Below are positions 1 through 64,000 of a DNA stretch of 64,000 bases, in pieces. The notes beneath the pieces were generated by a model. That model was not told where the DNA came from and did no database searches. It worked only from the letters and a program-made list of their open reading frames with translations. Position numbers and translations under genes: made by a program. Each line of letters opens with the position of its first letter. Within the stretch, counting starts at the first letter, position 1. The DNA lies in NCBI RefSeq assembly GCF_019679455.1, contig NZ_JAIEZQ010000001.1, forward strand, positions 1,612,001 to 1,676,000, read 5' to 3'. The stretch comes from Nocardioides jiangsuensis. Its GTDB lineage: Bacteria; Actinomycetota; Actinomycetes; Propionibacteriales; Nocardioidaceae.

Positions 1-2
1 CC

Positions 3-758
3 CCCGGCGACCTCGCCGCCCGGGTCTACCGCCCCGAGGAGAGCGGGCCGGTGCCCACCGTGGTCCTCTTCCACGGCGGCGGCTGGGTGGTCGGCGACCT
101 GGACACCCACGACAACGCCGCGCGCAGCATCTGCCGCGACGCCCGGGCGGTCGTGGTCTCGGTTGACTACCGGCTCGCCCCCGAGGCGCCGTTCCCCGCG
201 GCCGTGGACGACGCGGTCGCCGCCACGGCGTGGGTCGCGGAGCACCTCGCCGACCTCGGCGGGGACGACCGGCTCGCGGTGGCCGGCGACAGTGCGGGCG
301 GCAACCTCGCCGCGGTCGTCGCGCAGCACGCCCGGGACACGGGCGGTCCCGCGATCGCCGCCCAGCTGCTGGTCTACCCCGCGGTCGACGTCCTCGGGGA
401 GTTCCCCTCCCGCGCCGAGAACGGCACCGGCTACTTCCTCGACCTGCCCACGATGGCCTGGTTCATGGGCCACTACGCCGGCGGGCACGACCGCCTCGAC
501 GACCCGCGGCTGTCCCCGCTGCGCGCCCAGGACCTCGGCGGGCTCCCGCCCGCGGTCGTGGTCACCGCGGAGTTCGACCCGCTGCGCGACGAGGGCGAGG
601 CGTACGCCGAGCGGCTGCGTGCGTCGGGGGTGCGGGTCGACGTACGGCGGTTCGACGGGATGATCCACGGGTTCTTCGACATGGGGCTGTTCTCCCCGGG
701 TGCCCAGAAGGCGGTCGACGAGACCTGCGAACGGTTCGCGGAGCTGCTGGGGGGTTGA
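3..758 (+). CDS. alpha/beta hydrolase (hormone-sensitive-lipase family), 5'-truncated by window edge
   Basis: The gene enters from the left edge; 251 residues are visible and the true start lies outside the window. It belongs to the HSL-type carboxylesterase family, which hydrolyses esters of small acyl or alkyl substrates. The oxyanion-hole motif HGGGW is at about nt 72-86, the nucleophile elbow GDSAGG at about 286-303, the acid residue is in the stretch TAEFDPLRDE, and the catalytic His is in MIHGF near the end. The length matches a protein of about 300 residues missing its N-terminus. It ends 6 bp before the convergent PucR-type gene. The family is clear; the substrate is unknown. Confidence 0.9.
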   Translation, partial: PGDLAARVYRPEESGPVPTVVLFHGGGWVVGDLDTHDNAARSICRDARAVVVSVDYRLAPEAPFPAAVDDAVAATAWVAEHLADLGGDDRLAVAGDSAGGNLAAVVAQHARDTGGPAIAAQLLVYPAVDVLGEFPSRAENGTGYFLDLPTMAWFMGHYAGGHDRLDDPRLSPLRAQDLGGLPPAVVVTAEFDPLRDEGEAYAERLRASGVRVDVRRFDGMIHGFFDMGLFSPGAQKAVDETCERFAELLGG

Positions 759-764
759 GGAGGG

Positions 765-2036
765 TCAGCCGTCGGCGTCGGCGGCGCGACGGGCACCCAC
801 CGCGACCAGGCCCAGCGCCAGCAGCAGCCGGTCGCGCGCGTCGGCCAGGCTGCGTCCGGTCAGCGCCTCGATCTGCTTGAGCCGGTAGATCACCGTGTTC
901 CGGTGGCAGAACAACGCCTCCGCGGCATGCGTGGGGGAGCCGTTGTGGTCGACCAGCGCGCCCAGCGTCTCCAGCAGCACCTCGGCCTGCTGCGGGGGCA
1001 GCGCCAGGACCGGGCCGACCGTGACCGAGAGCAGCACCGAGGTGACCTCCGGGCTGCCGCTGAGCAGCACCTCGGGCAGCCGCTCGGTCACCGACACCAG
1101 CTGCTGGGCGCCGCGGGGGACGGTCTCGGCGGCTCGCGCGGCCAGCTGGTAGGCCGTCGCGAACCCGGCGACCCCCTCCGCGGACGGGGCGACGCCGACC
1201 CGGCCCGCCACGCACGGCTCGAGCAGGGTCACCGTCTGCCGGACGCCGTGCTCCCCGGTGGCGACCAGCCCGAAGTAGGTGCCTCCGCGCACGTGCCAGT
1301 GCGAGACCACCCCGGCCCGTTCCAGCCGGTCCTCGGGCGCCCGCAGCGGCTCGTCGAGCGAGCCGTCGAACGGCGCCACGACGCAGACCACCGGCTCGTC
1401 CACGCCGACCCCGAGGATGTCCCGCGCCTCGCTGGCGAAGCCGGGATCGGCGCCCCGCCCCTCCACCAGGCCGTCGAGGAAGCTCTGCTGGCGCTGCAGG
1501 TCGCGACGCTGGAGCCGTGCGCTCTCGCGCCGGTAGGACTCGACCAGGGTGGCGTTCTGCACGTCGAGCGCGTTCCACACCCGCTGGCCGGCCATCAGCA
1601 GCACGTGGTCGTCGACGTGCAGCCGGTCGGCGCGGCTCTGCTCGAGCAGCGCCTCCCACAGCACCCGGGTGCCGAGGCTGTAGGCGTTGAGCACCAACTC
1701 CATCGGGACGCCCTGCCGCGCACGCCGCCGCCCGGTGTCGCGCCAGACGTGGACCGCGCGCTCCTCGGGGTCGGCGATGCCGGCCATGGTCCGGATCCCG
1801 CGGCGGACGTGCTCGCGGGTGTTGGAGCGGACGTCGGCGCGCAGCTCGGGGCCGGCCTTGTCGTACCACTCCCGGTCCTTCTCCAGCAGGGTCAGCGCGA
1901 TGTCGTCCGCGATCGCGTCCGCACTGCCGAGCAGGGACGCCCAGGCGTTCCTGATCTGCTCCTCCAGCTCCTCGTCCACGACCGGCCGGGAGCCGCCGGC
2001 GGGCCTGGCCCCGGTCGAGGCGCGAGAGGGTTCCAT
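765..2036 (-). CDS. PucR family transcriptional regulator
   Basis: A 423-residue regulator with a C-terminal PucR-type helix-turn-helix; the motif CHRNTVIYRLKQIEALTG is near the end. The middle holds a GGDEF-like/sensor region typical of this family. PucR-type proteins usually activate or repress adjacent catabolic operons on binding a metabolite. I start at the ATG at 2036 (MEPSRAST); an in-frame GTG at 2102 would add 22 residues with no obvious ribosome site. The gene is divergent from the HAAT transporter operon across about 155 bp, so it is the likely local regulator (inference). Confidence 0.88.
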   Translation of the reverse strand: MEPSRASTGARPAGGSRPVVDEELEEQIRNAWASLLGSADAIADDIALTLLEKDREWYDKAGPELRADVRSNTREHVRRGIRTMAGIADPEERAVHVWRDTGRRRARQGVPMELVLNAYSLGTRVLWEALLEQSRADRLHVDDHVLLMAGQRVWNALDVQNATLVESYRRESARLQRRDLQRQQSFLDGLVEGRGADPGFASEARDILGVGVDEPVVCVVAPFDGSLDEPLRAPEDRLERAGVVSHWHVRGGTYFGLVATGEHGVRQTVTLLEPCVAGRVGVAPSAEGVAGFATAYQLAARAAETVPRGAQQLVSVTERLPEVLLSGSPEVTSVLLSVTVGPVLALPPQQAEVLLETLGALVDHNGSPTHAAEALFCHRNTVIYRLKQIEALTGRSLADARDRLLLALGLVAVGARRAADADG

Positions 2037-2057
2037 GGGGACAGGTTCGCACCGAGT

Positions 2058-2141
2058 GCACAGTTCGACCAGCCTCCGACCACTATTTGGGGCGTTTCGC
2101 ACGACCCTTCCTGTGCGCTGCGTCCATATCGCTTTCTGTGC
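2058..2141. promoter_or_regulatory. candidate operator region with three CTGTGC cores between PucR gene and livG
   Basis: The divergent intergenic region carries CTGTGCGC as two direct copies at 2111-2118 and 2136-2143, 25 bp apart, and the core CTGTGC once in inverted orientation at 2058-2063. Repeated half-sites between a PucR-type regulator and its presumed target operon suggest a binding region. No clear -35/-10 pair was recognised. The site is inferred from repetition only. Confidence 0.3.
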
Positions 2142-2191
2142 GCAGAGACCAAAGTGGTGCCGGTCACAACCACCGGATCCCGGGAGATCGT

Positions 2192-3079
2192 GTGAGCGAG
2201 CAGGCCGTCACAGCCACGCAGCAGGACACCACGAGCGCCTTCGCCATGACCGGGGTCGACGTGGCGTTCGGTGGCATCAAGGCTCTCACCGGGGTCTCCC
2301 TCGACGTCGCGCCGCGGCAGGTGCTCGGGGTGATCGGTCCGAACGGCGCGGGCAAGACCACGCTGTTCAACGTCGCCTGCGGCTTCGTGCAGCCCGACGC
2401 CGGCACGCTGCACTGGCAGGGCCGCGAGCTCACCGGGCTCCGGCCCCACCAGCTCGCCGGCCTCGGCATCGGCCGCACCCTCCAGGGTCTCGGGCTCTTC
2501 GACCGGATGAGCGTCCTCGAGAACGTCATGGTCGGCGCCGACCGGCACGCCCGGTCCGGCTTCCTCTCCGCGCTGCTCGCCCTGCCGCGCAGCGGCACGG
2601 AGGAGCGGGCCCTGCGCGAGCGGGCGCTGGCCGTCCTCTCCGAGCTCGGCATCGCCGACCACGCCGCGCGGCTCCCCACGAGCCTGCCCTACCCGGTCCG
2701 CAAGCGCGTCGCCCTCGCCCGTGCCCTGGTCAGCGAGCCCGACCTGCTGCTGCTCGACGAGCCGGCCAGCGGGCTCTCCAACGATGAGATGGACGAGCTC
2801 GGCGCGCTCATCCGCGGGCTCGCCGGTCGGATGTCGGTGATGCTCGTCGAGCACCATATGGACCTGGTGATGAGCGTCTGCGACGACATCGTCGTCCTCG
2901 ACTTCGGCCGGGTGATCGCCCGTGGCGGTCCGGAGGAGGTCCGGCGGGACCCCGCCGTGCTCGCCGCCTACCTCGGCGACGAGGTCGGCCACCACGAGGA
3001 CGCCCCCGCGGACGGACCTGCGGACGGACCGGCCGCCACCGCCGGGCACCCCGGACACAACGACCCGGTCGGAGGCTGA
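2192..3079 (+). CDS. livG: HAAT-family ABC transporter ATP-binding protein (LivG type)
   Basis: One of two ATPase subunits of a branched-chain-amino-acid-type (HAAT) importer. Walker A is GPNGAGKTT at about residue 47, a Q-loop region follows, and Walker B is LLLLDEP. The signature region is degenerate (SLPYPVRKRVALARAL instead of LSGGQ), which is worth noting because the canonical C motif is missing its SGGQ. The C-terminus has a Pro/Ala/Asp-rich tail. The GTG at 2192 is chosen because GGGAG lies just upstream. livF follows after 3 bp, so they are translationally coupled. The substrate cannot be read from the ATPase. Confidence 0.88.
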   Translation: MSEQAVTATQQDTTSAFAMTGVDVAFGGIKALTGVSLDVAPRQVLGVIGPNGAGKTTLFNVACGFVQPDAGTLHWQGRELTGLRPHQLAGLGIGRTLQGLGLFDRMSVLENVMVGADRHARSGFLSALLALPRSGTEERALRERALAVLSELGIADHAARLPTSLPYPVRKRVALARALVSEPDLLLLDEPASGLSNDEMDELGALIRGLAGRMSVMLVEHHMDLVMSVCDDIVVLDFGRVIARGGPEEVRRDPAVLAAYLGDEVGHHEDAPADGPADGPAATAGHPGHNDPVGG

Positions 3080-3082
3080 GCC

Positions 3083-3787
3083 ATGCTGCAGGTGCAGGAC
3101 CTGACCACCTCCTACGGGCCGGTGAAGGCACTCGACGGGGTGTCCTTCGAGGCCCCGCGCGGCAAGATCACCGCCGTGCTCGGCGCCAACGGCGCGGGGA
3201 AGACCACGCTGCTGCGCACCGTCTCGGGGCTGATCCGCCCCGCCCGCGGCGCGGCGTACCTCGAGGGCGCGGACCTGACCCGCACCCCCGCCGAGGCCAT
3301 GCCCGGTCTCGGGCTCTCGCACGTCCCCGAAGGCCGCGGGGTGATCACCGAGCTCACCGTCGAGGAGAACCTCCGTCTCGGCGGGCTGGCCCGGGCCGAC
3401 CGCTCCCGGCCCGCCGACCTCGAGCGGGTCTACACGCTGTTCCCGGTGCTCAGCGACCGGCGCCGCGCCCTCGCGCACGTGCTCTCCGGCGGCGAGCGGC
3501 AGATGCTCGTCATCGGCCGGGCGCTGATGGCGACCCCGAAGGTGCTGCTCCTCGACGAGCCGTCCCTCGGGCTCGCGCCCCGGATCGTGGCCCAGATCTT
3601 CGACCTGCTGCGCGGCCTCGTGGAGTCCGACGGGCTGACCGTCGTCCTCGTCGAGCAGAACGCCCGCAGCGCCCTGTCCATCGCCGACTTCGGCGTGGTG
3701 CTCAACCTCGGCCGGCTCATCGTCCACGACGACGCGGCCACGCTCGCCGCCGACGAGAAGCTCCGCCACGCCTACCTCGGATTCTGA
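3083..3787 (+). CDS. livF: HAAT-family ABC transporter ATP-binding protein (LivF type)
   Basis: The second ATPase of the importer, 234 residues, the usual LivF length. Walker A is GANGAGKTT (about residue 35), the signature is LSGGERQML, Walker B is VLLLDEPSLGLAP, and the LivF-typical VEQNA follows. The ATG is preceded by GGAGG inside the end of livG. It pairs with the preceding LivG subunit to energise the two downstream permeases. Here the signature motif is intact, unlike in LivG, so the two nucleotide sites are probably asymmetric (inference). Confidence 0.92.
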   Translation: MLQVQDLTTSYGPVKALDGVSFEAPRGKITAVLGANGAGKTTLLRTVSGLIRPARGAAYLEGADLTRTPAEAMPGLGLSHVPEGRGVITELTVEENLRLGGLARADRSRPADLERVYTLFPVLSDRRRALAHVLSGGERQMLVIGRALMATPKVLLLDEPSLGLAPRIVAQIFDLLRGLVESDGLTVVLVEQNARSALSIADFGVVLNLGRLIVHDDAATLAADEKLRHAYLGF

Positions 3788-3812
3788 CCGCACCGCGACC
3801 ACGGGAGACCTC

Positions 3813-4691
3813 GTGCAGCAGTTCCTCACCACCGCGTTGACCGGGCTGACCCTCGGCATGGTCTACGCCGCCTTCGCGCTGGCGCTCGTGCTGATCTGGC
3901 GCTCGACGCGGATCGTCAACTTCGCCCAGGCGCCGATGGCGATGATCACGACCTACGTCGCGCTCGTCGTCATCGACGCCGGCTACTCCTACTGGATCGG
4001 GTTCGCGGTCGCGCTGGTCGCCGGCCTCGTGCTCGGCGCGGTGGTCGAGCGGGTCGTGGTCCGACCGGTCGAGGGCAAGTCCGAGATCAACGCGGTGATC
4101 CTCACGCTCGGCCTCTTCATCGTCATCCACGCGCTGGCGGCGGTGATCTTCGGGTCGCGCTACCGGTCCTTCCCGGCGCCGTTCGGCCTGCGCGGCTTCC
4201 AGGTCGGCGACCTGAACCTCGCGATCACCGGCTTCGGGATCTTCACGATCGTGGCGGTGCTGGTCGTGATGGCGCTGCTCGTCGCGCTGTTCCGCCTCAC
4301 CGACCTGGGGCTGATGATGCGGGCCTCGGCCTTCAACGCCGAGGTCGCCCGGCTGCTCGGGGTGAAGGTCGGCCGGATGCTCACGCTGGGCTGGGCGCTC
4401 GCCGCGCTCGTCGGCTCGCTCGCCGGGCTGCTCATCGCCGGCGGCAGCCTGGTGCACCCGTCGTACATGGACTCCGTCGTGGTCTACGGCTTCGTCGCCG
4501 CGGTGCTCGGCGGGCTCGACAGCCCCGCGGGCGCGGTGGTCGGCGGGCTGCTGCTCGGGGTGTCGCTGAGCTTCGTCAGCGGGTACGTCGGCTCCGAGCT
4601 CGTCGCGCTGGCGGCCCTGGTGATCCTCATGCTGGTGCTCCTGCTCAGACCCGGTGGCCTGTTCTCCCACGCGGCCGAGCGGAGGGTCTGA
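3813..4691 (+). CDS. livH: HAAT-family ABC transporter permease (LivH type)
   Basis: A 292-residue integral membrane permease starting at GTG with a GGGAG-type ribosome site. It is hydrophobic throughout with about eight membrane segments. Family landmarks are LTLGMVYAAFALALVLIWRS near the start and a conserved GGLDSPAGAVVGG loop in the C-terminal third, the coupling region that contacts the ATPases. It forms the translocation pore with LivM, whose start is 1 bp after this stop. Confidence 0.92.
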   Translation: MQQFLTTALTGLTLGMVYAAFALALVLIWRSTRIVNFAQAPMAMITTYVALVVIDAGYSYWIGFAVALVAGLVLGAVVERVVVRPVEGKSEINAVILTLGLFIVIHALAAVIFGSRYRSFPAPFGLRGFQVGDLNLAITGFGIFTIVAVLVVMALLVALFRLTDLGLMMRASAFNAEVARLLGVKVGRMLTLGWALAALVGSLAGLLIAGGSLVHPSYMDSVVVYGFVAAVLGGLDSPAGAVVGGLLLGVSLSFVSGYVGSELVALAALVILMLVLLLRPGGLFSHAAERRV

Positions 4692-4692
4692 C

Positions 4693-5745
4693 ATGCCAGC
4701 GCTGCCCGCACGCCTGAGCAGGGTCTCCGAGTCGACCCTGCTGCGCCACCTCGTCCTCGCGCTCGCCGGGATGGTGGTCATCGTCCTGGTGCTCGAGAGC
4801 ACCAGCGCCTTCCGCAACGGCCAGCTCACCGCGATGGCCTACCTCGGCATCGCCGCCGGCGGGCTCACCGTGCTCACCGGCCTCAACGGCCAGCTCTCGC
4901 TCGGCCACGGCGCCTTCATGGCGATCGGGGCGTACACCACCGCGCTGTTCCTCCAGGACACCGAGCCGGCGCTGCCCGTCGTCGGTGTGCTCGTGGTCGC
5001 GACCCTCGTGACGCTGCTGGTCGGCGCGGTCGTGGGTGTGGCCGCCGCCCGGCTGCACGGGCCCTACCTCGCCGGTGCCACGCTGGCCCTCGCGGTCGCG
5101 GTCCCCGGGATCGCCGTGTACTTCACCGACACCCTCGGCGGCGAGCAGGGGCTCAACGTGCTGCTGCCCGAGATCCCCGACTGGTTCGCCGACGCGGTCT
5201 TCTTCCTCACCGCAAACGACATGACGACCACCCGGTACGTCGCCTACATCGGCTGGATCGCGCTGGTCCTCACCTTCGTGCTGCTCGCGAACCTGTCGCG
5301 CAGCCGGGTCGGCCGGACCTGGCGGGCGGTCCGCGACGACGAGGTCGCCGCCGAGATCGCCGGGATCAACCTGGCGCGCGCCCGGGTCCTCGCCTTCGTC
5401 GTGAGCACCGCCTGTGCGGGGCTGGCCGGCGGTGTGATGGCGCTGGCCGTGCGGATCACGGCGCCGAGCGGCTTCATGCTCACGCTCTCGCTGACCCTGC
5501 TCACCGCGGTGGTGCTCGGCGGCCTCGGCAGCCTGCTCGGCGCGCTGATCGGCGCGGCCCTGCTCACGTTCCTTCCCCAGGTGGCCACCGGCTTCGGGGC
5601 CGACCTGGGGCTCAGCGACGTGCAGTCCGCCGAGCTCGCGCCGCTGGCCTACGGCCTCGTGATGATGCTCGTGATCCTGCTCGCCCCGGCCGGGATCGTG
5701 GGCAGCGTGCGGGGGTGGTGGGCCAGGCGGGGGACGTCGGCATGA
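4693..5745 (+). CDS. livM: HAAT-family ABC transporter permease (LivM type)
   Basis: A 350-residue second permease. Characteristic LivM stretches are GLNGQLSLGHGAFMAIGAYT near residue 60 and the cytoplasmic coupling segment GRTWRAVRDDEVAAEIAGIN about two thirds along. The ATG at 4693 follows the GGAGG of the livH end almost directly; longer in-frame starts would lie inside livH. With LivH it forms the membrane channel. Confidence 0.92.
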   Translation: MPALPARLSRVSESTLLRHLVLALAGMVVIVLVLESTSAFRNGQLTAMAYLGIAAGGLTVLTGLNGQLSLGHGAFMAIGAYTTALFLQDTEPALPVVGVLVVATLVTLLVGAVVGVAAARLHGPYLAGATLALAVAVPGIAVYFTDTLGGEQGLNVLLPEIPDWFADAVFFLTANDMTTTRYVAYIGWIALVLTFVLLANLSRSRVGRTWRAVRDDEVAAEIAGINLARARVLAFVVSTACAGLAGGVMALAVRITAPSGFMLTLSLTLLTAVVLGGLGSLLGALIGAALLTFLPQVATGFGADLGLSDVQSAELAPLAYGLVMMLVILLAPAGIVGSVRGWWARRGTSA

Positions 5746-5819
5746 CAGGTCGGGCAGGGCGGCTCCGTCGTACGACGGGCCGGCACCACGGGATCGCACA
5801 CAACAGGAGGCAGGACACC

Positions 5820-7163
5820 ATGAGGAGATGGACCAGGAAGCTGACGCTGGTCACCGGCGTCGTCACGGCCGGAGCGCTGGTCGCCGCGTGCGGCGCGGGC
5901 AGCAGCCGCGAGGCCAGCGGCGGGGAGGCCGGAGGCGCCTCCGACGTCGGGATCACCGAGGACACCGTCACGATCGGCGCCCACTTCCCGCTGACCGGTG
6001 TCGCCGCGCCCGGCTACAGCGAGATCCCCACGGGCATGAAGGCCTACTTCGACTACGTCAACGCGCAGGGCGGGGTCGACGGCCGCAAGATCGAGTTCGT
6101 CGTCCGCGACGACGGCTACAACCCGACCAACACCAGCCAGGTCACCAACGAGCTGGTCCTCAAGGACGAGATCTTCGCGATGGTGGGCGGCCTGGGCACC
6201 CCCACGCACGCCGGGGTCGTGGACTTCCTGAACTCCGAGAAGGTGCCGGACCTGTTCGTCTCCTCCGGGTCCATCCAGTGGGGTGACGAGCCCGACGTGA
6301 AGCCCTACACGTTCGGCTGGCAGCCCGACTACGAGAGCGAGGGCAAGATCATCGGCCAGTACGTCGCCGAGAACATGCCCGACGCCAAGGTCGGGCTGTT
6401 CCTCCAGGACGACGACCTCGGCCGGGACAGCGAGAAGGGCGTGCGGCAGTTCATCGACGACCAGATCGTCGCGGTCGAGCGCTACACCTCCGGCAACACC
6501 GACGTCGCGCCGCAGATCGCGGGCCTGCAGGCCAAGGGCGCCGACCTCGTGCTCAGCTTCAACACCCCGTCGTACACCGCGCTCAGCCAGCTGGTCGCGA
6601 TGAAGCTGAACTACCAGCCGCAGTGGTTCTACGCGAACATCGGCTCCGACCCGACCCTGGTCGGCTCGCTGCTGTCGAAGTTCTCCGAGGGCGCCGTGGA
6701 CGGTGCGAGCCCGCTCGACGGCGTGCTCACCACCGAGTACATCGCGGGCGTCGACTCCACCGAGGACCCGTGGGTCAAGCTGTGGCAGAAGGTCTGGGAC
6801 GAGCACGGCGAGAACGGCGAGCTCACCAACTACCGGATCTACGGCATGGCGAAGGCCTACGCGTTCGTCCAGGCGCTGATGGCCGCCGGCCCGGACCCGA
6901 CGCGCGACGGCATCGTCGAGGCGGTCGAGCAGTGGGACCCGGCGACCCCCGGCCCCGAGCTCGCACCGTTCCGGTTCACCGCGGACAGCCACATGGGCAT
7001 CGCCGGCATGCAGGTCGTCGAGCTCAAGGGCGGCGCCGGCGAGCCGCTGACGCCGGTGCTGACCACCGACATCGGCGACGCCCCGATCGAGGAGGACACC
7101 TCCGGACAGGCGGACGACGCGCCGCCGGCCAGCGGTATCCCCGAGGTCGAGCCGGTCGGCTGA
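5820..7163 (+). CDS. HAAT-family substrate-binding lipoprotein (LivK type)
   Basis: A 447-residue extracytoplasmic binding protein. It begins MRRWTRKL, has a hydrophobic stretch, then a lipobox LVAAC with the lipidated Cys at about residue 22, followed by a Gly/Ser linker. The mature part opens ITEDTVTIGAHFPLTGVA, the type I periplasmic-binding fold of the Leu/Ile/Val and amide/urea receptors. AGGAGG lies about 9 bp before the ATG. Adjacent acyl-CoA genes suggest the ligand is a carboxylic acid rather than an amino acid (inference). Confidence 0.92.
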   Translation: MRRWTRKLTLVTGVVTAGALVAACGAGSSREASGGEAGGASDVGITEDTVTIGAHFPLTGVAAPGYSEIPTGMKAYFDYVNAQGGVDGRKIEFVVRDDGYNPTNTSQVTNELVLKDEIFAMVGGLGTPTHAGVVDFLNSEKVPDLFVSSGSIQWGDEPDVKPYTFGWQPDYESEGKIIGQYVAENMPDAKVGLFLQDDDLGRDSEKGVRQFIDDQIVAVERYTSGNTDVAPQIAGLQAKGADLVLSFNTPSYTALSQLVAMKLNYQPQWFYANIGSDPTLVGSLLSKFSEGAVDGASPLDGVLTTEYIAGVDSTEDPWVKLWQKVWDEHGENGELTNYRIYGMAKAYAFVQALMAAGPDPTRDGIVEAVEQWDPATPGPELAPFRFTADSHMGIAGMQVVELKGGAGEPLTPVLTTDIGDAPIEEDTSGQADDAPPASGIPEVEPVG

Positions 7164-7178
7164 CCGAGCCGCACCCGC

Positions 7179-7211
7179 GGGTGGGCCGCGCCGGACCGGC
7201 GCGGCCCACCC
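7179..7211 (+). terminator. perfect 16-bp hairpin after the binding-protein gene
   Basis: Arms 7179-7194 and 7196-7211 are perfect reverse complements (16 bp) around a single A; the practical loop would be a few bases wider. There is no U-tract. It begins 15 bp after the stop codon and is followed by a C-rich, nearly T-free stretch. It may end or attenuate transcription, or stabilise the 3' end of the upstream mRNA. This would allow the binding protein to be made in excess over the downstream enzymes. Confidence 0.65.
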
Positions 7212-7329
7212 AACGGACAACCCGACGGACAACCCGGCCCACCCGGCAGACAGCCCGGCACGCCCCCACGCCCAGAACTCCCGCAACCGCCCACACCGAC
7301 CCCGCACCCACGTCCGGTGGAGGACCTCG

Positions 7330-8859
7330 ATGACCACCCTTTCGCTCGCCACCGTGCTGGCCGAGTCCGCACGCCGTACCCCGGAGAAGGTGGCCCTCGT
7401 CGAGGGCGACCTCCGGCTGACCTACGTCGACCTGTGGCGCGACGCCCGCGCGTACGCCGCCGCCCTGCACGCCCGCGGGGTCCGGCCCGGCTCCCGCGTC
7501 GCGCTCCTCGCGCCGAACGTCGCCGACTTCGTCCGCGCCTACTACGGCATCCTCGCCGCGGGTGGCGTGGTGGTCCCGGTGCCGACCCTGCTCAACGCCG
7601 ACGAGGCGTCGCACATCCTCGGCCACTCCGGCGCCGAGGTGCTGCTCCACGAGGCGAGCTTCGGCGCGGTCGCCGGCCCGGCGGCCGAGCGCACCGGCAT
7701 CCCCGCGTGGGACGTCGCCGGGTTCGCCGACGGGGTGGAGCCGCTGCCACGCCTGGTCCCCCGCGAGGCCGAGGACCCGGCGGTGATCTTCTACACCAGC
7801 GGTACGACGGGCCGCCCCAAGGGCGCGGTGCTGACCCACCTGAACCTGGTGCTCAACGCCACCGCGAACGCCTTCGACGCGAACCCGTTCCTGCGCGACG
7901 ACGTGGTGATGGGCTGCCTGCCCCTGTTCCACACCTTCGGCCAGACGGTCTCGATGAACTCCACCTTCCGGGTCGGCGCGACGCTGGTGCTCCAGCCGCG
8001 GTTCGACGCCGCGCGGGCGATCGAGACCATGCGCGCGGAGGGCGCCACGCTGTTCTTCGGGGTGCCCACGATGTACGTGCAGCTGCTCGAGGCGGCCGCC
8101 GGCGCGGATGAGCTGCCCCGGCTCCGCGACTGCGTCTCGGGCGGGGCGTCGCTCCCGGTCGCGGTGCTCGAGCGGTTCGAGGAGGTCTACGGCACCACCG
8201 TGTTCGAGGGCTACGGGCTCTCGGAGACCTCGCCGACCGCGTCCGTGAACCAGCCGTGGTTCGGCACCCGGGCCGGCACCGTCGGCCACCCGATCTGGGG
8301 GGTGGAGGTGGAGATCGCCGACGAGACCGTCGAGGACCGGGTCGACCTGCTCCCCGACGGGCAGCTCGGCGAGATCGTGATCCGCGGCCACAACGTCTTC
8401 GCGGGCTACCTCGACGACCCCGAGGCCACCCGGCAGGCGGTCGTGGACGGCTGGTTCCGCACCGGCGACATCGGACGCAAGGACGCGGAGGGCTTCATCT
8501 CCATCGTCGACCGCAAGAAGGACCTGATCATCCGCGGCGGCTTCAACGTCTACCCGCGCGAGGTCGAGGAGGTGCTCGCCCGGCACCCTGCCGTCGCCCA
8601 GGTCGCGGTCATCGGCGTACCCGACCCCGAGCGCGGCGAGGAGGTGTGCGCGGTCGTCGTACCCACCGCCCCCGACGCCGTCGACGGGCAGGACCTCCTC
8701 GCCTGGGCCCGCGAGCAGCTCGGCCGGCACAAGTACCCGCGCCTGGTCGAGGTCGTCGACGAGCTGCCGCTGGGCCCCAGCCACAAAGTCCTCAAACGCG
8801 AGCTGCGAGCGCAGTACGCCGGGATCGCCACCAGAGAGAAGGCACAGTCATGGACCTGA
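7330..8859 (+). CDS. acyl-CoA synthetase (AMP-dependent ligase, FadD-like)
   Basis: A 509-residue adenylate-forming ligase that activates a carboxylic acid to its CoA thioester with ATP. The P-loop is FYTSGTTGRPKG (about residue 155), A5 is GYGLSETSP, A7 is WFRTGDIG, A8 is DRKKDLIIRGGFNVYP, and the catalytic A10 lysine lies in SHKVLKREL. GGAGG sits 6 bp before the ATG. It overlaps the downstream acyl-CoA dehydrogenase by 10 bp. The chain-length preference is not readable. It probably activates whatever the upstream transporter imports. Confidence 0.92.
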   Translation: MTTLSLATVLAESARRTPEKVALVEGDLRLTYVDLWRDARAYAAALHARGVRPGSRVALLAPNVADFVRAYYGILAAGGVVVPVPTLLNADEASHILGHSGAEVLLHEASFGAVAGPAAERTGIPAWDVAGFADGVEPLPRLVPREAEDPAVIFYTSGTTGRPKGAVLTHLNLVLNATANAFDANPFLRDDVVMGCLPLFHTFGQTVSMNSTFRVGATLVLQPRFDAARAIETMRAEGATLFFGVPTMYVQLLEAAAGADELPRLRDCVSGGASLPVAVLERFEEVYGTTVFEGYGLSETSPTASVNQPWFGTRAGTVGHPIWGVEVEIADETVEDRVDLLPDGQLGEIVIRGHNVFAGYLDDPEATRQAVVDGWFRTGDIGRKDAEGFISIVDRKKDLIIRGGFNVYPREVEEVLARHPAVAQVAVIGVPDPERGEEVCAVVVPTAPDAVDGQDLLAWAREQLGRHKYPRLVEVVDELPLGPSHKVLKRELRAQYAGIATREKAQSWT

Positions 8860-10031
8860 CCCTGTCCGAGGAGGAGCGCGAGATCCGGGAGTGGGTGCGC
8901 ACCTTCGTCCGCCGGGAGATCATGCCGCTCGAGCCCGAGGTGCTCGCGCGCGAGCGGCGGAACGAGCGCGGGCTGAGGGCCGAGGAGCTCAAAGCCCTGC
9001 AGGACAAGGCGAAGGAGTCCGGCTTCTTCGGGGTGCACACCCCCGAGGAGTACGGCGGGATGGGGCTCGGCGCGGTGATGAACGCGCTCGTCGAGGTCGA
9101 GCTCGGCCGCTCCTTCGTGCAGTTCAAGTTCGGCGGCGACGCGGACAACATCCTCTACTCCGCCAACGACGCCCAGAAGGAGCGCTACCTGCTGCCCACC
9201 ATCGCGGGGGAGCGCAAGAGCTGCTTCGCGATCACCGAGCCCGGCGCCGGGTCGGACGCGCGGGCGATCCGCACCACCGCCCGCCGCGACGGCGACGAGT
9301 GGGTGATCAGTGGCGAGAAGACCTTCATCACCGGAGGCGACGAGGCCGACTTCACCATGGTCTTCGCGGTCACCGACCCCGACCTGCACCGCGAGGGCCG
9401 CACCGACGAGTCGGTCACCTGTTTCCTGGTCGACCGGGACATGGGCTGGAAGTCGGAGTACATCGACACCATGGGGGAGTGGGGGCCGGCGTCGCTGGTC
9501 TTCGACGACGTCCGCGTACCGCACGAGAACATCCTCGGCGAGGAGGGCAAGGGGTTCGCGCTGGCGATGCAGTGGATCGGCAAGGGCCGCTACCTGCTGC
9601 CGGCCCGTGCCCTCGGCGCCTGCGAGCGGCTGGTCGAGATGGGCATGGAGCACGCCCGCAACCGGGTCACCTTCGGCCAGCCGATCGCGGAGCGTCAGGC
9701 GATCCAGTGGATGGTGGCCGACTCCGCCACGGAGATCGAGGCGCTGCGCTGGCTCGTGCTGGCGGCCGCGTGGCAGGTCGACGCGGGGCTCGACTCACGG
9801 CAGTCCCAGTCGATGGCCAAGCTGTACGGCGGGGTGAAGGCCAACGAGATCGTGGACCGGGTTCTGCAGATGCACGGCGGCATGGGCTACACCCGCGAGC
9901 TCCCCGTCGAGCGGTGGTACCGCGAGCTGCGGCTGCTGCGCATCTACGAGGGGACCGACGAGATCCAGCGCCGTACCCTCGCCCGGAACCTGCTCCGCGG
10001 GCACGCCTCCGTCCGGGGCCACCTGGGCTGA
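8850..10031 (+). CDS. acyl-CoA dehydrogenase
   Basis: A 393-residue flavoprotein of the acyl-CoA dehydrogenase family, catalysing alpha,beta-desaturation of an acyl-CoA with FAD. The FAD/substrate signature is CFAITEPGAGSDARAI (about residue 125). The C-terminal signature QMHGGMGYTRELPVERWYR is followed by RIYEGTDEIQ, which contains the usual catalytic Glu position. Its start overlaps the ligase gene by 10 bp, so ligase and dehydrogenase are translationally coupled: activation then first oxidation step. Confidence 0.93.
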   Translation: MDLTLSEEEREIREWVRTFVRREIMPLEPEVLARERRNERGLRAEELKALQDKAKESGFFGVHTPEEYGGMGLGAVMNALVEVELGRSFVQFKFGGDADNILYSANDAQKERYLLPTIAGERKSCFAITEPGAGSDARAIRTTARRDGDEWVISGEKTFITGGDEADFTMVFAVTDPDLHREGRTDESVTCFLVDRDMGWKSEYIDTMGEWGPASLVFDDVRVPHENILGEEGKGFALAMQWIGKGRYLLPARALGACERLVEMGMEHARNRVTFGQPIAERQAIQWMVADSATEIEALRWLVLAAAWQVDAGLDSRQSQSMAKLYGGVKANEIVDRVLQMHGGMGYTRELPVERWYRELRLLRIYEGTDEIQRRTLARNLLRGHASVRGHLG

Positions 10032-10226
10032 GTTTCTGCAGGATCGTGCAGTGCACGTTCATGAGGGGCCGTTCCGGTCCCGTTCGGCTGCGCGGTGCCA
10101 CACACTTGAGTCACCGGCCCGCACAGAGTCGTGACAACTGAACAAGCTTGAGACGAGGACGGACCCGTCAAACCCCCCCATGTGACGGTCCCTCCCAGTG
10201 CCAATCCCCCCCAGGCCCGTCTCAAC

Positions 10227-10267
10227 ACGCGAAGGCCGTCCATGGTTTCCATGGACGGCCTTCGCGT
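10227..10267. terminator. 19-bp perfect bidirectional terminator hairpin
   Basis: Arms 10227-10245 and 10249-10267 are perfect complements around a TTT loop. It lies between the convergent acyl-CoA dehydrogenase and UgpC-type ATPase genes and can serve both. On the plus strand it is followed by CTTGTCGT, not a full U-tract. The rest of the 328-bp gap (10032-10359) shows no credible gene. Confidence 0.8.
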
Positions 10268-10359
10268 CTTGTCGTGCCGGACCTCTCGCGGCTGCTCCCG
10301 GGCGTCCCGGGACCGGCCCGGACGGCCCGGACGACGTGCGCCGCCCGGGCCGTCCGCGC

Positions 10360-11442
10360 TCACTCGGAGAGGCGCTCGCCGGACTCGGTGTCGAACACGT
10401 GCACGTGGTTCGGGTCGGTGGTCACGTAGATCATCTCGCCCTTGTGCAGGTTCTTCCGGGCGTCGATGCGCACGACGATGTCGCTCGGGGTGCCCTCCAC
10501 GCCGCTGGTGCCGTAGACGTAGGCGTCGGCGCCGAGCTCCTCGACGACCGTCACCTTGACGGGCATGCCGCCCTCCTCCTTGGTGGTGATCCGCCACGCC
10601 TCGGGGCGGACACCGACGGTGATCGCGCCGCGCATCTTCGACGAGGCGGTGCGGTCGACCGGGACCTCGTACTCGCCGATCCGCGCGGCGCCCTCGCCGG
10701 CCTTCGCCTGCACGAGGTTCATGGCGGGGGAGCCGATGAAGCCGGCGACGAACAGGTTCGCCGGGCGGTCGTAGAGGTTCAGCGGGGTGTCGACCTGCTG
10801 GAGGATGCCGTCCTTCATCACCGCGACGCGGTCGCCCATCGTCATCGCCTCGACCTGGTCGTGGGTGACGTAGACGGTGGTGATGCCCAGGCGCTGCTGC
10901 AGCGCGGCGATCTGGGTACGGGTCGAGACGCGCAGCTTCGCGTCGAGGTTCGACAGCGGCTCGTCCATGCAGAACACCTGCGGGTGACGCACGATCGCGC
11001 GGCCCATCGCGACGCGCTGGCGCTGACCGCCGGAGAGGGCCTTCGGCTTGCGCTCGAGGTAGTCCTCGAGGTCGAGGAGCTTGGCGGCCTCCGCGACGCG
11101 CTGCATCCGCTCCTCCTTGCCGACCTTGGCCATCTTCAGCGAGAAGGCCATGTTGTCGGCGACGGTCATGTGCGGGTAGAGCGCGTAGTTCTGGAACACC
11201 ATCGCGATGTCGCGGTCCTTCGGCGGCAGGTGCGTGATGTCCCTGTCGCCGATCAGGATCTTGCCGTTGGTGACCTCCTCGAGGCCCGCAAGCATCCGCA
11301 GGCTGGTCGACTTGCCGCAGCCCGAGGGGCCGACGAGCACCATGAACTCGCCGTCCTGGATCTCCAGGTTGAGGTTGTCGACCGCCGGCTTGGTCGACCC
11401 GGGATAGAGGCGCTCGGCGTTCTGGTAGGTGACTGAAGCCAT
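10360..11442 (-). CDS. ugpC: carbohydrate ABC transporter ATP-binding protein, UgpC/MsiK type
   Basis: A 360-residue ATPase of the sugar/glycerol-phosphate importer (CUT1) class. Walker A is GPSGCGKST, the Q loop is MVFQNYALYPHMTV, the signature is LSGGQRQRVAMGRA, Walker B is FCMDEPLSNLDAKLR, and the switch His is in VTHDQ. The C-terminal regulatory domain (about 120 residues, GVRPEAW) is present. No permease or binding protein is nearby, so it is probably a shared ATPase that energises several sugar importers, as MsiK does in streptomycetes (established for that family; inferred here). It starts at ATG with GAAGGGAA upstream. Confidence 0.93.
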   Translation of the reverse strand: MASVTYQNAERLYPGSTKPAVDNLNLEIQDGEFMVLVGPSGCGKSTSLRMLAGLEEVTNGKILIGDRDITHLPPKDRDIAMVFQNYALYPHMTVADNMAFSLKMAKVGKEERMQRVAEAAKLLDLEDYLERKPKALSGGQRQRVAMGRAIVRHPQVFCMDEPLSNLDAKLRVSTRTQIAALQQRLGITTVYVTHDQVEAMTMGDRVAVMKDGILQQVDTPLNLYDRPANLFVAGFIGSPAMNLVQAKAGEGAARIGEYEVPVDRTASSKMRGAITVGVRPEAWRITTKEEGGMPVKVTVVEELGADAYVYGTSGVEGTPSDIVVRIDARKNLHKGEMIYVTTDPNHVHVFDTESGERLSE

Positions 11443-11482
11443 GCTGGTTCATTCCCTTCACCGGCAGGTACGTGCCGGACGA

Positions 11483-11519
11483 TCCGTAGTAAAGGTTTCG
11501 GCCCTCGCCAATCGGCGAG
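11483..11519 (-). promoter_or_regulatory. candidate promoter of the UgpC-type ATPase with overlapping palindrome
   Basis: Read on the minus strand, TTGGCG (11511-11506) and TACGGA (11488-11483) are separated by 17 bp. A palindrome CTCGCC-AATC-GGCGAG at 11504-11519 overlaps the -35 element and could be an operator. The start codon is about 35 bp downstream of the predicted transcription start. Confidence 0.4.
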
Positions 11520-11535
11520 AGTGCCACATGTTGTG

Positions 11536-11551
11536 AGTGACTCTAGTCACA
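11536..11551. promoter_or_regulatory. CRP/GlxR-like binding site
   Basis: The sequence AGTGA-CTCTAG-TCACA differs from the CRP-family consensus TGTGA-N6-TCACA only in its first base. An additional TTGTGA half-site at 11531-11536 pairs with TCACAA at 11547-11552. Its centre is about 67 bp upstream of the predicted start of the UgpC-type ATPase, a typical activator position. The remaining sequence up to 11774 shows no other element I can support. Confidence 0.5.
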
Positions 11552-11774
11552 AGCCCCATCTGGTGGAAGGGCGGGGCCCCGGGCGGCGCTGCCGCCCCCG
11601 GCCTCGCGGGCCCCGCAAAAGGCTGGTCGGCAGGGCGCCGCTGGTCCTACTCTGGTCGGGTGGACGCGGGGCGCGAGCCCCATGGGGCGGATCATGGTCC
11701 ACGCACAGGTCGGTGCCGTGCGGGCGCAGCCGGGGAGCTGCGGACGGACGGTGTCGGAGGAGGAAGGCCGCCCC

Positions 11775-12035
11775 ATGGCGCACCAACGCTGCACGCTCTG
11801 CCGCAACCCGATCCGCTCGCTCGCCGTCTCCCGGTCCGACGAGGACGGGGAGGCGTGGTTCCACACCGACTGCTGGGCCGACGTCCGCCTCTCGGAGCAG
11901 CGGGACTACGAGGAGCTCGTGCGCGCCGTCGGGATCGACGCGCTGATCGCGCCGTACGTCTGGCCCACGCCGCTCCCGGCCGGCAGTCGCCGACCGGTGG
12001 TGACGCTGGTGGACCAGCGCCGGGCGACCTCCTGA
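11775..12035 (+). CDS. small zinc-ribbon-like protein of unknown function
   Basis: An 86-residue protein starting MAHQRCTLCRNPI. It has CxxC near the N-terminus and a later WFHTDCW, giving four potential zinc ligands (Cys, Cys, His, Cys) like a treble-clef or LIM-type knuckle. The ATG at 11775 is chosen because a purine-rich GGAGGAGGAAGG lies 7 bp upstream; a GTG at 11751 is the alternative. No function is recognised. It is followed by pgm 71 bp downstream in the same direction. Confidence 0.7.
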   Translation: MAHQRCTLCRNPIRSLAVSRSDEDGEAWFHTDCWADVRLSEQRDYEELVRAVGIDALIAPYVWPTPLPAGSRRPVVTLVDQRRATS

Positions 12036-12106
12036 CCCGTCACCTGACCGAGGGGCTCCCTCCGCGGAACCCGGGTGGGGGCGGCGGCCGTGAGTAGCAT
12101 GCCCGC

Positions 12107-13753
<1,647 letters not shown>

Positions 13754-13762
13754 CCACGCGGG

Positions 13763-13782
13763 GCGTCGCGGACGCGCGACGC
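13763..13782. terminator. hairpin between convergent pgm and mmuM
   Basis: GCGTCGCG-GACG-CGCGACGC forms a perfect 8-bp stem with a 4-base loop, 9 bp after the pgm stop and 40 bp before the end of the opposing gene. There is no U-tract. The position suggests a bidirectional terminator. Confidence 0.5.
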
Positions 13783-13822
13783 GGATGGCCGGCCCGAGGC
13801 CGCGCCGGGGGTGCGGGGTTGC

Positions 13823-14734
13823 TCAGCCGGCGAGCGTCGCGGCCAGCGCGGCGATGTCACGAGGGCCGACGCGGCAGCAGCCGCCGACGTACGACGCTCC
13901 CGCGGCCACCCAGGCCGGTGCCAGGGAGACGTCGTACGACGTGTGGCCGCTCCACGTGTGCGTGCCGCTGTCCCAGCCCTCGCCGCTGTTCGGGTAGGCG
14001 ACGCCCGGCCGGCCGGTGACCCGTGCCGCCACCTCCAGGGCGGCGCCGACCTCCTCGGGGGCGCAGCAGTTCACCCCGGTCGCGACCGCGTGCGGGCTGT
14101 CCGCCACGACGGCGTACGCGTCCTCGAGCGGCTGGCCCGCCCGCGTGCGCAGCCCGTCGGTCGAGTAGGACAGCCAGTAGGGGAGGCCGACTTCGTCGAG
14201 CAGCGGCACGAGCACCGCGGCCTCGTCGGCGTCGGGGATGGTCTCCACCGCGAACAGGTCCGGGCCGGCGGTGGCGAGCAGCTCGAGCCGGGGCAGGTGG
14301 AAGTCGCGCAGCGCGGCGGGGGCGAGGCCGTAGCGGCCGCGGTACTCCGAGCCGTCGGCGAGCACGGCGCCGTACGGGCCGACCGACGCCGCGACCAGGC
14401 GGGTGACACCGTCGCCGGACAGCTCGTCGCGCACCTCGCGGGCGACCTCGACGCTACGCCGGACCAGCCGTTCGGCCTGGACCTTCTCGAGCCCGGCGCG
14501 GACCAGCCCGGGCACGCTGGCCTGGTAACTCGCGGTCGTGGCGACCTGCGCCCCGGCGAGGAAGTAGGCGCGGTGCACCGCCGCGATCTCCTCGGGGGCG
14601 GCCGCGAGCAGGGCCGCGGTCCACAGGTCGGAGGAGAGGTCGTGGCCGCGCTCCTCGAGCGCGTTCGACAGCCCGCCGTCGAGGATCACCGGTCGCAAGG
14701 GGCGGGTCGTCAGGTCGGGGCGCGGGGTGGTCAC
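13823..14734 (-). CDS. mmuM: homocysteine S-methyltransferase
   Basis: A 303-residue zinc-dependent methyltransferase of the MmuM type, transferring methyl from S-methylmethionine or S-adenosylmethionine to homocysteine. It begins with the family motif ILDGGLSNALE. The zinc ligands are visible as GVNCCAPE (about residue 215) and the C-terminal GGCCRVGP. It starts at GTG (14734). It is convergent with pgm and shows no functional link to its neighbours. Confidence 0.93.
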   Translation of the reverse strand: MTTPRPDLTTRPLRPVILDGGLSNALEERGHDLSSDLWTAALLAAAPEEIAAVHRAYFLAGAQVATTASYQASVPGLVRAGLEKVQAERLVRRSVEVAREVRDELSGDGVTRLVAASVGPYGAVLADGSEYRGRYGLAPAALRDFHLPRLELLATAGPDLFAVETIPDADEAAVLVPLLDEVGLPYWLSYSTDGLRTRAGQPLEDAYAVVADSPHAVATGVNCCAPEEVGAALEVAARVTGRPGVAYPNSGEGWDSGTHTWSGHTSYDVSLAPAWVAAGASYVGGCCRVGPRDIAALAATLAG

Positions 14735-14826
14735 CGGCTCAGGATAGGTCGGTCGCCCCGGACCCTCGCCGCGCGTCGCCCGGCTGTGGACGCCCGGGGT
14801 GGCGCGGGGTCCTCGCCGGCCGGCGC

Positions 14827-15468
14827 TCAGAGCGCGGCGGCCGCCCGGGCCAGGTCGGCGACCCGGTCCCAGTCGCCGGCCTCGAGGGCGTCGGCCGGGG
14901 TGATCCAGGAACCGCCCACGCAGCCGACGTTCGGCAGCGCGAGGTAGCCGGGGGCGTTGTCGGGCGAGATGCCCCCGGTGGGGCAGAACCGCGCCGCCGG
15001 CACCGGCGACGAGACCGCCCTGAGGAAGCCCTGGCCACCCGAGGCCTCGGCGGGGAAGAACTTCATCTCCTGCCAGCCGCGCTCGAGCAGGTCGAGGACC
15101 TCCGACACGGTGGCGACCCCGGGGAGGCTGGGCAGGCCGGTGTCGTCCATGGCCGCGAGCAGCGACGGCGTGCTGCCCGGCGAGACCAGGAACTGCGCAC
15201 CGGCGTCGGCGGCCTCCTTGGCCTGGCGCGGCGACACGATCGTGCCCGCGCCGACGAGGATCTCCGGCACCTCCGCCGCGATCCGCTCGACCGCCTCGAG
15301 GGCGGCCGGGGTGCGCAGGGTGAGCTCGATGACCGGGAGGCCGCCGGCCACCAGGGCCCGGGCGACGGGGACGGCGTGCTCGACGTCGTGGAGGACCACG
15401 ACGGGGACGACCGGGACGCGGTCGAGCAGCGTCGGGGCGGTGCCCGCGGGGGTGGTGTTCTCAGACAT
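14827..15468 (-). CDS. eda: 2-dehydro-3-deoxyphosphogluconate (KDPG) aldolase
   Basis: A 213-residue class I aldolase cleaving KDPG to pyruvate and glyceraldehyde 3-phosphate, the last Entner-Doudoroff step. The base Glu is in VIELTLRTP, the phosphate region includes GAGTIVSP, the Schiff-base Lys is in MKFFPAE, and the C-terminal phosphate site is PTGGIS. The start codon ATG at 15468 overlaps the end of edd by 8 bp. It is the third gene of zwf-edd-eda. Confidence 0.96.
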
Positions 15469-17332
15469 GCGATGCCTCCTGCGGCACGAGAGCGGTGGGG
15501 AAGACGCTGGCGCCCTGGTCGGCGGGGCCGACCGCGGTGCGGAAGCTGGCGAACAGGTCGCGTCCGGTGCCGACCCACTCGCCGGCGCTGGGCGCGCGGC
15601 CGGTCGCCGGGCGTGCGGCGAGCTCCGCGTCGCCGACGTGCAGCTCGAGCAGGCCGCTGGCCGCGTCGACGGTGACCAGGTCGCCGTCCTGGACCCGGGC
15701 CAGCGGGCCACCGGCGGCGGCCTCGGGGGTCAGGTGGATCGCCGCGGGGACCTTGCCCGACGCGCCGGACATCCGGCCGTCGGTGACCAGCGCGACCTGG
15801 TGTCCGCGGTCCTGGAGCACCCCGAGCGCGGGGGTCAGCTTGTGCAGCTCGGGCATGCCGTTGGCGGCGGGCCCCTGGTAGCGGAGCACCGCGACCAGGT
15901 CACCGTCGAGGGTGCCCTGCTCGAACGCCGTGAGGAAGTCCGCCTGGTCGTCGAAGACCCGCGCGGGCGCGGTGACGATCCGGTGCTCGGGCTTGACCGC
16001 GGACACCTTGATCACGCTGCGGCCGAGGTTGCCGGCCAGCATCCGCAGGCCACCGTCCTTGGAGAACGGGTCGTCGACGCCGCGCAGCACGTCGGTGTCG
16101 TGGCTGGCCTCGGGGCCGTCCACCCACGTCACCCCGCCGTCGCCGTCCAGGCGGGCCTCGGCCGCGTAGCGGGACAGGCCCGGGCCCACCGCGGTCCGCA
16201 CGTCGTCGTGCAGCAGCCCGGACTCGAGCAGGGTGCGCACCACGAAGCCGAGACCGCCGGCGGCGTGGAAGTGGTTCACGTCCGCCTGGCCGTTGGGGTA
16301 GATCCGGGCCAGCAGCGGCACCACGGCCGAGAGCTCGGCGAGGTCGTCCCAGGTCAGCGTGATCCCCGCGGCGCGGGCGATCGCGACCAGGTGCATGGTG
16401 TGGTTGGTGGAGCCGCCGGTGGCGAGCAGCGCGACGCAGCCGTTGACGATCGCCTTCTCGTCGACGACCTCGCCGACGGGGGTGAAGTCGTCGCCGAGCG
16501 CGGTCAGCCCGGTGACCCGGCGACCCGCCTCGGCGGTGAGCGCCTCGCGCAGCGGGGTGCCCGGGTTCTCGAAGCTCGCGCCCGGCAGGTGCAGGCCCAT
16601 GACCTCCATCAGCAGCTGGTTGGAGTTCGCGGTGCCGAAGAAGGTGCAGGTGCCGCTGGAGTGGTACGACGCCGCCTCGGCGTCGAGCAGCGCCGCCCGG
16701 TCGACCTTGCCCTCGGCGTAGAGCTGGCGGACCATCGCCTTCTCGCCGTTCGGCAGTCCCGAGGACATCGGGCCGGCCGGCACGAAGACCGTGGGCAGGT
16801 GCCCGAAGCTGAGCGCGCCGATCAGCAGGCCGGGGACGATCTTGTCGCAGACGCCGAGCATCAGCGCGGCGTCGAACATGTCGTGGGAGAGCGCCACCGC
16901 GGTCGCCATCGCGATCACGTCCCGGCTGAACAGCGACAGCTGCATGCCGTCGCGGCCCTGGGTGACGCCGTCGCACATGGCGGGCACGCCGCCGGCGAAC
17001 TGGGCGATCCCGCCGGCGCGGACGACCGCCTTCTTCAGCTGGGCGGGGTAGCTCTCGAACGGCTGGTGCGCGGAGAGCATGTCGTTGTAGGCGGAGACGA
17101 TCGCGACGTTGGGCTTGACCAGTCCGCGCAGCGCCTCCTTGTCGGCGGGGCCGGAGGCGGCGAAGCCGTGCGCGAGGTTGGCGCAGGCGAGGCGGCCGCG
17201 GGCGGGGCCGCGCTCGGCGGCCTCACGGATCCGGGCGAGGTAGGCCTGGCGCTCGGGTCGGCTGCGCTCGGTGATGCGGGCGGTGACCTCGGCCAGGACC
17301 GGGTGCACGGGGGCGGGTGTGGGTGTGGTCAT
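15461..17332 (-). CDS. edd: phosphogluconate dehydratase
   Basis: A 623-residue iron-sulfur dehydratase of the IlvD/Edd family, converting 6-phosphogluconate to KDPG. Conserved blocks include [26 protein letters not shown] (cluster Cys), [11 protein letters not shown] (cluster Cys), [22 protein letters not shown] and [12 protein letters not shown]. The ATG at 17332 shares one base with the zwf stop (TGATG coupling). It is full length for the family. Confidence 0.97.
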
Positions 17333-18807
17333 CAGATGCTGCCTTCGTACCAGGCGCGTCCGTCGCGCTCGATGAGGGTGGTCGCGGCGGTGGGACCACT
17401 GGTGCCTGCGGGGTAGCGGCGCGGGCCGTGCTCGGCCTGCGCCCAGTTGATGAGGATCGGCTCGACCCACGCCCACGCGGCCTCGACCTCGTCGCGGCGC
17501 ATGAACAGGGTCGGGTTGCCGCGCACGACGTCCATGAGCAGCCGCTCGTAGGCGTCGGGGGAGCGGCGCTGGAAGGTCTGCTCGTAGTTGAGGTTGAGCG
17601 AGACCGGGCGGAGCCGGATGCCACCGGGGCCGGGCTCCTTCGCGGTCATGTGCAGCCGCATCCCCTCGTCGGGCTGGAGCTGGATGACCAGTCGGTTCGG
17701 CTCGCTGGTGCCGTCGCTGCCGGGGAACATCGGGTGCGGGACCGGCTTGAACTCGATCACGATCTCCGAGCAGCGCCGGTCCATCCGCTTGCCGGTGCGC
17801 AGGTAGAACGGGACACCGGCCCAGCGCCAGTTCTGCACCTCGGCCTTGATCGCCACGAACGTCTCGGTGCGGCTGTCGGGGTGCTCGACCTCCTGCTGGT
17901 ACGACGGGACCGCCGACCCCTCGGCGAGGCCGGGGCCGTACTGTCCCGCGACGGTCAGCCGGCCGACATCCTGCTGGGTCATCGGGCGCAGCGCCTGGAG
18001 GACCTTGAGCTTCTCGTCTCGCACGGTCTCGCGGTCGACGTACGTCGGCGGCTCCATCGCCACGAGGCAGAGCAGCTGCAGCAGGTGGTTCTGCACCATG
18101 TCGCGCAGCGCGCCGGAGGCGTCGTAGTAGCCGCCCCGCGTGCCGACCCCGAGCGACTCGGCGACGGTGATCTGCACGTGGTCGATGCAGGCGTTGTTCC
18201 ACAGCGGCTCGAGGAACGTGTTGGCGAACCTGGTGACGAGCAGGTTCTGCACGCTCTCCTTGCCGAGGTAGTGGTCGATCCGGAAGATCTGGTACTCGTC
18301 GAAGACCGCCCCGACCGCGTCGTTGACCTCGCGTGCCGAGTCCAGGTCGTGGCCGATCGGCTTCTCCAGCACCACCCGCGAGGCCTCGGTGACCAGGCCG
18401 TGCTCGGCGAGCCGGGCGGACACGGGGCCGAACAGCTGCGGCGAGCAGGCCAGGTAGAAGACGCGGACCACGTCGGGGCGCGGCTCGAGCAGGTGGGTGA
18501 GGTCGGGCCAGCCGTCCTCGTGGGCGAAGTCGACCTCGACGTAGGAGAGCCGGGCGATGAACCGGTCCAGCGCGGCGTCGTCGATCTGGTCCGCGGGCAC
18601 GAAGCGGGGGATCTCCCCGCGGATCTTGTCCCGGTAGCCGGCGTCGTCGAGGCCGGCGCGGGCGGCGGCGACGACCCGGGTCTCGGGAGTCAGCTGGCCG
18701 TCGCGGTCACGGAGGTAGAGGGCGGGCAGCAGCTTGCGGACGGCGAGGTCGCCGGTCCCGCCGAAGACGACGAAGTCGCAAGGTGCCACGGAGGTGGTGG
18801 CGGGCAT
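17332..18807 (-). CDS. zwf: glucose-6-phosphate 1-dehydrogenase
   Basis: A 491-residue NADP(H)-linked dehydrogenase oxidising glucose 6-phosphate to 6-phosphogluconolactone. The nucleotide-binding motif is [12 protein letters not shown] at residues 14-25, EKPIGHDL follows, and the active-site motif is RIDHYLGKE near residue 180. First gene of the zwf-edd-eda operon. The ribosome site GGGAGA lies 5 bp before ATG. The lactonase step (pgl) is not in the window. Confidence 0.97.
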
Positions 18808-18845
18808 TCGGTCTCCCGGAGGGCGCGAGGGTGGGTCGACTCACC

Positions 18846-18874
18846 ACCGTAGAGATACTTATGCTCTTTGCCAA
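18846..18874 (-). promoter_or_regulatory. predicted promoter of zwf-edd-eda
   Basis: On the minus strand TTGGCA (18874-18869), a 17-bp spacer and TACGGT (18851-18846) match the -35 and TAnnnT -10 pattern. This gives a leader of about 30 nt before the zwf ATG. The region is clearly more AT-rich than its surroundings. Confidence 0.55.
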
Positions 18875-18885
18875 GCACCACTTCC

Positions 18886-18899
18886 GCATTTTGAAATGC
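18886..18899. promoter_or_regulatory. palindrome GCATTT-TG-AAATGC, candidate operator of the ROK regulator
   Basis: Perfect 6-bp arms flank a central TG. It lies between the divergent zwf operon and ROK gene, about 12 bp upstream of the predicted zwf -35 and about 40 bp before the ROK start codon. This position would let one protein control both directions. Binding by the ROK protein is inferred from adjacency. Confidence 0.45.
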
Positions 18900-18939
18900 A
18901 AAAGTGAGAAGGGGTGTCGGAACGGCAGGAGGTGGTTCA

Positions 18940-20130
18940 ATGCCCCACATGCCACTGCGCCCCTCCCTCGTGCCCGCCACCGCTGGTGAGGTGTTCGCGC
19001 TGATCCGGGAGGGCCGGGTCACCACCCGCACCGACGTCGGACGGCTCACCGGTCTCTCCCGCACCGCGGTGACCGCGCGGCTCTCCTCGCTGCTCGAGGC
19101 CGGCCTCGTCGTCGAGGACGACGAGGGCCCCTCGACCGGGGGTCGCCCGCCCGCGCGGCTCCGCTTCGACACCGACGCCGGGGTGGTGCTCGCCGTGGCC
19201 GTCGGCCGCAGCCGCACCCAGCTGGCCGTGTGCGACCTCGCCGGCGAGGTGCTCGTGGCCGAGGACGTGGACCAGGAGGTCGGCGTCGCCCCCGACGAGC
19301 TGATGCCTGAGCTGGCCAAGCGGCTCGGGCGCCTGCTCGAGCAGGCCGGCCGGCCGGTCGCCGACGTCAAGGGCGTCGGGGTGAGCATCCCCGGCACGGT
19401 GGACTACGAGCGCGGCGCGAGCCTCGACTCCCCGATCATGGTCGGCTGGGACGGCGTGGTGCTGGCGCCGTACCTGACCGGCGGCGCCGTCGGCATCGAG
19501 GCGCCGGTGTACGTCGACAACGACGCCAACGTGATGGCGCTCTCCGAGCGGCACGGGCACCTCGAGCGGCTCGACAACGTGCTGCTGGTCAAGGCGTCGA
19601 CCGGCCTCGGCGCCGGGATCGTGTCCGGCGGGGTGCTCCAGCGTGGCGCGCTCGGGGCCGCCGGCGAGATCGGGCACACGAAGACCCCGGCCGCGGAGGG
19701 TGTGGTCTGCCGCTGCGGCGACGTCGGCTGCGTCGAGGCGGTCGCCGGCGGCTGGGCGCTGGTCCGGGCGCTGCGTGAGCAGGGCCGCGAGGTCGGCCAC
19801 ATCCGCGACCTGGTGGCGCTCGCGCTCAACGGCGACGCGGAGGCGCGGCGGCTGCTGCGCGAGAGCGGCCGCCGGCTCGGCGAGGTGATCGCGGGGGCGG
19901 TGAACCTGCTCAACCCCGAGGCCGTGGTCATCGGCGGAGACATGGCGCTGGCCTACGACTCGCTCGTGGCGGGTCTGCGCGAGACGGTCTACGCGAACGC
20001 GACGGCGCTGAGCACCCGGCAGCTCGACATCCTGCCGACCACGCACGGCGAGCGCTCCGGCGTGGTGGGCTGTGCGGCGATGGTGCTCGAGGAGATCCTC
20101 GCGGTGCGCGCCGTGGGGCGGGGGGGGGGC
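18940..20130 (+). CDS. ROK family transcriptional regulator (3' end uncertain)
   Basis: About 397 residues. The N-terminal winged helix-turn-helix spans residues 12-58 (GRLTGLSRTAVTARLSSLLE). A ROK sugar-kinase-like domain follows with VYVDNDANVMAL, the glycine-rich ASTGLGAGIV, EIGHTK and the zinc motif CRCGDVGCVEA. AGGAGGTGG lies 5 bp before ATG. It is divergent from zwf-edd-eda and probably senses a sugar or sugar phosphate to control it. No stop codon is present where homologous proteins end: after MVLEEILAV the frame enters a ten-G run at 20120-20129 and continues for over 500 codons antisense to the next gene. Removing one G would bring in TAG at 20165. The end given is approximate. Confidence 0.8.
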
Positions 20131-20135
20131 GCCCC
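20115..20135. repeat. poly-G tract in a GGGGCG/CGCCCC hairpin at the convergent gene ends
   Basis: GGGGCG at 20115-20120 is complementary to CGCCCC at 20130-20135 with nine G residues in the loop; the G run itself is ten bases (20120-20129). It lies exactly where both convergent genes should stop. It may be a remnant of a bidirectional terminator with bases lost or miscalled, or a slippage-prone tract. Confidence 0.6.
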
Positions 20136-20160
20136 GGGCCCCGCGGAGCGCGGCGGCGCA

Positions 20161-21633
20161 GGCGTAGGGGTCGGCGATCCCGGCGTACCGGGTCTCGAGG
20201 TACTCCTCGATCCCCTCGAAGCCGCCCTCCCGGCCGAGGCCGGACTGCTTGACGCCGCCGAACGGCGCGGCCGGGTTCGACACCACGCCCACGTTGACGC
20301 CGAGCATCCCGGACTCGATCCGCTCGGTCAGCCGCACCGACCGGCTCAGGTCGTTGGTGTAGGCGTAGGCGACCAGGCCGAACTCGGTGTCGTTGGCCAT
20401 CGCGATCGCGTCGTCCTCGTCGGTGAACGTGACGATCGGGGCGACCGGCCCGAACACCTCCTCGGTGAGGATCCGCGCCTCGCCGGTGACGCCGGTGAGC
20501 ACGGTCGGCGGGTAGAAGTAGCCGGGCCCGTCCTGGGGCTCGCCCCCGGTGGTGACGGTGGCGCCCTTGGCGATGGCGTCCTCGACGAGCTCGTGCACCT
20601 TGGTCCGGCTCTTCTCGTCGATGAGCGGGCCGATCTTGGCGTCGTCCTCGGTGCCGCGCTTGACGGGCAGCGTCCTCATCTTCGCGGTGAGCTTCTCGGC
20701 GAACTCGTCGGCGACGTCGGCGTGCACGATGAACCGGTTCGCGGCGGTGCAGGCCTCGCCCATGTTGCGCAGCTTGGCGAGCATCGCGCCCTCGACGGCC
20801 TTGTCGAGGTCGGCGTCCTCGAAGACCAGGAACGGCGCGTTGCCGCCGAGCTCCATCGACGTCCGCAGCACCTGGTCCGCGGCGCCGCGGAGCAGGCCGC
20901 GGCCGACCTCGGTCGACCCGGTGAAGGAGAGCTTGCGCAGCCGCGGGTCCTGCAGCAGCGGGCCGGTCACGTCGGAGGCCTTGCTGGTGGGTACGACGTT
21001 GAGCACGCCCTTGGGCAGGCCGGCCTCCTCGAGCACCTGGGTCATGAGCAGGGTGGTGAGCGGGGTCAGCGTCGCCGGCTTCACGACCATGGTGCAGCCG
21101 GCCGCGATGGCGGGCGCGATCTTCCGGGTGGCCATCGCCAGCGGGAAGTTCCAGGGGGTGATGAACAGGCAGGGCCCGACCGGTCGCTTGTGCACCAGCA
21201 CCCGCGTCCTGCCGTCGGGGGCGACCGAGTAGCGCCCGGAGATCCGGGCCGCCTCCTCGGAGAACCACCGGAGGAACTCGCCGCCGTAGGCGACCTCGCC
21301 CCGTGCCTCCGCGAGCGGCTTGCCCATCTCCAGGGTCATCAGCAGCGCGAAGTCGTCGGCCCGCTCGGTGACCAGGTCGAAGGCCCGGCGCAGGATCTCG
21401 GCCCGCTCCCGCGGGGGAGTGGAGCCCCAGGAGGCCTGCGCGGCCGCGGCGGCGTCCAGGGCCGCCATCCCGTCCTCGGGGGTCGCGTTGGCGACCGTGG
21501 TGAGCACCTCGCCGGTGGAGGGGTCCTCGACGTCGAAGGTGGCGCCGTTCGAGGCGTCCCGCCAGGTGCCGTCGATGTACAGGCCGGTGTTCAACCCGGC
21601 GATCAGCTTCTGCTCGTTCTCAGCGGTGGGCAC
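20161..21633 (-). CDS. gabD: succinate-semialdehyde dehydrogenase (NADP+), GabD type (3' end uncertain)
   Basis: About 491 residues from GTG 21633 to the expected family C-terminus (LETRYAGIADPYA). It oxidises succinate semialdehyde to succinate. NADP-binding block PWNFPLAMATRKIAPA, FTGSTEVGR, general-base Glu in MELGGNAP, catalytic Cys in GEACTAANR and FGGVKQSGLGREGG near the end. No stop codon follows: the frame stays open through the poly-G/C tract and antisense through the whole ROK gene. The end is set by homology. AGG lies upstream of the start. Other aldehyde substrates are possible. Confidence 0.82.
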
Positions 21634-21730
21634 GACAACCTCGCTTCGTCTCGTCGGTGGTATCGCCAGTCTGTCCCCTCGGCGGCCCCGAGCAAACTCC
21701 CGGCGCGGTCCAGACAGACCCACGGCGAAC

Positions 21731-21778
21731 ACTTGACGGTTCAAGTATCTAGGCGTACTGTTACTTGAAAGTTCAAGT
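21731..21778. promoter_or_regulatory. two ACTTGA-N4-TCAAGT operators
   Basis: Perfect inverted repeats at 21731-21746 (spacer CGGT) and 21763-21778 (spacer AAGT), centres 32 bp or three helical turns apart. The second is extended to ACTTGAA-AG-TTCAAGT. The first covers the -35 element and the second the predicted transcription start of yceI. This is a repressor layout typical of MarR-type regulators; no marR gene is in the window. Confidence 0.65.
21733..21761 (+). promoter_or_regulatory. predicted promoter of the YceI gene
   Basis: TTGACG (21733-21738), a 17-bp spacer and TACTGT (21756-21761) fit a housekeeping promoter well. The predicted start near 21768 leaves a leader of about 38 nt. 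Confidence 0.6.
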
Positions 21779-21805
21779 TTGCCTACGTACTCCAGGAGAT
21801 CTGTC

Positions 21806-22468
21806 ATGGGACTGTTCAACCGCAACAACAAGGCCACCGCCTCCACCGTGCTCGCCGGCTCCGCTGAGTCCGGCTCGGTCGCGACCGCCGAGCGTCCGGT
21901 CTTCGACGCGGGCACCTCCGCCGTCGACGACATCAGCGGCGACTACACCATCGACCCGGCGCACACCCGGATCGGCTTCTCGGCCCGCCACGCGATGGTC
22001 ACCACCGTCCGCGGCCAGTTCGCCGAGCTCGAGGGGTCCGCCCACATCGATGCCGCCGACCCGGCCGCGTCCTCGGCGAAGGTCAGCATCCGCACCGCCA
22101 GCATCAGCACCGGCCAGGCCGACCGCGACGGCCACCTGCGCTCGGGTGACTTCTTCGACGTCGAGACCTTCCCCGAGATCGCGTTCGTCTCGACCTCGGT
22201 CGCCCGCAAGGACGCCGTGACCTGGACCGTCACCGGCGACCTCACCATCAAGGACGTCACCCGCCCGGTCAGCATCGACTTCGAGTCGACCGGCTCGGCG
22301 CGTGACCCGTTCGGCAACCTGCGTGTCGGCTTCGAGGGTGCGACCACGGTCAACCGCAAGGACTGGGGCCTCACCTGGAACGCCGCGCTCGAGACCGGCG
22401 GCGTGCTGGTGAGCGAGAAGATCAAGCTCGAGTTCGACGTCTCCGCGATCGCCGTCCAGAACGGCTGA
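21806..22468 (+). CDS. YceI family protein
   Basis: A 220-residue protein. The first 45 residues are a low-complexity extension without a signal peptide. The YceI lipocalin-like barrel, which binds isoprenoid or amphiphilic molecules, starts at DYTIDPAHTRIGFSARHAM and includes DGHLRSGDFFDVETFPEI and VTRPVSIDFE. The ATG at 21806 follows AGGAGA by 6 bp. Its own promoter carries tandem operators, so it is probably tightly regulated. In other bacteria YceI is stress- or solvent-induced; the physiological role here is unknown. Confidence 0.9.
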   Translation: MGLFNRNNKATASTVLAGSAESGSVATAERPVFDAGTSAVDDISGDYTIDPAHTRIGFSARHAMVTTVRGQFAELEGSAHIDAADPAASSAKVSIRTASISTGQADRDGHLRSGDFFDVETFPEIAFVSTSVARKDAVTWTVTGDLTIKDVTRPVSIDFESTGSARDPFGNLRVGFEGATTVNRKDWGLTWNAALETGGVLVSEKIKLEFDVSAIAVQNG

Positions 22469-22506
22469 CGCGAGGTCGTCCCGGCGTCAGCGCCCGGACT
22501 CCTGTG

Positions 22507-22541
22507 GAGGAGCCCGTCCCCGTCGAGGGGGCGGGCTCCTC
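22507..22541. terminator. bidirectional terminator between YceI and TetR genes
   Basis: Arms 22507-22521 and 22527-22541 form 15 pairs (one G-U) with a GTCGA loop, between the convergent yceI and tetR genes. There is no strong U-tract. Confidence 0.7.
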
Positions 22542-22560
22542 GCGTTGCGGGAAGTCCGGC

Positions 22561-23196
22561 TCAGCCCTCGGTGGGGCTCGACAGCCCGAGGACCACCTCG
22601 GGGAGCACGGTGTCGAGCAGCTGCTGCGGGCGCAGGGTGCCCTCGCCGAGATGCTCCTGGGCGATGCTGTGCATGTAGAGCGCGACCGCGGTCTCGGTCA
22701 TCTGCTCCAGCGGGATCTTCGGGGTGCGGCCGAGGCGCGCGATCACCACGCCGATCACGTCGACGAGCTCGGCGTGGAAGCGTCGGGTGTGCTCGTTGAG
22801 CACGGTGCGGGCCTCGTCGTTGCGCAGTGCGAGCAGCACGAACTCGGTGTGGATCAGGTACCACTGCCGGCCGTACGGGTGCAGGCTCTCCAGGATGAGC
22901 CCGAGCGACTCGAGGGAGAAGTCACCCTCGGGGATCGACTCGATGACGCCCCGGACCGCGGCGAGCATCCGGCTGGCCTGGTCTTCGAAGACCGCGAAGA
23001 AGACCTCTTCCAGGCTGGAGAAGTTCGAGTAGAACGCCCCGCGGGTGAACCCGGCGGCGGCGACCAGCTCGTCCACCGTCACGCGCTTGACGCCCTGCTC
23101 GGCGAACACGTCGAGCGCCGCGGCGAGCAGGCGTGCGCGCGTGTTCTCGCGTCGGCGCACGGCGGCGGAGGCGGGTACGGCGGGCACGGCGATCAC
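22561..23196 (-). CDS. TetR family transcriptional regulator
   Basis: A 211-residue repressor. The N-terminal DNA-binding domain (residues 17-62) has the TetR pattern RLLAAALDVFAEQGVKRVTV followed by GFTRGAFYSNFSSLEE. The C-terminal ligand domain is variable. It starts at GTG 23196, divergent from the MmpL gene across 110 bp that hold two palindromes. The arrangement is that of a local repressor of a membrane-transport operon responding to a hydrophobic ligand (inference). Confidence 0.92.
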   Translation of the reverse strand: MIAVPAVPASAAVRRRENTRARLLAAALDVFAEQGVKRVTVDELVAAAGFTRGAFYSNFSSLEEVFFAVFEDQASRMLAAVRGVIESIPEGDFSLESLGLILESLHPYGRQWYLIHTEFVLLALRNDEARTVLNEHTRRFHAELVDVIGVVIARLGRTPKIPLEQMTETAVALYMHSIAQEHLGEGTLRPQQLLDTVLPEVVLGLSSPTEG

Positions 23197-23265
23197 CTTA
23201 GTGCGCGGAGCCGCGGCCCGACGCGGGCGTGGGCGGCCGGGTGTGACGCGGATGACGACCTCCCG

Positions 23266-23299
23266 TTGGATACAGGTGTGTATCCAATACGCTAGCGTA
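23266..23299. promoter_or_regulatory. TetR-type operator TTGGATAC-N6-GTATCCAA plus TACGCTAGCGTA palindrome
   Basis: Perfect 8-bp arms at 23266-23273 and 23280-23287 with spacer AGGTGT, immediately followed by a perfect 12-bp palindrome at 23288-23299. Both sit directly before the MmpL start codon at 23307 and between the divergent tetR and mmpL genes. Confidence 0.65.
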
Positions 23300-23306
23300 C
23301 TGAACC

Positions 23307-26018
23307 ATGTCGTCCTCCCTCTACCGCCTCGGCCGCCTGATGGCGCGGCGTGCCCGGCTCGTCCTCGTGGTCTGGCTGCTCGCGGTGCTCGGGGCGGGGC
23401 TCGTCGCGGTCGGCGCCGGGGGGACGCTGCAGGAGGACCTGACCATCCCCGGCACCGAGTCGCAGCACGGCCTCGACGTGCTCGAGCGGCAGTTCCCCGA
23501 GGTGGCCGGCACGTCCGGCCAGGTGCTCTTCCGGGCGCCGGCGGGGGAGCAGGTGCGCGGCTACCGCGGCCAGGTCCGCGCCGTCCTGGACAGGGTGGAG
23601 CGGGTCGAGCACGTCGTGCTCGCCACCGACCCGTTCGGCAGGCAGCAGCGCCTCTCCCTCTCCGAGGACGGCCGGCATGCGCTCTCCCAGGTCCAGCTCG
23701 ACCTCCCTCTCGACCGGCTCGACGACGCCACGGTCGCGGAGATCGAGGAGGCGGCCCGGAGCCTGCCCGGGAGCAGCGACCTCGAGGTGCACCTCGGCGG
23801 GACGATCTTCACCAGCACCACCGTCCACGCGAGCCTGACCGAGGCGCTCGGCGTGGTGGTGGCGCTCGTCGTGCTCGCCGTCACCTTCGGCTCCCTCCTC
23901 GCGGCCGGGATGCCGATCGTCACCGCGGTGCTCGGGGTCGGCGTGGCGATGGCCGGCATCCTCGCCGCCGCCTCCGTCACCGACATCAGCAGCTCGACGC
24001 CGACGCTCGCGCTGATGATCGGCCTCGCCGTCGGCATCGACTACGCGCTGTTCATCGTGTCGCGGCACCGCAGCCAGCTCGTCGAAGGCCTCGACGCCGA
24101 GGAGTCCGCGGCCCAGGCGATGGCCACCGCGGGCAGTGCGGTGATCTTCGCCGGGACCACGGTCGTGATCGCGCTCTGCGGCCTGGTCGTGGCCCGGATC
24201 CCCTTCCTGGCCGTGATGGGCGTCGCCGCCGCGGTGGCGGTGGCCGTCTCGGTCCTCGTCGCGCTCACCGCCGTACCGGCGATGCTCGGCCTGGCGGGGG
24301 AGCGGCTACGCCCCCGGCCCGGGTCGCGGGCGGCGCGGCACGCCCTGGTCGAGCACGGTGACACGCACACCCTCGGCGCGCGCTGGGTCGCGCTCGTCAC
24401 CCGGGTGCCGGCGCTGACCGTGCTCGTGGTCACCGCGGGGCTGCTCGTGATGGCGCTGCCGGCCAAGGACCTCGCGCTCGGCCTGCCCGACACCGGCACC
24501 GCCCCGGCGGGGTCCACGGAACGGGTCACCTACGACCTGGTCGCGGAGGCCTACGGGCCGGGGTTCAACACCCCGCTGCTGGTCACCGTCGACATCATCC
24601 GCACCACCGACCCGATCGGCGTGATGGACGACCTCGGGCGCGACCTCGCCACGCTCGACGGGGTCGAGGCGGTCGCGCTGTCCACCCCGAACCGCAAGGC
24701 CGACCTCGGCATCGTGCAGGTCGTCCCCGAGGCCGCGCAGGCCGACACTGCCACCGCGGAGCTCGCCCAGGAGATCCGCGACCGGGCCGGCGCGCTGGAG
24801 GAGCGGTACGGCGTCACCGACCTCACCGTCACCGGGCACACCGCCGTCAGCATCGACGTCTCCGCGCGGCTCGCGGCCGCCCTGCTGCCGTTCGGGATCG
24901 TGGTGGTCGGGCTCTCCCTGGTCCTGCTCGCGATCGTCTTCCGGTCGGTCGCGGTCCCGGTCAAGGCGACGCTCGGGTACCTGCTCTCGGTCGGCGCCTC
25001 CTTCGGCGCGGTCGCGGCCGTCTTCGAGTGGGGCTGGCTCGCCGACGAGCTGAACGTCGCCCGGGTCGGGCCGGTGATCTCGTTCCTGCCGATCATCTTG
25101 ATGGGCGTGCTCTTCGGGCTCGCGATGGACTACGAGGTCTTCCTCGTCTCGCGGATGCGGGAGGAGTTCGTCCGCACCGGCGACGCCCGGCGCGCGGTCA
25201 CGAGCGGGTTCACCGCCAGCGCCCGGGTGGTGACCGCGGCGGCGGTGATCATGATCAGCGTCTTCGCGGCGTTCGTGCCGCACGGCGACGCTTCCGTGAA
25301 GCCGATCGCGCTCGGGCTCGCCGTCGGGGTCTTCGTCGACGCGTTCCTGGTGCGGATGACGCTGGTGCCTGCCGTGCTCGCGATGCTCGGCGACCGGGCC
25401 TGGTGGCTGCCCGGGTGGCTGGACCGCCGGCTGCCCGTGCTCGACGTCGAGGGGGTCGGCCTGGGGCGGCACCTCGCCCACGACGCGTGGACGCGCGAGC
25501 ACGGGGCCGCCGTGGTCCGGGCGGAGGGCCTGCGGGTCGAGGACAGCGACGGCTCGGTCGTCCTGGACGGGGTGGACGCCGTCGTACGCCCGGGGGCGCT
25601 GGTCGTGGTGCACGCCGAGGACCGGGTCGCCCGCCGCGCGCTGCTCGCCGCGGTCGCCGGCCGGCTGGACGCGTCGTCCGGGACGCTGGTCGTGCTCGAC
25701 CGCGTGCTGCCGGAGGAGGCGGCCGCCGTACGACGCCGGGTCCCGCTGCTCGAGCGCTTCCCCCGGCTCGACGAGCTCGAGGCGCTCGGTGGGCGTCGCC
25801 GGAACGACGACCCCGTGCTCGTCGTGGTCGACGGCGTGGACTTCTTCGCCAGCGACGACGAGCTCGACCGGAGGTGGCAGGCACTGCGCCGGCTGACCGA
25901 GCGCGGGGTCGCCGTCCTGGCCGGCGCCACGCACCTCCCGGCCGACGGGGTCACCGGGGTCGCACGCCTGGACACCGCGGCCACCCCGACCCGTACCGAT
26001 GAGGAGGCCTCGCTGTGA
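23307..26018 (+). CDS. MmpL/RND family transporter with degenerate ABC-ATPase-like C-terminal tail
   Basis: A 903-residue membrane protein. The first ~690 residues form a two-fold MMPL layout: an N-terminal helix, an extracytoplasmic loop, five helices with IGLAVGIDYALFIVSRHR near residue 240, a second loop, and a second helix set with LFGLAMDYEVFLVSRMRE near 605. It probably moves lipids or hydrophobic compounds using the proton gradient. The last ~190 residues are soluble and resemble an ABC ATPase without catalytic motifs: VLDGVDAVVRPGALVVV, then no P-loop, then LLAAVAGRLDASSGTL, and DPVLVVVDGVDFFA in the Walker B position. It overlaps the next gene by 4 bp. Confidence 0.88.
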   Translation: MSSSLYRLGRLMARRARLVLVVWLLAVLGAGLVAVGAGGTLQEDLTIPGTESQHGLDVLERQFPEVAGTSGQVLFRAPAGEQVRGYRGQVRAVLDRVERVEHVVLATDPFGRQQRLSLSEDGRHALSQVQLDLPLDRLDDATVAEIEEAARSLPGSSDLEVHLGGTIFTSTTVHASLTEALGVVVALVVLAVTFGSLLAAGMPIVTAVLGVGVAMAGILAAASVTDISSSTPTLALMIGLAVGIDYALFIVSRHRSQLVEGLDAEESAAQAMATAGSAVIFAGTTVVIALCGLVVARIPFLAVMGVAAAVAVAVSVLVALTAVPAMLGLAGERLRPRPGSRAARHALVEHGDTHTLGARWVALVTRVPALTVLVVTAGLLVMALPAKDLALGLPDTGTAPAGSTERVTYDLVAEAYGPGFNTPLLVTVDIIRTTDPIGVMDDLGRDLATLDGVEAVALSTPNRKADLGIVQVVPEAAQADTATAELAQEIRDRAGALEERYGVTDLTVTGHTAVSIDVSARLAAALLPFGIVVVGLSLVLLAIVFRSVAVPVKATLGYLLSVGASFGAVAAVFEWGWLADELNVARVGPVISFLPIILMGVLFGLAMDYEVFLVSRMREEFVRTGDARRAVTSGFTASARVVTAAAVIMISVFAAFVPHGDASVKPIALGLAVGVFVDAFLVRMTLVPAVLAMLGDRAWWLPGWLDRRLPVLDVEGVGLGRHLAHDAWTREHGAAVVRAEGLRVEDSDGSVVLDGVDAVVRPGALVVVHAEDRVARRALLAAVAGRLDASSGTLVVLDRVLPEEAAAVRRRVPLLERFPRLDELEALGGRRRNDDPVLVVVDGVDFFASDDELDRRWQALRRLTERGVAVLAGATHLPADGVTGVARLDTAATPTRTDEEASL

Positions 26019-28069
26019 AGCGACCCCACCCGACCCGTGTCCTCGTGGCCGCGGTCCTGCTGCCCGTGCTCTTCGGGTCGCTCGTGCTCTGGTCGCTCGG
26101 CGACCGGGTGGAGCGGCTCGACTCGGTCCCGGCCGCGGTGGTGAACCTCGACGACCCCGTGCGGACCGGCAGGGGCGAGGACCGGCAGACGGTCGCGGCC
26201 GGCCGGCTGCTCGCCGCGGGCCTGACCTCGCCCACCGACGAGTCCGAGCAGTCCCTGGGCTGGGAGCTCACCGAGGCCGAGGACGCCGAGGCGGGCCTGC
26301 GCGACGGCAGCTACTACGCGGTGGTCACGATCCCGCGCGGCTTCTCGCGGACCGTCGCGGGAGTGTCCGGGGCCGACCCCGAGCGTGCCGAGATCACGGT
26401 GCGCAGCAACGACAGCTCCAGCGCCCTCGTGGGCCTGCTGAGTGACCGGATCGGTGACGTCGCGGCCGCGCGGCTGAACCAACGGATCACGGCCACGTTC
26501 GTCGAGGGGGTGTACGCGCAGACCGGCGAGCTCGAGGCGTCGCTCGGCAGGGCCGAGGACGGCGCGGACCGGCTCGCGGACGGCGCCGCCCGGCTCGGCG
26601 AGGGCACCACCGCGCTCACCGACGGCGCGGGCTCCCTCGCGCACGGACTCGACCGCCTCGCCGAGGGAGCCACCCGGCTCCGGTCAGGCGCGACGAGACT
26701 GGCCGACGGCGCCGCGCGTCTCTCCACCGGGACCGGGCGCCTGGCCACCGGCGCCGACGACCTCTCCGACGGTGCGCGCGAGCTCGCCGGCGGGCTCGGC
26801 ACGCTGCACGAGCGGACCGAACCGCTGCCGGGGCAGACGTCGCGCCTCGCGGACGGCGCCGGCCGGGTCGCCGACGGGGTCGACGGCTGGTCGCGGGTGC
26901 TGCTCGCGTGGAGGTCGGCGTGCCAGTCCGACCCGGTTCTCGCCGGCAGCCACGCCCGGCTCTGCGCAGCCACCGTCCAGGCGGTCGGCGCCGATGGCGG
27001 CAACGCGGAGGCGCTCACCTCCGGCTCGCGTCAGGTGGCGGAGGGAGCCGACACGCTGGCCGCGGGTACACCGGCGCTGGTGGACGCGGTGGGTCGTGCG
27101 CAGGACGGCTCGGCCCGGCTGGCGGGCGGCGCCGACCGGCTCGCCGCCGGAGCACGCAGGCTGGACGCGGGCACCGGACGCCTGGGTCAGGGCGCCGGGC
27201 GGCTCGGGGACGGTGCGGTGCGTCTCGCCGCAGGTGCCGCCTCGGCGAGCGAGGGCGCCTCCCGCCTCGCCGACGGGTCGACGCGGCTCGCGGACGGGTC
27301 CGCCCGGCTCGGCAGCGGCTCCCATGAGCTGGCCGACGGGCTGGCGCAGGGCGCCGACCGGATCCCGTCGTACACGCCGGAGCAGCGCAGGCAGATCGCC
27401 GACGTCGTCGCGCAGCCCGTCGCCATCGAGGCGGACCGGCTCAACGAGGTGCCCTCCGGCGCGTCCAGCCTCGCTCCCGGCGTGCTCGCGCTCGCCCTGT
27501 GGCTCGGTGCGTTCGTCACCTACCTGGTGCGGCAGGCGTTGCCGGGCCGCGCGCTCGCGGCGGCGCGCCCGGCGTACCGGGTCGCGCTCGCCGGCTGGCT
27601 CCCCGCGGTCGCGATCGGCGCGGCGCAGAGCGCGCTGCTCTTCGCGGTGCTCGGCGCGTTCGACGTGGTGATGGACTCGCCGGTCGGGGTCGCGGCGTTC
27701 CTGCTGCTGCCGGCCGCGGTGTTCGCGGCCGTGAACCAGGCGTTCGTCGCGGTCCTCGGCCCTCGGCGCGGGTGGATGGTCTCGATCGTCCTCGCGGTGC
27801 TCCAGGCGGTGTCCCTCGGCGGGCTGGTGCCGATCGACACCGCACCGCCGGTCCTGCAGGCGTTGAGCGGCTTCCTGCCGGTCTCGCTCGCCGCGGAGGC
27901 GGTCGGTGACCTGACCCTGGGAGGCCGGGTCGGTTCCGTGGCGTCGGCGGCGCTCGCGCTGGTGGCCTGGGGAGTGGTGGCGCTGGCGGTGACGACTGCC
28001 GCGGCACGGAGGCGGCAGCGGCTGAGCGTCGCCGACGTACGACGGCACGTCGCGACGTCACCCGGCTGA
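26015..28069 (+). CDS. YhgE/Pip family membrane protein with heptad repeats
   Basis: A 684-residue membrane protein starting at GTG in the GTGA overlap with the MmpL stop. One N-terminal helix is followed by a long extracytoplasmic region. From about residue 170 to 270 and 330 to 460 it has near-regular seven-residue repeats of the form (R/L)LADGA(A/T)RL, as in YhgE/Pip and phage-receptor proteins. Five or six helices end the protein, resembling ABC-2 permeases. In other actinobacteria YhgE and MmpL proteins are often neighbours; here they form one TetR-controlled unit. The exact role (lipid export, envelope complex) is unknown. Confidence 0.88.
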   Translation: MKRPHPTRVLVAAVLLPVLFGSLVLWSLGDRVERLDSVPAAVVNLDDPVRTGRGEDRQTVAAGRLLAAGLTSPTDESEQSLGWELTEAEDAEAGLRDGSYYAVVTIPRGFSRTVAGVSGADPERAEITVRSNDSSSALVGLLSDRIGDVAAARLNQRITATFVEGVYAQTGELEASLGRAEDGADRLADGAARLGEGTTALTDGAGSLAHGLDRLAEGATRLRSGATRLADGAARLSTGTGRLATGADDLSDGARELAGGLGTLHERTEPLPGQTSRLADGAGRVADGVDGWSRVLLAWRSACQSDPVLAGSHARLCAATVQAVGADGGNAEALTSGSRQVAEGADTLAAGTPALVDAVGRAQDGSARLAGGADRLAAGARRLDAGTGRLGQGAGRLGDGAVRLAAGAASASEGASRLADGSTRLADGSARLGSGSHELADGLAQGADRIPSYTPEQRRQIADVVAQPVAIEADRLNEVPSGASSLAPGVLALALWLGAFVTYLVRQALPGRALAAARPAYRVALAGWLPAVAIGAAQSALLFAVLGAFDVVMDSPVGVAAFLLLPAAVFAAVNQAFVAVLGPRRGWMVSIVLAVLQAVSLGGLVPIDTAPPVLQALSGFLPVSLAAEAVGDLTLGGRVGSVASAALALVAWGVVALAVTTAAARRRQRLSVADVRRHVATSPG

Positions 28070-28276
28070 GGTCGCTGGTCCGGGCCGCGGGCGAGTGCTC
28101 AGGTGCGGCCGTTCGTGGGTCTGCCCGGCGCTTCTGAGGTACCTGCGCGGACGGTTGCCCGCGCGGGGCTGTCTGCCGCAGCAGCGACTAGGGATGACGT
28201 CCGATGTGTGTCGCCCGTCTTACGGCGAGTCTCGAGATGTCGACAAGGAGTCGACGCACGAGACCAGGAGACAGCG

Positions 28277-28483
28277 ATGTACCCGACCAACGACCCTGCC
28301 GCCGCCATCCGGATCGCCAGTGACCGCATCGACGAGCGCGTGGCCCAGGCCGCGCAGCGTCGTGCCGCGAAGGCGGCCTCGAAGCGAGCGGTACGGGAAG
28401 AGGCCACCCGGGTCCGGCTGACCTTCCGGCACGCCGGAGGGCGCTGGGTGGTTCCGTTCGCCCGCGACCCGCTGACCCGCTGA
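28277..28483 (+). CDS. small basic hypothetical protein
   Basis: A 68-residue Ala/Arg-rich protein starting MYPTNDPAAAIRIASDRI. The middle is a likely amphipathic helix (AQAAQRRAAKAASKRAVREE). AGGAG lies 6 bp before ATG, which is the main reason to believe it. No family is recognised. A GTCGAC pair upstream (28238-28255 region) may be part of its promoter. The 207 bp before it hold no other supported feature. Confidence 0.5.
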   Translation: MYPTNDPAAAIRIASDRIDERVAQAAQRRAAKAASKRAVREEATRVRLTFRHAGGRWVVPFARDPLTR

Positions 28484-28597
28484 GCCGGTCGACCCGCTGA
28501 CCTGCGGCTGTGGGCTGTGCCGCTACCTGTCACTCCCGCGGAGTGCGGTGGCGGATCGCTCTTGCCTGCCTGAACGGTGGCGCCCTAGGTTCCACCC

Positions 28598-28984
28598 ATG
28601 CGCTCTCGCACCGAGGACATGTGGTGGGGCACCGCGATCGAGGCGCCCGATCCGGGCGCCCTGGCTGCGTTCTACTCCCAGCTGCTCGGTTGGCCCATCG
28701 GTCATCAAGAGCCGGGCACCGCCATCGTGGCGGCGCCCCAGGGGTCGATCTATCTCGTCTTCCAGCAGGCCGAGGGCTACGTGCCGCCGGTGTGGCCGCC
28801 CGTCGACGGGCAGCAGCGCACGATGATGCACTTCGACTTCCAGGTCGGGGACCTCGACTCCGCGGTAGCCGACGCGGTCGCCCTCGGGGCCGAGCTCGCC
28901 GACGACCAGCCGCAGGAGCATGTCCGCGTGCTGCTGGACCCGGCCGGGCACCCGTTCTGCCTCTGTCGCGACGACGAGCAGTGA
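28598..28984 (+). CDS. VOC (glyoxalase/bleomycin-resistance) family protein
   Basis: A 128-residue single-module-pair VOC protein. It begins with WWGTAIEAPDPGALAAFYSQ, typical of the first beta-alpha-beta unit, and ends LLDPAGHPFCLCRD, the usual closing strand. MMHFDFQVGDLD marks the second unit. The potential metal ligands of the glyoxalase class are only partly visible, so it may bind rather than convert its ligand. No ribosome site is obvious. Confidence 0.85.
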   Translation: MRSRTEDMWWGTAIEAPDPGALAAFYSQLLGWPIGHQEPGTAIVAAPQGSIYLVFQQAEGYVPPVWPPVDGQQRTMMHFDFQVGDLDSAVADAVALGAELADDQPQEHVRVLLDPAGHPFCLCRDDEQ

Positions 28985-29018
28985 ACCGAGGTCCCACCGT
29001 GACCGGCGCGCGACCGCC

Positions 29019-30029
29019 TCACCCGAGGACCGCGGACGCGATGGCGAAGTAGATGACCAGGGACAACAGGTCCTGGACGACCGTCGCCAGCGGGCCGCTG
29101 CCGAACGCAGGGTCCCGGCCCAGCTTCGCCATCAGCCACGGCAGGGACATCGCCACGACGGTGGCCACGGTGCAGGCAGCCATGAGCGACAGGCTCAACG
29201 TGAGTGCGAGGTCCGCCGAGCCGAGGATCAGCCACACCGCGGGCACGGTCACCGCCGCGAGCACCAGCCCGACCAGCAGGCCGGTGAGGGACTCGAGCCG
29301 GAAGACCCGCCGGATCGGTACGCCGACCGAGAGGCCGCGGATGACCAGCGCCTCGGTCTGGGTGCCGACCGCGTCCGCCATGTAGACGATGCCGGGGATG
29401 AAGAACGCCAGCCGTACGTCGGACGCCAGGTCCTCCTCGGCCCCGCGCACGAGCATCGCCGCGCCGGCGGACCCGAGGAGGCCGAGCACGAGCCACGGGA
29501 GCCGGTGCCACAGCCGCTCCCCGATCGGCTCGTCCATGGCATGACGTGCCGACGCGGACGAGGTGAGGAAGCCACCCAGTCGTGCCAGGTCCTGGTCGTG
29601 CTCCGTGAGCAGCACCGCGAGCAGGCGGGACGGTGGCACCAGGCCGCGGAAGGTCCCGTCGGCGTCGACCACGGCGAGGCTGGACTCGCCGTGGTGGGCC
29701 GCTTTCCAGGCGGCCTCCTCCTGGTTCAGCCCGGGCGCCACCACGGGCGGGTCCGTGTCCATGAGGTCGCGGGCTCGCAGGTGCGGGTCCGCCGCCAACG
29801 CCGTCTCGAGGGGGATCAGCCCGAGGAGCCGGTGGGCGGCGCCGTCGCCGTACGTGCACACCGCGACGTCGGCGGCCGACTGGAAGCGCCCACCGACCAG
29901 CATCGCCTGCAGGTCCCCCGCCGTCGTGTCCGGGCCGCACAGGGGTACGTCGGTGACCGTGTAGCTGTCGACCGAGCCGGGCAGGAGCGGTTCGGGCCGT
30001 CCGGGCAACGGTGTGAACGGGACTGTCAC
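29019..30029 (-). CDS. mgtE: MgtE-type magnesium transporter lacking the N domain
   Basis: A 336-residue protein, versus about 450 for complete MgtE. Residues 1-150 look like the CBS-domain pair (DLMDTDPPVVAPG; SSLAVVDADGTFRGLVP). The last ~180 residues carry the five-helix pore: RLPWLVLGLLGS, VGTQTEALVIRG and VVQDLLSLVIYF, where the Asp matches the conserved pore metal ligand. The cytosolic N domain is missing and the GNAGTQT motif is altered to DAVGTQT. Start GTG 30029. Probably a divalent-cation channel with reduced gating; divergence from classic MgtE is notable. Confidence 0.82.
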   Translation of the reverse strand: MTVPFTPLPGRPEPLLPGSVDSYTVTDVPLCGPDTTAGDLQAMLVGGRFQSAADVAVCTYGDGAAHRLLGLIPLETALAADPHLRARDLMDTDPPVVAPGLNQEEAAWKAAHHGESSLAVVDADGTFRGLVPPSRLLAVLLTEHDQDLARLGGFLTSSASARHAMDEPIGERLWHRLPWLVLGLLGSAGAAMLVRGAEEDLASDVRLAFFIPGIVYMADAVGTQTEALVIRGLSVGVPIRRVFRLESLTGLLVGLVLAAVTVPAVWLILGSADLALTLSLSLMAACTVATVVAMSLPWLMAKLGRDPAFGSGPLATVVQDLLSLVIYFAIASAVLG

Positions 30030-30119
30030 CTCGTCATCGTCCCAGCGCGGGACTGTCCTGCGGGGCGATTGCGCGACCTGCGGCCGGTGGCGGGCGTGTG
30101 GTGCCGTCGACGCCGCGCG

Positions 30120-30527
30120 CTACTCGGCTCTCGCGCTCGACCGGCAGTCGTCCTCGTCGGCGTAGCCCGGTAACGCGCAGGCACCGTCGAGCAGCGCCCG
30201 GCCGCGGAGCGGCGAGGAGAGCCGGACCTCGAACCGGTACAGCTCGTTCGCCTCGCTGCAGGAGAGCGCCCACGTGCGCGTGCGCACCGTGACCACGACC
30301 TCGTCCGGGCTCTCGTCGACGTCGATGTCCGCGCTGTCCTGGCAGGGGCTGTCGACGTACGACAGGCGCACGAGCTGGCCGTCGACGTCGGCGGGCTTCA
30401 CCCACGGGCGGGGCTCCCCGCCCCCACCGAACTGGCTCCATCCGATGGCGGAGGCCACCACCGACGCGCCCGCTGCGGTCACCACGGCGACGATCGCCGC
30501 CGACCCGCGTTGCCTGGCCCTGGCCAC
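30120..30527 (-). CDS. hypothetical secreted or membrane-anchored protein
   Basis: A 135-residue protein with a basic start (ARARQRG), a hydrophobic helix at residues 9-28 and an extracytoplasmic remainder. Four Cys residues in the exported part (SPCQDS, ALSCSE, DGACAL, DDCRSS) could form two disulfides. The GTG start at 30527 is the only good one. No family is recognised. The 262 bp upstream (30528-30789) show nothing else I can support. Confidence 0.6.
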   Translation of the reverse strand: MARARQRGSAAIVAVVTAAGASVVASAIGWSQFGGGGEPRPWVKPADVDGQLVRLSYVDSPCQDSADIDVDESPDEVVVTVRTRTWALSCSEANELYRFEVRLSSPLRGRALLDGACALPGYADEDDCRSSARAE

Positions 30528-30789
30528 GTGCTCCGTCCCCCGTTCGTGCTTCGACCGCCCGGCCGCGACCCGCCCCGGCCGACCGGCTCACCTTCGACGT
30601 TCGACCGGAACGGGAGCGTGGTCAACCGGTTTCCGGCACCTGTCGCCGTTTCGTTGCGAAGCCCTGACCGGGACGGGACCCGATACCCGCCCACACCGCA
30701 GATATCGGGCGTGGCAGCCGAAAGATGAGCCCTTCCTGCCCACGACGCCGGAGCGGCACCCGGGGGACCGGACGGGCCCGCACGAGCGC

Positions 30790-31458
30790 TCAGCGACCGG
30801 CGAGCAGGTCCTCGAACGACGTGGGGGTCTCGAACGGGTCCACCCGCTCGGTGCGCGCGGCCGGGGGAGCGGCGGCGACGAGGCGGGCCAGCTCGCCCGA
30901 GGCGCGGTCGATGCGCTCGACGAGGCCGCCGTGCGCGTCGCCGCGCGATCCCCAGTCGTCGGTCGCCGCGAACACCGCGGTCGGCACCGTGACGGCGTGC
31001 AGGTAGGCGAACAGGGGCCGCATCGCGTGCTCGAGGGCGAGTGAGTGGCGAGCCGTACCTCCGGTCGCCGCCATCAGCACCGGCGTGCCCGACAGCGAAC
31101 CCTGCTCGACGACGTCGAAGAACATCTTGAACAGGCCGCTGTAGGAGGCGTTGAACACGGGCGTGACCACGACCAGCCCGTCGGCCTCGAGCACGAGGTC
31201 GATCGCGCTGCGCAGCCCGGGACCGGGGAACCCGGTGAGCAGGTTGCCGGCCAGCGCCTGGGCGTGCTCGCGCAGCTCGACCACCTCGACGTCGACCGCC
31301 TCCCCGCCGAGCTGGGCGGAGAGCTGCCGGCGGACCGACTCGGCGAGCCGGTCCGCGAGGAGCCGGGTGGAGGACGGCTGGCTGAGACCGGCGGTGACCA
31401 CCGCGATCCTGCGCGGGACTCCGGCACCGTGGCCCCCGTTCGTGCGAGCGGCGGTCAT
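30790..31458 (-). CDS. NAD(P)H-dependent FMN reductase, LLM-partnered (CE1759 type)
   Basis: A 222-residue flavodoxin-fold reductase. The FMN phosphate loop is GLSQPSSTRLLA (residues 24-35), TPVFNASYSGLFKMFFD marks the flavin site, and ATGGTARHSL follows. It overlaps the upstream LLM monooxygenase by 4 bp (ATGA). In this pair the reductase supplies reduced FMN to the monooxygenase. The pairing is an established family feature; the substrate is unknown. Confidence 0.9.
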   Translation of the reverse strand: MTAARTNGGHGAGVPRRIAVVTAGLSQPSSTRLLADRLAESVRRQLSAQLGGEAVDVEVVELREHAQALAGNLLTGFPGPGLRSAIDLVLEADGLVVVTPVFNASYSGLFKMFFDVVEQGSLSGTPVLMAATGGTARHSLALEHAMRPLFAYLHAVTVPTAVFAATDDWGSRGDAHGGLVERIDRASGELARLVAAAPPAARTERVDPFETPTSFEDLLAGR

Positions 31459-32594
31459 CGGGCGTCCTCCGCGGTCCGGCCGGTCACGTCGTCGGTGGCG
31501 TGCACGCCGCTGTCCCGCGCACCGCCGGCCGCGGCGACGAGGCTGGCGTGGTTCGGGGCGTCCGGCACGTGCGCGGGTCGGAGCCGGGCGAACTCCTCGC
31601 GCAGCACCGGCACCACCTCCGAGCCGAGCAGGTCGAGCTGCTCGAGCACGGTCTTCAGCGGCAGGCCGGCGTGGTCCATCAGGAAGAGCTGCCGCTGGTA
31701 GTCGCCGACGTACTCCCGGAAGCCCAGCGTCTTCTCGATGACCTCCTGCGGGCTGCCCACGGTCAGCGGGGTCTGTGAGGTGAACTCCTCCAGCGACGGG
31801 CCGTGGCCGTAGACCGGCGCGTTGTCGAAGTACGGCCGGAACTCGCGTACGGCGTCCTGGCTGTTCTTGCGCATGAACACCTGGCCGCCGAGCCCCACGA
31901 TCGCCTGGTCGGCGGTCCCGTGGCCGTAGTGCTCGAAGCGGCGGCGGTAGAGGCCGACCATGCGCTCGGTGTGCTCGGCCGGCCAGAAGATGTGGTTGGC
32001 GAAGAAGCCGTCGCCGTAGTACGCCGCCTGCTCGGCGATCTCGGGGCTGCGGATCGACCCGTGCCACACGAACGGCGGGACCCCGTCGAGCGGGCGCGGC
32101 GTGGAGGTGAAGCCTTGCAGCGGCGTGCGGTACTTGCCCTCCCAGCTCACGACGTCCTCGCGCCAGAGCCGGTGGAGCAGGTGGTAGTTCTCGATCGCGA
32201 GCGGGATGCCGTCGCGGATGTCCTTGCCGAACCACGGGTAGACCGGGCCGGTGTTGCCACGGCCCATCATCAGGTCCACGCGGCCGTCGGTGAGGTGCTG
32301 GAGCTTGGCGTAGTTCTCGGCGATCAGCACCGGGTCGGTCGTGGTGATCAGCGTGGTCGCCGTGGAGAGCACGATCCGCTCGGTCTGGGCGCCGATGTAG
32401 GCCAGCGTCGTCGTCGGCGCGGAGGCGATGAACGGTGGGTTGTGGTGCTCGCCGGTGGCGAAGACGTCGAGCCCGACCTCCTCGGCCTTCCGCGCGATCG
32501 CGACGGTCGCCTTGATGCGCTCGTGCTCGGTCGGCGTCCGCCCGGTGGTCGGGTCGGGCGTGACGTCGCCGACGGTGAAGATGCCGAACTGCAT
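31455..32594 (-). CDS. LLM class flavin-dependent oxidoreductase (CE1758 type)
   Basis: A 379-residue bacterial-luciferase-like monooxygenase beginning MQFGIFTVGD. Family landmarks: EEVGLDVFATGEHH, RIVLSTATTLI, GRVDLMMGRGN and AAYYGDGFFANHIF. GGAGG lies 7 bp before the ATG. First gene of a two-gene operon with its FMN reductase. A palindromic operator lies 25-46 bp upstream of the start codon. It probably oxygenates a small organic substrate; none can be named. Confidence 0.92.
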   Translation of the reverse strand: MQFGIFTVGDVTPDPTTGRTPTEHERIKATVAIARKAEEVGLDVFATGEHHNPPFIASAPTTTLAYIGAQTERIVLSTATTLITTTDPVLIAENYAKLQHLTDGRVDLMMGRGNTGPVYPWFGKDIRDGIPLAIENYHLLHRLWREDVVSWEGKYRTPLQGFTSTPRPLDGVPPFVWHGSIRSPEIAEQAAYYGDGFFANHIFWPAEHTERMVGLYRRRFEHYGHGTADQAIVGLGGQVFMRKNSQDAVREFRPYFDNAPVYGHGPSLEEFTSQTPLTVGSPQEVIEKTLGFREYVGDYQRQLFLMDHAGLPLKTVLEQLDLLGSEVVPVLREEFARLRPAHVPDAPNHASLVAAAGGARDSGVHATDDVTGRTAEDAR

Positions 32595-32618
32595 GGGAGT
32601 CCTCCGAAGGGCTGCGGG

Positions 32619-32640
32619 GATAGTTTCCACTTCAACTATC
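32619..32640. promoter_or_regulatory. operator GATAGTT-N8-AACTATC before the LLM/FMN-reductase operon
   Basis: Perfect 7-bp inverted repeats at 32619-32625 and 32634-32640. The distance to the start codon at 32594 places it over the likely promoter or transcription start. On the minus strand it contains AGTTGAAG, resembling MarR-type sites. The cognate regulator is not in the window. Confidence 0.5.
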
Positions 32641-32719
32641 TGCCGTCTCAACGATGCCAGGGGCCGGCCTATTCCGCCACCTCCCGGTCCCGTCGCCGCG
32701 CCCGGCTACTGTCGCGGGT

Positions 32720-33580
32720 GTGCTGAAGCTCGGACGCCGCGAGTTCGCCGACACCGACCTGCTGGTGATGGCGATCGTGAACCGCACCCGTGACTCCTTC
32801 TACGACCGGGGCGCGACCTGGGAGGAGGGGCGCGCCCTCGAGCGCGTGCGCCAGGTGGTCGCCGAGGGCGCCGACATCGTCGACGTGGGCGGCGTCAAGG
32901 CAGGCCCCGGCGAGGACGTGGACGCCGCCGAGGAGGTCCGTCGTACGGCGGGCTTCGTGGCCGCCGTGCGCGCGGAGTTCCCCGACCTCGTGATCAGCGT
33001 CGACACGTGGCGCGCGGAGGTCGGCCGGGCGGTGTGCGACGCCGGGGCGGACCTGCTCAACGACGCGTGGGGCGGGTACGACCCGGTCCTCGCCGAGGTG
33101 GCGGTGGAGTACGACGCCGCGCTCGTCTGCACGCACACCGGCGGGCTCGCCCCCCGCACCCCGCCGCACCGGATGTCGTACGACGACGTGGTGCGCTCGG
33201 CCATCGACGACACCGTCGCCCTCGCGGAGCGGGCGGTGAGCCTCGGGGTCGACCGGCGCAGCGTGCTCATCGACCCCGCCCACGACTTCGGCAAGAACAC
33301 CTGGCACTCCCTCGAGGTGACCCGCCGGCTCGACGAGATGACCGCGACCGGCTGGCCCGTCCTGGTCTCGCTCTCCAACAAGGACTTCGTGGGGGAGACC
33401 CTCGACCTGCCGGTCGGCGAGAGGCTCGCGGGGACCCTCGCCGCGACCGCGGTGAGCGCCTGGCACGGCGCGCAGGTCTACCGGGTGCACGAGGTGCGGG
33501 AGACCCGCCAGGTGCTCGACATGGTGGCCGGCATCAAGGGCACGCGGGCACCCGCCCGGGTCGTCCGCGGCCTGGCATGA
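32720..33580 (+). CDS. dihydropteroate synthase-like protein (FolP2 type)
   Basis: A 286-residue TIM-barrel pterin-binding protein. The first motif reads MAIVNRTRDSFYDRG where classic DHPS has NVTPDSF. The second is DIVDVGGVKAGPGEDV instead of DIGGESTRPGA. The pterin region has ISVDTW and LLNDAWGG, and LSNKDFVGETL is near the end. These changes match the FolP2 paralogue of mycobacteria, which is not the main sulfonamide target. I start at GTG 32720 (VLKLGRREF); an upstream start at 32654 is weaker. Whether it makes dihydropteroate is doubtful. Confidence 0.85.
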   Translation: MLKLGRREFADTDLLVMAIVNRTRDSFYDRGATWEEGRALERVRQVVAEGADIVDVGGVKAGPGEDVDAAEEVRRTAGFVAAVRAEFPDLVISVDTWRAEVGRAVCDAGADLLNDAWGGYDPVLAEVAVEYDAALVCTHTGGLAPRTPPHRMSYDDVVRSAIDDTVALAERAVSLGVDRRSVLIDPAHDFGKNTWHSLEVTRRLDEMTATGWPVLVSLSNKDFVGETLDLPVGERLAGTLAATAVSAWHGAQVYRVHEVRETRQVLDMVAGIKGTRAPARVVRGLA

Positions 33581-33663
33581 CGAGCGTCACGGCTGTGTAA
33601 CTCCCTGTTTCCCTTTGTCCCGATCGGGTAGGCGGACGAACGGTCTGAAGTAAAGGAGACGCG

Positions 33664-35094
33664 ATGACCGACTCGTCCGCACCCACACCCCCGACCGGCA
33701 GTACTTCGCCCCACACGCCCGCCGGACCACCCGGAGGCACGGCCACCAGGGCCGAGAGGTCCTCCGTGCTGCGCCGCGCGATCGGTGCCTCCGCGATGGG
33801 CAACGCCACCGAGTGGTTCGACTACGGCGTCTACGCCTATGCCGCGGTCTACATCCAGCAGGTGTTCTTCCCCTCCGACAACGAGAGCACCTCGGCGCTG
33901 TACACGCTGCTGGTCTTCGCGGTCTCCTTCCTGGTCCGCCCCCTCGGCGGCCTGGTCCTCGGTCCGCTCGGCGACCGCCTCGGCCGCAGCCGCGTGCTGG
34001 CCGCCACGATCGTGATGATGGCCGCGGCCACCTTCTTCGTGGGCGTCCTGCCCGGCTACGAGACGGCCGGCATCTGGGCGCCGATCGCGCTCGTCGTGCT
34101 GCGCATGGTCCAGGGCTTCTCGACCGGTGGTGAGTACGGCGGCGCCGCGACGTTCATGGCGGAGTACTCCCCGGACCGCAAGCGCGGGTTCTTCGGCAGC
34201 TTCCTGGAGTTCGGCACCCTCGCCGGCTTCACCCTCGGCGCGCTGGTCGTGCTCGGCACCGAGCTCGCCGTGGGCAAGGAGGCCATGGGCGAGTGGGGCT
34301 GGCGGATCCCGTTCCTGCTCGGCGGCCCGCTCGGCCTCGTCGGGCTCTACCTGCGGACGAAGATCGAGGACACCCCGGTGTTCACCGAGCTCGCCGAGAG
34401 CGGGGAGGTCGAGGAGCAGGCCACCACGACGCTCAAGGACCTGGTCCGCGACTACAAGCGCCCGCTGCTCGCGCTCGGCGGCCTCGTGGTCGCGCTCAAC
34501 GTCACCAACTACACGCTGCTGGCGTACATGCCGACCTACCTCGAGCAGAAGATCGACATGAGCTCGACCGCGTCGCTGACCCTGATCATCATCGGTCAGC
34601 TGGTGATGATGCTGGTGATCCCGTTCTCGGGCCGCCTCTCCGACCGGCTGGGCCGCAAGCCGATGTGGTGGGTCTCCCTCGGCGGCCTCTTCGTGATGGC
34701 CGTCCCGATGTACCTGCTGATGGCGCAGGGCTTCGTCGCCGCCCTCGTCGGGTTCGCCGTGCTGGGCCTGCTCTACGTGCTGCAGCTGAGCACGATCTCG
34801 GCCACCTTCCCGGCGATGTTCCCCACGCACGTGCGCTTCGCCGGGTTCGCGATCGCCTACAACATCTCGACCGCGCTGTTCGGCGGCACCGCCCCGGCAG
34901 CGAACGAGAAGCTGATCGCGATGACCGGCAGCGAGCTCGTCCCGGCCTACTACATGATGGCGGCCTGCGTCGTCGGCGCGGTCGCGCTCCTGTTCGTCCC
35001 GGAGACCGCCCGCGCCTCGATCCGCGGCACCGGCGTGCCCGGCGTCGACACCGAGGTCAAGCCGCTGCAGCCGGCCCCGGCCGCGCGCGCCTGA
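33664..35094 (+). CDS. MFS transporter, metabolite:proton symporter (MHS, ProP-like)
   Basis: A 476-residue twelve-helix transporter. The MHS-specific NATEWFDYGVYAYAAVY follows a 40-residue hydrophilic N-terminus. The loop 2-3 motif GPLGDRLGRSRVL is intact, as are GFSTGGEYGGAATFMAEYSP and GRLSDRLGRKP between helices 8 and 9. AAAGGAGA lies 6 bp before ATG. Members take up proline, betaine, ketoglutarate, shikimate and similar compounds with protons; the substrate here is not determinable. Confidence 0.92.
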   Translation: MTDSSAPTPPTGSTSPHTPAGPPGGTATRAERSSVLRRAIGASAMGNATEWFDYGVYAYAAVYIQQVFFPSDNESTSALYTLLVFAVSFLVRPLGGLVLGPLGDRLGRSRVLAATIVMMAAATFFVGVLPGYETAGIWAPIALVVLRMVQGFSTGGEYGGAATFMAEYSPDRKRGFFGSFLEFGTLAGFTLGALVVLGTELAVGKEAMGEWGWRIPFLLGGPLGLVGLYLRTKIEDTPVFTELAESGEVEEQATTTLKDLVRDYKRPLLALGGLVVALNVTNYTLLAYMPTYLEQKIDMSSTASLTLIIIGQLVMMLVIPFSGRLSDRLGRKPMWWVSLGGLFVMAVPMYLLMAQGFVAALVGFAVLGLLYVLQLSTISATFPAMFPTHVRFAGFAIAYNISTALFGGTAPAANEKLIAMTGSELVPAYYMMAACVVGAVALLFVPETARASIRGTGVPGVDTEVKPLQPAPAARA

Positions 35095-35193
35095 CCCGGC
35101 GCCCGACGCCGCGAACCGCTCGACCCGTCGCCCGGGTCTCCCGCCGTGCCCGTCACGCGCGAGGAGGCCCGGGCGGCGGCGTACCCTCGCGCT

Positions 35194-35889
35194 GTGATCG
35201 TCGCCGCCGTGGTCAGCCCGCACCCGCCGCTGCTCCTGCGCGAGCTCACCGGACGCGTGGACGTCGCGGCCGGGCTCCGCGCCACCGCGGTCTCCGCCCT
35301 CGCCGGGGCGACCGCCTCCGCCCCCGACGTCGTGGTGGTCGTCGGCGGGGACCACACCGGCGGCGCCTGGGACCCCGGTCTCCCGCTCGACGTCCGCCGC
35401 TTCGGTACGACGGGCGCCCGCCCGAGCCCCGGCACCCCGACCCTGCCGCTCAGCCTCGCGGTCGGCCGCCGCCTCCTCGACGAGGCCGGCTGGTCCGGGC
35501 CGACCCGGATGCACACCGTCGCCCGCGACGCCTCCGCCGCCGACGTCGACGCGCTGGCGGGGGAGCTGACCCGCCCCGGCGAGCGGGCCGTGCTGCTCGT
35601 GCTCGGCGACGGCAGCGCCCGGCGCGGGGAGAAGGCGCCGGGCTACCTCGACGAGCGGGCCTTCCCGTACGACGACGAGCTCGCCGGCGCCCTCGCGAGG
35701 GGGGACGCCGACCTCCTCGAGCACCTCGACCCCGGCCTGGCCGACGAGCTGATGGTGCTCGGCCGGTCCGCGTTCGCGGTGCTCGGCGCCGCCGTGCGCC
35801 GGGAGGGCGCCACGCCGCAGGCCCGGCTGCTGCACCGCGACGACCCGTTCGGGGTGACCTACCTCGTCGCGCTCTGGCAGCTCGCCTGA
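35194..35889 (+). CDS. class III extradiol dioxygenase-like (LigB-fold) protein
   Basis: A 231-residue protein. It opens VIVAAVVSPHPPLLLRE, the pattern of LigB-fold proteins, with VVVVGGDHTGG further on and VLGDGSARRGEKAPGYLDERAFPYDDEL in two parts near residues 140-170. Such proteins of unknown function occur next to tRNA-modification or dapF genes in actinobacteria. GTG 35194 is chosen because homologues begin just before SPHPP; an upstream start at 35146 would add 16 residues. True dioxygenase activity is uncertain. Confidence 0.7.
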   Translation: MIVAAVVSPHPPLLLRELTGRVDVAAGLRATAVSALAGATASAPDVVVVVGGDHTGGAWDPGLPLDVRRFGTTGARPSPGTPTLPLSLAVGRRLLDEAGWSGPTRMHTVARDASAADVDALAGELTRPGERAVLLVLGDGSARRGEKAPGYLDERAFPYDDELAGALARGDADLLEHLDPGLADELMVLGRSAFAVLGAAVRREGATPQARLLHRDDPFGVTYLVALWQLA

Positions 35890-35908
35890 CCCGACGCCCC
35901 GCGCGCGG

Positions 35909-36703
35909 TCACCGGCGCGCGACGAGGAGCGCCTGGGCGGACCGCGCGACGAGCCCCTGCTCGTCGTACACCTCGGAGACGGCCATCCCGACGCTGCCGC
36001 TGCTGAGCGTGGTCTGCGCGTCGAGGCAGACCCACGCGCCGACCGGAGGGCGCAGCACGTGCACGGTGAGCTCGGTGTTGAGGAACGCCCACCGTGCCGG
36101 GTCGAGCTCCGCCGAGACGCCGGACGCGGAGTCCACGCACGCCATCAGCCGCTGCAGCGGCGACATCGACTCCCCGGCGACCAGGTCGACGGTCGGCCGC
36201 ATCCACACCACGCCCGGGCCGGGCTCGGTCACCGCGCCCTTGACCCAGCGCCAGTCGACCGCGTCGAGGTAGCCGCCGAACCAGCTCGTCGGGCGGTCGT
36301 GGTGCTCGCCGTCGGCGGGGACGTGCCCGAGCGGGGTGGCGGCCTGCCGCGGGCCGTCGTCGGTCAGCGGGAACCGCCAGGCGGAGGCACGCGCGACGGG
36401 CCGGCCGCGCTCCTCGTCGTACAGGGTGGCCTCGCACAGCTCGACCGCGCGTCCCGGGCGCACGACGGACGCCGACACCGACAGCGGGCCGACCGGGACG
36501 GGCCCGAGGAGCTCCATGGTCAGCCGCCCGACCGAGCGCGGAGAGCCGGTGTCGAGCGACTCCACGGCCCGGGCCAGCAGGGCTGCCGGAGGGCCGCCGT
36601 GCTGGCTGTCGGGGCTCCAGGGGCCGGCGGTGGTGGGCTCGGGCAGTAGGGTCTCGCGACCCGTGTCCGAGGTGCCCTGGGTCACGTAGAAAGAGGTGCT
36701 CAC
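35909..36703 (-). CDS. thioesterase family protein (TesB-like double hotdog)
   Basis: A 264-residue protein. The N-terminal hotdog half has GPWSPDSQHGGPPAALLARA, the helix entry typical of acyl-CoA thioesterases, and GRLTMELLGPVPVG. The C-terminal half has FLNTELTVHVLRPP and LSSGSVGMAVSEVYDEQG. It probably hydrolyses acyl-CoA esters. GTG 36703 with GGAAAGG upstream is preferred over the ATG at 36727, which lacks a ribosome site. It is convergent with the LigB-like gene. Confidence 0.87.
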   Translation of the reverse strand: MSTSFYVTQGTSDTGRETLLPEPTTAGPWSPDSQHGGPPAALLARAVESLDTGSPRSVGRLTMELLGPVPVGPLSVSASVVRPGRAVELCEATLYDEERGRPVARASAWRFPLTDDGPRQAATPLGHVPADGEHHDRPTSWFGGYLDAVDWRWVKGAVTEPGPGVVWMRPTVDLVAGESMSPLQRLMACVDSASGVSAELDPARWAFLNTELTVHVLRPPVGAWVCLDAQTTLSSGSVGMAVSEVYDEQGLVARSAQALLVARR

Positions 36704-36722
36704 GGGAGCCTTTCCGCTCGAT

Positions 36723-36751
36723 TTCATTTCCGTCGGCAGCGTGTGTATTCT
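36723..36751 (+). promoter_or_regulatory. possible promoter for tRNA-Thr/tRNA-Met/rpmG
   Basis: TATTCT (36746-36751) is a good -10 placed 12 bp before the tRNA-Thr gene, as expected. The -35 candidate TTCATT (36723-36728) is weak but at 17 bp spacing. Confidence 0.35.
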
Positions 36752-36763
36752 TCCTTGTCGCTT

Positions 36764-36836
36764 GCCCCTTTAGCTCAGTCGGCAGAGCGTCTCCATGGTA
36801 AGGAGAAGGTCTACGGTTCGATTCCGTAAAGGGGCT
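36764..36836 (+). tRNA. tRNA-Thr (anticodon GGT)
   Basis: A 73-nt cloverleaf: acceptor GCCCCTT/AAGGGGC, D-stem GCTC/GAGC, anticodon stem TCTCC/GGAGA with loop ATGGTAA (anticodon GGT), T-loop TTCGATT. The 3' CCA is not encoded. First in a short tRNA pair ahead of rpmG. Confidence 0.95.
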
Positions 36837-36886
36837 CTGGGTTGGGAAGCCCGGCCGGGAAACCGGTCGGGCCACCCCGTCCCGGT

Positions 36887-36960
36887 GGCGGGGTAGCTCA
36901 GGTGGTTAGAGCACACGGCTCATAATCGTGGTGTCGCGGGTTCGAGTCCCGCCCCCGCTA
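36887..36960 (+). tRNA. tRNA-Met (anticodon CAT)
   Basis: A 74-nt cloverleaf: acceptor GGCGGGG/CCCCGCT (G1-U72 wobble), D-stem GCTC/GAGC, anticodon loop CTCATAA, T-arm GCGGG-TTCGAGT-CCCGC. The elongator form is inferred from its position before rpmG in actinobacteria. CCA is not encoded. Confidence 0.93.
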
Positions 36961-37046
36961 CTCAGACCACGAAAGTCGCCGACGGCTTGCGCTGTCGGGC
37001 AGACTTGGTAGGACCGGCAGTACTCACGACGAAGAAGAGGCACCCC

Positions 37047-37217
37047 GTGGCCAGCAAGAGCTCCGACGTCCGTCCCAAGATCACCTTGGCGTGCGTGGAA
37101 TGCAAGGAACGCAACTACATCACCAAGAAGAACCGGCGCAACGACCCGGACCGTCTTGAGATGAAGAAGTTCTGCCCGCGCTGCCGCACGCACACCGCGC
37201 ACCGAGAGACCCGCTGA
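37047..37217 (+). CDS. rpmG: 50S ribosomal protein L33
   Basis: A 56-residue ribosomal protein. It starts at GTG ([10 protein letters not shown]) with AAGAGG upstream. Two CxxC pairs (CVEC and CPRC) mark the zinc-binding form of L33. Located between tRNA-Met and the MaoC pair, as in mycobacteria. Confidence 0.96.
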
Positions 37218-37238
37218 GGCTCGGCGCAACCGCTTCCG

Positions 37239-37275
37239 CGAGAGGGCGGCACCCGTCACGGGTGCCGCCCTCTCG
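37239..37275 (+). terminator. 17-bp perfect hairpin after rpmG
   Basis: Arms 37239-37255 and 37259-37275 are perfect complements around TCA, starting 21 bp after the rpmG stop. No U-tract, as is usual in this genome. It separates tRNA-Thr/Met-rpmG from the following MaoC-murB operon. Confidence 0.8.
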
Positions 37276-37381
37276 TGCGAGTTGCGGCCGCCTGCCTCGC
37301 GCCTCGCGGCCCGGCCGCCGGAGCCTCCCGCCGCTCGGCCGTCGCGCCGGCCGCGGGCGCGCTGCTGCTAGCGTCACGCAC

Positions 37382-37789
37382 ATGGCTGTCGACCCCTCCC
37401 TGGCGGGCCGGACGTTCCCGCCGACCGAGCCCTACGAGGTCTCCCGCGAGAAGATCCTCGAGTTCGCCCGTGCCACCGGATCCGTATACGACGGCGAGGC
37501 GGCACCCGCCACGTTCCCGATCGTCGTGGCCTTCTCCGCGATGACCGCGCTGATGGAGGACCCCGACGTGGGGATCTCCCTGCACCGGGTCGTGCACGGC
37601 GAGCAGCGGTTCACCTACACGCGGCCCGTGGTGGCCGGCGACCGGCTCTCCGCGACGCTGACCGTCGACTCGCTGCGCCAGATCGGCGGCGCCGACATCA
37701 TCGGCACCCGCAGCGAGCTCACCGACGCCGACGGCACCCACGTCTGCACGGCGTTCGCGACCCTGGTCCACCGCGGGGAGGACGCATGA
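37382..37789 (+). CDS. MaoC N-terminal-type dehydratase (HadA-like)
   Basis: A 135-residue hotdog protein with the FAS1-type MaoC N-terminal pattern: FPPTEPYEVSREKILEFARA at the start and HGEQRFTYTRPVVAGDRLSA in the middle. It lacks the catalytic Asp/His and normally pairs with a catalytic partner, here the next gene (4-bp ATGA overlap). In Mycobacterium the same position holds hadA of the mycolic acid dehydratase. This organism shows no mycolate genes, so its substrate is probably a different hydroxyacyl thioester. Confidence 0.88.
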   Translation: MAVDPSLAGRTFPPTEPYEVSREKILEFARATGSVYDGEAAPATFPIVVAFSAMTALMEDPDVGISLHRVVHGEQRFTYTRPVVAGDRLSATLTVDSLRQIGGADIIGTRSELTDADGTHVCTAFATLVHRGEDA

Positions 37790-38193
37790 CCACCACCTTC
37801 GAGGCGGGCCAGGCCCTGCCCACCCAGACCTTCCGGGTGACCCGCGCCGACCTCGTCCGGTACGCCGGCGCGAGCGGCGACTTCAACCCGATCCACTGGT
37901 CCGACCGGGTCGCCGGCTCCGTCGGTCTGCCCGGCGTGATCGCCCACGGGATGTTCACCATGGCGCTCGCCGCCCGGGCCCTCGACAGCTGGGCCGGCGG
38001 CACCGGACGCGTCCGCGAGCTCGGCTGCAAGTTCACCAAGCCGGTCGTCGTGCCCGACGACGACGAGGGCGTGACGGTCACCGTCGACGGCACCGTCAAG
38101 GCCGTCACCGACGAGGGCGTGCAGGTCGCGCTCGAGGTGACCTGCGGCGGCGAGAAGGTGCTCGGCCAGCCCAAGGCGGTGCTGCGTGGCTGA
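37786..38193 (+). CDS. MaoC family dehydratase (HadB-like, catalytic)
   Basis: A 135-residue R-specific enoyl hydratase/dehydratase subunit. The hydratase 2 motif YAGASGDFNPIHWSD holds the catalytic Asp and His; GVIAHGMFTMALAARAL follows. Starts in a 4-bp overlap with the HadA-like gene and overlaps murB by 8 bp. The two hotdog subunits probably form a heterodimer acting on 3-hydroxyacyl thioesters. Confidence 0.92.
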   Translation: MTTTFEAGQALPTQTFRVTRADLVRYAGASGDFNPIHWSDRVAGSVGLPGVIAHGMFTMALAARALDSWAGGTGRVRELGCKFTKPVVVPDDDEGVTVTVDGTVKAVTDEGVQVALEVTCGGEKVLGQPKAVLRG

Positions 38194-39220
38194 GCGCCTC
38201 GCGGACCACACCACGCTGCGCCTCGGCGGTCCCGCCGGCACCTTCGCCGACGCCACCACCGAGCGGGAGCTCGTCGACCTGGTCTCGCGCGCGGACGCCG
38301 CGGGGGAGCGGGTGCTCCTCGTCGCCGGTGGCAGCAACCTCGTCGTGGGTGACGACGGCTTCCCGGGCCTCGTGGTCCGGGTGGCCACCCGCGGCGTCGA
38401 GCTCGACCAGGACACCTGCGGCGGCGCCGTGGTGACGGTGGCGGCCGGCGAGAGCTGGGACGCGTTCGTCGCGCACGCCGTACGCCAGGGCTGGGTCGGC
38501 GTCGAGGCGCTCTCCGGGATCCCCGGCAGCGTCGGCGCCACCCCGATCCAGAACGTCGGCGCCTACGGCCAGGAGGTCTCCGAGACGATCGCCTCGGTGC
38601 GCTGCTGGGACCGGCGCGACAACGCGCTGCGGACCATCGCCGCGGCCGACTGCGGCTTCGGCTACCGGACCAGCCGGTTCAAGCAGGACCCCGAGCGGTA
38701 CGTCGTCCTCACCGTCACCTTCCAGCTCCGGCTCGGCGACCTCGGGGCGCCGGTGAAGTACGCCGAGCTCGCCCGCACGCTCGGCGTCGAACCCGGGCAA
38801 CGCGCCCCGATGACCCAGGTGCGGGAGACCGTGCTGGGGCTGCGGCGCGGCAAGGGCATGGTGCTCGACGCCGACGACCACGACACCTGGAGCGCCGGCT
38901 CGTTCTTCACCAACCCGTTCCTCACCGAGGAGCAGTCCGCGCGGCTGCCCGCCGACGCGCCGCGCTGGCCCCAGCCGGACGGGTCGGTGAAGACCAGCGC
39001 CGCCTGGCTGATCGAGCACGCCGGCTTCTCCAAGGGCTACGGCAACGGGCGGGTCGGCCTGTCCACGAAGCACACCCTCGCCCTGACCAACCGGGGCGCG
39101 GCGAGCACCGCCGACCTGGTCGCGCTGGCGCAGGAGATCCGGCACGGCGTGCACGACCGCTTCGGTGTCTGGCTCGTCAACGAGCCCGTGTTCGTGGAGT
39201 GCGAGCTGGTGGCCGGCTGA
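38186..39220 (+). CDS. murB: UDP-N-acetylmuramate dehydrogenase (MurB)
   Basis: A 344-residue FAD enzyme reducing UDP-GlcNAc-enolpyruvate to UDP-MurNAc in peptidoglycan synthesis. The start DHTTLRLGGPA, the FAD motif VAGGSNLVVGDDGF, GIPGSVGATPIQNVGAYGQE, the catalytic Tyr/Arg region GYRTSRFK and the proton-donor Ser in AGSFFTNPF (type I MurB) are all present. It starts at GTG inside the HadB-like gene. Confidence 0.97.
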   Translation: MAERLADHTTLRLGGPAGTFADATTERELVDLVSRADAAGERVLLVAGGSNLVVGDDGFPGLVVRVATRGVELDQDTCGGAVVTVAAGESWDAFVAHAVRQGWVGVEALSGIPGSVGATPIQNVGAYGQEVSETIASVRCWDRRDNALRTIAAADCGFGYRTSRFKQDPERYVVLTVTFQLRLGDLGAPVKYAELARTLGVEPGQRAPMTQVRETVLGLRRGKGMVLDADDHDTWSAGSFFTNPFLTEEQSARLPADAPRWPQPDGSVKTSAAWLIEHAGFSKGYGNGRVGLSTKHTLALTNRGAASTADLVALAQEIRHGVHDRFGVWLVNEPVFVECELVAG

Positions 39221-39241
39221 GCCGTGCGCCGGCTGTCCCGG

Positions 39242-39754
39242 TCAGTTGTAGCTCGACCACGTACCGAGGCCGATGATGCCGAACATGAAGATGAAGAAGA
39301 GGATCCCGAGCGCGAGCAGCACCGTGCCGACGATCCCGAGGATGTAGCCGGCCTGCACCGCGCCCCGCCCGCCGAGCTGGCCGTGTGAGGCGTCGATCTC
39401 GTCGAGGGCGCGCTTGCCCATCGACCACGCGAACGGCGCGATCAGCTGGCACACCACGATGCCGAGGATGCCGAGCACGAGGATGGTCGTGGAGCGCGGG
39501 TGGTCCGGGGCGTACTGCACCGACGGCTGCGACGGGTAGCCCTGCCCGTAGGGCGGCTGCTGGCCCTGCTGCTCCCAGTAGCCCGGCTGGGCACCGTACT
39601 GGCCGTACTGCCCGCTCGTGTCGCCGTACTGGCTGCCGTACGGCTGCCCCGGCTGGTCCTCGCCGGGGCGCTCGCCCTGCGAGGCGTCGCCGTACGGGTC
39701 CTGCGGGTCCTGCGGGTTCTGCGGGTTCTGGTCGTCCCCCGGTGTGTTCGTCAT
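39242..39754 (-). CDS. DUF4190-type membrane protein with Pro/Gln/Tyr-rich N-terminus
   Basis: A 170-residue protein. The first ~88 residues are low complexity, rich in Gly, Gln, Pro and Tyr with repeats such as GQYGQYG. Two membrane helices follow: STTILVLGILGIVVCQLIA and YILGIVGTVLLALGILFFIF, with the conserved intervening segment SMGKRALDEID. This layout is common in actinobacterial envelope proteins of unknown role. The ATG lies 5 bp after the adenosine deaminase stop, so they are co-transcribed. Confidence 0.85.
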   Translation of the reverse strand: MTNTPGDDQNPQNPQDPQDPYGDASQGERPGEDQPGQPYGSQYGDTSGQYGQYGAQPGYWEQQGQQPPYGQGYPSQPSVQYAPDHPRSTTILVLGILGIVVCQLIAPFAWSMGKRALDEIDASHGQLGGRGAVQAGYILGIVGTVLLALGILFFIFMFGIIGLGTWSSYN

Positions 39755-39759
39755 GCGGC

Positions 39760-40788
39760 CTAGTCTGCCAACCAGGCCTTGACCTCGCCGAGCATTGACG
39801 ACTTCGTGTCCTCCGGGGCGCGGGAGGCGCGGATCGACATCGCCGCGAGCTCCGCGAGCTGCTCGTCGTCGAGGTCGTGCGCAGCCCGCATGGTGGCGTA
39901 CTGCCCGGCGAGCCGGGAGCCGAACAGGAGCGGGTCGTCCGCGCCGAGCGCGACCGTCGCGCCGGCTTCGAGCAGGGTCGGCAGCGGCACCGAGGTCAGG
40001 TCGGAGTAGACGCCGAGCGCCACGTTCGACACCGGGCAGACCTCGAGGGCGACCTCCTCGCGCGCGACGCGCTCGAGCAGCGCGGGGTCCTCCGCGACGC
40101 GCACGCCGTGCCCGAGGCGGTCGGCGTGCAGGTCGTCGAGGCAGGTCCGCACGCTCGCCGGCCCGAGCAGCTCGCCGCCGTGCGGGGCCAGCATCAGCCC
40201 GGCCCGCTCGGCGATCTTGAACGCGGCCGCGAACTCCGTGGTCGCCCCGCGGCGCTCGTCGTTGCTCAGGCCGAAGCCCACCACGCCGCGGCCGGCGTAC
40301 TGCGCCGCGAGCCGGGCCAGCGTCCGGGCGTCCATCGGGTGCCGGGTGCGGTTGGCAGCGATCACCACCGCGATCCCCAGGCCGGTACGGCGGGAGGCGT
40401 CGCGGACGGCGTCGAGCACCAGGTCGGTGAACGCGGTGATCCCGCCGAACCGGGCGGCGTACCCCGACGGGTCCACCTGGATCTCCAGCCAGTGCGAGCC
40501 GTCCGCCACGTCGTCCTCGGCGGTCTCGCGCACCAGCCGGCGTACGTCGTCCTCGGTGCGCAGGACGGACCGCGCGACGTCGTACAGCCGCTGGAACCGG
40601 AACCAGCCCTTCTCGTCGGCTGCCGACAGCCGCGGCGGCCAGTCCTCGACCAGGGCGTCGGGCAGCACGATGCCGTCGCGCTCGGCGAGCTCGAGCAGCG
40701 TCGTGTGGCGCATCGACCCGGTGAAGTGCAGGTGGAGGTGCGCCTTGGGCAGGGCCGTGAGCGAGCGCGGCTCGGGGTGCTGGGTCAT
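39760..40788 (-). CDS. add: adenosine deaminase
   Basis: A 342-residue zinc amidohydrolase converting adenosine to inosine in purine salvage. Metal ligands HLHLHFTGS near residue 17 and the Glu/His set APHGGE, RLGHGVRV and GADDPLLFG are visible; CPVSN is a further signature. It begins 15 bp after the aminotransferase stop. Related adenine deaminase-like members exist, so the exact base or nucleoside is likely but not certain. Confidence 0.92.
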   Translation of the reverse strand: MTQHPEPRSLTALPKAHLHLHFTGSMRHTTLLELAERDGIVLPDALVEDWPPRLSAADEKGWFRFQRLYDVARSVLRTEDDVRRLVRETAEDDVADGSHWLEIQVDPSGYAARFGGITAFTDLVLDAVRDASRRTGLGIAVVIAANRTRHPMDARTLARLAAQYAGRGVVGFGLSNDERRGATTEFAAAFKIAERAGLMLAPHGGELLGPASVRTCLDDLHADRLGHGVRVAEDPALLERVAREEVALEVCPVSNVALGVYSDLTSVPLPTLLEAGATVALGADDPLLFGSRLAGQYATMRAAHDLDDEQLAELAAMSIRASRAPEDTKSSMLGEVKAWLAD

Positions 40789-40803
40789 CGCCGGGGCGAC
40801 GTC

Positions 40804-42030
40804 TCAGGCGAAGAGCTTCTGGACCCGGGTGATGCCCTCGACCAGGTCGTCGTCGCCGAGCGCGTAGGAGAACCGGAGGTAGCCGGGGGAGCCGAACGCC
40901 TCGCCGGGGACCGCGGCCACCTCGACCTTGTCGAGGATCAGCTCGGCGAGCTCCGCGGAGGTCTGCGGGGTGACCCCGTCGACGGTGCGGCCGAGGAGGC
41001 CCTTGACCGAGGGGTAGGCGTAGAACGCGCCCTTCGGCTCGGGGCAGAACACCCCGTCGATCTCGTTGAGCATCGCCACGATCGTGCGCCGGCGGCGGTC
41101 GAAGGCCTTCTTCATCTCCTCCACCGCGGACAGGTCGCCGGAGACCGCGGCGATCGCGGCCCGCTGGGCGACGTTGGAGACGTTGGAGGTGGCGTGCGAC
41201 TGCAGGTTTGTGGCCGCCTTGACGACGTCCCGGGGGCCGATCACCCAGCCGATCCGCCAGCCGGTCATCGCGTAGGTCTTCGCGACCCCGTTCACCACGA
41301 CGCAGCGGTCGGCGATCTCGGGGACCGCCACCGGCAGCGAGGCGGTCTCGAGCCCGTCGTACACCAGGTGCTCGTAGATCTCGTCGGTCATCACCCACAG
41401 CCCGTGCTCGAGGGCCCAGCGGCCGATCGCCTCGACCTCGTCGCGGCTGTACACCGCGCCGGTGGGGTTGGAGGGCGAGTTGAACAGCAGCACCTTGGTC
41501 CGGTCGGTGCGCGCCGCCTCGAGCTGCTCGGGGGTGACCTTGTAGTCCTGGGTCTCGTCGGCGAGCACCTCGACCGGGACCCCGCCGGCGAGCCGGATCG
41601 ACTCGGGGTAGGTGGTCCAGTACGGCGCCGGCACGATCACCTCGTCGCCCGGGTCGAGCATGGTCGCGAACGCCTCGTAGATGGCCTGCTTGCCGCCGTT
41701 GGTGACGAGCACCTGCGCGGCCTCGACCTCGTAGCCGGAGTCGCGACGCGTCTTCTCCACGATCGCCTGCTTCAGCTCGGGGAGGCCGCCCGCCGGGGTG
41801 TAGCGGTGGTTGCGGGGGTCGCGGCAGGCCTCGACGGCCGCCTCGACGATGTAGTCGGGGGTGGGGAAGTCCGGCTCGCCAGCCCCGAACCCGATGACCG
41901 GGCGTCCGGCGGCCTTGAGCGCCTTCGCCTTCGCGTCGACCGCGAGGGTGGCGGACTCGGCGATGCCACCGATCCGTGCGGACACGCGACGGTCGGTGCT
42001 GGACGCGGGGCTGATCGAGGTTTCGGTCAT
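40804..42030 (-). CDS. pyridoxal phosphate-dependent aspartate-type aminotransferase
   Basis: A 408-residue class I aminotransferase. [11 protein letters not shown] near residue 50, [27 protein letters not shown], the PLP lysine in [18 protein letters not shown], and the substrate-carboxylate Arg in YLRFSYA are all intact. Catalyses transamination of aspartate with 2-oxoglutarate, possibly also aromatic or prephenate substrates. ATG 42030 chosen over an upstream in-frame GTG. First gene of aminotransferase-add-DUF4190, divergent from tRNA-Trp. Confidence 0.93.
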
Positions 42031-42126
42031 GGGGTTATCGTTCCACTGACAGCACCTGAGCGGCACCCGGGTCCGCACCGTGGCCCGGACACCACGCGAG
42101 GAGTACGGCGGGGGATCCGGCCTCGG

Positions 42127-42157
42127 TTCGACTTAGGCTCGGTGTTCCCCGTAGAAT
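42127..42157 (+). promoter_or_regulatory. predicted promoter for tRNA-Trp/secE/nusG
   Basis: TAGAAT (42152-42157) is a near-consensus -10. TTCGAC at 42127-42132 is the best -35, with a 19-bp spacer (TCGACT gives 18). It lies about 110 bp before tRNA-Trp. Confidence 0.45.
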
Positions 42158-42268
42158 CCTCGTCTTGGTGGTTCTCACCCTTGGTTGTCATGCCCGCAAT
42201 CTCGCAGCGCAGGCCGCACCTGCGCCTCGGGGTCGCGTCGTACGGCGCTCGGGGCGAGCGGCCTCCGA

Positions 42269-42341
42269 AGGGCACTAGCTCAACTGGCAGAGCATCGGTC
42301 TCCAAAACCGAAGGTTGGGGGTTCAAGTCCCTCGTGCCCTG
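42269..42341 (+). tRNA. tRNA-Trp (anticodon CCA)
   Basis: A 73-nt cloverleaf: acceptor AGGGCAC/GTGCCCT, D-stem GCTC/GAGC, anticodon stem TCGGT/ACCGA with loop CTCCAAA (CCA), T-loop TTCAAGT. The 3' CCA is not encoded. The position immediately before secE is conserved in actinobacteria. Confidence 0.96.
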
Positions 42342-42415
42342 CAAGACCCTCCCGGGGACCAGCCCCGGGCAGGCGTACCACGCCAGCCGGCGACGCACAG
42401 GAAAGGTGGAGGACA

Positions 42416-42640
42416 GTGTCGGAGAGCCGCTCCGTTTCTTCGTCGAGTGACAAGCGCACCAGTCCTGTCACCTTCTACCGCCAGGTCGTCGCCGAGCTGC
42501 GCAAGGTCGTGTGGCCGACCCAGCAGCAGCTGATCACGTACTTCCTCGTGGTCCTGGTGTTCGTGCTCGTGGTCATGACGATCGTGTCGTTGCTCGACCT
42601 GGCCTTCGGTAAGGCCGTCTTCGCCGTCTTCGGCGAGTGA
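42416..42640 (+). CDS. secE: preprotein translocase subunit SecE
   Basis: A 74-residue single-span SecE. The family motif VVAELRKVVWPTQQQL precedes the membrane helix FLVVLVFVLVVMTIVSLL. It stabilises SecY in the protein-export channel. GTG start with GGTGGAGGA upstream. Followed by nusG after 57 bp. Confidence 0.96.
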   Translation: MSESRSVSSSSDKRTSPVTFYRQVVAELRKVVWPTQQQLITYFLVVLVFVLVVMTIVSLLDLAFGKAVFAVFGE

Positions 42641-42697
42641 CCTCGGGCATCCGGTGCACTCCCGCACAGCATCAACAGTGAAGGTGATTGGTTAACC

Positions 42698-43615
42698 GTG
42701 TCGCAGTCGTACGACGAACAGCCCGAAGGCACGCCCGAGGGCAGTGACGCTGCCGAGGCTCCCGTCGAGCCTGCGGTCGACCCGGCCGTCGCCTCGCTGG
42801 AGGAGACCTCGTTCGAGGACGCCGTCGCCGCCGAGGAGGCCGACGCGGCCGACCTGGCCGACACCGCCGACGTGGAGGACGGCCTCCCCGAGGTCGACGC
42901 CGCGCTGGCCGCCACCGACGAGCCCGCCGCCGGCGGTTCGGACGCCGAACCCGCCGAGGCAGGCGAGGTCGAGGCCGTCGTCGAGGGCGAGGCCGCTGCC
43001 GAGGACCCGCTCGAGGAGTTCCGCCGCACCCTGTGGTCCAAGCCGGGCGACTGGTTCGTGATCCACACCTACTCCGGTATGGAGAACCGGGTGAAGGCCA
43101 ACCTCGAGAACCGGATCACCTCCCTCAACATGGAGGACTACATCCACGAGGTGATCGTCCCGACCGAGGAGGTCGCGGAGATCAAGAACGGTCAGCGCAA
43201 GCTGGTCCGTCGTACGGTCCTCCCCGGCTACGTCCTGGTCCGCATGGACCTGACCGACGAGTCCTGGTCCGCGGTCCGGCACACCCCGTCCGTGACCGGC
43301 TTCGTCGGGCACAGCCACCAGCCGGTGCCGCTGAGCCTCACCGAGGTCGAGAACATGCTCGCCCCGGCCGTCGTGGCCGAGGTCGAGGCGTCGACGCCCG
43401 AGCAGGCCGGCGCCCCCGCGGCCGCGAAGAAGAAGGTCGAGGTCGCCGACTTCGACGTCCAGGACTCGGTCATGGTCGTCGACGGCCCGTTCGCCACGCT
43501 GCACGCGACGATCACCGAGATCAACGCGGACACCCAGAGGGTCAAGGCCCTCGTCGAGATCTTCGGCCGGGAGACCCCGGTCGAGCTGAGCTTCAGCCAG
43601 ATCCAGAAGGTCTGA
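42698..43615 (+). CDS. nusG: transcription termination/antitermination protein NusG
   Basis: A 305-residue NusG; E. coli NusG has 181. The first ~108 residues are a strongly acidic Ala/Glu/Asp-rich extension, as in other actinobacteria. The NGN domain starts at [19 protein letters not shown] and includes [14 protein letters not shown]-terminal KOW domain has [18 protein letters not shown] and [10 protein letters not shown]. It links RNA polymerase with Rho or ribosomal S10. Start GTG. Confidence 0.96.
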
Positions 43616-43674
43616 CCTTTCCGACCTGAGCTGCCGCTCGAGAACCGCTACATCACGTAAGGACCCAAGGAAAC

Positions 43675-44103
43675 ATGCCTCCCAAGAAGAAGATCGCTGC
43701 GCTGGTCAAGGTGCAGCTGCAGGCCGGGGCGGCAACTCCTGCACCTCCGGTGGGTACCGCTCTCGGTCCCCACGGTGTGAACATCATGGAGTTCTGCAAG
43801 GCCTACAACGCCGCCACCGAGTCGATGCGCGGCAACGTCATCCCCGTCGAGATCACCATCTTCGAGGACCGCTCGTTCACCTTCATCACGAAGACGCCCC
43901 CGGCGGCTGAGCTGATCAAGAAGGCGGCGGGTCTCCAGAAGGGCTCCGGCGTCCCGCACAAGGAGAAGGTCGGCAAGCTGACCAAGGACCAGGTGCGCGA
44001 GATCGCGACGACGAAGCTCCCCGACCTCAACGCCAACGACATCGACGCGGCGATGAAGATCGTCGAGGGCACCGCCCGTTCGATGGGGATCACCACCGAC
44101 TGA
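43675..44103 (+). CDS. rplK: 50S ribosomal protein L11
   Basis: A 142-residue L11 of normal length: [20 protein letters not shown] at the N-terminal domain, [17 protein letters not shown] in the linker and the rRNA-binding C-terminal half ending [17 protein letters not shown] lies just before the ATG. Cotranscribed with rplA. Confidence 0.98.
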
Positions 44104-44204
44104 CGTCGGTCGTATCCAACAGCACCACAGAAACCGTGGCAGGGCCGCTGACGCGCCCCAACGACCACACCTGGTACCTACCGACAGAAAGAGGGAAACC
44201 AGTC

Positions 44205-44918
44205 ATGCAGCGCAGCAAGACGTACCGCGCCGCGTCGGAGACTTTCGACAAGGACGAGCTGTACAGCCCCCTCGCGGCCATCAAGATCGCGAAGACCGGC
44301 AGCAAGAAGAAGTTCGACGAGACCGTCGACGTAGCGATGCGCCTCGGCGTTGACCCGCGCAAGGCGGACCAGATGGTCCGCGGCACGGTCAACCTCCCGC
44401 ACGGCACCGGCAAGACCGCACGGGTCCTGGTCTTCGCCAACGCCGAGAAGGCCGAGGCCGCTCGCGAGGCAGGCGCCGACGTCGTCGGTGGCGACGAGCT
44501 CATCGAGAAGGTCAACGGCGGATGGCTCGACTTCGACGCCGTCGTCGCGACGCCGGACATGATGGGCAAGGTCGGCCGCCTCGGTCGCGTCCTCGGTCCC
44601 CGTGGCCTCATGCCGAACCCGAAGACCGGCACCGTGACGCCGGACGTGGCCAAGGCCGTGTCCGACATCAAGGGCGGCAAGATCGAGTTCCGCGTCGACC
44701 GGCACGCGAACCTGCACTTCATCATCGGCAAGACGTCGTTCTCCGAGGCCCAGCTGGCCGAGAACTACGCCGCCGCTCTGGAGGAGGTGCTTCGTCTGAA
44801 GCCGTCGAGCTCCAAGGGCCGCTACCTCAAGAAGGTCACCGTCTCCACGACGATGGGCCCCGGCGTCCAGGTCGACCCGAACCGTACGCGCAACGTCGCC
44901 TCCGACGACGAGGCCTGA
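44205..44918 (+). CDS. rplA: 50S ribosomal protein L1
   Basis: A 237-residue L1. Conserved [36 protein letters not shown] and [12 protein letters not shown] are present. The protein binds 23S rRNA and usually represses its own operon by binding the rplK leader. ATG 44205 follows GAGGGAAA. It is the last gene before a strong terminator. Confidence 0.98.
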
Positions 44919-44947
44919 GCAGCACAGCCGAGCGACGAGCCTGACGT

Positions 44948-44985
44948 ACAGGGCCGGTCATCCCGCGAGGGGTGACCGGCCCTGT
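44948..44985 (+). terminator. terminator after rplK-rplA (17-bp stem, GCGA loop)
   Basis: Arms 44948-44964 and 44969-44985 form 17 pairs, one of them T-G, closed by GCGA, a GNRA tetraloop. It starts 29 bp after the rplA stop and also faces the end of the opposing DnaB-like gene. Confidence 0.8.
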
Positions 44986-45035
44986 CGCATGTCGGGTGGC
45001 CGCGACACCTGCCGGGCAGGATGCGCCGGGCCGGG

Positions 45036-46037
45036 TTACTCGACGAAGACGCGCTCGTCGACGAGCTGTTCCTTGACGCCCTGGCCCTCGGCGTCGAACC
45101 GGCCCTGGTCGAACCGCTTCTGGAACTCGAGGTCGACGCCGTCCTTGCCGTTGCGGTTCTTCTCGATGCTGAGCACCGCCCACTGCTTGAAGCGCTCGGC
45201 GTTGCCGATGTCGTAGACGAGGTGGTGCCGGGCGACCACGTCGAACTTGTTGTTCAGGATCAGCACGGTGTCGGCCTCGTAGGCGAGGGCCGAGGAGCCG
45301 CGCAGGTTGTTCACGCGCAGGCGCTTGCCGGTGGTGAGCCCCTCCTTGTCGGCGGCCACGATCGCCAGGACCGGGATGTCGGTGTCGAGCGCGAGGTCCT
45401 TGAGCCCCTCCACGACCACGGTGACCCGGTCGTCATCCGCCGCGGGCGCGTTGGGCACCTTGACCTTCTGCAGGTAGTCGACCACGACGAGCGGCAGCCG
45501 GCCGGTCTCGTGCTTGACCTCCTCCACGGCCTCCCGGATCACGTCGAGGGTCGTCGAGCTCCCCGTGGAGCGGTGCAGGATCACCCGGTCGGCGTACCCG
45601 GCGACCGTCTCCAGCGCCTTCGTGCCGCCGTCGGTGTCGGCGAGGCGCTCGGCGATCGTGCCCGTGCGCCCGTCCGCGGCCTCGAACGACGCGCGCACCC
45701 GGCTCAGGCTCGGGGCCTCGGTGTCGTTGAGGATCCCCGCCTCCATCGCGACCAGCCGGATCAGCAGCGTCTGCGGGTCGTGCTCGAAGGAGAAGAACAG
45801 GACCGAGCGCCCGGACAGGGCGACGTTGCGGGCCACCTGGAGTGCCAGGGTGGTCTTGCCGAGGCCCTGCGGTCCCGCGAGCAGGATCAGGTCACCGGAG
45901 CGGAAGCCGCCGCCGAGGTGGCGGTCGAGGGCGCCGAACTCGGTCGGCCAGACCCGGGCGGCGGCGTGCGAGCCGGCGCGCAGGCGGCCGTCGGCCTGCT
46001 CGAGGACGCCGGTGAGGGACTGAAGCGAAAGGTCCAT
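45036..46037 (-). CDS. free-standing DnaB-like RecA-fold ATPase
   Basis: A 333-residue protein corresponding to the C-terminal helicase domain of DnaB without the N-terminal primase-binding domain. It opens with about 30 residues before FGALDRHLGGGFRSGDL, Walker A GPQGLGKTT (55-63), FFSFEHDPQTLLIRL, Walker B LVVVDYLQKV, and a late motif NNLRGSSALAYEADTVLIL. The C-terminal charged segment EKNRNGKDGVDLEFQK fits the hexamer interface. It could be a DNA/RNA-acting or KaiC-like ATPase. ATG 46037 preferred; an upstream GTG at 46094 exists. It is divergent from rplJ. Confidence 0.85.
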   Translation of the reverse strand: MDLSLQSLTGVLEQADGRLRAGSHAAARVWPTEFGALDRHLGGGFRSGDLILLAGPQGLGKTTLALQVARNVALSGRSVLFFSFEHDPQTLLIRLVAMEAGILNDTEAPSLSRVRASFEAADGRTGTIAERLADTDGGTKALETVAGYADRVILHRSTGSSTTLDVIREAVEEVKHETGRLPLVVVDYLQKVKVPNAPAADDDRVTVVVEGLKDLALDTDIPVLAIVAADKEGLTTGKRLRVNNLRGSSALAYEADTVLILNNKFDVVARHHLVYDIGNAERFKQWAVLSIEKNRNGKDGVDLEFQKRFDQGRFDAEGQGVKEQLVDERVFVE

Positions 46038-46137
46038 CTGTTCATGGAAGCACCGGCTCCGGGCTGCTGTGGGGCCTTTGCCGGAATCCGTCACCCGGGG
46101 GAGTGGCCCACGGGGCCCCGGGAGCGCTGGCCCCGAT

Positions 46138-46167
46138 TTGGAGGACGACGCCGGTGTCCCCTAGAGT
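46138..46167 (+). promoter_or_regulatory. predicted promoter of rplJ-rplL
   Basis: TTGGAG (46138-46143), 18-bp spacer, TAGAGT (46162-46167). The predicted start near 46174 gives a leader of about 260 nt ahead of rplJ, matching the L10 leader arrangement. Confidence 0.55.
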
Positions 46168-46173
46168 TCTCGC

Positions 46174-46335
46174 TGAAACCAGAGACCGCCGGTCGTCGGC
46201 GTGCCCTGACCCTTCCGGGTCGAGGTGCCCGACTGAAGGTCCCGCGAAGCGGGCGGCCTGCGCAGGTGACACCGAGTGACTTCCGACCCGAGCGGTCGAC
46301 GTACGCCCTGTGCCTCCTGTGCCAGGGCGTTTTTT
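46174..46335 (+). ncRNA. L10 ribosomal protein leader (rplJ 5' UTR)
   Basis: A structured leader upstream of rplJ containing CCAGAGACCGCCGGTCGT and CTGAAGGTCCCGCGAAGCG, segments seen in actinobacterial L10 leaders. L10 (with L12) binds such leaders to repress its own operon. Here the leader ends in an intrinsic terminator with a U-tract, so control is probably by transcription attenuation. Boundaries are approximate. The rest of the 46038-46431 gap shows no gene. Confidence 0.7.
46303..46335 (+). terminator. attenuator hairpin with T6 tract in the L10 leader
   Basis: ACGCCCTG (46303-46310) pairs with CAGGGCGT (46323-46330), then T residues at 46330-46335. This is the only terminator in the window with a real U-tract. 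It lies 97 bp before rplJ, so reading through it is required for rplJ-rplL expression. Confidence 0.75.
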
Positions 46336-46431
46336 CTTCCCGGTCCACGACGCGGCCTCCGGACACGTTCGCAACAAGTGTCGATGAACGGCCGTGATCC
46401 CCACGGCGTTCGTGTACGCGGAAGGAGACCC

Positions 46432-47106
46432 ATGGCGCGGCCAGACAAGACAGCAGCCGTCGCAGAGCTCGTGGAGTCGTTCCAGGACTCTGCAGGTGCT
46501 GTGCTGACCGAGTACCGCGGTCTCACCGTTAAGCAGCTGCAGGACCTGCGGCGCGCTCTCGGCGAGAACGCCTCTTACGCCGTGGTCAAGAACACGCTCA
46601 CCCAGCTGGCCGCCTCCGAGGCGGGTGTCGAGGGATTCGACGCCCTGCTCACCGGACCGACCGCCATCGCCTTCATCAACGGCGACGTGGTCGAGGCAGC
46701 CAAGGGTCTGCGTGACTTTGCCAAGGCAAACCCCTCTCTCGTGATCAAGGGCGGCGTCCTGGACGGCAAGCCGCTCGACGCGACGGAGATCGCCAAGATC
46801 GCTGACCTCGAGTCGCGCGAGGTTCTCCTCGGCAAGCTCGCGGGCGCGATGCTGGCATCGCTCAGCCAGGCCGTCTACCTGCTCAACGCGCCTCTCTCCC
46901 AGGCCGCCCGTCTCGCGGGTGCGCTGCAGGAGAAGGCTCAGCAGGACCCGTCGATCCTCCAGGGTGGTGCCGGCGAGCCGGCAACCGCGTCGGATGACGC
47001 CTCGAACGAGGCCGAGGAGGACACCGCGGAGGCCCCGGTCACTGACGAGGCTCCCGCGGCCGAGGAGTCGGCTGACGCCGCCTCCGAGGAGACCACCGAG
47101 GCTTAA
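46432..47106 (+). CDS. rplJ: 50S ribosomal protein L10
   Basis: A 224-residue L10; a typical length is about 175, and the extra ~45 residues are an acidic Ala/Glu/Asp-rich tail. [18 protein letters not shown] near residue 27, [11 protein letters not shown] and [17 protein letters not shown] are conserved. The C-terminal helix that binds L7/L12 dimers precedes the tail. AAGGAGA lies 4 bp before the ATG. Confidence 0.97.
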
Positions 47107-47181
47107 CAGGCCCGGGCCGACCAACACCCACACCCGATCCCCGCAGACGCGGGGGTCAGTCACACGGAAGGAAACGCCACC

Positions 47182-47571
47182 ATGGCGAAGCTCACCACCG
47201 ACGAGCTGCTCGACGCTTTCAAGGAGATGACCCTCCTCGAGCTCAGCGAGTTCGTGAAGCAGTTCGAAGACACCTTCGGCGTCACCGCCGCTGCCCCCGT
47301 CGCCGCTGCCGCCGCCCCGGCCGCCGGTGGCGCCGGTGAGGCTGCCGCTGTCGAGGAGCAGGACGAGTTCGACGTCGTCCTCGAGGCTGCCGGCGAGAAG
47401 AAGATCAACGTCATCAAGGAGGTGCGCGCGCTCACCAGCCTCGGTCTCAAGGAGGCCAAGGAGCTCGTGGAGTCCGCGCCCAAGGCCATCCTCGAGAAGG
47501 TCAACAAGGAAGCCGCCGAGAAGGCCAAGGAGTCCCTCGAGGGCGCCGGCGCCAAGGTGACGGTCAAGTGA
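47182..47571 (+). CDS. rplL: 50S ribosomal protein L7/L12
   Basis: A 129-residue L7/L12. N-terminal dimerisation part [20 protein letters not shown], Ala/Gly/Pro hinge, and C-terminal factor-binding domain with [20 protein letters not shown] and [17 protein letters not shown] upstream. Forms the stalk with L10. Confidence 0.98.
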
Positions 47572-47609
47572 CCTTGGCTGACGCCTCGCGGTCCTAGACC
47601 GCATCGCCG

Positions 47610-47645
47610 AGACGGCGGTCGTCCCTTCGGGGGCGGCCGCCGTCT
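47610..47645 (+). terminator. terminator after rplL (16-bp stem, TTCG loop)
   Basis: Arms 47610-47625 and 47630-47645 form 16 pairs (two G-U) closed by TTCG. It starts 38 bp after the rplL stop and separates the ribosomal genes from the mce operon. Confidence 0.78.
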
Positions 47646-47815
47646 TCGCGTTCCACCGCGTTCCCCGCGCTGCCCCGGCCGGGTGCCGCGGGCACCCAGG
47701 CCCCCGCCCGCCCGTGTGCCGATCGTGCCGGGTGTGACCGATGTGGCACGGAGGTGACGTTTGAAGGTCTGCCGCGTAACTCGACGCGCGTTTACTCGTT
47801 GGTAGGGAAGGGCAG

Positions 47816-47837
47816 AAGGTGCCGGAGGGGGCACCTT
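47816..47837 (+). promoter_or_regulatory. leader hairpin before the mce ATPase gene, with SD-like loop
   Basis: AAGGTGCC (47816-47823) and GGCACCTT (47830-47837) form a perfect 8-bp stem whose loop and base carry GGAGGGG. An in-frame GTG follows immediately at 47838. It could hide a ribosome site for a longer form of the ATPase. No convincing promoter was recognised in 47646-47815. Confidence 0.45.
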
Positions 47838-47885
47838 GTGGCTACCCGCGGCTTTCGGGCCACTACGTCGGACAAGGGAGGGCGC

Positions 47886-48839
47886 GTGGGCGTCGAGATC
47901 AAGGTGGACGGGCTCACGAAGTCCTTCGGAAAGCAGCTGATCTGGGGTGACGTCTCCCTGACCATCCCGGCGGGCGAGATCTGCGTGATGCTCGGTCCGT
48001 CCGGCACCGGCAAGTCGGTCTTCCTCAAGACCATCATCGGGCTGCTCAAGCCCGACCGGGGCAGCATCGTGATCGAGGGTCTCGACATCGCGAGCTGCTC
48101 GGAGAAGGACCTCTACGAGATCCGCAAGCTCTTCGGCGTGCTGTTCCAGGACGGCGCGATGTTCGGGTCGATGAACCTGTACGACAACGTCGCCTTCCCG
48201 CTGCGCGAGCACACCAAGAAGTCCGAGTCCGACATCCACAAGATCGTCATGGAGAAGATGGACCTGGTCGGGCTCATCGGTGCCGAGGACAAGCTGCCCG
48301 GCGAGATCTCCGGCGGTATGCGCAAGCGCGCCGGCCTGGCCCGCGCCCTCGTGCTCGACCCCGAGATCGTCCTCTTCGACGAGCCCGACTCCGGTCTGGA
48401 CCCGGTGCGTACGGCGTTCCTCAACCAGCTGATCGTGGACCTCAACGCGCAGATCGACGCGACGTTCCTGATCGTCACCCACGACATCAACACGGCCCGG
48501 ACCGTGCCGGACAACATCGGCCTGCTCTACCACAAGCACCTCGCCATGTTCGGCCCGCGGGAGATGCTGCTCTCCAGCGAGGAGCCGGTGGTCCGGCAGT
48601 TCCTCAACGCCCAGCGTGTCGGCCCGATCGGCATGTCCGAGGAGAAGGACGCCGACGAGCTCGCGCAGGAGAAGGACCAGGAGCTCCCGCCGCTGCCGCC
48701 GATCCCGATGCAGCTCGAGCCCTCGAACGGCATCGCCCGGCGCAGCCAGCGCGAGCCGGGGGCCTGGTGCCGAGAGCACGGGGTGACCCCGCCGCCCGGG
48801 TCGTTCGACCAGAACATGTCCCTGGCGACCGGGGCCTGA
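47886..48839 (+). CDS. mkl: mce lipid-import ABC ATPase (Mkl/MceG, MlaF-like)
   Basis: A 317-residue ATPase that powers Mce lipid importers. It starts VGVEIKVDGLTKSFGKQ, Walker A GPSGTGKSV, Q-loop VLFQDGAMFGS, signature ISGGMRKRAGLARALVLDP, Walker B IVLFDEPDSGLDPVR and H-loop IVTHD. The C-terminal ~70 residues extend beyond the ATPase core as in Mkl proteins. GTG 47886 has GGGAGGG upstream and matches homologues; GTG 47838 would add 16 residues. First gene of the mce operon, next to rplL as in mycobacteria. Confidence 0.94.
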   Translation: MGVEIKVDGLTKSFGKQLIWGDVSLTIPAGEICVMLGPSGTGKSVFLKTIIGLLKPDRGSIVIEGLDIASCSEKDLYEIRKLFGVLFQDGAMFGSMNLYDNVAFPLREHTKKSESDIHKIVMEKMDLVGLIGAEDKLPGEISGGMRKRAGLARALVLDPEIVLFDEPDSGLDPVRTAFLNQLIVDLNAQIDATFLIVTHDINTARTVPDNIGLLYHKHLAMFGPREMLLSSEEPVVRQFLNAQRVGPIGMSEEKDADELAQEKDQELPPLPPIPMQLEPSNGIARRSQREPGAWCREHGVTPPPGSFDQNMSLATGA

Positions 48840-48842
48840 CCG

Positions 48843-49628
48843 ATGTCCTCGATCACCTCGTCGAAGGTCCTCGCACCGGTCGGCACCGCGGGCAAGCTCT
48901 TCGCCTTCGGTCTCGACGTGGCGCGCGGGCTCTTCAAGCGCCCCTTCCAGCTGCGGGAGTTCCTGCAGCAGGCCTGGTTCATCGCCTCGGTCACGATCGT
49001 CCCGACGGCCCTCGTCGCGATCCCGTTCGGTGCGGTCATCGCGCTCCAGGTCGGCGGTCTGATCAAGCAGTTCGGTGCCCAGTCGTTCACCGGCTCCGCC
49101 GCGGTGCTGGCCGTGGTCCGCGAGGCCGGGCCGATCGCCACGTCGCTGCTGATCGCCGGCGCCGGCGGGTCCGCGATCGCCGCCGACCTCGGCGCGCGGA
49201 AGATCCGCGAGGAGCTCGACGCGATGATGGTGCTCGGCATCGACCCGATCCAGCGGCTCGTCGTACCCCGCGTGCTCGCCACCATGCTCGTCGCGGTCTT
49301 CCTCAACGGCCTGGTCAGCGTGGTGGGGGTGGCCGGTGGCTACGTGTTCAACGTGGTCCTCCAGGACGGCACCCCGGGCGCCTACCTCGCGAGCTTCACC
49401 GCGCTCGCCCAGCTACCGGACCTGTGGCAGGGCATGGCGAAGGCGCTCGTCTTCGGACTGATCGCCGCGATCGTCGCCGCCTACAAGGGGATGAACGCCG
49501 CGGGTGGCCCGAAGGGCGTCGGTGACGCCGTGAACGAGGCGGTCGTCATCACCTTCATGCTCCTGTTCGTCGTCAACTTCGTGATGAGCGCGATCTACTT
49601 CCAGCTCGTCCCGCCGAAGACAGGTTGA
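48843..49628 (+). CDS. MlaE/YrbE-type ABC permease (YrbEA)
   Basis: A 261-residue membrane permease. The MlaE-family signature REAGPIATSLLIAGAGGSAI and IREELDAMMVLGIDP are present, with about five helices and a C-terminal GVGDAVNEAVVITFMLLFVVN. It forms the inner-membrane channel with the second YrbE protein. It starts 3 bp after the ATPase stop. Confidence 0.95.
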   Translation: MSSITSSKVLAPVGTAGKLFAFGLDVARGLFKRPFQLREFLQQAWFIASVTIVPTALVAIPFGAVIALQVGGLIKQFGAQSFTGSAAVLAVVREAGPIATSLLIAGAGGSAIAADLGARKIREELDAMMVLGIDPIQRLVVPRVLATMLVAVFLNGLVSVVGVAGGYVFNVVLQDGTPGAYLASFTALAQLPDLWQGMAKALVFGLIAAIVAAYKGMNAAGGPKGVGDAVNEAVVITFMLLFVVNFVMSAIYFQLVPPKTG

Positions 49629-49633
49629 TCGCC

Positions 49634-50473
49634 ATGTCGAGTATGGGAACGACCCTGCGGTCGATCTACCAGAAGCCGCTGAGGTCGCTCGACGGCCTCG
49701 GCGCGGAGCTGGCCTTCTACGTGAAGGCGATCGCGTGGACGCCGCGCACCGTCCGCCGCTACAAGAAGGAGATCCTGCGTCTCCTCGCGGAGGTCACCCT
49801 CGGCTCCGGCGCGCTCGCCGTGATCGGCGGCACCGTCGGCGTGATCACCGCGATGGCGTTCTTCACCGGCACCGAGGTGGGCCTCCAGGGCTACGCCGCG
49901 CTGAACCAGATCGGCACCGCGGCGTTCTCCGGCTTCGTCTCCGCCTACTTCAACACCCGCGAGATCTCGCCGCTGGTGGCCGGGATCGCGCTCGCCGCGA
50001 CGGTGGGCTGCGGGTTCACCGCCCAGCTCGGCGCGATGCGGATCTCCGAGGAGGTCGACGCGCTCGAGGTGATGGCGATCCCGTCGCTGCCGTTCCTGGT
50101 CACCACCCGGATCATCGCCGGGCTGATCGCGATCGTCCCGCTCTACGTGGTGGGCCTGCTCTCGTCGTACTTCGCCACCCGGCTGACCGTCACGCAGTTC
50201 TTCGGGCAGAGCGCGGGCACCTACGACCACTACTTCAACGCCTTCCTGCCGCCGGGCGACGTCCTGTGGTCCTTCGGCAAGGTGCTCGTCTTCGCCGTCG
50301 TCGTGATCCTCATCCACTGCTACCACGGCTACAACGCCAGCGGCGGCCCCGCCGGAGTGGGCCTGGCCGTGGGCCGCGCCGTGCGGACCTCCATCGTCGC
50401 CATCAACGTGATCGACCTGTTCCTGTCCATGGCGATCTGGGGCACCACCACCACCGTCAGGCTGGCGGGGTAG
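49634..50473 (+). CDS. MlaE/YrbE-type ABC permease (YrbEB)
   Basis: A 279-residue second permease. FTGTEVGLQGYAALNQIGTA, FVSAYFNTREISPLVAGIAL, AQLGAMRISEEVDALEVMA and GPAGVGLAVGRAVRTSIVAI follow the YrbEB pattern. The ATG at 49634 is taken; a TTG at 49625 is possible. Located 5 bp after YrbEA and 5 bp before the first mce gene. Confidence 0.94.
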   Translation: MSSMGTTLRSIYQKPLRSLDGLGAELAFYVKAIAWTPRTVRRYKKEILRLLAEVTLGSGALAVIGGTVGVITAMAFFTGTEVGLQGYAALNQIGTAAFSGFVSAYFNTREISPLVAGIALAATVGCGFTAQLGAMRISEEVDALEVMAIPSLPFLVTTRIIAGLIAIVPLYVVGLLSSYFATRLTVTQFFGQSAGTYDHYFNAFLPPGDVLWSFGKVLVFAVVVILIHCYHGYNASGGPAGVGLAVGRAVRTSIVAINVIDLFLSMAIWGTTTTVRLAG

Positions 50474-50478
50474 CTGTC

Positions 50479-51786
50479 ATGAACCGTCAGTCCAGAGGCT
50501 TCAAGCTGGCCGTCGCGCTCGAGCACCGGGCGTTCGGCGTGGCCTTCCTCGCCCTCCTGCTGCTCTTCGGCTGGCTGACGTACGCCATCTTCAACAAGAA
50601 GTTCACCGAGTACGACGAGGTGGCGCTCCGGTCCTCCAAGATCGGCCTGCAGCTCGGCGCGCGCGCCGACGTGAAGATCCGCGGCGTCCAGGTGGGGGAG
50701 GTGCTCGCGACCGAGGCGACCCGGGAGGGGGCCACGCTCACGCTGGGCCTCTTCCCCGACTCGATCGACACCATCCCCGCGAACGTGACGGCGCGGATCA
50801 TCCCCAAGACCCTGTTCGGCGAGAAGTACGTCGCCCTCCAGCTGCCCGCGCGGCCGGACACCGAGCCGATCGCGGCCGGCGACGTGATCGAGCAGAGCGA
50901 GGTCAGCATCGAGGTGGAGCGGGTGCTCAACGACCTCTACCCGTTCCTGCGCACGGTCCAGCCGGCCGAGCTGAACTACACGCTGACCGCGATCGCCGAC
51001 GCGCTCGAGGGCCGGGGCGAGGCGATCGGCAACAACCTGGCCGTCCTGGACGGCTACCTCGAGCGCACCAACCCGCAGCTGCCGGAGCTGGTCGAGGACC
51101 TGCGGCTGCTCAGCGAGGTCTCGGACGTGTACCGCTCCGCGGTCCCCGAGATCGCCCGGACGCTGCGCAACAGCGTGACGACGGGCGCCACGTTCATCGA
51201 GAAGGAGCAGAAGATCAAGTCCCTGTTCGAGGACGTGGCGAGCCTCTCGTCGACGTCGAAGGACTTCCTGGAGCAGAACGGCGAGAACATCATCCGGCTC
51301 GGTGAGCTCGGCGCCGCACAGCTTCCGGTGTTCGCGAAGTACGCGCCCGAGTACCCCTGCCTGCTGGGAGGCATCGTGGGCATCGGCCCCATGCAGGCGG
51401 AGGCCTTCCGCGGGTACACCCTGCACATCAACCTCGAGACCCTGCGCAAGCAGCCCCGGGGCTACGGCGCCCAGGACCAGGCGGTGTACGGCGACCGGCG
51501 CGGCCCGGCCTGCAACAACCTGCCGAACCCGCCGTGGACCCAGGACAACCTCCCGCCGGACGCGCTGGTGCCCGACATCGTCGACGGCGTCGACGAGCCG
51601 ACCGGCAAGCAGCGGGTGGCTCCCACGCTCGACCTCACCTCCGGCTTCGCGGGCACCGCCGCCGAGCGCGGCGTGGTGAACTCCGTGGCCGGTCCGGTGC
51701 TCGGGATGCCGGCCGCGGAGGTTCCCGACGTGGCGTCGCTGCTGTTCGCGCCGCTGGCCCGCGGGACGGAGGTGGCCGCGCGATGA
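50479..51786 (+). CDS. MCE family protein, MceA-type, copy 1
   Basis: A 435-residue exported protein: a short cytosolic start, one membrane helix (FGVAFLALLLLFGWLTYAIF), the MCE domain at about residues 40-125 (ADVKIRGVQVGEV, TARIIPKTLFGEKYVALQ), a long helical region, and a C-terminal domain with four Cys-containing loops. MCE proteins form hexameric tunnels that carry lipids to the YrbE permease. It is a tandem paralogue of the next gene and overlaps it by 4 bp (ATGA). Confidence 0.94.
   Translation: MNRQSRGFKLAVALEHRAFGVAFLALLLLFGWLTYAIFNKKFTEYDEVALRSSKIGLQLGARADVKIRGVQVGEVLATEATREGATLTLGLFPDSIDTIPANVTARIIPKTLFGEKYVALQLPARPDTEPIAAGDVIEQSEVSIEVERVLNDLYPFLRTVQPAELNYTLTAIADALEGRGEAIGNNLAVLDGYLERTNPQLPELVEDLRLLSEVSDVYRSAVPEIARTLRNSVTTGATFIEKEQKIKSLFEDVASLSSTSKDFLEQNGENIIRLGELGAAQLPVFAKYAPEYPCLLGGIVGIGPMQAEAFRGYTLHINLETLRKQPRGYGAQDQAVYGDRRGPACNNLPNPPWTQDNLPPDALVPDIVDGVDEPTGKQRVAPTLDLTSGFAGTAAERGVVNSVAGPVLGMPAAEVPDVASLLFAPLARGTEVAAR
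50924..51040 (+). repeat. 117-bp tract identical to 52216-52332 within tandem mceA copies
   Basis: Every base of 50924-51040 matches 52216-52332, including third codon positions. A second identical tract of 60 bp joins 50782-50841 and 52074-52133. The flanks differ at many positions. This points to gene conversion or recent partial duplication. Confidence 0.9.
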
Positions 51787-53084
51787 GCGTCCGTTCCGTG
51801 TTCGCCGCCGGCTCCAACCGGGTGCTCGGCGTGGCCTTCCTCGTCCTGCTGCTCACGTTCGTGTGGGGGACGTACGCGATCTTCACCAAGAAGTTCGTCG
51901 ACGTCGTCCCCGTGACCCTGAAGACCTCCAACATCGGCCTGCAGCTGCCCGCTCTGGCCGACGTCAAGATCCGTGGCGTGATCGTGGGGGAGGTGCGCGA
52001 GATCGCCTCCGACGGCGAAGGGGCCCGCCTCGAGCTCGCGCTCGACCCGGCGAAGACCGAGACCATCCCGGCCAACGTGACGGCGCGGATCATCCCCAAG
52101 ACCCTGTTCGGCGAGAAGTACGTCGCCCTCCAGGTCCCCGCCCGGCCGGACGCCGAGCCGATCGCGGCCGACGACGTGATCGAGGAGGCGGAGGTCTCGA
52201 TCGAGGTCGAGAAGCTGCTCAACGACCTCTACCCGTTCCTGCGCACGGTCCAGCCGGCCGAGCTGAACTACACGCTGACCGCGATCGCCGACGCGCTCGA
52301 GGGCCGGGGCGAGGCGATCGGCAACAACCTGGTCGTGCTCGACCGCTACCTCGAGCGCACCAACCCGCAGCTGCCGGAGCTCATCGAGGACCTGCGGCTG
52401 CTGTCCCAGGTGTCCGACGACTACGCCGGTGTGATGCCCGAGCTGGCCCGGCTGCTGCGCAACGGCGTGACGACCGGGAACACGTTCGTGGAGCAGGAGG
52501 CGAAGATCCAGGCGCTGTTCAACGACGTCGCCGGGTTCTCCACCACGTCGCGGGACTTCCTGGAGCAGAACGGCGAGAACATCATCCGGCTCGGCGAGGT
52601 GAGCGAGGCCCAGCTCCCGCTGTTCGCCGAGTACGCCCCGCAGTACCCCTGCCTGCTCGAGGGGATGGCGGACTGGATCCCCCGGATGAACAGCGGCTGG
52701 CGCGGACACACCCTGCACATCAACCTCGAGACGCTCAAGAAGCAGCCGACCGGCTACGGCACCGCCGACGACCCGGAGTACGACGCGAACAACGGCCCGC
52801 ACTGCGAGACGCTCCCGAGCCCGCCGTACTCCCAGGCCAACCCCGGCCCCCAGCCCCGGATGTCCGAGGTGGACGACGGCGTGGAGGACCCGCACGTGAA
52901 GTTCCGACGCCGCCCCGCCCCCGCTCTCGACCTCACCTCCGGCTTCGCCGGGACGGCGGCCGAGCGCTCGGTCGTCGCAGCCCTTGCCGCCCCCGTGATG
53001 GGAGTTCCCACCGATGACGTGCCCGACGTGGCGACACTGCTCCTCGGCCCCCTGGCCCGCGGGACGGAGGTGAGCGTGCGATGA
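51783..53084 (+). CDS. MCE family protein, MceA-type, copy 2
   Basis: A 433-residue close paralogue of the preceding protein along its whole length: the same membrane helix position, MCE domain (LADVKIRGVIVGEV), PAELNYTLTAIADALEGRGE, EYAPQYPCLLEG and a shared C-terminus LDLTSGFAGTAAERS. Two stretches are identical in DNA between the copies (60 and 117 bp). This gives the operon seven MCE genes instead of six. It overlaps the next gene by 4 bp. Confidence 0.94.
   Translation: MSVRSVFAAGSNRVLGVAFLVLLLTFVWGTYAIFTKKFVDVVPVTLKTSNIGLQLPALADVKIRGVIVGEVREIASDGEGARLELALDPAKTETIPANVTARIIPKTLFGEKYVALQVPARPDAEPIAADDVIEEAEVSIEVEKLLNDLYPFLRTVQPAELNYTLTAIADALEGRGEAIGNNLVVLDRYLERTNPQLPELIEDLRLLSQVSDDYAGVMPELARLLRNGVTTGNTFVEQEAKIQALFNDVAGFSTTSRDFLEQNGENIIRLGEVSEAQLPLFAEYAPQYPCLLEGMADWIPRMNSGWRGHTLHINLETLKKQPTGYGTADDPEYDANNGPHCETLPSPPYSQANPGPQPRMSEVDDGVEDPHVKFRRRPAPALDLTSGFAGTAAERSVVAALAAPVMGVPTDDVPDVATLLLGPLARGTEVSVR
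52216..52332 (+). repeat. second copy of the 117-bp identical tract
   Basis: Partner of 50924-51040, in the helical region just after the MCE domain of the second MceA-type protein. The repeat distance is 1292 bp in direct orientation. Confidence 0.9.
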
Positions 53085-54115
53085 GCCTCCTGGACAAGAG
53101 GACCGCGAGCGACGCGGTCAAGCTGATGGTGTTCATCGTGGTCACCACGGTCGCGACCAGCCTCCTCGTGATCACGATCGGCAACCTGTCGTTCTCGGCG
53201 ATGAAGGAGTACAAGGCGGTCTTCAGCGACGCCACCGGCGTCGTGAACGGCGACGACGTGCGGATCGCCGGCGTCAAGGTGGGCAACGTCGAGGACGTCG
53301 AGATCGTCGACAAGGACAAGGCGCTGGTCACGTTCAAGGTCGACGCCGACTCGCAGCTCGCCCGGAGCACCCAGGCGCAGATCCGGTACCGCAACCTGGT
53401 CGGTCAGCGCTACATCGCGCTGACCCCCGGGGCGGGTTCACCGTCGCTGCTCGCGGACGGCGACACCATCCCGCTCGAGCAGACCACGCCGGCGCTCGAC
53501 CTGACCGTGCTGTTCAACGGCTTCAAGCCGCTGTTCGAGGCGCTCTCGCCGGAGGACATCAACAAGCTCTCCTACGAGATCATCGCGGTCTTCCAGGGCG
53601 AGGGTGGCACGCTCGAGAGCCTGCTCGCGCACACCGCCTCGGTGACCAGCACGCTGGCCAGCCGCGACCAGATCATCGGGCAGCTGATCACCAACCTCAA
53701 CGAGGTCATGGTGACGCTGGGCGACCGGGACGACGAGCTGTCCAGCCTGCTGATCCGGCTGCGCGAGTTCGTCTCCGGTCTGTCCCAGGACCGCGAGGCG
53801 ATCCTCGGGTCGCTCGACTCCATCTCAGAGCTCGCCGTCGAGACGTCGGGCCTGGTGACCGGGATCCGGAAGCCGCTGGCCAAGGACGTCAGCGAGCTGC
53901 GCCGCCTGACGGGCACCCTCGACGCGAACAAGGGGGAGCTCGACCGGGCGATCAAGGTGCTGCCGATCAAGCTGAACAAGATCGGCGCGACCGCGACCTA
54001 CGGCTCCTGGTTCAACTTCTACCTGTGCAACTTCGACGGCCGGGTCAAGCTCCCCGGCGGGACCACCGTCCCGGTCGACTACAGCACCGACTCGGCGAGG
54101 TGTGATCTCGGATGA
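53081..54115 (+). CDS. MCE family protein, MceB-type
   Basis: A 344-residue MCE protein. The membrane helix is LMVFIVVTTVATSLLVITIG. The MCE domain has VFSDATGVVNGDDVRIAGV and LVGQRYIALTPG, followed by long helices with SLLIRLREFVSGLSQDRE. It ends with GSWFNFYLCNFDGRVKLPGG, a pattern typical of MceB. Starts and ends in 4-bp overlaps. Confidence 0.92.
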   Translation: MSLLDKRTASDAVKLMVFIVVTTVATSLLVITIGNLSFSAMKEYKAVFSDATGVVNGDDVRIAGVKVGNVEDVEIVDKDKALVTFKVDADSQLARSTQAQIRYRNLVGQRYIALTPGAGSPSLLADGDTIPLEQTTPALDLTVLFNGFKPLFEALSPEDINKLSYEIIAVFQGEGGTLESLLAHTASVTSTLASRDQIIGQLITNLNEVMVTLGDRDDELSSLLIRLREFVSGLSQDREAILGSLDSISELAVETSGLVTGIRKPLAKDVSELRRLTGTLDANKGELDRAIKVLPIKLNKIGATATYGSWFNFYLCNFDGRVKLPGGTTVPVDYSTDSARCDLG

Positions 54116-55083
54116 GCGTCCCCTTCCGCGAGCGGAACCCCGTGATCGTCGGCGCGGTCAGCCTCGCCGTGATCACCGCGATGATCATGGCCGCCTTCCG
54201 CGCCGAGGACCTGCCGCTGATCGGCGGCGGCGACACCTACTACGCGGCCTTCAGCGAGGCCGGTGGCCTCAAGGCCAACGACGAGGTGCGCGTGGCCGGC
54301 GTCCGGGTCGGCAAGGTGCAGAGCGTCGACCTCGACGGCGACCACGTGCGCGTCGAGTTCACCGTCGAGCGCGGCGTCGACTTCGGTGCCGAGACCGCGG
54401 CGAACATCAAGGTGAAGACGCTCCTCGGCGCCATGTACCTCGCGCTCGACCCGGCGGGCTCCGGTCAGCTCGAGGAGGGCGCGGAGATCCCGCGGGAGCG
54501 CACCACGTCGCCGTACGACGTCGTCGACGCGTTCGAGGGGCTGGCCAGCACCTCCGAGCGGATCGACACCGACCGTCTCGCCACCTCCCTCGACACCCTG
54601 TCCACGCTCATGCAGGACACCCCCGAGGAGTTCCGGGGCGCGCTGCGCGGGATGTCCGCGCTGTCGCAGAACATCGCGGCCCGCGACGCCCAGCTCAACG
54701 AGCTGCTCGGCAACATGCAGAAGGTGTCGAAGGTCCTCGCGGACCGCAACGGCGACCTGGTCACGCTGATGGAGGACGGCGACAAGCTGTTCCGCGCGCT
54801 CGTCGCCCGGCGCGAGGCGGTGCACAACCTGCTCGTGGCCACCAGCCAGCTCTCCCGGGAGCTCACGCTCCTGGTGCGCCAGACCCGGGCCGACCTCAAG
54901 CCCGCGCTGGACAACCTCGACAGCGTGGTCGACATGCTCAACCGGAACCAGGAGAACCTCGACAACAGCCTGCGGCTGATGGCGCCGTTCTACCGGGTGT
55001 TCGCGAACACCCTCGGCACCGGTCCGTGGTTCGACACCTACATCCAGAACCTTCCGCCCGTGCCCCAGATCGGAGGGAACTGA
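54112..55083 (+). CDS. MCE family protein, MceC-type
   Basis: A 323-residue MCE protein. N-terminal helix IVGAVSLAVITAMIMAAF, MCE domain with FSEAGGLKANDEVRVAGVRV and KVKTLLGAMYLALDPAG, then helices rich in Leu heptads (ARDAQLNELLGNMQKVSKVL). The C-terminus FANTLGTGPWFDTYIQN matches MceC-like proteins. The next gene begins 1 bp after its stop. Confidence 0.92.
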   Translation: MSVPFRERNPVIVGAVSLAVITAMIMAAFRAEDLPLIGGGDTYYAAFSEAGGLKANDEVRVAGVRVGKVQSVDLDGDHVRVEFTVERGVDFGAETAANIKVKTLLGAMYLALDPAGSGQLEEGAEIPRERTTSPYDVVDAFEGLASTSERIDTDRLATSLDTLSTLMQDTPEEFRGALRGMSALSQNIAARDAQLNELLGNMQKVSKVLADRNGDLVTLMEDGDKLFRALVARREAVHNLLVATSQLSRELTLLVRQTRADLKPALDNLDSVVDMLNRNQENLDNSLRLMAPFYRVFANTLGTGPWFDTYIQNLPPVPQIGGN

Positions 55084-55084
55084 C

Positions 55085-56254
55085 ATGAGTGCCGTCTCGA
55101 AGCTGGGCGGGCTGACCCGCATCCTCTCGCTGGTCGCCGTCGCGGCCGTCCTGGTCGCCGCCACGCTGACCCTGCTCCCCGGCGAGGAGAAGAAGTACGT
55201 CACCGCGAGCTTCCCGCGGACCGTCTCGCTCTACGAGGGCTCCGACGTGCGGATCCTCGGCGTCCCGGTCGGCGAGGTCGAGAGCGTGACCCCGTCGGGC
55301 ACCGACGTGACCGTGAAGATGTGGTACGACGCCCAGTACAAGGTCCCCGCGGACGCCAAGGCGATCATCATCTCCCCGGCGATCGTGGGCGACCGGTTCG
55401 TCCAGCTCACCCCGGTCTTCCAGGGCGGTGACGTGATGGCCGACGACGCCACGATCGACGCCGAGTCCACCTCGACCCCGCTCGAGCTCGACGAGATCTA
55501 CCGGAGCATCGACGACCTCACCGTCGCGCTGGGCCCCGAGGGCGCCAACAAGGAGGGTGCCCTGACCCGGCTCCTCGACTCGACCGCGCGCAACTTCGCC
55601 GGGCAGGGCGAGCAGTTCAACCAGACCATCCAGGACCTCGGCAAGCTCACCGGCACCCTGGAGAACAACAAGGAGGAGCTCTTCGGGACCGCGCAGCAGA
55701 TCCAGCGCTTCGTCGGCGCGCTCGCGCGCAACGACCAGACGGTCCGGCGGTTCAACCAGTCGCTCGCGGCCGCGGCCGACGTGCTCGAGGGGGAGCGGGA
55801 CGACCTGGCCGCCTCGCTGCGCAACCTCGGGGTCGCGATGCAGGAGGTCTCCGGCTTCGTCCGGGAGAACCGCTCCGCGCTGACCGAGAACATCGACGGG
55901 CTGAACCGGGTCACGAAGATCCTCGTCAAGCAGCGCGACGCGCTGTCGGAGGTGCTCGACGTGGCGCCGCTGACGCTGAACAACCTGTTCCTCACCTACA
56001 ACCCCGACACCGGCACGCTCGACACCCGGGCCAACCAGGGTGAGCTCGGGGGCCAGATCGAGTCCGACCCGGCCGCGTTCCTGTGCTCGGTGCTCCGGCA
56101 GGCCGACCCGAGCGGCGAGTCCTGCTCGGCGGTGCGGGAGGCGCTCCCGCGGGCCGCCGCCCTCGACCGGGGCGCCCCGCAGGACAGACCGACCGAGAGG
56201 GTCCCCGTGGAGATCGTCGACAAGTCCCTGGCCGGCCTCGTGGAGGTGAAGTGA
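55085..56254 (+). CDS. MCE family protein, MceD-type
   Basis: A 389-residue MCE protein. Helix ILSLVAVAAVLVAATLTLL, MCE domain with LYEGSDVRILGVPVGEVESV and ISPAIVGDRFVQLTPV, a conserved STPLELDEIYRSIDDL, then helical tunnel region. Cys-containing C-terminal part (FLCSVLRQADPSGESC). Its stop shares one base with the start of the lipoprotein gene. Confidence 0.92.
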   Translation: MSAVSKLGGLTRILSLVAVAAVLVAATLTLLPGEEKKYVTASFPRTVSLYEGSDVRILGVPVGEVESVTPSGTDVTVKMWYDAQYKVPADAKAIIISPAIVGDRFVQLTPVFQGGDVMADDATIDAESTSTPLELDEIYRSIDDLTVALGPEGANKEGALTRLLDSTARNFAGQGEQFNQTIQDLGKLTGTLENNKEELFGTAQQIQRFVGALARNDQTVRRFNQSLAAAADVLEGERDDLAASLRNLGVAMQEVSGFVRENRSALTENIDGLNRVTKILVKQRDALSEVLDVAPLTLNNLFLTYNPDTGTLDTRANQGELGGQIESDPAAFLCSVLRQADPSGESCSAVREALPRAAALDRGAPQDRPTERVPVEIVDKSLAGLVEVK

Positions 56255-57684
56255 TGCGCCGCACCACCCCCCGCACCCACCGCACCCGGGCCGGACGCGT
56301 CGCCGCGCTGGCCTGCGTCGGCGCCCTCGCGCTGAGCGGCTGCGACTTCAGCGTCTACGACCTGCCGCTCCCGGGCGGTGCGGACCTCGGGGACGACCCC
56401 TACTCCGTGCGCGTGCAGTTCCGTGACGTGCTCGACCTGGTCCCGCAGTCCGCGGTCAAGGTCAACGACGTGACCGTGGGCAAGGTCGACGACATCGAGG
56501 TCGACGGGTTCACCGCCGAGGTCACCCTGCTGTTGCGCGAGGACGTGAAGCTGCCCCAGAACTCGCTGGCCGAGATCCGGCAGACCAGCCTGCTCGGCGA
56601 GAAGTTCGTCTCGCTCGAGGCCCCCGAGACCGGGGCGAGCCGGGACCTGCTCTCCGACGGCGAGCTGATCCCGCTCGAGAGCAGTGGCCGCAACCCTGAG
56701 GTGGAGGAGGTGCTCGGCGCGATGTCGCTGCTGCTCAACGGCGGCGGGGTGGCCCAGCTCAAGACCATCGCCACCGAGCTCAACAAGGCCCTGGACGGTC
56801 GGGAGAGCGACGTGAAGTCGGTGCTCCGGCAGCTCGACACGTTCATGGGCCAGCTCGACCGGAACAAGCAGGACATCGTCGAGGCGATCGAGAGCCTCAA
56901 CCGGCTCGCGGTCTCGATCAACAAGCAGCGCGGCTCGATCGAGCTCGCCCTCGACGAGATGCCCCAGGCGCTCGCCTCGATCGACCGGCAGCGCGACGAC
57001 CTGGTGAAGATGCTGCGCGCGCTCGACGAGCTCAGCGCGGTCGGCACCGACGTGATCCGGCGGTCCAAGACGGCCACGATCAACAGCCTCGAGCTGCTCG
57101 ACCCGGTGCTCACCAAGCTCGCCGACGCCGGGGACGCGCTGCCCAAGGCGTTCCAGGTCTTCCTCACCTACCCGTTCGTCGACGAGGTGGTCGGGCGCAA
57201 CCCGGTCCAGGCGGCGAACCTGCACATGGGTGACTACACAAACCTCTCGATCCAGACCGACATCGACCTGACCCAGGGCCTGCCCGACGTCCCCGGCCTG
57301 CCCGGCGCACCGGAGATCCCGCTCCCTGACCTGGTCGAGCAGTGCCGGAAGACCCCGGCCAAGCCGATCTGCGACACCCTCGAGGACACCGGGGACAACC
57401 TGCCGAACGTGCCGGTCCCCACCGTGGAGAACCCCGACCTGACCGGCGACGGCTCCGGCGGGACCGGCGGCGGTGACGGAGGGTCCGGCGACGGCGGCAC
57501 CGGCGGGACCGGCGGCGACGGCTCCGGCGACTGCGGCATCCCGCTGCTGTGCCGGACGGCGCCCGGCGGCGCGGCCGGCTCCGGCGGCTCGGGCGGGCCG
57601 CGGGACACCATGACCAGCTTCGCGGACCTCGGCTACGACCCGACTCTCAGCGTGCTGCTGACCCAGGGGATGGTGCAGCGATGA
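56254..57684 (+). CDS. MCE family lipoprotein, MceE-type (LprK-like)
   Basis: A 476-residue lipoprotein. The signal peptide ends in lipobox LALSGC with the Cys at about residue 33. The MCE domain has VRVQFRDVLDLVPQSAVKVN and LLGEKFVSLEAPE. The helical region follows, then a disordered Gly-rich segment at about residues 395-430 (GGTGGGDGGSGDGG type) containing one CG pair before a final conserved SFADLGYDPTLSVLLTQG. As the lipidated member it probably anchors the outer part of the complex. Confidence 0.93.
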   Translation: MRRTTPRTHRTRAGRVAALACVGALALSGCDFSVYDLPLPGGADLGDDPYSVRVQFRDVLDLVPQSAVKVNDVTVGKVDDIEVDGFTAEVTLLLREDVKLPQNSLAEIRQTSLLGEKFVSLEAPETGASRDLLSDGELIPLESSGRNPEVEEVLGAMSLLLNGGGVAQLKTIATELNKALDGRESDVKSVLRQLDTFMGQLDRNKQDIVEAIESLNRLAVSINKQRGSIELALDEMPQALASIDRQRDDLVKMLRALDELSAVGTDVIRRSKTATINSLELLDPVLTKLADAGDALPKAFQVFLTYPFVDEVVGRNPVQAANLHMGDYTNLSIQTDIDLTQGLPDVPGLPGAPEIPLPDLVEQCRKTPAKPICDTLEDTGDNLPNVPVPTVENPDLTGDGSGGTGGGDGGSGDGGTGGTGGDGSGDCGIPLLCRTAPGGAAGSGGSGGPRDTMTSFADLGYDPTLSVLLTQGMVQR

Positions 57685-58976
57685 TCACCCAGCGGACCAA
57701 GCTGCAGCTCATCGTCTTCGTGCTGATCACGCTGGTCGGCGTCGCGTACGTCGGCGCCCGCTACGCCCGGCTCGACCGGCTCGTCTTCGACGACTCCTAC
57801 CGGGTCGTGGCGCACTTCGCCGACTCCGGCGGCATCTTCGAGGGCGCCGAGGTCTCCTACCGCGGCGTCAGCGTCGGCCAGGTCGGCGACATGGTGCTCA
57901 CCGAGGACGGCGTCGACGTCCTCCTCGACATCGACGACGACAGCGAGAAGATCCCGCTCGACACCAAGGCACTCGTCGGCAACCGTTCGGCGGTGGGGGA
58001 GCAGTACGTCGAGCTCCAGCCCAACACCGACTCCGGCCCGTACCTCGGCGAGGACTCCGAGATCGCCATGGACCAGACCGAGACGCCGATCCCGACCACG
58101 AAGCTGCTCGTCGACCTCGACAAGATGGTGAACTCGGTCGACAAGGACAGCCTGCGCACCGTGGTCTCCGAGATGGGCAAGGCGTTCAACGGCACCGGTG
58201 ACGACCTCGGCCAGATCATCGACACGTCGAACTCGTTCATCGAGACCGCGAACGACAACTTCAAGATCACCTCGGCCCTGATCCGCGACAGCAACACCGT
58301 GCTCCGGACCCAGCGCGACAGCGCGTCGGACATCCAGAGCTTCGCCCGCGACCTCGCGCTGCTCTCCGACACGCTCGTCGCCAGCGACGGCGACCTGCGC
58401 CGCGTGATCGCCAACGGCAGCGCCACGGCGAACGAGCTGCGCCGGTTCATCGAGGAGAACGAGGTCAACCTCGGCCAGCTGATCAACAACCTGATCACCA
58501 CCGGCGAGGTCACCGTGGCCCACCTCGACGGCATCGAGCAGATCCTCGTGCTCTACCCGTACGTCGTCGAGGGCGGCTACACGGTGGTCGCCAAGGACCC
58601 GCAGAGCGGCCTGTACGACGCCCACTTCGGGATGGTCCTCACCGAGGAGCCCAAGGTCTGCCGGGAGGGCTACGAGAGCACCGACGTCCGCGAGCCGCAG
58701 GACACCTCGGACCGCCCGATGAACGAGGACGCCCGCTGCACCGAGCCGCAGGCGCAGTCCAACGCCCGAGGCGCGCAGAACGCCCCCCGAGCCGGCACAG
58801 CGTACCGGGCCCCTGTGGTGGCCGCGTACGATGCCGGGACGGGGAAGGTCCAGTACACCGACGAGAGCCCGAGCGACGCGATCAGCTACACCGGCGGTGC
58901 CGCCTCCGCGTTCGGCGAGGAGTCCTGGAAGTGGCTGCTCCTCCAGCCGCTGGCCGGGCAGCAGGAGCGACCATGA
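57681..58976 (+). CDS. MCE family protein, MceF-type
   Basis: A 431-residue MCE protein. It starts LQLIVFVLITLVGVAYVGAR (membrane helix), the MCE domain reads FADSGGIFEGAEVSYRGVSV and GEQYVELQPNTD. A TTKLLVDLDKMVNSV helix and a C-terminal region with two Cys (EPKVCREGYES, DARCTEPQ) follow. It overlaps both neighbours by 4 bp. It completes the MCE set. Confidence 0.93.
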   Translation: MITQRTKLQLIVFVLITLVGVAYVGARYARLDRLVFDDSYRVVAHFADSGGIFEGAEVSYRGVSVGQVGDMVLTEDGVDVLLDIDDDSEKIPLDTKALVGNRSAVGEQYVELQPNTDSGPYLGEDSEIAMDQTETPIPTTKLLVDLDKMVNSVDKDSLRTVVSEMGKAFNGTGDDLGQIIDTSNSFIETANDNFKITSALIRDSNTVLRTQRDSASDIQSFARDLALLSDTLVASDGDLRRVIANGSATANELRRFIEENEVNLGQLINNLITTGEVTVAHLDGIEQILVLYPYVVEGGYTVVAKDPQSGLYDAHFGMVLTEEPKVCREGYESTDVREPQDTSDRPMNEDARCTEPQAQSNARGAQNAPRAGTAYRAPVVAAYDAGTGKVQYTDESPSDAISYTGGAASAFGEESWKWLLLQPLAGQQERP

Positions 58977-59533
58977 CCCACGACCAGCCCCACGCGGGCA
59001 CCGAGAGCCACGACGACGACCCGGTCGGCCGGGAGTCGCGACGCCCGGTCCTGTCCGCGTCGCTGCGGCGGACGATGGCGGTCGTGCTCACCGTCCTGCT
59101 CGTGGTCTCCGCGGGCGTCGGCCTGTGGAGCTTCCAGCAGCTCAGGGAGTCCGACGCCGAGCTCGAGACGCGGGCCGACGTGGCCCGGGTGGCCGAGCAG
59201 TTCACGGTCTCGGTGAACAACTACGACTCCGAGTCGGTCGAGGACTACCAGTCCACGGTCAGCCGGATGCTCAGCACCAAGTTCCAGACCGAGTTCGCCA
59301 AGGCGATGGAGGACATCGTCGCGTCGGTCCAGCAGGCCCAGATGGACTCGAAGGGAACGGTGCTCGCCTCGGGGGTGGCCACCGTCGACGACGACTCCGC
59401 CCGGGTGCTCGTGGTCGCCGACGCCGACGTGAAGACCGTGTTCGACAACCGGCAGCGCCACTTCCGGTGGGAGGTCGCGCTGGTCAAGGTCGACGGCACC
59501 TGGCTCGTCGACGACTTCACGCCGGTCGCCTGA
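58973..59533 (+). CDS. Mce-associated membrane protein (Mas)
   Basis: A 186-residue protein: 35 hydrophilic residues, one helix (MAVVLTVLLVVSAGVGLWSF), and an extracytoplasmic NTF2-like domain ending DGTWLVDDFTPVA, the hallmark of Mce-associated proteins. Such proteins stabilise the Mce complex. It starts in a 4-bp overlap with the MceF-type gene. Confidence 0.9.
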   Translation: MTHDQPHAGTESHDDDPVGRESRRPVLSASLRRTMAVVLTVLLVVSAGVGLWSFQQLRESDAELETRADVARVAEQFTVSVNNYDSESVEDYQSTVSRMLSTKFQTEFAKAMEDIVASVQQAQMDSKGTVLASGVATVDDDSARVLVVADADVKTVFDNRQRHFRWEVALVKVDGTWLVDDFTPVA

Positions 59534-59549
59534 GGGAGTGCACACCGAC

Positions 59550-60449
59550 ATGAACCCCACCCTGTACGACATCCTCGGCGTCGCCCCCGACGCGAGCCGG
59601 GACGAGGTCAAGCACGCCTGGCGCGACGCCGCCGAGCGGTTCGAGCCCGGCTCCGGCGGCTCCACCGCCCAGTTCCGGATGTTCAACGAGGCCGCCGAGG
59701 TGCTCCTCGACCCCGAGAGGCGGGCGGAGTACGACGCACGGCTCGCCGCCGCCGAGCCGCGGTCAGGCGGGACCGCCGTACCCCCGGCTGCCCTCCCGAC
59801 GGCACCGGTGCCGGGCGCGTCGACCGCCACCGTGACCCTGACGAAGGCCGACCCCGCGGACGACCGGGTCGAGCCGAGCCGTGAGCCGGCTCCTCCGGTC
59901 GCGGCGGACCGGGTGCCCGACCGGACGCCGGGGGAGCGGGAGACGCAGAAGCGGGGCGTGCCCACCGTGGCTCTGGTCGCCCTCGCCGTGATCACCGCGC
60001 TGGTGGTCGGCCTGGCGGCGTACTTCGCGTTCGAGGCCAAGCGGGCCGCGGACTACCGGGAGGCCCTCGACCGGGCTCCGGCAGCCGCCGAGCGTGCCGC
60101 GGTCGCCGTGCTCTCCTACGACTACGAGTCGCTCGAGACCGACCGGGACGCGGCGGCGAGGTTCCTCACCGACGACTACGAGAAGACCTACGTCGAGACC
60201 TTCGGGCTGGTCGAGGAGAACGCGCCGGACCTGAAGGCGCAGGTCGAGGCGCAGGTGCTGGCGTCCTCGACGATGGTCGTGCCGACCGGTGACCAGGACC
60301 CGGACCGGGTGCCGGTGCTGCTGTTCGTCAACCAGACAACGAAGAGCACGGCCAACGACGGCCGCCCGACCACCGCGCTCAACCGGGTGCAGCTGGACAT
60401 GGAGAACGTCGACGGAACCTGGCTGGTGGACGGGATCACCTCCTACTGA
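59550..60449 (+). CDS. J-like domain fused to a Mce-associated (Mas) domain
   Basis: A 299-residue protein. Residues 1-65 match a J domain (NPTLYDILGVAPDASRDEVK; FNEAAEVLLDPERRAEYD), but the HPD tripeptide needed to stimulate DnaK reads EPG. A ~75-residue Pro/Ala/Thr linker leads to one helix (VALVALAVITALVVGLAAYF) and a Mas-type exported domain ending NVDGTWLVDGITSY. The J part would be cytosolic. It follows the Mas gene by 16 bp; ATG 59550 preferred over GTG 59538. Last gene of the mce operon. Confidence 0.85.
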   Translation: MNPTLYDILGVAPDASRDEVKHAWRDAAERFEPGSGGSTAQFRMFNEAAEVLLDPERRAEYDARLAAAEPRSGGTAVPPAALPTAPVPGASTATVTLTKADPADDRVEPSREPAPPVAADRVPDRTPGERETQKRGVPTVALVALAVITALVVGLAAYFAFEAKRAADYREALDRAPAAAERAAVAVLSYDYESLETDRDAAARFLTDDYEKTYVETFGLVEENAPDLKAQVEAQVLASSTMVVPTGDQDPDRVPVLLFVNQTTKSTANDGRPTTALNRVQLDMENVDGTWLVDGITSY

Positions 60450-60476
60450 CGGCCCCGACCGGAGGCTTCCGCAGGG

Positions 60477-60491
60477 CGGGCGGCTCGCCCG
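60477..60491 (+). terminator. weak hairpin after the mce operon
   Basis: CGGGCG-GCT-CGCCCG, a perfect 6-bp stem with a 3-base loop, 27 bp after the last mce-operon stop. No U-tract. It may be the operon terminator, but it is short for this genome. Confidence 0.35.
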
Positions 60492-60505
60492 GTGTGTGGA
60501 ACTGC

Positions 60506-60534
60506 TTGACTCGGGGCTCCGATCGGTTCATGCT
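60506..60534 (+). promoter_or_regulatory. possible distal rpoB promoter
   Basis: TTGACT (60506-60511) is a near-consensus -35; at 17 bp spacing the -10 is CATGCT (60529-60534), a weak match. It lies about 230 bp before rpoB. Confidence 0.4.
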
Positions 60535-60631
60535 TTTGCGCAGTTCAGAGCCATCGTTTGTGCGCTCTCGCCGGACCGGTCGACACGACCGGGCCGCGTG
60601 ATCGAGCCTGATGAGGGCATTCTGCGCTCGG

Positions 60632-60660
60632 TTGTGCCCTGCGCGCTCTTCGGCTAACAT
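60632..60660 (+). promoter_or_regulatory. predicted proximal rpoB promoter
   Basis: TTGTGC (60632-60637), 17-bp spacer, TAACAT (60655-60660). The predicted start near 60667 leaves a leader of about 100 nt before the TTG start codon. The 316-bp gap contains no gene I can support. Confidence 0.5.
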
Positions 60661-60765
60661 CGATCTTTGCGCCTGCCCTCATATGCTCTCCGCCTGCCCG
60701 TGGCTGGACAGTGGTTGGTCGGCGCCATCACCAGATGAGTCCGCGAGCCTTCGGAAGGACCCCTC

Positions 60766-64000
<3,235 letters not shown>

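Follow-up and report, generated by a model that had tools for sequence, protein, structure and literature searches.

A J-like domain without the HPD motif fused to a Mce-associated domain at the end of the mce operon of Nocardioides jiangsuensis

What can a J domain do in a Mce importer when its chaperone trigger, the HPD motif, is gone? The question is raised by the last gene of the mce operon of Nocardioides jiangsuensis, here called J-Mas. It lies in the stretch of 64,000 nucleotides that we analysed (the window; assembly GCF_019679455.1, contig NZ_JAIEZQ010000001.1, positions 1,612,001 to 1,676,000), whose own numbering is used below. The initial annotation, made from the sequence alone, proposed that the J-like module serves docking or assembly instead of chaperone activation, and it knew of no precedent for the architecture. 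We now put a probability of roughly 0.55 on the reading that J-Mas is a bitopic docking or assembly subunit of the Mce importer, with the J-like domain as a cytosolic dock that does not activate DnaK.

The J-Mas gene, its operon and its distribution

The J-Mas reading frame is open from the ATG at 59550 to the stop codon ending at 60449 and encodes 299 amino acids (Table 1). The Pfam DnaJ profile matched residues 5-62 at a score of 48 bits (cut-off 27.8), far beyond chance. The place of HPD is taken by EPG, as was described originally. The rest of the initially annotated layout, a membrane helix followed by a Mas-type exported domain, was borne out as well. The protein contains a single hydrophobic helix (best segment at residues 140-160), and a profile of 40 distinct fusions matched OmamC (PDB 9r33), a mycobacterial Mce-associated protein. 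These 40 fusions include that of the window; duplicates were merged and a broken gene (L011/L066) was omitted. The C-terminal domain ends DGTWLVDGITSY. A Pfam scan of J-Mas at E up to 1 returned PF00226 only and no VirB8 family. In Pfam and NCBIfam together the J part alone was recognized, the Mas part staying below every curated cut-off (NCBIfam Rv0361_Cterm E 0.21, under its cut-off). A frame or annotation error behind the fusion was ruled out because 39 further distinct sequences carry it. According to the charge rule only, the N-terminus is most likely cytosolic: the net charge was greater on the N-side of the membrane helix in 32 of the 40 fusions, and when Lys and Arg alone were counted, the N side was richer in 22 fusions and the C side in seven.

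Table 1 Features of the J-Mas gene and the mce operon (positions in the window)
Feature	Position	Strand	Basis
rplJ-rplL	46432..47571		
Whole mce operon	47892..60449		
mceG (Mkl) ATPase	47892..48839	+	PF00005, E 2.9e-28
Two yrbE permease genes	48843..50473	+	PF02405, E 3.6e-69 and 2.8e-64
Seven MCE-domain genes	50479..58976	+	Seven MlaD matches at E up to 0.001 genome-wide, all in the window
mas1, ordinary Mas-type gene preceding J-Mas	58973..59533	+	ORF; NCBIfam Rv0361_Cterm E 8.1e-6, under its cut-off
J-Mas gene, closing the operon	59550..60449	+	ORF; 40 distinct fusions aligned, including that of the window
J-like domain, residues 4-66	59559..59747	+	PF00226, E 1.4e-12; PF00226 in 40/40 fusions; predicted helices 5-9, 17-30, 38-53 and 55-68
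EPG replacing HPD, residues 32-34 (E32-P33-G34)	59643..59651	+	Sequence; variants across 40 fusions
Variable linker, predicted disordered, about residues 69-138	59754..59963	+	Block pLDDT 44-72 over residues 71-140; 22% mean pairwise identity
Membrane helix, about residues 139-161, N-terminus most likely cytosolic	59964..60032	+	Hydropathy and flank charges; the model shows a helix at 139-188
Exported Mas domain, NTF2/VirB8-like fold, residues 164-299	60039..60446	+	Fold comparison; OmamC (9r33) E 7.4e-7
rpoB	60766 onward		

The genes follow in the order mceG, yrbE, yrbE, seven MCE genes, mas1 and J-mas, which agrees with the placement of the gene at the operon end in the initial annotation. 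The whole operon, the only mce operon of the genome, sits between rplJ-rplL and rpoB. All 12 loci that were compared (L066-L075, L083 and L177) showed the order mceF-mas1-J-mas-rpoB, with mceG in reach in eight of them. The genome carries four J domains, that of J-Mas and three others, all three with HPD and none near the mce operon. Weak Pfam matches of mas1 to FhaA_N and INV_N were under the cut-off and were disregarded.

Three further features of the locus were observed. The two adjoining genes that head the MCE series (50479-53084) are alike, so that there are seven MCE genes and not six; a close relative (L182) also seems to carry two such genes. The C-terminal tail of MceG, roughly 75 residues long (48612-48839), had halves averaging 85% and 70% identity to the MceG of the window across 31 other loci from several families. 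Mce operons linked to rpoB were also seen in several other families. The lone mycobacterial mkl gene is described as sitting in the ribosomal/rpo gene region (PMC1810536), and because of this location it may be a relic of an rpoB-linked mce arrangement.

The initial annotation had suggested a search for the same fusion in other actinobacterial mce operons. Full-length J-Mas matches were found in at least 148 of 294 genomes of the family Nocardioidaceae (148 of the 150 matches listed, counted by eye and one per genome, one with an internal stop), among them Nocardioides pocheonensis, N. mangrovi, N. kribbensis, N. soli and a Marmoricola. The order sample (147 genomes, E up to 1e-30) gave 30 full-length matches and a J-side fragment in G122, all from the same family. 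Among the matches listed for the class sample (196 genomes), nine were in one piece and one (G092) was in two overlapping pieces, again all from this family, and the phylum sample (149 genomes, E up to 1e-20) returned the window's own genome only. Thus, no J-Mas fusion outside the family was seen in the order and phylum samples or among the matches listed for the class sample. In a Nocardioidaceae metagenome-assembled genome (L066, 7210-8058; the same gene in L011), an in-frame stop separates the membrane helix from the exported domain of J-Mas, which may be an assembly error or a real split.

Fold, HPD position and conservation of the J-like domain

Two structure models were compared. Model 1, of the window protein, was built on the 40 fusions (mean pLDDT 85.5) and consists of the J helices, a linker predicted to be disordered, a long helix starting at residue 139 and an alpha/beta domain reaching to the end. 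Model 2, of a relative from the other sublineage (L015) with a shorter loop reading DPT, was built on 35 rows (mean pLDDT 89.6) and has the same layout. The J-domain helical hairpin, on which the J-like assignment depended in the initial annotation, is present in both models. The J part of model 1 was superimposed on the human DnaJ part of 4wb7 with Z 12.3 and rmsd 1.3 over 69 residues, and that of model 2 on solved structures with Z 11.2 and rmsd 1.5 over 65 residues. The exported domain resembled NTF2-like domains of the VirB8/DotI type (Z about 12-15 in model 1 and 12-16 in model 2) and the intermembrane domain of ARC6 (5had; Z 10.8, rmsd 3.2 over 121 residues). OmamC (9r33) was not among the 50 structure matches listed in these fold comparisons, which excludes no kinship.

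The HPD status was read from the 40 distinct fusions, not from all 148 matching genomes. HPD occurred in none of the 40, and so no homologue with the conserved motif was found among them. The position read EPG in 21, DPT in 14, DPG in two, and DPS, EPT and DPA in one each, which means that the first residue was always acidic, Pro was invariant and the third residue was Gly, Thr, Ser or Ala. In contrast, HPD was kept in 82 of 82 similar J domains outside J-Mas (three from the window's genome, 69 and 10 others), a set chosen by similarity and not at random. Since the J hairpin is predicted and HPD is absent from all 40 fusions, we infer, with good support, that J-Mas does not activate DnaK.

The J-like domain also has residues of its own. 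Trp at position 24 was present in 40 of 40 fusions and in only one of the 82 outside J domains, which usually have Tyr there. Ala49 was found in all 40 fusions, with Tyr at this position in 62 of the 82, and Leu53 in 39 of 40 fusions against four of 82. The mean net charge of helix II was 0.03 in the fusions and 2.39 outside.

These helix II data bear on the possibility that the domain is a non-productive binder of DnaK, which would hold DnaK through helix II without hydrolysis and either tether it at the importer or block true J proteins. R22, K26 and R27 of DnaJ helix II are described as touching DnaK (PMC10349383). After transfer of the DnaJ numbering by the one-residue offset of HPD, the positions matching R22 and K26 were basic in 40 and 38 of the 40 fusions, respectively, as such a binder would need, whereas that matching R27 was Arg in only one. 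DnaK activation thus becomes very unlikely, although weak binding is still compatible with the two basic positions. We consider a DnaK binder of this kind unlikely, given that both H and D of HPD are gone from all fusions, that helix II is neutral on average, and that the J-like domain of CJD1 bound no HSP70 in the yeast two-hybrid assay described in PMC3196505.

The J domains of the 40 fusions formed one clade (support 0.993). Its sister group was weakly supported (0.06 to 0.84), and its neighbours, weakly supported as well, consisted for the most part of J proteins from actinobacteria that have a short HPDxGG loop; judging from the sequences, most of these proteins carry membrane segments C-terminal to the J domain. 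HPD-bearing actinobacterial proteins with this loop, among the nearest outside relatives of the J-like domain, were seen at L171-L176 and L181.

Mean pairwise identity across the 40 fusions was 60% in the J-like part, 41% in the exported Mas domain, 32% in the membrane helix and 22% in the linker. Nonsynonymous change was lower in the J-like part than in the linker in 14 of 14 listed pairs (of 780) and lower than in the Mas domain in 12 of these 14. The dN/dS ratios were not used because the synonymous values looked saturated or distorted, often lying below the nonsynonymous ones. Decay of the J-like domain was rejected, since no other part of J-Mas is as conserved. Its conservation, its own signature (W24, A49 and L53) and its neutral helix II point to a domain that is repurposed.

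Exchange of the J-like domain and the RRxIAG motif at one locus

J-less orthologues occupy the same rpoB-linked locus inside and outside the family. All 18 that were examined (16 from one comparison and two from another) adjoin rpoB, which in L216 is about 2.6 kb distant. An RRxIAG[EQD]-type motif precedes the membrane helix in 14 of the 18, the loosest form being RPVAGQ in L213. Second Mas proteins without a J domain carry the motif, written as R-R-x-[IVP]-A-G-[EQD], in L199, L201, L203-L205, L207 and L210-L217. We know of no name or function for it. The strict RRxIAG pattern occurred in none of the 40 J-Mas proteins, and a looser pattern matched one (L052). In the J-less protein of G014, the exported domain shares 66% identity with that of the window protein over 110 residues, but the short motif stands where the J domain would be. 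Because 14 of the 18 J-less orthologues carry the motif instead at the same locus, the J-like domain and RRxIAG look interchangeable, and the exchange of one end with the rest kept is the best evidence that the two may do related jobs. The remaining four orthologues have neither, so that at some loci the protein can do without a cytosolic module.

When a tree was computed from six operon genes, a core clade was made up of the J loci, and three J-less loci were nested in it, L199 and L201 with the motif and L200 with neither module. Parsimony on this tree (45 tips) required four changes of J gain or loss, against a mean of 14 and a lowest value of nine in 500 shuffled sets. In the Mas-domain tree, which was poorly resolved, L184/L197 and L188, all of them J loci, came out next to J-less ones with support of 0.83 and 0.95. 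The reconstruction of one gain and three losses therefore depends on the six-gene tree. The three nested J-less operons would fit a neutral passenger, a captured J domain without present function. The strong conservation of the J-like part across the fusions and the full-length matches in at least 148 of 294 family genomes make this highly improbable.

A J gene split off nearby was sought in the 18 J-less operon loci and was not found (best E 0.64); a partner logic based on such a gene was discarded. The same result weighs on a Tim16-like arrangement, in which the J-like domain would pair with one of the HPD-bearing J proteins present in the cell and regulate it at the membrane. Pairing of this type has precedents in Tim16-Tim14 and CJD1-ARC6 (PMC3196505), and the three further J domains of the genome, all with HPD, could supply a partner. 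However, none of them lies near the operon and no J domain was found in the 18 J-less loci, so that we regard such pairing as very doubtful.

Partner genes were also searched for columns with no residue common to J and J-less loci and with no more than two different residues among the J loci. None was found in MceG, YrbEA, YrbEB or MceF, in what is a weak test with two or three J-less rows (only two within the clade had the MceG, YrbEA and YrbEB genes). With equally few rows, there was one such column in mceC, two in mceD, nine in mceE, 26 in lpr and five in mas1, and these are read as fast or gappy evolution. The J-like domain might instead regulate ATPase coupling by acting on the contact of MceG with YrbEB and thereby set transport activity, as mycobacterial Mce1N does. 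The cytosolic part of that membrane protein is reported to keep MceG off YrbE1B (PMC10517005), and the J-like part is probably cytosolic likewise. We rank this reading after DnaK binding among the unlikely ones, since no J-dependent column appeared in MceG or YrbE (weak as the test was) and Mce1N, with its two predicted membrane helices, is another kind of protein.

Proposed function and comparison with known systems

We favour the docking subunit outlined above. Outside the cytoplasmic membrane, the VirB8/NTF2-like Mas domain would meet the MCE assembly, probably together with the neighbouring Mas1. The cytosolic J-like domain, on its long flexible tether, would dock a protein partner, most likely a component of the transporter or its cytosolic client, and docking could coordinate assembly, stability or activity across the membrane. 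HPD-less J-like domains elsewhere serve as binding parts, which is why the J-like part is read as a tethered docking head. CJD1 did not replace E. coli DnaJ and bound ARC6, another J-like protein, in yeast two-hybrid assays, with no genetic link in the double mutants described (PMC3196505), and CPP1 stabilises an enzyme via its J-like domain (PMC9407819). A stabilising role is also reported for OmamA, which acts on Mce4 and Mce1 (PMC10865790). As to the initial proposal of docking or assembly instead of chaperone activation, the missing HPD and the predicted J hairpin speak for its second half, and docking is backed indirectly by the conservation of the J-like domain and the motif exchange at the locus.

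The J module, of the membrane-anchored actinobacterial type, may have taken the place of the short RRxIAG tail in an older Mas protein of this locus, then lost HPD and been conserved afterwards; both the direction and the order of these changes are conjectural. More tentatively, a J domain may have been acquired in a single event, deprived of its chaperone trigger and retained as a cytosolic docking head for the same partner site as the RRxIAG peptide. A folded domain and a linear motif would then have substituted for each other in the evolution of one transporter, and chloroplast ARC6 would have arrived at this layout independently. We think this wider scenario possible, with the odds against it.

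The findings bear on how Mas/Mam proteins help Mce importers. Two studies describe purified Mce1 of M. smegmatis without Mam proteins (PMC10517005; PMC9882608); a stable J-Mas complex is thus not assured and the contact may be transient. The evolution of J-Mas marks the cytosolic end as the most conserved one, and the J-like domain and RRxIAG represent a natural swap at one locus. Both are small, soluble baits, and so allow a direct search, in harmless soil bacteria, for the cytosolic partner of Mas proteins. J-Mas further provides a clear example of a J domain from which the chaperone trigger has been removed across much of a bacterial family.

Mas proteins are described as typically paired, with the N-terminus inside, an exported C-terminal domain and varied N-termini (Casali and Riley 2007, PMC1810536). 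J-Mas conforms to this: it is the second gene of a mas pair that closes the mce operon downstream in the same direction, its single membrane helix lies about 160 amino acids from the C-terminus, within the 140-180 typical of the group, with the N-terminus inside by the charge rule only, and its exported domain has a sequence match to OmamC. It differs in its J-like N-terminus, those described for Mas proteins being kinase, RDD and coiled-coil, and the word 'dnaj' does not occur in the main text of PMC1810536. The exported domain shares its fold with VirB8/DotI of type IV secretion systems. Unlike these, J-Mas has no VirB8 family match in Pfam, and its gene belongs to a mce operon, with no secretion system here. 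To our knowledge, VirB8/DotI proteins have no J-like domain.

J-Mas has the J fold and the PF00226 match of J-domain proteins, the Hsp70 co-chaperones, but not their HPD motif. By the definition given in the literature, it belongs to the J-like (type IV) proteins, which have the J fold with an altered HPD, and it shares with them a reduced helix II charge. Members without HPD include the bacterial DjlB, RESA and DNAJB13 (PMC10349383) as well as Tim16 (PMC3196505). Compared with these four by description, J-Mas differs as a separate clade with its own signature and a fused exported Mas domain. It resembles CJD1 of Arabidopsis chloroplasts in being a membrane protein with an HPD-less J-like domain; loss of CJD1 alters the fatty acids of chloroplast lipids. 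CJD1, however, has three predicted membrane helices, and no NTF2-like domain is described for it in PMC3196505.

In the literature searched, outside which most subscription journals lay, no paper joined a J domain or DnaJ with Mce or a mce operon, none joined Mce-associated proteins with NTF2, and no title among those on J-like or HPD proteins named Mce. HPD-less J proteins and Mas proteins are each already known; it is their combination that was not found there. In this respect the initial remark on a missing precedent stands, but by layout chloroplast ARC6 is a precedent. Like J-Mas, ARC6 has a J-like domain inside, a membrane anchor and an NTF2-like domain outside, a likeness of both layout and fold. 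Ftn2/ZipN is the cyanobacterial relative of ARC6. In ARC6 the J-like domain is followed by a conserved region that binds FtsZ2 (PMC3196505), whereas J-Mas has no such long conserved region but a short linker of about 70 variable residues. Because this region is absent and other NTF2-like domains match the exported domain as well as that of ARC6 or better, the likeness between the predicted J-Mas structure and ARC6 is likely to be a convergence.
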